32,057 nt of DNA from Arcobacter sp. (lineage in GTDB: Bacteria; Campylobacterota; Campylobacteria; Campylobacterales; Sulfurimonadaceae). The stretch's first letter is position 1. Each line of letters opens with the position of its first letter. Positions 1-32,057 of the stretch are shown here, in pieces. The position numbers and the translations under genes are program-made. The DNA lies in NCBI GenBank assembly GCA_002733885.1, contig NVXJ01000014.1, positions 1 to 32,057 on the forward strand. The letters run 5' to 3'. The notes under the pieces are model-generated. The model was not told where the DNA came from and did no database searches. It saw only the letters and a list, made by a program, of their open reading frames with translations.

Positions 1-26
1 CATGATGAAAAAAGAAGGACATACGT

Positions 27-2609
27 TTGAATAAACAACAACTAGCAGCAAAAATTTGGGAATCAGCAAACCAGATGCGTTCAAAGATTGAAGCAAATGA
101 GTATAAAGATTACATCTTAGGATTTATTTTTTATAAATATTTGTCAAATAAACAGATTCAATTTGCAAAAAAAGAGGGTATGTCTGAGGAAGAGATAGTA
201 GCACTTAGTGAAGAAGATACTGATAGTGTTGATTATTTTAAAGAAAATATTGGCTATTTTATTTCTCATAAGGACCTGTTTTCAACATGGATTGAAATTG
301 GAAGTGATTTTGATGTTTCAAATGTAAGAGATGCTTTATCTGCTTTTAGTCGTTTAATTAGCCCTAATCACAAAAAACTCTTTGATGGTATCTTTGAAAC
401 TTTACAAACAGGACTAAGTAAGTTAGGAGATAGTTCTGCATCCCAAACCAAAGCTATCAGTAGTCTTATTCATTTAATCAAAGATATTCCTATGGATGGG
501 AAGCAAGATTATGATGTACTTGGTTTTGTTTATGAATATTTAATCAGTATGTTTGCCGCAAATGCAGGTAAAAAAGCAGGAGAATTTTATACCCCTCACG
601 AAGTTTCCCTATTAATGTCTGAAATCGTAGCTGAGCATTTAAAAGATAAAAAAGAGATACAGATTTATGATCCAACCAGTGGATCGGGTTCATTACTTAT
701 AAACATTGGTAGCAGTGTTGCCAAACATATGGATGATGAAAATAATATTAAGTATTATGCTCAAGAATTAAAAAAGAATACCTATAACCTTACTCGTATG
801 AACTTAGTGATGCGTGGGATTTTACCTGATAACATACGTACACGGAATGGGGATACCTTAGAAGATGATTGGCCTTACTTTAACGAGACCAACCCCGTAG
901 ACTCATATGAGGCTCTATATGTGGACGCGGTTGTTTCCAACCCACCATATTCACAAGCTTGGGAACCTGATCATAAAGAAGCTGATCCTCGTTATGCACG
1001 TTTTGGCTTGGCTCCTAAGACTAAGGCAGATTTTGCCTTTTTACTTCATGATCTTTATCACATTAAACCCGATGGTATTATGACCATTGTATTACCTCAT
1101 GGTGTTTTGTTCCGTGGTGGTCAAGAAGGTGCTATCCGTAAAAACCTCATTGAGCAAAATCATATAGATGCGATTATCGGCTTGCCTGCAAATATCTTCT
1201 TTGGAACAGGTATCCCTACGGTTGTTTTGGTCTTAAAACAAAAACGTGAAAATACTGATGTTTTAATCGTTGATGCTTCAAAAGGTTTTATCAAAGTAGG
1301 TAAAAACAACAAGCTCCAAGCTTCGGACATTAAAAAGATAACCGACACTGTTATTAAAAGAGAAACTAATGAGAAATACTCAAAAGTTGTAAGCAGGGAC
1401 TTCATCCGTGAAAATGAATACAACCTCAATATTCCACGATATGTTGATTCATCACAGGACGCTGAAAGCTGGGATATTTACGCCTCAATGTTTGGGGGTA
1501 TTCCTCAAACAGAGATTAATGCACTGCATAGCTATTGGGAAGCCTTACCGGGATTACGAAATGCTTTGTTTTCTGAAACATCTAGTGATTACGCTGCCTT
1601 AAAATGTGAAGATGTTAAAGAGACTATTACCCACCATGAAGATGTCAAGAAATTTACAACTAGCTATGACACATCTTTTAAGAATTTTGATGTTTTTCTT
1701 AAAGAAGAGTTATTAAATAAAATGCTGTCACTTAATATCTCTAAAGAAGAAGAGGTACTTAGTAATAATATCTTTACACGTCTAAAGTCTATTTCTTTAG
1801 TCGATAAATATGAGGCGTATCAACTACTCGATGATAGTTGGCTAAATATCTCCGCAGACTTAGAAATGATACAGACTGAAGGTTTTGAGACTACTAGACA
1901 AGTTGATCCACATATGGTTATTAAAAAGAAAAAAGGCAAAGATACAGAGGTCCAAGAAGGTTGGATAGGTCATATCATCCCTTTTGAACTGGTGCAAAAA
2001 ACTTATCTTAATGAAGAACTTCAAAATTTGCTACAAAAAGAAAACCGCCTAGTAGAGATAAGTTCAGCCTTTGAAGAAATTATCGACTCTTTGAGTGAAG
2101 AGGAAAAAGAGGCTGATACCCTTAAAGAAAGCAATGATGCCTTTGTTAATGCAGCGGTTATAAAAGAAGCCAAGCTACTAAGAGCAGCTATAAAGAAAAA
2201 TGGTGACTTTGCAGAAGATTCATTTGAAGTAAAAATACTAGAAGTGGATAAGCTCATCACTGAAGAGAAAAAAGTAAAAAAAGAGGTAAAAGCTCAATTT
2301 GAAGCATTGCATCTACATACTAAACAAACCATAGAAAAGCTTAGGGAGGGTCAAGTCTATGAATTACTAGAACTTAAGTGGATAGCTCCACTAGTAAGCT
2401 CTTTGAACAAGCTACCTGAAAGAATCATTAATGAACTAACCGCTAAAGTACAATCCTTAGCAGATAAGTACGCCACAACCTATGCTGATGTAGCAAAAAA
2501 GATAGACAGCACAGAAAAACAGTTATCGGCTTTAATTGACGAACTAACAGGTAATGAATTTGATATGAAGGGGCTTAGTGAGTTTAAGTCGTTTTTGAAG
2601 AGTGAATAG
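27..2609 (+). CDS. hsdM: Type I restriction-modification system, methyltransferase (M) subunit HsdM
   Basis: 860-aa ORF with HsdM N-terminal helical domain (LAAKIWESANQMRSKIEANEYKDYILGFIFYKYLS), N6-adenine MTase motifs (IYDPTSGSGSLLI, VVSNPPYS), GEFYTPHEV; TTG start; immediately followed by hsdS and hsdR. Confidence 0.95.
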   Translation: MNKQQLAAKIWESANQMRSKIEANEYKDYILGFIFYKYLSNKQIQFAKKEGMSEEEIVALSEEDTDSVDYFKENIGYFISHKDLFSTWIEIGSDFDVSNVRDALSAFSRLISPNHKKLFDGIFETLQTGLSKLGDSSASQTKAISSLIHLIKDIPMDGKQDYDVLGFVYEYLISMFAANAGKKAGEFYTPHEVSLLMSEIVAEHLKDKKEIQIYDPTSGSGSLLINIGSSVAKHMDDENNIKYYAQELKKNTYNLTRMNLVMRGILPDNIRTRNGDTLEDDWPYFNETNPVDSYEALYVDAVVSNPPYSQAWEPDHKEADPRYARFGLAPKTKADFAFLLHDLYHIKPDGIMTIVLPHGVLFRGGQEGAIRKNLIEQNHIDAIIGLPANIFFGTGIPTVVLVLKQKRENTDVLIVDASKGFIKVGKNNKLQASDIKKITDTVIKRETNEKYSKVVSRDFIRENEYNLNIPRYVDSSQDAESWDIYASMFGGIPQTEINALHSYWEALPGLRNALFSETSSDYAALKCEDVKETITHHEDVKKFTTSYDTSFKNFDVFLKEELLNKMLSLNISKEEEVLSNNIFTRLKSISLVDKYEAYQLLDDSWLNISADLEMIQTEGFETTRQVDPHMVIKKKKGKDTEVQEGWIGHIIPFELVQKTYLNEELQNLLQKENRLVEISSAFEEIIDSLSEEEKEADTLKESNDAFVNAAVIKEAKLLRAAIKKNGDFAEDSFEVKILEVDKLITEEKKVKKEVKAQFEALHLHTKQTIEKLREGQVYELLELKWIAPLVSSLNKLPERIINELTAKVQSLADKYATTYADVAKKIDSTEKQLSALIDELTGNEFDMKGLSEFKSFLKSE

Positions 2610-2610
2610 T

Positions 2611-3849
2611 ATGGCAGAAAAAAGTAAAATACCTGAAATCCGTTTTAAAGAATTTAGTGGGGAATGGGAAGAAAGAGAGTTAGGAAATCTTTGTTTAATA
2701 GGCGATATCGACCATAGAATGCCAGCAACAGTTACAGAGGGAATTCCGTATCTAATGACGGGAAGCTTTGTAGAAAATAATGGTCTAGATTTTGAAAACT
2801 CTAAACTAATATCAATTCAAGATTATGAACAATTGTCTAAAAAGATAAAACCCGAAGCTGGAGATCTTTTATTTGCACGTTATGCTTCCGTTGGATCAGT
2901 TAGATACGTTGAAACGAAAAAAAAATTCTTAATATCGTATTCTTGTGCAATTATTAAACACAACAAATCTATTAATGGAAAATACTTATTTAATTATGTA
3001 CAGTCAAATAAAGTTCAAAGTCAAATAGAATTAAATATTAATACTGGTTCACAACGAAATATAGGTATAGATTCGTTGAATCAACTTATAATTACTTTGC
3101 CAAAAAGAGAGCGGGAACAGGAGGCCATTGCAAATTTTTTAACAAGGAATGATACTCTTATTACATTACATCAGAAAAAGTATGACAAGCTTTTAAATCT
3201 AAAAAAAGCCATGCTCGAAAAAATGTTCCCGAAAAAGGGTGCAGATGTTCCTGAAATTCGTTTTAAGGGTTTTAGTGAGAAGTGGGAAGAGAAAGAGTTG
3301 GGAAACTATGCAAATTTTCGTAGAGGTTCATTCCCCCAACCTTATGGAAATAAAGAATGGTATGATGGTAAAGGATCAATGCCATTTGTACAAGTAGTTG
3401 ATGTAACAAAAAAGCTATTACTTGTACAAAATACAAAACAAAAAATCAGCACGATAGCCCAACCAAAAAGTGTATTTGTAGAAAAAGGAAAAGTTCTAGT
3501 AACATTACAAGGAAGTATTGGACGCGTTGCTATTGCTCAATATAATACTTATGTTGATAGAACTTTATTGATTTTTGAAAATTATAATGAGAAAACAGAT
3601 ACCCGTTTTTGGGCATATCTAATGCAAGAAAAATTCAATTTAGAAAAAAGAAAAGCTCCGGGTGGAACGATAAAAACTATAACAAAAGACGCATTATCTA
3701 AATTTCAAATAGTGATTCCTAAATATACGGAACAAACCAAAATTGGTAATTATTTTGAAAACCTAGATAAACTCCTATCTCTACATGAAGAAGAACTAAA
3801 AAAACTAAAAAATATAAAAAAAGCCTGTTTAGAAAAGATGTTTGTATGA
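2611..3849 (+). CDS. hsdS: Type I restriction-modification system, specificity (S) subunit HsdS
   Basis: Two TRD-type halves each beginning PEIRFK(E/G)FS..WEE(R/K)ELGN, ending in conserved helices (LKKAMLEKMFP / IKKACLEKMFV); ATG at 2611 is the likely start. Confidence 0.93.
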   Translation: MAEKSKIPEIRFKEFSGEWEERELGNLCLIGDIDHRMPATVTEGIPYLMTGSFVENNGLDFENSKLISIQDYEQLSKKIKPEAGDLLFARYASVGSVRYVETKKKFLISYSCAIIKHNKSINGKYLFNYVQSNKVQSQIELNINTGSQRNIGIDSLNQLIITLPKREREQEAIANFLTRNDTLITLHQKKYDKLLNLKKAMLEKMFPKKGADVPEIRFKGFSEKWEEKELGNYANFRRGSFPQPYGNKEWYDGKGSMPFVQVVDVTKKLLLVQNTKQKISTIAQPKSVFVEKGKVLVTLQGSIGRVAIAQYNTYVDRTLLIFENYNEKTDTRFWAYLMQEKFNLEKRKAPGGTIKTITKDALSKFQIVIPKYTEQTKIGNYFENLDKLLSLHEEELKKLKNIKKACLEKMFV

Positions 3850-3859
3850 AGGGCCTGCA

Positions 3860-6800
3860 ATGACATTTAAAAAAGAATCCGATTTTGAAGAAGCCTTAGT
3901 CCAGGAACTTAAAAACAAAGGGTGGGAAAACGAGGTCTTAAAGTATCCTAGCGAAGAGGATTTACTCAAAAACTGGGCAACTATCCTTTTTGAAAACAAC
4001 CGAGATATTGACCGACTAAATGACACCCCTTTAACTGATGGTGAAATGCAACAGATAGTAGAGCAGATAACAGACTTAAAAACACCCCTAAAACTTAACG
4101 GCTTTATCAACGGTAAGACGGTAGCCATCACTCGTGACAACCCTGATGATAGCTTGCATTTTAGAAAAGAGATTAGTCTTAAAATATATGACCGCCAAGA
4201 AATATCTGCGGGTCAAAGTCGTTACCAAATCGTACAACAGCCACAGTTTACAAGTAAGTCAAAAATCTTAAATGACCGCCGTGGGGATATAATACTTTTA
4301 ATAAATGGTATGCCAGTGATTCACATAGAGCTTAAAAGAAGCGGTGTTCCTGTTTCTCAAGCCTATCATCAAATAGAAAAATATTCGCACGAGGGTATCT
4401 TTAGCGGTCTGTTTTCTTTAGTACAGATATTTGTAGCAATGGAGCCAAAAGAAACGGTTTACTTCGCAAATCCTGGAGTAGATGGGACGTTTAACAAAGA
4501 CTTCTATTTTCATTGGGCTGATTTTAACAATGAGCCTATAAATGATTGGAAAGAGATTACTGCTACCTTGCTATCTATCCCTATGGCTCATCAGCTCATT
4601 GGTTTTTATACAGTTGCGGATGGTTCGGATGGTGTTCTTAAGGTGATGCGTAGTTATCAGTACTATGCTGCTAATGCAATATCTGACAAGGTCTCAAAAA
4701 CTGACTGGAAGAGTAAGAACTTACTGGGTGGATATGTGTGGCATACCACTGGCTCAGGTAAAACAATGACCAGTTTTAAATCAGCACAGCTTATAGCTAA
4801 CTCTAAAGATGCTGATAAAGTTATCTTCTTAATGGATAGGATTGAGCTTGGTACTCAATCTTTACGGGAGTATCAGGGTTTTGCTAGTGAAAGCGAAGAT
4901 GTACAGGCCACTGAAAATACAGGTGTACTTATCACGAAACTTAAAAGTGATGATCCTAAAAATACCCTTATCGTTAGTTCTATTCAGAAGATGAGTAACA
5001 TTAATGAAGAAGAAGGTGCATTAAAAGCCCATGACATAGAGTTGATAAATGCAAAAAGAATTGTTTTTATTATAGATGAAGCGCATCGGTCAACTTTTGG
5101 GGATATGCTTCTAAGTATTAAAAACACCTTTCCTTCTTCTTTGCTTTTTGGTTTTACAGGGACACCTATTCAAGAAGAGAACCAAAAGAAAATGAATACG
5201 ACTACTACTGTTTTTGGTGATGAATTGCATCGCTATAGCATTGCTGATGGTATACGTGATAAAAATGTTCTTGGTTTTGATCCCTACAAAGTAATGACAT
5301 ATAAGGACAAAGATTTAAGAAAAGCAGTAGCTTTAGCAAAAGCTAAGGCTAACGATGAAGTTGAAGCATTGAGCGATCCTAAGAAAAAAGAGGTTTTCAA
5401 TAAGTATATGAAGTCAGTAGAAATGGCTGGGTATATAGATGATGTAGGGAAGTATGTCAAAGGTATTGAAGATGAGCTACCTAAGTCTCAGTATTCGCGT
5501 GATGAGCATAAAGAACAAGTGGTTAAAGATATTGTTGAGAACTGGATAACCCTGAGTCAAAATAGTAAGTTCCATGCCATCTTTGCGACGCATAGTATAT
5601 CTGAGGCAATAGAGTATTATCGGTTGATAAAAGAAGCTAAGCCTGACTTGAAGATTACAGCCCTGTTTGACCCTAATATTGATAATGAAGATGGAATAGT
5701 CTTTAAGCAAGAGGGTTTAGTTGAAATTTTAGAAGATTATAATAAAAAGTACGAGCAAGATTTTATACTTGCAAATCACTCGAAGTTTAAAAAAGATATT
5801 GCGGCTAGACTAGCTCATAAAGAGCCTTATCTGAGGATAGACAGAACAGCAGATAAACAGATTGACCTTTTGATTGTTGTGGATCAAATGCTAACGGGGT
5901 TTGATTCTAAATGGTTAAATACACTTTACTTAGACAAGGTGCTTAAGTATGAAAATATCATTCAAGCTTTTTCACGAACAAATCGTCTGTTTAATATCCA
6001 TGAGAAGCCTTTTGGCACGATTCGTTATTATAGATATCCTCATACTATGGAAAGAAATATAAATGATGCGGTTAAGTTGTACTCGGGAGATAGACCTATT
6101 GGGTTATTTGCTCATAAGCTTGAAAGTAATATTAAAAAGTTAAATGCTCTTTATGGTGAAATTTCTGAATTATTTGAAAATGCTAAAGTGAAAAACTTCA
6201 AAAAACTTCCAGAAGACCTTTCTGAACGAGCTAAGTTTGCAAAGCTCTTCAAGGATTTTAATGCTCATTTAGAAGCAGCAACCATTCAAGGGTTTAAGTG
6301 GGACCAGTCAAAATATAGCTTTGGTGAAGGAAAAGAGAAATCAGAAGTAGAGCTAGACTTTGATGAAAGTATTTATCTAGTCCAAGTACTGCGATATAAA
6401 GAACTATCAAGTGGTGGAGGTGGAGAGGGAGGAAGTAATGAAGATGTTCCTTTTGATATTGATGGATACTTAACGGAGTTAGATACCGGGAAGATTGATT
6501 CTGATTATATGAATTCACGCTTTGAAAAGTTTCTGAGAACGCTTAGAGAAGTTGGTGCTGATAGTGAAAGCATTCAAAAAACCTTAGATGAACTACATAA
6601 GTCCTTTGCTTCGTTATCTCAAGAAGATCAAAAGTACGCCAACATTCTTATTCATGATGTACAAAGTGGTGAGCTGACATTAGACAGTACAAAAAGCTTT
6701 AGAGAATATATAACAGAGTATCAATCTAATGCTAAAAACACCGAGATACATACAATTTGTGAAGTATTTGGTTTAGATGAAGCGAAGCTAAACACTATGA

Positions 6801-7009
6801 TGAACTCGGGTGTCTCTAAATCAAACATAAATGAATACGGACGCTTTGATGAGTTAAAGAGTAGTATGGACAAGGCTAAGGCTAAAGCTTATTTTGAAGA
6901 GTTGGAAGGCTCCACTCTGTCAACATTTAAAGTAAATCTAAAAGCCTATAACTTGATTCAGGAATTTGTAATACGTGGTGGGTTTGAATTAAGTGATAGC
7001 AAGCAATAA
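3860..7009 (+). CDS. hsdR: Type I restriction-modification system, restriction/translocase (R) subunit HsdR
   Basis: Large ORF with Walker A (WHTTGSGKTMTSFK), DEAH box (FIIDEAHRST), GFTGTPI helicase motif, N-terminal nuclease-like region (NGMPVIHIELKRSG); ORF track start 3842 is TTG, ATG at 3860 is likelier. Confidence 0.94.
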   Translation: MTFKKESDFEEALVQELKNKGWENEVLKYPSEEDLLKNWATILFENNRDIDRLNDTPLTDGEMQQIVEQITDLKTPLKLNGFINGKTVAITRDNPDDSLHFRKEISLKIYDRQEISAGQSRYQIVQQPQFTSKSKILNDRRGDIILLINGMPVIHIELKRSGVPVSQAYHQIEKYSHEGIFSGLFSLVQIFVAMEPKETVYFANPGVDGTFNKDFYFHWADFNNEPINDWKEITATLLSIPMAHQLIGFYTVADGSDGVLKVMRSYQYYAANAISDKVSKTDWKSKNLLGGYVWHTTGSGKTMTSFKSAQLIANSKDADKVIFLMDRIELGTQSLREYQGFASESEDVQATENTGVLITKLKSDDPKNTLIVSSIQKMSNINEEEGALKAHDIELINAKRIVFIIDEAHRSTFGDMLLSIKNTFPSSLLFGFTGTPIQEENQKKMNTTTTVFGDELHRYSIADGIRDKNVLGFDPYKVMTYKDKDLRKAVALAKAKANDEVEALSDPKKKEVFNKYMKSVEMAGYIDDVGKYVKGIEDELPKSQYSRDEHKEQVVKDIVENWITLSQNSKFHAIFATHSISEAIEYYRLIKEAKPDLKITALFDPNIDNEDGIVFKQEGLVEILEDYNKKYEQDFILANHSKFKKDIAARLAHKEPYLRIDRTADKQIDLLIVVDQMLTGFDSKWLNTLYLDKVLKYENIIQAFSRTNRLFNIHEKPFGTIRYYRYPHTMERNINDAVKLYSGDRPIGLFAHKLESNIKKLNALYGEISELFENAKVKNFKKLPEDLSERAKFAKLFKDFNAHLEAATIQGFKWDQSKYSFGEGKEKSEVELDFDESIYLVQVLRYKELSSGGGGEGGSNEDVPFDIDGYLTELDTGKIDSDYMNSRFEKFLRTLREVGADSESIQKTLDELHKSFASLSQEDQKYANILIHDVQSGELTLDSTKSFREYITEYQSNAKNTEIHTICEVFGLDEAKLNTMMNSGVSKSNINEYGRFDELKSSMDKAKAKAYFEELEGSTLSTFKVNLKAYNLIQEFVIRGGFELSDSKQ

Positions 7010-7046
7010 AGCCTAGGTTGTTTTAGGGCTCTATAAGGAGCTTAAA

Positions 7047-7112
7047 ATGAAAAAAGTTTTTTTTAGAACATGGGTATGGATTTTATATAAAAATCCTTTT
7101 ATGGTGTCTTAA
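7047..7112 (+). CDS. Possible 21-aa small ORF (MKKVFFRTWVWILYKNPFMVS) or gene remnant
   Basis: Short ORF preceded by a good Shine-Dalgarno (aaggagcttaaaATG), in the hsdR to AAA ATPase gap. Confidence 0.2.
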   Translation: MKKVFFRTWVWILYKNPFMVS

Positions 7113-7324
7113 AAGTGATTTTACATAGGTTTAACCTTGACCATCTAGAATGCAAGTAGATTATGAATTAATACCCGAAAATGCTTATTCTCCAATTACT
7201 AGATGAAAGTATTTAAAGAGATTCTTGAGCAAGCTGGGAATTTTAAAAAGTATTAGAAATGATTGAGTATAAATATATTCTATTAGGAACTACTTTATTA
7301 CATTGAAAAAAAGGTTGAACAAAT

Positions 7325-9220
7325 ATGAAAAATATGGAACTGATTTATATATGGATTTATAAGTTTAGAGATCTTCCCGAAAAACAAGATTATAATTTAA
7401 CAGGTAAATTTAATATTAAATTTGATTTTGATAAAAATAAATTATCCATAAAGTATAATGAGAAATTTGACAAAGGAATTAGTGGTTACTTTCAAAAAAA
7501 TATTTCTGTTAGTATGTTTGTAGGGAAAAATGGAACAGGTAAAAGCAGTTTATTGGATGTAATTCGAAGTGGATCAGATTTAACAACAGATTTGATAACA
7601 AAAGCTTCAACTTTGTATCCGTATCAATTTGGTATTTATTATAATAAGGTAAACAAAGAACTTATTTTCAAGGGTATAAGTTTCGATAAGGGCAAAAATA
7701 AATTCTCTCTGAGAGAAGGACAAACAAAGTTCGTTGTAAAACTTGACACTCTGAAAATCAATAAAAATAGTTGTGCAATAATAGATGAAGGTTATAAGGA
7801 GATCTTGAAAGAAGAGGTAGCTAAAAATATATATTTTACTTCATCAAATGACACTTCATTTCCAATGATGACAAAAGAAGAACATCTAAGTTCCAATCTC
7901 GAAGATATTTCAGATTCTTATCAGTATGATAAAGTTTCTGAAGCAATACGTACAACATATAAAAGTAAAATTTTTAGCTTTAAACAACTAAAAATATTTT
8001 ATGAAAATACACAAATAGCTGATGGAATTACTGCGTTATATGGTGACAATATTAAGTTGCCTTCTGATTTTATTATGCCTAAAATACTAAGAATCCAAAT
8101 TAGGGAAACCGAAGTCAAAAAAAGAGCTGAAGGTTTACATAAAGAACAATCACACACAGAAGAAACTGTTGAATTTTACGATAGATTGAAATTATTTATA
8201 GAAAATGGAAATAAAAATAAAAATAATTATGTAGATTATATTAAATACATAGCAATCATGAATTTCTTTAATATACATTTAAGAACTATTGATGTAACTA
8301 AATATACCAAATTTTTCAAAATGCTACATGCGTTTAATAATAGCTCTGACTCATTGTCGGTAAGTGTAAAAAGTTCTGATCTTAAAGATCTGATTAGTTC
8401 TATCTGTGAAGTTAAAACAGAGATGTCAACTATCAATAAAGAATATTTTAGTCAGATTGACTCATTACTTGAATCCTTAAAAACATATGAGTTTAATAAC
8501 GAAATAAGTACATTCGAACTTCCTATTGAAGAAAATAAAGATTCCTTATTAAAAGTTATTGAATCACATAAAGATTTAACAGTAACAGTACCTCCCTTTT
8601 TAACATTTGAATTTGGCCCAAGAATGTCATCTGGACAGAAACAATTATTTTTCTTTTTTGGAAAAATATTTGCTGCTTTAAACTCCAAGTTTTCTGGTGA
8701 AAAAGTTAAAGATGATGAGACAATACTATTAATATTAGATGAACCTGACAACTTTTTACACCCCGAATGGCAACGCCTTTTTATATCTATATTAACAGAC
8801 TATTTAGCGTTAAATTATTCAGAAATCTATTTTAATATTCTGATTGCTACACATTCCCCTCTGATGCTGTCAGACATACCAAAAGAGAATATTATTTTCC
8901 TAGATACAGATAAGGATAATAATACCTTCATAAAAGCATTTGAAGGTGAAACTATGCTTGCAAACATACATTCTGTACTAGCTGATGGGTTCTTTTTAGA
9001 ACACACGGTAGGAGAAAAGAGCCTAAAGGTGATAAATGATTTAATTAAAAGGAGCAATGCTGTAGTTGAAAATAAAAGTCAGGAAAATATTGATAACTAT
9101 AATGAATGTATAAAGAGATATGAGTTTTTATATGAGCATACAGGAGAAAAATATTTAAAAAACTTAATAAAAGAACATATGGACATTGTTGATGATATTA
9201 CAAGAAAGAAGCAATTGTGA
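7325..9220 (+). CDS. AAA/ABC-type ATPase, Septu PtuA-like defense ATPase
   Basis: Walker A (FVGKNGTGKSSLLDVI), ABC signature-like MSSGQKQ, Walker B LLILDEPDNFLHPEWQR, H-loop ATHSPLML; overlaps an HNH gene downstream. Confidence 0.75.
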   Translation: MKNMELIYIWIYKFRDLPEKQDYNLTGKFNIKFDFDKNKLSIKYNEKFDKGISGYFQKNISVSMFVGKNGTGKSSLLDVIRSGSDLTTDLITKASTLYPYQFGIYYNKVNKELIFKGISFDKGKNKFSLREGQTKFVVKLDTLKINKNSCAIIDEGYKEILKEEVAKNIYFTSSNDTSFPMMTKEEHLSSNLEDISDSYQYDKVSEAIRTTYKSKIFSFKQLKIFYENTQIADGITALYGDNIKLPSDFIMPKILRIQIRETEVKKRAEGLHKEQSHTEETVEFYDRLKLFIENGNKNKNNYVDYIKYIAIMNFFNIHLRTIDVTKYTKFFKMLHAFNNSSDSLSVSVKSSDLKDLISSICEVKTEMSTINKEYFSQIDSLLESLKTYEFNNEISTFELPIEENKDSLLKVIESHKDLTVTVPPFLTFEFGPRMSSGQKQLFFFFGKIFAALNSKFSGEKVKDDETILLILDEPDNFLHPEWQRLFISILTDYLALNYSEIYFNILIATHSPLMLSDIPKENIIFLDTDKDNNTFIKAFEGETMLANIHSVLADGFFLEHTVGEKSLKVINDLIKRSNAVVENKSQENIDNYNECIKRYEFLYEHTGEKYLKNLIKEHMDIVDDITRKKQL

Positions 9221-10416
9221 TAAAAATTTCTTATCCAATAGACCCTATTGAACTCCAAAAGTTTAAACAGGATTATATTGATATTTTTTTTAAATACGTT
9301 CAATATAGAGATGCAGTTGAAGATACATATAAAATAAAATCAAAATTAAATAATCTTGGAATACCATCAATTGATATAAAAATATTATTAGTTGAAGACT
9401 TCAGCACACTATGTGAAAAAGAAGAAAAAATTGACTATTTAAAATTGTCGAGTGCATACTTTACAAAATATCCTGAAAAGGATCTAAAAGTTGAGGACTA
9501 TTGTACTAAATATAAATCTAAAGTTTTGAAGGCACTAAATTATGAGGGTAGACAAGCCCAAATATCCAATTTTTTTATGCAAAATAATGACAAATTACAA
9601 TTAGGAACCTGTTACACATGTAATATTGATTTTATTAATATGTTTGATGATATTGGAGATTATCAAAATTCTGTAGAGTTTTGTAATGAGGCTGATGCGA
9701 TTGAATTGCAAAAAATCGAGAAAATAGATGAAGTACAGGCTTCTAAAATTATTAAAATAAGAAATATCAGCTTATTAACTTCTATCTCTCAATTATCATC
9801 AGTATTAACTGCAGAGGAAATTGATTTCCTTAATAATATGACTTTAAAACAACAATATAAGCATTTTACATTGGATCATTTTCTTGACAAAGGTAGCAAC
9901 CCAATATTGTCATTAAGTTTATTCAATTTTGTGCCTATGTGTTATCCATGCAATAGTCTTTTTAAAAGAACTTTACCAATAGTAGTTGATAAAAAGAAAG
10001 ATTGCTATTTGTCTCCTACTCACAAAGACTATATGTTTGATGCTAACGTATCGTTCTCTTATATAAATCATAATCCAACGAGTAAAATTGATAATGTGGA
10101 AGATTTTCAATTAAAGCTTGCCTATAAAGATGATGCTTACAAAATTCATTCAAGAATATTTAAACTGGATGGACGGTATAAAGCACATAAAGAAATTGTA
10201 CTTGATCTGCATAATAATTCAATAGATTATTCTGAAACTCAAATAAAAGAGTTTGCAAAAATGTCTAAGAATAATACTATTGAAAATAGGTCAAATATAA
10301 AAAAAGTAATATTTGGAAAAGAAATTTTTGACGGAGAGGTACAAAAGATTCCATTAACAAAACTAAAAAGGGATATTGCAAAACAGATAGGTATTGATGG
10401 CGTAAAGGAAACTTGA
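9217..10416 (+). CDS. HNH-type protein, putative nuclease partner of the upstream ATPase (Septu PtuB-like)
   Basis: CYTCN ... FTLDHFLDKGSNPILSLSLFNFVPMCYPCNSLFK arrangement (two CxxC zinc knuckles flanking DHF/N); GTG start overlaps upstream TGA (gtgA). Confidence 0.68.
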   Translation: MIKISYPIDPIELQKFKQDYIDIFFKYVQYRDAVEDTYKIKSKLNNLGIPSIDIKILLVEDFSTLCEKEEKIDYLKLSSAYFTKYPEKDLKVEDYCTKYKSKVLKALNYEGRQAQISNFFMQNNDKLQLGTCYTCNIDFINMFDDIGDYQNSVEFCNEADAIELQKIEKIDEVQASKIIKIRNISLLTSISQLSSVLTAEEIDFLNNMTLKQQYKHFTLDHFLDKGSNPILSLSLFNFVPMCYPCNSLFKRTLPIVVDKKKDCYLSPTHKDYMFDANVSFSYINHNPTSKIDNVEDFQLKLAYKDDAYKIHSRIFKLDGRYKAHKEIVLDLHNNSIDYSETQIKEFAKMSKNNTIENRSNIKKVIFGKEIFDGEVQKIPLTKLKRDIAKQIGIDGVKET

Positions 10417-10435
10417 AATATAAATGAATCAAGTG

Positions 10436-10456
10436 ACTTTATAGTAAAGTTTTTTT
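10436..10456 (+). terminator. Putative rho-independent terminator of the plus-strand ATPase/HNH operon
   Basis: acttta-tag-taaagt stem followed by tttttt. Confidence 0.5.
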
Positions 10457-10518
10457 GATATTAGATGAATCATTAGAAAGTGATGCATACTTTGAACAAT
10501 CCCCCCGATAAGGATTGC

Positions 10519-11370
10519 TTATTGAATTTTATAGCTGAAAAATTGGATGTCACCGAAAAACTCTTTGAATTTTAAAAAGTAATCTTCTCTTAAGATTAAG
10601 TCACATCCTTCGACTTTTGCAATGTTAGAGCCATGTCCAACTAAATCAGTTCTCCATTGTCGAAACTCTAATATTACTTCATTGCTATCATTTAAAGCCT
10701 TTAGTCCATTGTTAAAATCATCTAATTTTAATTCTAACGCATCAATTATAGATTGATGTAACCACAAAATATTATCAGATTCTATGCTGTTGAAATTTTT
10801 AGTAAAACCAATTATAAAATTTTCTCTATAATAAAAGGAATTTTTCCAAATTAGAAAAGATGGAAGAAACTGAGCAAAAGGGTTCTCTTCGCCAAATATA
10901 CTTAATCCTTCAAACAGAATACTATGGCCCTTTCTTCCAAAACCATGAGGATCTTCAATCATTTCATTTTCAAATTTTGCAATCCTTACAAAACCATTTT
11001 CATACTCTAAGTTCGTTTTAAAGCCTATATCAGTCTCTGATGGTCGCTTAGTATTTGGTCTTTCAATTATAGAATTTTGAGTGGCTATTAAGGTCTTCAT
11101 ATCTATTTTTATATATTCTTCAAAAATTACAGTATCTTTATAATTCGTATGCAGGTGTTTACTTACCTCACTAAAAATAATATCTTCAAGTAAAATATTG
11201 GGAGATAACATCTTATAGCTTCTGTTTGAAAAAATATTTTCTAGGATATATCCATTTTTTTCAATACTCGCCTGAATACCTTCAATAATTTCTTCAGTTT
11301 CTACTCCTATCGTATTTAGATACATAAGATACTTGTTTCGTATTATTGTGTCTTTCAATTCATCAAACAT
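10519..11370 (-). CDS. Uncharacterised 283-aa protein, translationally coupled to the STAND NTPase
   Basis: ORF with start overlapping the stop of the 1598-aa ORF by 8 nt (same strand, downstream); no family recognised; C-terminal EFRQWRTDLVGHGSNIAKVEGCDLILREDYF looks conserved-domain-like. Confidence 0.75.
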   Translation of the reverse strand: MFDELKDTIIRNKYLMYLNTIGVETEEIIEGIQASIEKNGYILENIFSNRSYKMLSPNILLEDIIFSEVSKHLHTNYKDTVIFEEYIKIDMKTLIATQNSIIERPNTKRPSETDIGFKTNLEYENGFVRIAKFENEMIEDPHGFGRKGHSILFEGLSIFGEENPFAQFLPSFLIWKNSFYYRENFIIGFTKNFNSIESDNILWLHQSIIDALELKLDDFNNGLKALNDSNEVILEFRQWRTDLVGHGSNIAKVEGCDLILREDYFLKFKEFFGDIQFFSYKIQ

Positions 11371-14300
11371 TGTCAGTTCTTTCGACTAGTTCTCTCAAAA
11401 TATTTTGAATGTATAAATTATTAATCTTTACTTCTTTTATATCAATTTTCAGGGCTTTAAAAAAAATATTGTTACTGTTCTCTTGTAATAAAAATATTTC
11501 TAATAAAGCAGCAATAGATACTTCTGGAAATTTCTTAATATGTTGAAAGAACCACTTAAAAGGTTTTATCAAAAGAGTGCTATCGTAAATGAAAATGTAA
11601 TTGATGGCAAAAACTATTTCTTTTTGAACAAAAGAATCTAAGTTTGTGATTTTTACTAGGATTACAACTATAGCAAGCTCATCCTCATTCATTAGCTCTA
11701 AGCTTTTACTTTTAATATCTTTCCATCTAAAATCATTATCATCGGGTAGTCTATATTCTATAGATTCAAAGCCTGTCTGATACATAGATAAGATATCCTC
11801 TTTTTTTAACCCTGCATATTCAAAAGCGATAATTAAATTAGCAGTAGATTTTGAACCATACCCAAAGTTCGAAAACATTTTAAATAAGCTTTGAGATAAT
11901 ATATCTAAAGTTTCTTTTGGATTAATTTGTACAGCATCTTTTAAAGCTTGTTTATTTACAAACTGAGAATACCAGTCATCTTTTGAATAAACATAAATAT
12001 GTACTAAAAGAAATATCTTTGTGTTGTTTGATATAGATAATGAATTGACTAAATGTCTTAGTTGTTCAAAGTAATTATTACTGCTTAGAAGTCTTTTTTG
12101 AATAAGTGGCAGGACAATAGCTATTACCAATTGGTCATCATTTTTTTCTGATAGATAAAAGAACATAGTATTTAAATTCTTATCAGATAAATCATCTTTT
12201 TTCTCAAAATACTTATTGATTTCATCAATCGTCTTGTTTGATAGTATCAATCTATTTATATCAAAGCTTTTGTCGACGGTTTCTCTTAAACTATTTTGTA
12301 TATTAGAAAAATTATTACGACTGTTTTCTTCTTGTTTTATATCTAATGATACATTTAGCAAGTTTTTGAGCACTTGAAGCTTTTGCGTCGTTTTTACACT
12401 TAAGGAGTCATATGAATTGTTAAGGTCTCTTGCTAAAATATTTATAAGTGATTGTTTAGCTGTTTTTCGATCTATAGGTATAAGAAAGTTAATGTTATCA
12501 GAAAAGCTATTTATGTAATCATTATTTGTATTCACTGGAGTTAATCTGAATAAAAAATTTAAGATAATTGGATTTACATTATTGCTGTGTTGAATATAAT
12601 AAACAAACATATAATCAAGCTTCCAAAAATACGGACTGTTTAATAGTTGGTCTATTAAATATATAGAAGAAAGTCTATCATCAACTTTTAAAAATTCTTT
12701 GAACCATTCTGTAGTTAACCACCTAGTACCTTTATTGTCATCAGTATGTTTCATAACAGCATCAGTTAAATATTTTAGTTTTTTTGTATATTTCTTTGCA
12801 AACTTATTATCAAGAGTATTTATTGAGCTTAAAGGTTCAATTATTTCTTCAAGTGTTCTATCTTTATGAAATGTATAACTAGTTAAGTATCGAGATCCTA
12901 TCTTTAATGCTTTCTTAGCTTTTCCAATTCGACCTAGTTTAGAATAAGCAATGGCTTTTTTGAGCTTGTACTCACAATAATAATTATAGTTTTCATCTTT
13001 TTGCTCAATATTATTAATGACATTAAGTATAAAGTTTTCTGTTACTTCATTAAGATTATTTAATAATATATCAATCAATAAACCATATGGCAGTATCCCC
13101 ATTTGTGTATTATTTAGATATCCCATAGTTCCAAAAGAAATTCGCTCTAAAGATTTAATAGTCTTTTCCCAAGAATGTGATGATTTTATATACATAAGGG
13201 CATGCTCTATGCTTTGTTTAATGATGAAACTATGTTCTCTTGTTAAGTCTATAGCTCTTGGCTTATCTTTAAAAGGTTCAATATCACTGGCTAATAGTTC
13301 GAAATTTTCCACTAATACTTCTTCAAGTAAAGCATGATTTTTAAACTTGGAGTTGTTCAAGTCATTTTCTATAATTATATTTCTAAGTCTAAATTTGATC
13401 CAATTATAAAAGAAGTTTTTTGATGGGATTGTCTTTTCAAAATTACGAAGTGCCTCAATGTTATAAGATGCATACATATTTACTAGTAAAAAGAAGCTCT
13501 TTAAGTTTTTTATTTCTAAATAATCATTGACAAAGTCTAAATTTAACTCTTCTAAAACAAGGTGTCGCTTCATGACAGTAACTAAAATTCTTTGTTGGCA
13601 TTTAGTTCTATTTAAAACCTTATTTATTAGACTTGCAACTTGTTGTTTTTTGTCAGCTTGAATAGAATCATACAGTTCTAATATCTTATTAAAACCGATT
13701 TGGTTGGAAACTTCTTTAATTAGTATCTGAAAAAAGTCTTTGTATTCAGGATCCAGAAGCTCTTTAAATTCTGCAACTAATTCAGTTTCAGAAGCTATTA
13801 ATGAACTAATAAAATAATGATAGTCTTCTAATGGAATGTCAGTTTCAAAATAATCTTCTAAAATACTCCAATTTGGAATATAACCATTTATCTGAGATAT
13901 ATAAAAAGCTTTTGCAGTTATTTCATTACTGAAAGTTTTCTCTCCATCAAAAAAAAGAATTTTGTTTGCTGTATCAAAACCATAAATTAAACCAATCGCT
14001 TCAAAATATAATTCAAAGTTTGTTAAAAACTCGCTATGATAATCCTCAGATAGAGTAGTATATATCGTTCTATTTAATTCACTAATATATATGTAAAGTG
14101 GCCAATCTTGAGTTTCTCTAGCTGTATATAAAAAATTGGTATAATTTATTTTTATTACATTCTCTGAATAACCACGATATAAGCTTTTTGTTAAAAAATC
14201 ATTTGTCGCATATCTTTTTATTTTTTTATACTTTTTTAATTTAATGTAGTATTTTAGTAGATATCTATATGATTTGGCATTTTTGTAAAAACCTTTTTTC

Positions 14301-16159
14301 TTTAACCATTTAGCGATATCACTATATACTTCTTCTAAATTTGTATTTAGTTCAAGCTTTTCAATATTAAACCTTCTAAAACTATCATGATAAAGCTTTA
14401 TACCACCTCTTGAAATATTTTCAACAATTACTGGCGATAAGATCTTTAAATTATTATCAATATGATGGCTACGAGGAATAAGCTCACGCAATTCTTCTTT
14501 AGTAACGGAAAACTCTAAACAAGATAGTATTTCAGATGTTAGGTTTTCATCAATTTGTTCTGTTAAATATTCATAATATGATTTAAGATTAAAATCATAC
14601 TTTGGTAATTCTTCAATTAAATTTACGGTGATATTCTCGTGAAGAAGTGTTCTTATAATATATGTTAAATAGAGTGGATTAGCTTCACATTTTTCAAAAA
14701 TATATTCAGACAATGGTTTTGTATTAAGAAGTGTGTTTTCTAAAGAATACTTGCCCATTAACTCGACGGTATCTTCGATATTCCATTTAGGAATTTTATA
14801 CTTAACATATTCAAATTTTTCTATTAAAGTATTGATTTCACTAACAGGCTGAGAACCTAATACAATAAATATATTTTCAGGTAAATTTATTTTAGAAATA
14901 GACTCAATTATTTTAGTTTTATCTTCAGCTAATGTAGATGAGCTTTTTAAGACTCTATCAATATGGTCTAGTCCATCAATGACAATAATTAATTCATGAT
15001 GGACATGAGTTAAAAGTAAATTAAGTTCGTCTAAATCTGATGTATAAAGTTTACCTTTTACTTCTAGCAAGTTTGGGAATTCATTTATAATATCAGCAAT
15101 CAAGTTACCAAAAAAAACATCAGAGCTTACTCTTTTTTCTATATCGTTATCTTCTGTAGCAGTATAACAATAATGTCGAATAACTTTTTTTGAGCTGTTC
15201 TTTAAATGCTCTATGAAATTTGTTAGAAACCAAGACTTCCCACTTCCTGGTTCGCCAATAAGCAAAGTTTTTTTATATTCAATGACTTTACTTTCTAATA
15301 AAGTGTATTTACTATTGTTTATAATATTCTTAGTTTGGTCTATTTCAAACTTTTGCTCAATCTTACCGAAGTCAGTTTTGACTCCTAAATCTCTTAATAC
15401 ATCTGATACTGAAACTTCTGCGGATCTAGTTCTATACTCACCTACTTTTTTTGCAAAGATAATTAAAAATTGATTTATATTAATATCATCATTTGGATAC
15501 TGTGATATTCCTAGTTTTTCTGCTTGTTGATATAAAATATTTTCTAAATAACTAGGAGCACTGAAGTCTAAACTTGCTTTTGGAAGCTCTACTTCTATAA
15601 TTAGTTCATCACAGAACTTTTTAAAATCAGTTCTATTAATATGATTAGTTTCTACATAGGCTTTTAAACTATCCCATCGATTGAAGTTTTTGGGATTTTC
15701 TTCCCATAAATTATCAAGATTTATTTTGTAACTTTTTGTTGAGTAGTCTTGGAACGATGAAGTTGAATGTGATAAAGAATCTAATACTCTTGTTATATCA
15801 CTATCAGTAGCTTCATCCCATGCTAGACATAATCTAAACTCACTATCTTCTGTATTAAGTTCTTTCCATGTTTCATAAAGCTTGTGAATGGCAAGGCTAT
15901 AAGGAGAGTCAGATGAAAGATAAGATTTCGTTAGTTTTTTTGCAACGGTGTCATTACTATATTTAATTTGTTTACGTTTGATTGTTAAACCATTAGTAAT
16001 AACTAAATCATCAAACCTATCAGGGATGTCTCCAGTAGTGTGTTTTTTGTCAATAGAAAAAATACTATTTACATTTCCTAATAATATCTCTTGTAAGATA
16101 AAATAACATGTTAATATGTCTTGATAGTCATAACCCTCATGGGCATTATTTAAACTCAC
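11363..16159 (-). CDS. STAND/NACHT-like NTPase with N-terminal Cap4/DUF4297-like nuclease domain (Avs-like antiphage protein)
   Basis: 1598 aa; N-terminus AHEGYDYQDILTCYFILQEIL...DRFDDLVI...IKRKQIKYS (PD-(D/E)xK-like D...QxK); Walker A LLIGEPGSGKSWFL; Walker B LIIVIDGLDHIDR; IVLGSQP sensor-like motif; long helical C-terminal half with no motif I could identify. Confidence 0.75.
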   Translation of the reverse strand: MSLNNAHEGYDYQDILTCYFILQEILLGNVNSIFSIDKKHTTGDIPDRFDDLVITNGLTIKRKQIKYSNDTVAKKLTKSYLSSDSPYSLAIHKLYETWKELNTEDSEFRLCLAWDEATDSDITRVLDSLSHSTSSFQDYSTKSYKINLDNLWEENPKNFNRWDSLKAYVETNHINRTDFKKFCDELIIEVELPKASLDFSAPSYLENILYQQAEKLGISQYPNDDININQFLIIFAKKVGEYRTRSAEVSVSDVLRDLGVKTDFGKIEQKFEIDQTKNIINNSKYTLLESKVIEYKKTLLIGEPGSGKSWFLTNFIEHLKNSSKKVIRHYCYTATEDNDIEKRVSSDVFFGNLIADIINEFPNLLEVKGKLYTSDLDELNLLLTHVHHELIIVIDGLDHIDRVLKSSSTLAEDKTKIIESISKINLPENIFIVLGSQPVSEINTLIEKFEYVKYKIPKWNIEDTVELMGKYSLENTLLNTKPLSEYIFEKCEANPLYLTYIIRTLLHENITVNLIEELPKYDFNLKSYYEYLTEQIDENLTSEILSCLEFSVTKEELRELIPRSHHIDNNLKILSPVIVENISRGGIKLYHDSFRRFNIEKLELNTNLEEVYSDIAKWLKKKGFYKNAKSYRYLLKYYIKLKKYKKIKRYATNDFLTKSLYRGYSENVIKINYTNFLYTARETQDWPLYIYISELNRTIYTTLSEDYHSEFLTNFELYFEAIGLIYGFDTANKILFFDGEKTFSNEITAKAFYISQINGYIPNWSILEDYFETDIPLEDYHYFISSLIASETELVAEFKELLDPEYKDFFQILIKEVSNQIGFNKILELYDSIQADKKQQVASLINKVLNRTKCQQRILVTVMKRHLVLEELNLDFVNDYLEIKNLKSFFLLVNMYASYNIEALRNFEKTIPSKNFFYNWIKFRLRNIIIENDLNNSKFKNHALLEEVLVENFELLASDIEPFKDKPRAIDLTREHSFIIKQSIEHALMYIKSSHSWEKTIKSLERISFGTMGYLNNTQMGILPYGLLIDILLNNLNEVTENFILNVINNIEQKDENYNYYCEYKLKKAIAYSKLGRIGKAKKALKIGSRYLTSYTFHKDRTLEEIIEPLSSINTLDNKFAKKYTKKLKYLTDAVMKHTDDNKGTRWLTTEWFKEFLKVDDRLSSIYLIDQLLNSPYFWKLDYMFVYYIQHSNNVNPIILNFLFRLTPVNTNNDYINSFSDNINFLIPIDRKTAKQSLINILARDLNNSYDSLSVKTTQKLQVLKNLLNVSLDIKQEENSRNNFSNIQNSLRETVDKSFDINRLILSNKTIDEINKYFEKKDDLSDKNLNTMFFYLSEKNDDQLVIAIVLPLIQKRLLSSNNYFEQLRHLVNSLSISNNTKIFLLVHIYVYSKDDWYSQFVNKQALKDAVQINPKETLDILSQSLFKMFSNFGYGSKSTANLIIAFEYAGLKKEDILSMYQTGFESIEYRLPDDNDFRWKDIKSKSLELMNEDELAIVVILVKITNLDSFVQKEIVFAINYIFIYDSTLLIKPFKWFFQHIKKFPEVSIAALLEIFLLQENSNNIFFKALKIDIKEVKINNLYIQNILRELVERTDNV

Positions 16160-16422
16160 TTAAAACCTTGTATTTTAGTATTTAATAGTAATCGTGGACA
16201 AAGCAATGGTTTACTTAAGAATAATTTTTTCTTTCTTATTTAGATGATATTAGAAATTGTTAGAATATATATCTTAAGCAACAACCTCTTTACTTTTGCT
16301 TTTAAGCTTGAATTGTGTCTGAACTTTTTATTTATAGCTGTATTGTTTTTCTAATATATACTGATAAAAATAATATATTTTTTTCACTGAAAAGTATGCT
16401 ATTTTTATTGTAATATTGACAG

Positions 16423-16458
16423 TACATTTAAACAACCTATTTAAGAGGTTTAAATGTA
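16423..16458. repeat. Perfect 11-bp inverted repeat (TACATTTAAAC / GTTTAAATGTA)
   Basis: Direct reading: left arm 16423-16433, right arm 16448-16458. Confidence 0.7.
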
Positions 16459-16479
16459 ATAATATTTTTTAATTATAAA

Positions 16480-17052
16480 TTAAGTCAATGCAACCGATCT
16501 CATACCCCCAAGGCTTTCATATATCACCATGATAATAGCCATACCGATAATGCCCTCAGCAAAACCTATGCTTCCGCCCGTTACATAGTTAAGTATGTAG
16601 CCAATAGCCTTGAGGTTAGTCAGCATATAATTACTAAGGGCCAAAATACCAATGCCCACGATAAGATAGGTAAGAAGTTTATGCTTATACCTAAAACGAA
16701 TATAATCACCCATGGTAATGAAACGGTGCTTTTGTGAGAGAGCATAGAGCTTAGGTGCATACAGCATATATCCACCCACAATTGCTATCATAAAGGTAAC
16801 TGAGACTAAAAAGAACCAGCCATTTCTATAAGCCGAACCTGCAAATCCTATAAGTGAGTTTCCACTATACTGAGTGGCGTACATGGTTAAAAATAAGATA
16901 CTCACACCAAAGCCCGCACCCCCAAGATAAAAGTCTTGCATGGTGTTTTCTTTAGACTTTAAAAGTCCAACAATGCCCACACCAATAAGAGAAACAAGGT
17001 AAAGCACTAAAAAGATAGTTCCTTGGGTGCCTAAAATACCCTTATCCATCAT
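16480..17052 (-). pseudogene. Truncated sodium:solute symporter (SSS) family transporter, N-terminal portion only
   Basis: SSS features (TMQDFYLGG.GFGVSILFLTMYATQYSGNSLIGFAGSAYRNG, ITMGDYIRFRYKHK, YESLGGMRSVALT) then immediate stop where full-length members continue (T-D-x-x-Q and further TM helices). Confidence 0.75.
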
Positions 17053-17212
17053 CTGTGTCCCAAGAGGTTTGAATATGATAAATAAGTACAATAGCATATA
17101 AGATACTCATACCCATAGAAACCCAAGCCCATAAGGGTACACCTGCGTAGGGAGTTGAAGGAAGTAAGGGAAGTGTTAATAATAATAAAAAAAGTGAAAG
17201 TTTGTATATCAT
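17042..17212 (-). CDS. DUF3311-like small membrane protein preceding the SSS transporter
   Basis: 56-aa ORF MIYKLSLFLLLLTLPLLPSTPYAGVPLWAWVSMGMSILYAIVLIYHIQTSWDTDDG overlapping the SSS start (ATGATGGATAA); size, position and P-x-GVPLW motif resemble DUF3311 partners of SSS transporters. Confidence 0.55.
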   Translation of the reverse strand: MIYKLSLFLLLLTLPLLPSTPYAGVPLWAWVSMGMSILYAIVLIYHIQTSWDTDDG

Positions 17213-17226
17213 GGGCGAAAGTATAG

Positions 17227-17904
17227 CTAAGTCCAGAATTCTAAGGGGTTTGGATAAATGAAATTATAGTCTAGGGTTTTAATAAGCTTGTTGGAACTGA
17301 CTACTCTTTGACTCATCCCCTTAAAATTTCCTAGCTCAAATCCAAAGTCTTGAGCATTCTTTTTATGAACCTGCGAGCGAAGAGGATGGAGTGGGGATAC
17401 GAGGTTAAAGATACCCGAATGGATGTCTTTTTGAATGAAGGTAGAAACTATAGGCAATATATCTTCTTGGTGTATGTAGTTCACAGGGCTGTCTGCAAAG
17501 GTTGAAACACTTTTCCATTTCCCTGCTATCCTATCTTCTCCCATTAAGCCGCCTAAACGAAGGATAAGAAGCTTGTTTGGTGCTTTTTGCATGAGCTCTT
17601 CTGCCTCTTTTTGAATCGTTTTTTCATGTATGAATGTTTCTTCAGTCACTTCTTTATCAAACTCTTTATAAACAGAGGTGGAAGACATTAAGATAATCTT
17701 TGCCTTAGAAGGGATTTTTAAAAGAAAGTTTTGAAGGCTTTGCAGATAATTATCTTTAGTAGATATACAGATGATAAAAAGCTCATTTTTCCAAAAGATA
17801 TCGTGTGTATCAGACCTGTGAAAACAGCTGACTTGGTGATCTTTTGATAGATACTTTGATAAGGGTTTTCCGAGCCAACCACAGCCTATAATTCCTATGT
17901 TCAT
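17227..17904 (-). CDS. NAD(P)-binding epimerase/SDR-like protein
   Basis: N-terminal Rossmann motif GIIGCGWLGKPLSKYL, MSSTSVYKE, LRLGGLMGEDR, YIHQEDI. Confidence 0.75.
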   Translation of the reverse strand: MNIGIIGCGWLGKPLSKYLSKDHQVSCFHRSDTHDIFWKNELFIICISTKDNYLQSLQNFLLKIPSKAKIILMSSTSVYKEFDKEVTEETFIHEKTIQKEAEELMQKAPNKLLILRLGGLMGEDRIAGKWKSVSTFADSPVNYIHQEDILPIVSTFIQKDIHSGIFNLVSPLHPLRSQVHKKNAQDFGFELGNFKGMSQRVVSSNKLIKTLDYNFIYPNPLEFWT

Positions 17905-17958
17905 ATATTAATCATCTTTTTAGAGTATTTTATCATCACTATGCTATTATTTAAGTAA

Positions 17959-18084
17959 TAGACTTCTTGCATAAGCCCTTGCAGTCTCAGCAATACATAC
18001 AAGAGTATGACCAAGGCAGGTTCTCGTAAGCATAGCCGTAGCTATGGTGCAGAGGTTCTAACGAAGGCTTATGCAAGAAGTCTA
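17959..18084. mobile_element. MITE-like element, 126 bp, with 19-bp perfect terminal inverted repeats
   Basis: TAGACTTCTTGCATAAGCC (17959-17977) is the exact reverse complement of GGCTTATGCAAGAAGTCTA (18066-18084); inner palindrome catagc-cgta-gctatg. Confidence 0.5.
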
Positions 18085-18102
18085 ATAAATAAAAGGATCT
18101 TT

Positions 18103-18672
18103 ATGGGTTATTTCCCTGCTTTTTTACAACTTAATGATAAAAAAGTACTTCTTGTGGGTGGGGGAAATATTGCCTTTGAAAAGTTAGAACGTCTTTTAGA
18201 CTTTACAACTGAGGTTAAAGTCATTGCCTTAGAAGTAAATACTCAAATGCAAGAACTTATTGATAAAAAAGGTCTTAAACTGGAATGCAGAGCCTACGAA
18301 AAAGGGGATATTAAAGACTATGCTATTGTTGTTGTAGCCGTAGATGATATCTCTTTACAGGCTGAAATTTTTGAAGAATCAAAGTCTTATAAGTGCTTAT
18401 GTAATGCAGTGGATTCGGTAGATTATTGTGACTTCATCTTTCCTTCTTATATAAAAGAAAATGACCTTACTATTGCTATTTCAACCTCAGGGTCTTCGCC
18501 TGCCTTTGCTAAACATCTTAAATATTATATTAAAAATCTTATCCCTTCTAATATAAGCGAGTTTTTACAAGAGATGAAGGGGCTTCGAAAAATCCTTCCT
18601 AAGGGAAAAGAACGGATGAAAATGCTTGATAAAAAAGCCCAAGATTATATACAAGGTTGGAAAAATGTCTAA
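18103..18672 (+). CDS. Precorrin-2 dehydrogenase/sirohydrochlorin ferrochelatase-like (CysG N-terminal / Met8-type)
   Basis: MGYFPAFLQLNDKKVLLVGGGNIAFEKLERLL, STSGSSPAFAKHL; ORF-track start at 18007 lies inside the inverted-repeat element, ATG 18103 is likelier. Confidence 0.88.
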   Translation: MGYFPAFLQLNDKKVLLVGGGNIAFEKLERLLDFTTEVKVIALEVNTQMQELIDKKGLKLECRAYEKGDIKDYAIVVVAVDDISLQAEIFEESKSYKCLCNAVDSVDYCDFIFPSYIKENDLTIAISTSGSSPAFAKHLKYYIKNLIPSNISEFLQEMKGLRKILPKGKERMKMLDKKAQDYIQGWKNV

Positions 18673-19399
18673 GGTTTACTTAACAGGGGCCGGACCTGGA
18701 GATATTGAACTTTTGACTATGAAGGCGTACCGTATTATTAAAGAAGCGGATGTCCTTATATATGACAATCTTGCCAATGCTGAGATACTACACTTTGCCA
18801 AAGACGGATGTGAGTTTGTTTATGTGGGAAAAGAAAAAGATAAACATATCATGCCTCAAGATGAGATAAATGAGCTTATTTATGAAAAAGCACTTGAATA
18901 TGAGGTAGTGGTACGTTTAAAAGGAGGAGACCCTTTTGTCTTTGGTAGAGGGGGAGAAGAGGGCTCTTTTTTACATGAAAAAGGCATAAGCTTTGAAATT
19001 ATTCCTGGTATTAGTTCAGCCATAGCAGTTCCCGCTTACGCGGGCATACCGGTAACACATAGAGGGGTGGCAGTTTCTTTTAGAGTAGTAACAGGGCATG
19101 AATCTCCCGATAAAGAAGCCTCTCAAATCCCATGGGAAAGCTTGAAAAATGATGATACCCTTGTGTTTTTAATGGGCTTACATCACTTGGAAAAGATAAG
19201 TACTAAGCTTATGGAAGTGGGAAAGCCTAAGGATTATCCTTGTGCCGTAATATCTAAGGGAACGACAAGCGAGCAAAAAGTGGTGGTGGGGAGTTTAGAA
19301 AATATAGTAGAAAAAAGTAAGGGTATGGCAAGACCTGCTCTTATTATCGTGGGTGAAGTCGTTAGGCTAAGAGAACAACTAAAATGGTTTGAAAACTAG
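18665..19399 (+). CDS. cobA: Uroporphyrinogen-III C-methyltransferase
   Basis: SKVYLTGAGPGDIELLTMKAYRII, VRLKGGDPFVFGRGGEE, VVPGISSA-type motif, GIPVTHRGVA; ATG at 18665 overlaps previous stop. Confidence 0.93.
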   Translation: MSKVYLTGAGPGDIELLTMKAYRIIKEADVLIYDNLANAEILHFAKDGCEFVYVGKEKDKHIMPQDEINELIYEKALEYEVVVRLKGGDPFVFGRGGEEGSFLHEKGISFEIIPGISSAIAVPAYAGIPVTHRGVAVSFRVVTGHESPDKEASQIPWESLKNDDTLVFLMGLHHLEKISTKLMEVGKPKDYPCAVISKGTTSEQKVVVGSLENIVEKSKGMARPALIIVGEVVRLREQLKWFEN

Positions 19400-19407
19400 G
19401 AGAATAC

Positions 19408-19500
19408 ATGGGAGATGACTTTGTAATATTACAAATTTCAGTGGCTATTATAGGGATAGCCATGGGTGGTGTATATAAGTATATGAAGCGAAAAAACTAG
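19408..19500 (+). CDS. Possible 30-aa single-TM small protein (MGDDFVILQISVAIIGIAMGGVYKYMKRKN)
   Basis: RBS-like aggag, 8-nt gap after cobA stop, hydrophobic segment with positive C-terminus. Confidence 0.4.
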   Translation: MGDDFVILQISVAIIGIAMGGVYKYMKRKN

Positions 19501-19811
19501 GTTTCTGATTTTTCTTTTACATCTTCGATAATTGTCTTTGAATCTTTGTTTGTCATCTTATACACAAAGACAAAGACTTCTGCAACAGCCTTATAAAGGT
19601 TTTCAGGGACTTCTTTGTCGAGTTCAACCTTTGAAAGTAGTTCTACTAAGTCTTCATCTTTGCGAATAGGAAGATTGTTCTCTTTGGCTAAGGAGATTAT
19701 TTTTTGAGCTACCTCACCTTTTCCTTTGGCAACAAGTTTTGGAGCCCTTCCTTTTTTCTTATCATATTTTATTGCCGCTGCTTTTAAAACTTTTTTATTA
19801 GAACTGCTCAC
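19497..19811 (-). CDS. FlhB C-terminal-domain-like protein (FlhX/FlhB2-type)
   Basis: AAIKYDKKKGRAPKLVAKGKGEVAQKIISLAKENNLPI matches FlhB cytoplasmic domain pattern; overlaps FliK-like ORF stop. Confidence 0.82.
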   Translation of the reverse strand: MSSSNKKVLKAAAIKYDKKKGRAPKLVAKGKGEVAQKIISLAKENNLPIRKDEDLVELLSKVELDKEVPENLYKAVAEVFVFVYKMTNKDSKTIIEDVKEKSET

Positions 19812-21625
19812 CCCTTTACCTCAAATCCAAGTTCATTTAGGGCTTCTGTCTTAGCATAAGAATTTTTCTTTCTTTCATCAAATTCATAAAGATGAATATT
19901 CCTTGGCATGATTTGTACCTTAACTAAGGCCTCTCGTAGTTCTTTGATATGTGTTTTAAAAATTTCTTTTAGAGGAATGCTTTGGGTGTAGATATTCATA
20001 TTGAGCTGATTATCATCAAAAAGCTGTAGCATCATATTTAGCTTTCCATGCTCTTTTAACTCCAGGTCTATCTCACAATAACATGAGCCATCATCCTTGT
20101 TTTTAAAGGAGAACTTTCCATTTTGAAGTCCATCCCAAGTATAAGGAAGATAAAGATAAGAGGCATTAGACAGATGCGATAAGAGTTGAAAATAATCAAT
20201 TTGAACAAGAAGCTTATCCAGGGATTTTAAAATATCATTTGTTTGTAAGGATGGATTTACTGACAGTTCTTTTTCTATACCAAGAAGCAGGGCCTTAATG
20301 TCTCTTTGTAAGTTTTCTTGTAAGAGTTTATTATCAAGTAAATGCGAAGGCATGGAAAGTTGAAGAATCTTATCGAGCTTGGCTTGAAAGTCCTTAGAAA
20401 AAATGACATCAGACTTAGAAAGTTCTTTATCAAAATTGGCTATCCAATTTTTTATATCCTTAGGCACCTTAGCCTGTGTAAAAGCCTGCTCGGTTTGTTT
20501 TAAAGAAGAAAGTATCTTTTCAATAATATCAAAAATACTCTTTGTATTTGAACTACCTAAGGATGAAAAGCTTTCACTAAAACCAGCAAAAAAAGCCTTC
20601 ACATCATCAAACTTAAGGGATTGTATTTCTTCAAATCTCATCTGAGAAAGGGTTTGTATCTCACTTTGTCCTGCTTTAAAGGCCTTAAGTTCATTAGCTG
20701 AGAGGTTTTTTATGTCTAAGCCTTGTAATGCACTTGCTAAGGACTTTAATAAGGGTTTTGAGCTGTTGTCTTTAATAATGTTTTCAATTTTACTTTCAAT
20801 ACCTTCAAGCTTAGTGACCAAGGCCTTACTTGTATCTTTAGGACTGATACGAAGTTCTGAAGAGATCTCATGCATAAGGTTTTTGATAGTTGAGAGTGAA
20901 AAGCTTTCATTTTTTTGAGCACCTTGGCTAAGTGTTTGAAGCTTAGTAACGAGGATTTGCACCTCTTTTGCATAAAGTGGTTCAGTAGAGGATTTAATAA
21001 GTCCATTTAAAGAGGACACGAGAGAACCTAGTTCTTTTTTTATAAGATTTAAAGAACTTAGATCAGTATTTTTTGAAAAAGCTGTCTCATTGTTTAAAAG
21101 GCCTTGTATATTTTTGATTATAGGGGATGTTGCTTTTTCATTGCTATTTGTAAGTAAGGATTTTAAGTCTTGCAAGGCCTTATGAAGTTCAGCCTTGGGG
21201 CTATTGTCTTGTAAAAATTTAGATTCTAAAAACACGCCAGAGTTTTTAACAAAGTCTTTTAAGGCAGCACTATCGCCTTGTTTAAAGTCAAGTAAAGAAA
21301 GTTTAAGCACTTGCAATAACTTATCTATTTTTTTATTGGGATTATTTTCAGCCTCAAGAAGCTCTACTAAAACTTTCATCTCTTTAGAAAAACTACCAAG
21401 CTCTTTGAAAAATTCCGAATTTTTTAAGATATCAAGAATGATTTTATTTGACTTGCTGGTATCAAGTGTATCATTCATAAGTTGAGAAAGAATGGCCTTT
21501 AAATCCTTAGCTTCTGAGAGGTTTTTTAATTGTTCAGGACTCGCACTTTCTAAAATCTTAGAAATAGCCTTGTTAGACTTGGGAAACAGTAGTGCTAATT
21601 GTTGGGCAGAGCTAATTTCTATCAT
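19808..21625 (-). CDS. Flagellar hook-length control protein FliK-like
   Basis: 605 aa Lys/Ser/Leu-rich helical protein with C-terminal FliK-like domain (EIDLELKEHGKLNMMLQLFDDNQLNMNIYTQ); coupled to FlhB-CTD-like gene. Confidence 0.6.
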   Translation of the reverse strand: MIEISSAQQLALLFPKSNKAISKILESASPEQLKNLSEAKDLKAILSQLMNDTLDTSKSNKIILDILKNSEFFKELGSFSKEMKVLVELLEAENNPNKKIDKLLQVLKLSLLDFKQGDSAALKDFVKNSGVFLESKFLQDNSPKAELHKALQDLKSLLTNSNEKATSPIIKNIQGLLNNETAFSKNTDLSSLNLIKKELGSLVSSLNGLIKSSTEPLYAKEVQILVTKLQTLSQGAQKNESFSLSTIKNLMHEISSELRISPKDTSKALVTKLEGIESKIENIIKDNSSKPLLKSLASALQGLDIKNLSANELKAFKAGQSEIQTLSQMRFEEIQSLKFDDVKAFFAGFSESFSSLGSSNTKSIFDIIEKILSSLKQTEQAFTQAKVPKDIKNWIANFDKELSKSDVIFSKDFQAKLDKILQLSMPSHLLDNKLLQENLQRDIKALLLGIEKELSVNPSLQTNDILKSLDKLLVQIDYFQLLSHLSNASYLYLPYTWDGLQNGKFSFKNKDDGSCYCEIDLELKEHGKLNMMLQLFDDNQLNMNIYTQSIPLKEIFKTHIKELREALVKVQIMPRNIHLYEFDERKKNSYAKTEALNELGFEVKG

Positions 21626-21750
21626 AAGTAAATATCGTCATTTTTGAAGTTTTTTAAAGCCATAGAATTCCTAGGTATATATGATAGAATAGTCATTGAA
21701 TTATCACATTATATAATATTTTTTTGTAATATTTAAAATAGGGAAATTAA

Positions 21751-23382
21751 ATGATAGATACGAAGAACCTTTCAGGTGATCTTTTTGGTGGTATCACTGC
21801 CGCAGTAGTCGCCTTACCCTTAGCCCTTGCCTTTGGTGTACAGTCGGGGATGGGCGCGATAGCTGGTCTGTATGGGGCGATTGCCTTAGGAATCTTAGCC
21901 GCTGTTTATGGGGGGACGAAAACTCAGATTTCAGGTCCTACGGGGCCTATGGCTGTAGTAGCTGCCGCGGTTATTGCGAGTGAGGTTGCGCATTATGGTT
22001 CTATGGAAGCAGCCTTTCCGACCATAATAGCGACCTTTGTTTTAGCAGGTGCTTTTCAGGTACTTTTAGGGGTTTCAGGAATTGGTCAATATATAAGGTA
22101 TATGCCTTATCCTGTTATTTCTGGATTTATGTCAGGCATTGGGGCTATTATTATTTTGCTTCAGGTCTTCCCGTTTTTTGGACTTACCTCGCCTACAAAG
22201 GTGATTGATGTGGTCACGTCCTTAGGTGATATAGCTGCCAATATAAATACAAAAGCGGTGCTTCTTTCTGTGAGTACTATTGCCATAATTTATCTTTTTC
22301 CTCGTATCACTAAAAAGATTCCTTCAGCCTTAGTGGCCTTACTTGGTCTAACTGCCTTATCTACGCTTATGGGTTTTGATGTATCTGTTATTGGAACTAT
22401 TCCTAAGGGGATGCCCGAAGTCCAAGTTTATACTCTTACTCAGCTAGATTGGCGACATCCTATGATAATTATTATTCCGGCCATTACCTTAGCCGCACTT
22501 GGGGCGATTGATTCCTTACTGACGTCTATAGTGGCGGATAATATGACAAAGACTAAGCACAATTCAAACAAAGAATTAGTAGGTCAAGGTATGGGAAATA
22601 TGTTAGCAGGAATCATAGGTGGGCTTCCTGGAGCGGGGGCTACTATGCGTACGGTTGTTAATATTAAGGCGGGCGGAAGAGGGCGCATGTCAGGTGTGGT
22701 TCATGGCTTGGTACTTTTAGTGGTCTTACTGGGGGCGGGAGAATATGCCGCGCTTATCCCCTTGCCTGTGTTAGCGGGTATTTTAATAACAGTTGGTATT
22801 GGAATTATCGATTATAAGGGGCTTAAACATATGAGGCATGTGCCTAGGGCTGATGCGGTGATTATGGTGATAGTCTTGGTTCTAACAGTCTTTGTAGACC
22901 TTTTACAAGCCGTTGCAGTAGGTGTGGTTTTAGCCTCTGTTTTATTTATGAAGCAGATGGGAGATACGGCGGAATCAAAAACATTTACCTCTGTTATGGA
23001 CAGTCTTGAGCCTATACTTTTTGATGATGAAAAAGATTTAGAACAAACAGATAAAAAAACCATTTATGTACAACACTTTGATGGTCCTATATTTTTTGGG
23101 TTTACCTCGCATTTTAATCAGGTAATGACCAAAATGCCAAATGTGAAAATTATTATAATGAGAATGGAAAATGTTCCTTATGTAGACCAAAGTGGTATGT
23201 ACGCCATTGAAGATGCAGTAATGCAGTTAGATAAACGTGGGGTGATTGTACTTATAGCAGGGATTCAAAAACAGCCTCTTAGTATGCTTAAGGGAATTAA
23301 ACTCATACCTGAACTCATTCCTGCAGAGCGTATCTTTAAAGACTTTGAAACGGTTAAGAACTTTGTTGTTTTAGATGATTAG
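21751..23382 (+). CDS. SulP family inorganic anion transporter with C-terminal STAS domain
   Basis: LSGDLFGGITAAVVALPLALAFGVQSGMGAIAGLYGA; SGPTGPMAVV; STAS region VIIMRMENVPYVDQSGMYAIEDAV. Confidence 0.95.
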   Translation: MIDTKNLSGDLFGGITAAVVALPLALAFGVQSGMGAIAGLYGAIALGILAAVYGGTKTQISGPTGPMAVVAAAVIASEVAHYGSMEAAFPTIIATFVLAGAFQVLLGVSGIGQYIRYMPYPVISGFMSGIGAIIILLQVFPFFGLTSPTKVIDVVTSLGDIAANINTKAVLLSVSTIAIIYLFPRITKKIPSALVALLGLTALSTLMGFDVSVIGTIPKGMPEVQVYTLTQLDWRHPMIIIIPAITLAALGAIDSLLTSIVADNMTKTKHNSNKELVGQGMGNMLAGIIGGLPGAGATMRTVVNIKAGGRGRMSGVVHGLVLLVVLLGAGEYAALIPLPVLAGILITVGIGIIDYKGLKHMRHVPRADAVIMVIVLVLTVFVDLLQAVAVGVVLASVLFMKQMGDTAESKTFTSVMDSLEPILFDDEKDLEQTDKKTIYVQHFDGPIFFGFTSHFNQVMTKMPNVKIIIMRMENVPYVDQSGMYAIEDAVMQLDKRGVIVLIAGIQKQPLSMLKGIKLIPELIPAERIFKDFETVKNFVVLDD

Positions 23383-23837
23383 TAGTTTTCTGAGGGGAAT
23401 ATTTTTTTATTTAAGTTACTGTTTTCTTATTATATATAAGTTTAAGATGCAGATAAGGAAAACTAGCTTTCAATAACAATTAATTCTTTAGTCAAGGCAG
23501 AGATAAGTAAAGTGTACTTTTATACATAAGTTTGTTGATAACGCTGAGTAAAAGATTAAGTGTTGTTGAAATTGGCTCCGGAGTTATATAAACAACCCTC
23601 TGTTTTAAATATTATTAATTTTTATATTTAAGTTTCCTTAATCAGCTGCTTTCTTAAGCTTTTATTTATTATGATTTAATATTAATTGTAAGTTTCCTTA
23701 ATAATGAAAAATTTAAGAAATACTTCCTCTCTTATTAATAGAACTTTTACCTAAAATATTTTGATTTTATCAAGTAGTTTTAGTGACACTTTTATTCAAC
23801 TGACAGAAATTATTTTTTATTTATAGTTCAAAACTAA

Positions 23838-23867
23838 TTGTGAATAAAAAATAAAATGTGTTATAAT
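23838..23867 (+). promoter_or_regulatory. Putative sigma70-type promoter for the TetR-family gene
   Basis: TTGTGA (23838-23843) - 18 bp - TATAAT (23862-23867). Confidence 0.5.
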
Positions 23868-23873
23868 ACTAGA

Positions 23874-23895
23874 ACTGAATGAATATGAATTCATT
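23874..23895. promoter_or_regulatory. Palindromic operator candidate ACTGAATGAATATGAATTCATT upstream of tetR
   Basis: AATGAAT-ATGA-ATTCATT palindrome just downstream of the -10; related sequence precedes hydA. Confidence 0.45.
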
Positions 23896-23917
23896 GTGAG
23901 TATGTAAGGAATTTAAT

Positions 23918-24514
23918 ATGGCGAGAATATCTAAAGAAAAAAGACGTGAAAGTATTATTTCTGCTGCTTTGAAATTATTTTCTAAGCAGGGATATTATAT
24001 TACTACCATTCCTGATATAGCTGAGAAAATTGGTATGAGTGTGGGGAACTTTTATAATTACTTCACCTCTAAAGACAGCTTAGCAAAAGAGCTTGTCTTA
24101 TATATTTCGAATGACTTAGGAAAAAGTATTCAAGCTATTAATGAAAAAGATATCTCCTCAGAAGAAAAAATATTTGAAATAGTGCAGATGTATTTTGAGA
24201 TGGCAAACAAGCGTCCCGAAATGATTGAGTATTTTTTACGTATTTATCTTTCTAATAGGGAAGTTTTTGGCGCAGGGTGTGAAGGCATGACCTGTGTGTC
24301 TTCTTTTGTTACGGAAATGATGATATTTTTTGATGAGGGTGTTAGTAAAAATGAACTTCATAATCAAGATTTCTTTAGCGCCTTTGGTCTGTTTATGGGT
24401 TATCTTGGAGGTATGGTGTTTTTATTTGGGGAAAAAATGTTACCGGAGTCTTTAGACAGCTACACGATATCAATTTCAGAAAATATTTACAATGCCCTTA
24501 AAGTTAGAAGCTAA
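23918..24514 (+). CDS. TetR/AcrR family transcriptional regulator
   Basis: RRESIISAALKLFSKQGYYITTIPDIAEKIGMSVGNFYNYFTSKDSLAKEL TetR HTH. Confidence 0.95.
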   Translation: MARISKEKRRESIISAALKLFSKQGYYITTIPDIAEKIGMSVGNFYNYFTSKDSLAKELVLYISNDLGKSIQAINEKDISSEEKIFEIVQMYFEMANKRPEMIEYFLRIYLSNREVFGAGCEGMTCVSSFVTEMMIFFDEGVSKNELHNQDFFSAFGLFMGYLGGMVFLFGEKMLPESLDSYTISISENIYNALKVRS

Positions 24515-25397
24515 ACCCCGTCTTTTATGGTTACAAGGCGTAACCTGTAATGGCAACACCCATTCCTTTTTTAATCTTCCCTATTTACCGCAGCTCTTAG
24601 ATAAACTTGAAATTGTTTACCATCCAACCTTAAAAGGTTCTGCCAATTTTGATGATGTCCTTTCTTGCAAAAGCTCTTGTGATATCTTAATATTTGAAGG
24701 TACCTTTGATCCTTTATTAAAACGTAATGCAAAGCTTATGTCAGAAGTACTTGACTTTTATTCACATAAGGCAAAATATATTATTGGACTTGGCTCATGT
24801 GCAAGTTTTGGAGGGATGTTTAAGGCCAGTGCTCCTGAACGTAATACTGGTTTGATTTTTAATGAATCTTTAGCCCAAGGACCGCTTCTTTCTTTGGCTT
24901 CAAAGGTGATAAATTTATCTGGATGTCCAAGCCATCCTGAATGGCTTGGATTTACCCTAAATATGATCTTACAAGGTCAAAAAATAGAAATAGATGAACT
25001 TCATCGTCCTGTTGAATTGTATTCTAATTTAGCTCATCATGGATGCACCCGCAATGAGTACTTTGAATGGAAGGTAGATGTTAAAGAGTTTGGTTTAAAA
25101 GAAGGGTGCTTGTTTTATGCACAAGGATGTAGAGGGCCTATGACACACGCCTCATGTAATAAGATACTTTGGAACGAGGTGAGTTCAAAAACACGGGTTG
25201 GTACACCATGCTTTGGTTGTACAGAACCTGACTTTCCACGCTCAAATCTTTTTACAACAAAGAAAAATATGTCTATTCCTCAAGATGTTCCCCTAGGGGT
25301 TTCTAAACGAAGCTATCTAACCTTAACGGGTATAGCTAAATCATTTCATATTAAACGACTCGAAGGAAAGCTTTTTGATACAAAAAAAACTGATTGA
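24492..25397 (+). CDS. Cytosolic NiFe hydrogenase small subunit, group 2/HupU-like
   Basis: LLWLQGVTCNGNTHSFFN, GSCASFGGMF, GCPSHPEWLG, HHGCTRNEYFE, GCRGPMTHASCN, GTPCFGCTEPDFPR; no Tat signal; overlaps tetR stop by 23 nt. Confidence 0.9.
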   Translation: MPLKLEAKPRLLWLQGVTCNGNTHSFFNLPYLPQLLDKLEIVYHPTLKGSANFDDVLSCKSSCDILIFEGTFDPLLKRNAKLMSEVLDFYSHKAKYIIGLGSCASFGGMFKASAPERNTGLIFNESLAQGPLLSLASKVINLSGCPSHPEWLGFTLNMILQGQKIEIDELHRPVELYSNLAHHGCTRNEYFEWKVDVKEFGLKEGCLFYAQGCRGPMTHASCNKILWNEVSSKTRVGTPCFGCTEPDFPRSNLFTTKKNMSIPQDVPLGVSKRSYLTLTGIAKSFHIKRLEGKLFDTKKTD

Positions 25398-26673
25398 TCA
25401 AATTGAAGGCGAAGCCACTGTCTATTTTGAGCTTAAAGATGAAAAAGTTGAACATGCAAGTATTGCCTTCCCTCATTTTAGAGGAATGGAAAAAATTCTT
25501 GAGGGTAAAAATGCCTTAGATGCACTTGTTATTACTCCAAGAGTATGTGGTATTTGTGGGCATGCTCATTTGATGGCCTGCGTTAGAGCGATTGAAAATG
25601 CTTATGAAAATGCAGGTATGCAGGTGAAATTAACTAAAAAAGCAAAAGATTTACGTGAAATTACGCTTATTTTAGAAATTATACAAAACCATTTCAAGTG
25701 GCTTTATCTTGTGATTATTCCCGCTTTAAATAAACTAAGTAAGTCTGAAGAAGAAGACTTTCCTCTAAAAGGTGCTTTTGCAGCGTCTCTGGCTACTAAA
25801 ATTTTAGCAATATTTGCAGGGCAATGGCCTCATTCTTCTTATATGCATCCCGGAGGTGTGACGAGCGATCCTAGTCATGTAGAGCGTTTACAGGCCTTGA
25901 GTTATATGGATGAATTGATAAACTTTTTTGAAAAAGAATGCTTAGGAGTAGATATTGAAGCCTTCTTAGGTTTTGAGTCTTGCAATGATATGGAATTTAT
26001 GCAAAGTGATATAGGCACTCTTGGAAAAACACTAATGCAGATGAACATGCATAATCAAGGGCACGCGCATGATAGGTTTATTGTTTTTGGAGAACATAGT
26101 TTTACGAAGGTATCAAAGGTTTTACAAACGCGTTTAGTTAATGTTGATGAAAAATATATAAGTACCAAAGATGCGTATTGTCCTGATGAAAAAACGTATG
26201 CTAAAAATGCCTTATACAAGGGTGAGTTTTATGAATCAGGTCCCTTAGCAAGGGCAATGAGTATGAATGTCCCTTTGATAAAAAATATGCACAGGCGATT
26301 TAAAGACAGTGCCTACACTCGTGTTATGTCGAGGGTGATTGAATTGGCACAACTTCTACAAGATTGCAAGGGTTTAATACAGAATTTGAGCCTAGACGAA
26401 TCTTCTTTTACGAGTTTAAATGATATTACACAGCTTAATGCTAAGGGCATAGGTATTGTAGAAGCGCCTAGGGGTTCTTTAGTGCATAAGATTGATATTG
26501 AGAAAGGTATTATTGTGTCTTATGAGATTATTACACCAACCCAGTGGAATCTAGGCAGCTCAAAAAAAGACAAGCTCTCTCCTTCACAAATGTCCATGAA
26601 GGGAACACCTGTTAGTGATTCTTTGTTTATTTTTAGAACTTTTGATGTATGTTCGGTGTGCACGACACATTAA
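25375..26673 (+). CDS. Cytosolic NiFe hydrogenase large subunit, group 2/HupV-like
   Basis: L1 motif RVCGICGHAH; L2-like motif DVCSVCTTH at extreme C-terminus; TTG start overlapping small subunit stop. Confidence 0.9.
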   Translation: MIQKKLIDQIEGEATVYFELKDEKVEHASIAFPHFRGMEKILEGKNALDALVITPRVCGICGHAHLMACVRAIENAYENAGMQVKLTKKAKDLREITLILEIIQNHFKWLYLVIIPALNKLSKSEEEDFPLKGAFAASLATKILAIFAGQWPHSSYMHPGGVTSDPSHVERLQALSYMDELINFFEKECLGVDIEAFLGFESCNDMEFMQSDIGTLGKTLMQMNMHNQGHAHDRFIVFGEHSFTKVSKVLQTRLVNVDEKYISTKDAYCPDEKTYAKNALYKGEFYESGPLARAMSMNVPLIKNMHRRFKDSAYTRVMSRVIELAQLLQDCKGLIQNLSLDESSFTSLNDITQLNAKGIGIVEAPRGSLVHKIDIEKGIIVSYEIITPTQWNLGSSKKDKLSPSQMSMKGTPVSDSLFIFRTFDVCSVCTTH

Positions 26674-26778
26674 GTAGAATAAGTTTATGTTATTAGTCCT
26701 AGAAATATATAAGAAATAAATTATTAGAATTATTAATAAATTAGAATAATAAATACTTAAGGAGTAAAGAGTTATTAT

Positions 26779-26796
26779 ACTGAATGATTATTCATT
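26779..26796. promoter_or_regulatory. Operator candidate ACTGAATGATTATTCATT upstream of hydA
   Basis: Shares ACTGAATGAnTAT...TCATT with the tetR upstream palindrome; adjacent to TATTAT -10-like sequence. Confidence 0.4.
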
Positions 26797-26808
26797 AAGG
26801 AGTTTCTA

Positions 26809-28044
26809 ATGGCAGATAGAATTGACGGTGTAAGTAAACTATTTACGGCTGAAAGCGCAAAAGTTGACACAAACAAAGGGGACGCATATTATGATGATTT
26901 GTATATAACCTGTCAAAAGAGGATAGAAGAGCTAGAAAAGCTTAAACCTCTAAACAATAGAGTGGATTTCACTGAAAGTATTGAAGAACAAGGTCTTGAA
27001 AGAAGAGATTTTCTAAAGTGGGCATCGGCAACAACTGCCATGCTTATGCTTCCTGCTTCATTTACACCATTAGTAGCTCAGGCTGCAGTACTGATGAATA
27101 GAGTACCTGTTATTTGGATAGAACTAAGTGATTGTGCTGGTAATTCTGAAGCGCTTCTTCGCTCAGACGGACCAAAAATTGATGAAATTATTTTAGACAT
27201 TATTTCCCTCGAATTCCATGAAACACTTCAAGCAGCCTCTGGTCACCAAGCCGAAAAGCAGATGAATGAAGCAATGGAACACTTCAAAGGTAAGTACTTA
27301 CTATTTGTTGAAGGTGCTGTTCCATTAGGTCTGAACGGTAACTATGGAACCATAGGTGCTTCGGGTGAAACATTTGTAGATCACTTGCATCGCGCAGCAT
27401 CAGGTGCAGCAGCAGTAGTTGCTGTAGGCTCTTGTGCAACTTATGGTGGTATCCCTGCGGCAGCTCCAAATCCTACAGACTCTGTAGGTGTTATGGATGT
27501 GATTAAAGGTAAACCTATTATTAACATTCCTGCCTGTCCAGCCAACCCTTCTAATATGGTAGGTGTTATCTTACATTATGTACTTACGGGTGCTCTTCCT
27601 GAACTTGATTCACTTTTACGTCCTAAATTTGCATTTGGGTACCGTATTCACGATAACTGTGAAAGACGTGCACACTTTGATGCAGGTGAGTATGTAGAAG
27701 AGTGGGGTGATGAAGGTGCGAAAAACAATTTCTGTCTCTACAAAGTAGGTTGTAAAGGTCCGATGACATTTAATAACTGTTCTATTATTCGTTATAACGA
27801 AGGCGTGAATTGGCCTATTGGTGTTGGACGTGGGTGTATTGGATGTTCTGAACCAGATTTTTGGGACAAATACGCTTATGAAAGACCAATGTCAGGTGCC
27901 AATATCAAAGCACCAACAGGTGGGGTTGAAAAAGTAGTTGATGAATTTGGTCTTGCATTATTGACAGCGGCTGGTATCGGTATCGGTATTCACGCAGCTG
28001 CGAGTGCAATAGCTGGTAAAAGAGAAGATGGAGGAGAATATTAA
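26809..28044 (+). CDS. hydA: Periplasmic-facing uptake NiFe hydrogenase small subunit with Tat signal (group 1-type)
   Basis: ERRDFLKWASATTAMLMLPASF Tat motif, VPVIWIELSDCAGNSEALLRS, GSCATYGGIPAAAPNPT, CPANPSNMVG, GVGRGCIGCSEPDFWDKYAYERP, C-terminal TM segment. Confidence 0.94.
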   Translation: MADRIDGVSKLFTAESAKVDTNKGDAYYDDLYITCQKRIEELEKLKPLNNRVDFTESIEEQGLERRDFLKWASATTAMLMLPASFTPLVAQAAVLMNRVPVIWIELSDCAGNSEALLRSDGPKIDEIILDIISLEFHETLQAASGHQAEKQMNEAMEHFKGKYLLFVEGAVPLGLNGNYGTIGASGETFVDHLHRAASGAAAVVAVGSCATYGGIPAAAPNPTDSVGVMDVIKGKPIINIPACPANPSNMVGVILHYVLTGALPELDSLLRPKFAFGYRIHDNCERRAHFDAGEYVEEWGDEGAKNNFCLYKVGCKGPMTFNNCSIIRYNEGVNWPIGVGRGCIGCSEPDFWDKYAYERPMSGANIKAPTGGVEKVVDEFGLALLTAAGIGIGIHAAASAIAGKREDGGEY

Positions 28045-29885
28045 TGAGTAAAGTACACGGAACAGATGGTAACTTCCATCAAACAGATGCAAATGGGAAT
28101 AAACATATTATTGTTGACCCAATTACGAGAATTGAGGGGCACCTTAGAATTGAAGCGGTGATAAATAGTGACAATACTATTATAGATGCATGGAGCTCTT
28201 CTACAATGTTTAGAGGGATTGAAACTATCGTAAAAGATAGAGATCCTAGAGATGTAGGTTTGATGACTATGCGTATTTGTGGTGTTTGTACAGGCACACA
28301 TTACCAAAGATCTATTGAAGCAGTAGAAGATGCATTTAATATTACTATCCCTAAAAATGCTCGTATTGTACGTAACCTTATTCAAGGATCACTGCAAGTA
28401 CATGATCACTTTGTGCATTTTTATCATTTACATGCACTGGATTTTGTTGATATTATCTCAGCAACAAAGGCTGACCCTAAAAAGACGGCTGCAGAAGCAG
28501 AGAAGTGGGCAAAAATAGCAGGCACCACGCCATATATGGCAGGTGGAACAGAATTTAAAAGAATACAAGATCGTATAATTAAGTTTGCAAAAGAGGGTCG
28601 TTTAGGTATCTTTGGAAATGGATATTGGGGTAACAAGGGATATAAGCTTACACCTGAACAAAATCTTATTGGAGTAGCTCATTATCTTCAAGGGCTTGAT
28701 GTTCAAAGACGTATGTCTAAAATGCATGCGCTCTTTGGTGGAAAAAGTCCGCATCCACAATCTATTGTTGTTGGTGGGGTTACTTGTGTTCAAGATATCC
28801 AAAACCCTGCACGTATTGCTCTTTTCCAAGAGTTACTTCGTGAAACTACAGATTTTGTAAAAAGAGCATATCTTCCAGATATTTATATGGCAGGAACAGC
28901 CTATGCAGCAGAAGCAACTGATGCATCTCAGTCTTTTCATGGTACTAAACACAAGGGTACTTTAGGTAAAGGAATTGGTGGTTCTGGTGGAGGACTTTTA
29001 TCTTATATGTCTTATGGTGATTTTAGACTAGATGATACAGGTTTTTATAATTCTGCACTCTTTTTACCATCAGGTTTAGTACTAGATGGTGATATCACAA
29101 AGGTACATGAACTTGATGAAGATAAGATCACAGAAGATGTAACCCATTCATGGTTTGAAGGTACAGGGGCTCCTGAACATCCTTATGTTGGAACAACAAT
29201 TCCTGAGTATACAGGACTTGAAAAGAAAGACGATGGGTATGCTTACCTTAAAACAGATGGAAAATATTCTTGGATTAAATCACCACTTTATGATGGACGT
29301 AAGGTAGAGGTTGGCCCACTTGCTCGTATGGTAATTGGATATGTAAAAGGTGATGAAAATATTACTAAATACGTAGGGAATTTTCTTAAACGTTCAGGTC
29401 TTCCACTCACAGTTCTATTCTCTACTGTAGGTAGAACAGCCGCGCGTGCGATAGAAACTGAGATGATAGCTGATGTTATGGAAACTTGGGCAGCAGAACT
29501 GGCAAAAAATGCAGCCTTAGGAGACCTTAGTACTTGGACAGAATTTAACTTTGAAAAAGTAAGTAAAGACTGTAGAGGTAGAGGAATGGCTGAAGCACCT
29601 AGAGGATCATTAGGACATTGGATTGTTATTAAAGATGGTCTAGTAACAAACTTCCAAGCGGTTGTTCCTTCTACATGGAATGCCGGTCCTAGAGGACCAA
29701 ATGGTGAGGTAGGGGCATATGAAGCAGCCCTTATCGGTACCAAGGTTGCTAATCCTGAAGAACCACTGGAAATCATTCGAACTGTACATAGCTTTGACCC
29801 TTGTATTGCTTGTGCTGTACATGTGATGGACACAAATGGTAAGGAGTTAGCTGTGTATAAAGTTGACCCTACCTGCGCATTCTAA
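28044..29885 (+). CDS. hydB: NiFe hydrogenase large subunit
   Basis: VDPITRIEGHLRIE, RICGVCTGTH L1, DPCIACAVH L2 with C-terminal extension VMDTNGKELAVYKVDPTCAF. Confidence 0.97.
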   Translation: MSKVHGTDGNFHQTDANGNKHIIVDPITRIEGHLRIEAVINSDNTIIDAWSSSTMFRGIETIVKDRDPRDVGLMTMRICGVCTGTHYQRSIEAVEDAFNITIPKNARIVRNLIQGSLQVHDHFVHFYHLHALDFVDIISATKADPKKTAAEAEKWAKIAGTTPYMAGGTEFKRIQDRIIKFAKEGRLGIFGNGYWGNKGYKLTPEQNLIGVAHYLQGLDVQRRMSKMHALFGGKSPHPQSIVVGGVTCVQDIQNPARIALFQELLRETTDFVKRAYLPDIYMAGTAYAAEATDASQSFHGTKHKGTLGKGIGGSGGGLLSYMSYGDFRLDDTGFYNSALFLPSGLVLDGDITKVHELDEDKITEDVTHSWFEGTGAPEHPYVGTTIPEYTGLEKKDDGYAYLKTDGKYSWIKSPLYDGRKVEVGPLARMVIGYVKGDENITKYVGNFLKRSGLPLTVLFSTVGRTAARAIETEMIADVMETWAAELAKNAALGDLSTWTEFNFEKVSKDCRGRGMAEAPRGSLGHWIVIKDGLVTNFQAVVPSTWNAGPRGPNGEVGAYEAALIGTKVANPEEPLEIIRTVHSFDPCIACAVHVMDTNGKELAVYKVDPTCAF

Positions 29886-29895
29886 GGAGCTCCTG

Positions 29896-30645
29896 ATGTC
29901 TAAGCAACCAATATATAGACAGATTAAACGTAGAACAGGCGCCTTGAGAATTATTCACTGGGTTAATGTGGTGTGCATGATGGCAGCGATTACAACAGGC
30001 TTGTATATTGCTGCACCGTATTATCAGACATTTATAGCAGATCCGGCTGTAGATAAATATGTTATGGCATATAATCGTTTGATACACTTTATAGTGGCAA
30101 TTATTTTTGATGTGACTTCTATTATTATCTTTTATTTGACCTTCTTTTCTCGTGTAGATAGGCCATGGAAGAAGGTAGTGCCAAATAAAGAAAACTTAAC
30201 AGAATTTGTAGAAGTATTTTTAAACTTAGTAACACTTAATAAACGTAAAAAGTTCAGTTCAGAACATAACGATAGTTTTAATGTTACTATTTTCTTTATC
30301 TTCCATTTCCTTATGATTTGGATGTTATTAACAGGCTTACAGATGTATGTACATGGCTTAGGCTCAGGTCTAAGTAGTGTTGGTGGATGGTGGCCTTGGA
30401 TGTTACACTTTGTCACTGACTGGACAGTCCCTGTAAGTGGTTGGCTGATTGGTGGTGGACCAACAGCAACGCTAATGGATGTACGTATATCGCATCATGT
30501 TACTATGTGGTTGCTTATTACTTGGGTGGTACTTCATATTTATTACCAAGTATGGAGAACTGTCTTTTGGAAAGAAGGTGATATATCCATTATTGTAGGT
30601 GGTAGTAAATATGTTAGGATTAAAGACGAGGAAGAGAAAGACTAG
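29896..30645 (+). CDS. hydC: NiFe hydrogenase cytochrome b subunit
   Basis: RIIHWVNVVCMMAAITTGLYI, HFLMIWMLLTGLQMYVHG, HHVTMWLLITWVVLHIYYQVWRTV; ATG at 29896 with RBS aaggagc. Confidence 0.93.
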   Translation: MSKQPIYRQIKRRTGALRIIHWVNVVCMMAAITTGLYIAAPYYQTFIADPAVDKYVMAYNRLIHFIVAIIFDVTSIIIFYLTFFSRVDRPWKKVVPNKENLTEFVEVFLNLVTLNKRKKFSSEHNDSFNVTIFFIFHFLMIWMLLTGLQMYVHGLGSGLSSVGGWWPWMLHFVTDWTVPVSGWLIGGGPTATLMDVRISHHVTMWLLITWVVLHIYYQVWRTVFWKEGDISIIVGGSKYVRIKDEEEKD

Positions 30646-30670
30646 AACTTTCTCTTAGCAAAGGAAATAT

Positions 30671-31249
30671 GTGGCATATGAAAAAGTAGCACTCATTGGT
30701 ATAGGAAACATTATGTTTCATGATGAAGGACTAGGTGCATATCTTGTGAAATATATTGAAGAAAACTTTGAAGAACACCCTAAACTTACTATTGTTGAGG
30801 GGGGTACTTTAGGGTTTACCCTGATGACGTATTATCAAGAATATGACAAGATTATAGTTGTTGGAACGGGTTCTAAAGAAGGTCCCGTGGGTACTATAGG
30901 TTCTGAAAATGCTGAACAAGTCATGGCAAATGAATCTTCCATACGTAAAACTGCTAATGAAGTTGAGATTACCATGATGATAGAGATATGTTCTTTCCAC
31001 GAAGAGATGGGAGAGGTACAGCTTATCACTATGGTTCCTCATGATATTATTGATGTTAAAAATGCTATGACGCCTGAAGCTTTGGAATATATGCCAAGGC
31101 TTGTAAATGAAACACTTATAGAGTTAGCATCGTCTGATATTATTCTCACACGAAAAAAGTCAGATGAAGTAAGCTTTAAAAGCATTATTGAAGCTTATGC
31201 AAATCCTAAAATTTCAGACTTTACAGATATGTCAAAGTATGTTTCTTAA
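30671..31249 (+). CDS. hydD: Hydrogenase maturation protease
   Basis: VALIGIGNIMFHDEGLGAYLV, EGGTLGFTLM, SFHEEMG; follows hydABC; GTG start. Confidence 0.9.
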   Translation: MAYEKVALIGIGNIMFHDEGLGAYLVKYIEENFEEHPKLTIVEGGTLGFTLMTYYQEYDKIIVVGTGSKEGPVGTIGSENAEQVMANESSIRKTANEVEITMMIEICSFHEEMGEVQLITMVPHDIIDVKNAMTPEALEYMPRLVNETLIELASSDIILTRKKSDEVSFKSIIEAYANPKISDFTDMSKYVS

Positions 31250-31291
31250 ATGCTTAATCTTGCGTACTACTCTTAGCTTGTGAACTCAGTT

Positions 31292-31312
31292 AACAACCTT
31301 ATACTGGTTGTT
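31292..31312 (+). ncRNA. Hairpin AACAACC-ttatact-GGTTGTT in hydD-hypF intergenic region (attenuator/structured leader candidate)
   Basis: 7-bp perfect stem, flanked by complementary GTACTA/TAGTAC (31264-31269 / 31313-31318). Confidence 0.35.
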
Positions 31313-31315
31313 TAG

Positions 31316-31380
31316 TACACAGCTAAATGGAATTAGCTAGTCTGCATAGAAACTAGTAAATATTTCCATTTGGCTGTATA
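31316..31380 (+). repeat. Imperfect 17-bp inverted repeat forming a long hairpin upstream of hypF
   Basis: TACACAGCTAAATGGAA (31316-31332) vs TTCCATTTGGCTGTATA (31364-31380): one mismatch, one G-U; inner stem CTAGT/ACTAG. Confidence 0.6.
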
Positions 31381-31410
31381 GTAAACAAGAATTTAAAACT
31401 AGGAAAAAAG

Positions 31411-32057
31411 ATGTATTTTATCTTTGAGATAGCATTTAGCTCAAACAAAAACTATATAGCCAAGCTTATACGTGCTTATAGCGAAAAAATGGATATTGAA
31501 GTAGAAATAGTTCAAACAGTAGATAAAATTATTATGATTTTTAATAAAGAAGATGAAAAGTTAGAAAATTTTTTATTAGAAATAGAAGATATCATACCTG
31601 CATCACTATTTTTAGGTAAGGGAAAACATTATTTTAGCGACGAAAAACCATCATTTATACCGATAGAAGAAGCAAAGCTACCTGTAAATATTGCTCCCTG
31701 TCCTACTTGTCAAAAAGAGATGTTTGATGTAAGTACGCGTCGTTACTATTATCCCTTCACATCTTGTAATAATTGTGGTTCTCAACATCCTTTTTTAACT
31801 AAATATCCCTATATACGTGAAAATACGACAATGAAGTTTTTAGTACCTTGTTCTGAATGTGAAGAAGAAAGAAAAGATAATTCTTTACGTAAGGATTATC
31901 CTCTAATCTCATGTATAGAGTGTGGTATAGGTTTACGTATGCTTGACAAAGAGACAGAACATATGGCTCTTAATAAAGGTGATTACCGTAATCTTTTTAA
32001 GGCAAGCGCGGGTGCTCTTAGTTCAGGAAAAACAGTTCTTATGAAAACAATGCATGG
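31411..32057 (+). CDS. hypF: HypF-like carbamoyltransferase/hydrogenase maturation protein, 3' truncated by window end
   Basis: HypF-type zinc motifs CPTC-x18-CNNC-x24-CSEC-x17-CIEC, followed by start of YrdC-like region; located after hydABCD. Confidence 0.8.
   Translation, partial: MYFIFEIAFSSNKNYIAKLIRAYSEKMDIEVEIVQTVDKIIMIFNKEDEKLENFLLEIEDIIPASLFLGKGKHYFSDEKPSFIPIEEAKLPVNIAPCPTCQKEMFDVSTRRYYYPFTSCNNCGSQHPFLTKYPYIRENTTMKFLVPCSECEEERKDNSLRKDYPLISCIECGIGLRMLDKETEHMALNKGDYRNLFKASAGALSSGKTVLMKTMH

Follow-up and report, generated by a model that had tools for sequence, protein, structure and literature searches.

The window, i.e. the whole stretch of DNA analysed here (32,057 nt), is a complete contig from a draft genome of 3.15 Mb. 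It features a pair of genes coding for a large and a small protein (Table 1), which were correctly delineated, together with their overlap, in an earlier note. Translation of the two genes is expected to be coupled via this 8-nt overlap. The large gene is present as a single copy in the draft genome and both genes are AT-rich, with a GC content of 0.25-0.29 across them versus 0.32-0.42 over most of the flanking sequence. The small gene is separated by 102 nt from a convergent neighbour: there is no further gene at 10416-10519 and no downstream Avs3b. The overlapping two-gene layout is found again at nine other loci, and the overlap is 8 nt long at eight of the nine intact joints and 1 nt long (TAATG) at the other (L009). 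No conserved slippery site that could give a frameshifted fusion product was seen in the compared joint sequences. An origin of the split by random decay or through a sequencing error was ruled out, because the same joint recurs at intact loci, where the small proteins share 36-57% identity with that of the window.

Table 1. Coordinates of the gene pair, its joint and the predicted domains in the window.
Feature	Position	Strand	Basis
Large subunit gene	11363-16159	minus	ORF, 1598 aa, GTG start
Predicted N-terminal Cap4/DUF4297-like PD-(D/E)xK nuclease domain, residues 1-210 (D50, D51, Q64, K66)	15530-16159	minus	weak PADLOC matches, invariant residues, model
NACHT/STAND NTPase with the helical domains after it, residues about 261-640 (Walker A GEPGSGKS, Walker B IIVIDGLDHIDR)	14240-15379	minus	Pfam, Foldseek
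C-terminal helical region, residues about 641-1598 (~950 aa)	11363-14239	minus	colinear match to single-chain relatives, E 8e-23 and 1.6e-7
Stop/start overlap, 8 nt, ATGTTTGA	11363-11370	minus	joint sequence
Small subunit gene	10519-11370	minus	ORF, 283 aa, ATG start
Small subunit as probable split-off C-terminal domain; helical at residues 1-86 and beta-rich at residues 116-282	10519-11370	minus	hhalign to Pseudanabaena C-terminus, Foldseek to Avs3 8dgc

The GYDYQ, DRFDDL, KRKQIKYS, GEPGSGKS and IIVIDGLDHIDR motifs, from which the earlier note had read a Cap4/DUF4297-like nuclease followed by a STAND/NACHT-like NTPase, are all in the large protein, and both assignments hold up. The N-terminal motifs exceed what chance would produce, as judged from their conservation, since 13 residues are invariant across 15 relatives (H7, G9, Y12, Q13, D14, D37, K39, D47, F49, D50, D51, Q64 and K66). 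The N-terminal 210 residues of these relatives show weak but repeated matches to Cap4-type nuclease models of PADLOC: the CBASS Cap4 effector model in nine members (best 6.6e-6), SAVED_PDDEXK in 10 and LmuA in six. The Pfam Cap4 model PF14130 gives no match above its curated cut-off (one of 13 members matched, E 0.16). An AlphaFold2 model of residues 1-640 (nine sequences, mean pLDDT 76) displays the helix-strand-strand-strand-helix-strand order expected of the PD-(D/E)xK core and places D50/D51 and Q64/K66 on neighbouring strands. The N-terminus is a predicted PD-(D/E)xK-like core whose catalytic-type residues are invariant, and the nuclease fold on which the earlier note had staked its reading is found in the model.

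The NTPase is all that Pfam recognises in the large protein: NPHP3_N scores above the cut-off (1.8e-7) and NACHT below its curated cut-off (4e-5). When the model of residues 1-640 is compared to the PDB with Foldseek the top match is Avs3 (8dgc, E 9.7e-13), followed by NLR-type proteins of plants and animals (NRC2, APAF1) and Avs4; the match to Avs3 will owe part of its strength to the shared NTPase fold. A direct sequence search of the PDB returns nothing for the large protein or its N-terminal profile, and the 640-aa N-terminal profile obtains weak P-loop matches in the PDB and nothing else. Full-length homologs of the large protein with 44-59% identity are found in Moraxella, Pseudoalteromonas, Vibrio, Gallibacterium and Arcobacter. 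The mean pairwise identity is 0.58-0.69 in the N-terminal half (0.69 in the nuclease) versus 0.43-0.50 for the helical region; the small protein has values of 0.42-0.60. Such lower conservation toward the C-terminal part is as would be expected if a sensor lay there.

The association of the two genes is strict. The 3' end of the large gene or of a close relative is visible at ten loci, namely those of the window, Moraxella, Pseudoalteromonas (three loci), Vibrio, Arcobacter, Gallibacterium, an uncultured gammaproteobacterium (spread over two contigs) and a genome of the same family as the window, and the small gene directly follows in all 10. Three of these (L003, L010 and L013) are 87-94% alike, leaving about eight independent cases. 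No orphan small gene was found in 597 genomes (369 gammaproteobacterial and 228 of the same family) or in 72,556 plasmids. Hence, the obligate pairing proposed in the earlier note, which had called for such a survey of neighbourhoods, is borne out and rare co-occurrence was not seen. The pairwise identities of the two subunits are also correlated (Pearson 0.957, Spearman 0.68; 28 non-independent pairs). At the Gallibacterium locus (L019) stops interrupt the small gene (13682-14553), whereas the large one is open. The system is rare, with a presence in one of the 369 gammaproteobacterial and two of the 228 same-family genomes; some copies are on plasmids, and no relatives were found on phage and viral contigs. 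More relatives probably exist, because the scan of the collection was based on two peptide patterns and a single genome for each species.

The genomic neighbourhood of the pair is that of a defence island. On one side the window carries type I restriction-modification genes, hsdM, hsdS and hsdR (27-7009), and an ATPase with a second gene (7325-10416), which match the PADLOC candidate system PDC-M62A/B (3e-49 and 2e-31) and are convergent with the split pair. Defence neighbours at other loci include PD-Lambda-4_A in Moraxella and a TmtA-like gene in the same-family genome; in the latter (L034), the pair is flanked by another, different STAND-like gene (1377 aa) on one side and by the TmtA-like gene on the other (2057-6190 and 11891-14950, both minus). 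A sodium/solute symporter gene is in two pieces, one in the window (16480-17097, minus) and the other, its second half, on a further contig (C36, 10663-11415; L055). Next to the latter piece are three adjacent recombinase-like genes (9283-10527, 6870-9305 and 5315-6877; site-specific, as judged by eye), suggesting that the defence island was inserted at the symporter gene by a Tn554-like element.

The small protein matches no Pfam, NCBIfam or PADLOC family and a direct PDB sequence search with it obtains weak matches only. The window's version is without a 7-residue stretch (ASFVGxD, before SNIAK) that is present in the compared intact relatives. A key to its identity is provided by single-chain relatives of 2005-2113 aa, for which we found no published description as far as we searched: these are from Pseudanabaena (L004, 2005 aa), Leifsonia (L018, 2041 aa) and another actinobacterium (L035, 2113 aa). 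When the large-protein profile is divided into four consecutive slices, each aligns with the profile of these chains and their order is kept (E 2.8e-29, 8e-59, 7.6e-23 and 1.6e-7). The profile of the small protein matches the C-terminus of the Pseudanabaena chain (hhalign E 1.9e-7, 183 columns), the remaining slices of this chain scoring E 0.1 or worse. The C-termini of the two actinobacterial chains behave similarly but more weakly (E 0.008-0.1), with the Pseudanabaena chain alone giving a clear match. The single-chain profile in turn aligns end to end with ten Avs3a sequences (E 6.3e-20, 1812 columns), and its C-terminus with that of Avs3a (E 4.5e-4, against 0.18 or worse for the other slices of Avs3a). 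By way of this bridge alignment the large protein ends at about residue 1660 of the Klebsiella Avs3a, in which roughly residues 1780-2040 correspond to the small protein.

Structure comparison points the same way. With its AlphaFold2 model (pLDDT 61.5) as query, the small protein retrieves Avs3 8dgc, through both of its chains, as the sole significant PDB entry in Foldseek (E 6.6e-5, prob 1.00, 350,542 chains; TM-score about 0.34); the next entry has E 0.077 and prob 0.06, and a comparison with viral structures yields nothing significant. The Avs3 link is carried by the single-chain bridge and this modest-confidence model, because a direct comparison of the small-family profile with Avs3a is not significant (E 0.28-0.4), and this part of the identification is accordingly weaker than the Pseudanabaena part. 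These profile and model comparisons indicate that the small protein is the receptor's own C-terminal domain and neither an added accessory nor Avs3b. The earlier note had left the partner unrecognised and suggested an accessory protein acting as sensor, regulator or second effector. The partner can now be placed, and the idea of an independent accessory, regulator or second effector gives way to its placement as the C-terminal domain of the single-chain relatives and Avs3.

Several alternatives have to be weighed against this. Strictly paired, overlapping genes would also suit a toxin-restraint pair, in which the small protein is an immunity-like regulator or inhibitor restraining the nuclease and not part of a sensor. 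However, its position and homology are those of a receptor C-terminus, and the broken small gene beside an open large gene in Gallibacterium argues against an essential inhibitor; we hence consider this improbable. A comparably low probability attaches to the architecture being as we read it with plasmids or other mobile DNA, rather than phage, as the main target: some copies do occur on plasmids, but the closest studied architecture is that of Avs1-4, whose nucleases cleave DNA upon recognising phage terminase or portal proteins (PMC12931631).

Less probable still is a small protein that is a divergent Avs3b, the add-on accessory of AVAST type III, and not a split domain. The gene order would allow it: at eight of ten examined Avs3a loci a small gene (210-297 aa) lies downstream, mostly overlapping the end of avs3a in the same position as in the window and annotated as avs3b in two records. 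Yet the structural match is to the main chain of Avs3, and the homologous domain is fused in Pseudanabaena. Moreover, Avs3a exceeds the large protein in length by about 400-500 aa, and it is into this missing C-terminal stretch that the small protein falls by the bridge alignment. With a profile E-value of 0.35 against Avs3b, the identification was rejected. Finally, a second effector enzyme, for which several invariant polar residues might speak, is very unlikely for a protein that lacks any family match and has many conserved residues that are W, G, N or aliphatic, few of them kept in the fused relatives.

In light of the above, we think that the pair probably encodes a single antiphage receptor of the Avs-like (AVAST, NLR-like) kind, produced in the form of two polypeptides, with the small protein being its split-off C-terminal domain. 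The divergent Avs-like system envisaged in the earlier note is supported by the Avs3 fold matches and the defence-island context. We infer the antiphage function, the trigger, the assembly of the two chains and the cleavage of DNA as follows. The large protein would have its STAND NTPase kept closed in a resting cell, and its long helical region, with the small protein docked at the end of that region, would form the target-binding surface. Binding of a conserved phage protein (by analogy with Avs3, the large terminase subunit) would cause the NTPase to bind ATP and oligomerise, and the N-terminal Cap4-like PD-(D/E)xK domains, meeting in the oligomer, would then cut DNA, thereby killing or stalling the infected cell. 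The C-terminal domain of Avs3 reportedly contributes to terminase recognition. As for the predicted effector, a DUF4297-type nuclease domain in the DUF4297-HerA system degrades dsDNA and aborts infection (PMC11291478).

In the tree of the N-terminal half the split forms constitute one clade (100/100), which is sister to the single-chain forms (98/98). The Avs1b-like and Avs3a proteins fall outside both, their long branches leaving the outer order unsure. Since the outgroups are single-chain, the sequences are most simply explained by one split in the ancestor of the split clade. The N-terminal part of two proteins of Rhizobium/Sinorhizobium (2051/2065 aa; L005 4923-11078 and L038 6341-12538) is also colinear with the large protein (E 1e-15 for L005); these possess an Avs1b-like NTPase and represent another, unassigned Avs-like group.

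Avs proteins are the bacterial counterpart of the NLR immune receptors. In a single Avs chain of 2000 residues the sensing part, and how binding is relayed from it, are hard to test; the natural split offers two separately expressible pieces, which would allow separate assays of docking, of the binding of a trigger and of nuclease activation. A more speculative idea, which we hold to be rather unlikely, is that the sensor end as a free subunit serves as a detachable recognition module in a two-part bacterial NLR: if true, receptor assembly, and perhaps target choice, would be set by whether and which C-terminal subunit docks. The pair also extends the Avs-like receptors to a set missed by the defence-finding models used here.

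The order of an N-terminal effector, a central STAND NTPase and a long C-terminal region is the general layout of the Avs/AVAST systems, from which the sensor role is drawn by analogy. None of the Avs models of PADLOC and NCBIfam scores either protein of the window at E<=1, and in the literature searched, mostly without subscription papers, we found no earlier description of split Avs receptors, although one may exist. Among known systems Avs3a (PDB 8dgc) shares the order of Cap4-type nuclease, STAND NTPase, long helical region and C-terminal domain, and is the best PDB fold match for both proteins (9.7e-13 for the NTPase part and 6.6e-5 for the C-terminal domain, from models of moderate and low-moderate confidence respectively). 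However, it is one chain of 2017-2191 aa, whereas the window has 1598 + 283 aa with the C-terminal domain as a separate gene, lacks Avs3b and is not recognised by the PADLOC Avs3 models. By sequence profile the NTPase region of Avs1b is among the closest (E 6.9e-14), nearer than that of Avs3a, and the single-chain relatives weakly match the PADLOC/NCBIfam Avs1b models. Thus, of the Avs2/Avs3-type affinity suggested in the earlier note the fold and architecture stand, matching Avs3, whereas by NTPase sequence the Avs1b-like proteins are the closest. The pair differs from Avs1, whose annotated gene layout is seen in Priestia, in the absence of adjacent Avs1a and Avs1c and in a Cap4-like N-terminus in place of the protease annotated for Avs1b. 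The A component of the PD-Lambda-4 defence system, with an Avs4-like N-terminus by PADLOC, shows at most a marginal match to the family. The CBASS Cap4 and DUF4297-HerA nucleases have the N-terminal signature (D50, D51, Q64, K66) in common with the large protein; unlike them, the pair has no SAVED or HerA partner and its predicted nuclease would be STAND-controlled. The single-chain relatives are colinear with the large and small proteins together, yet are one chain. The split pair is a new, rare variant of the known Avs-type receptors.
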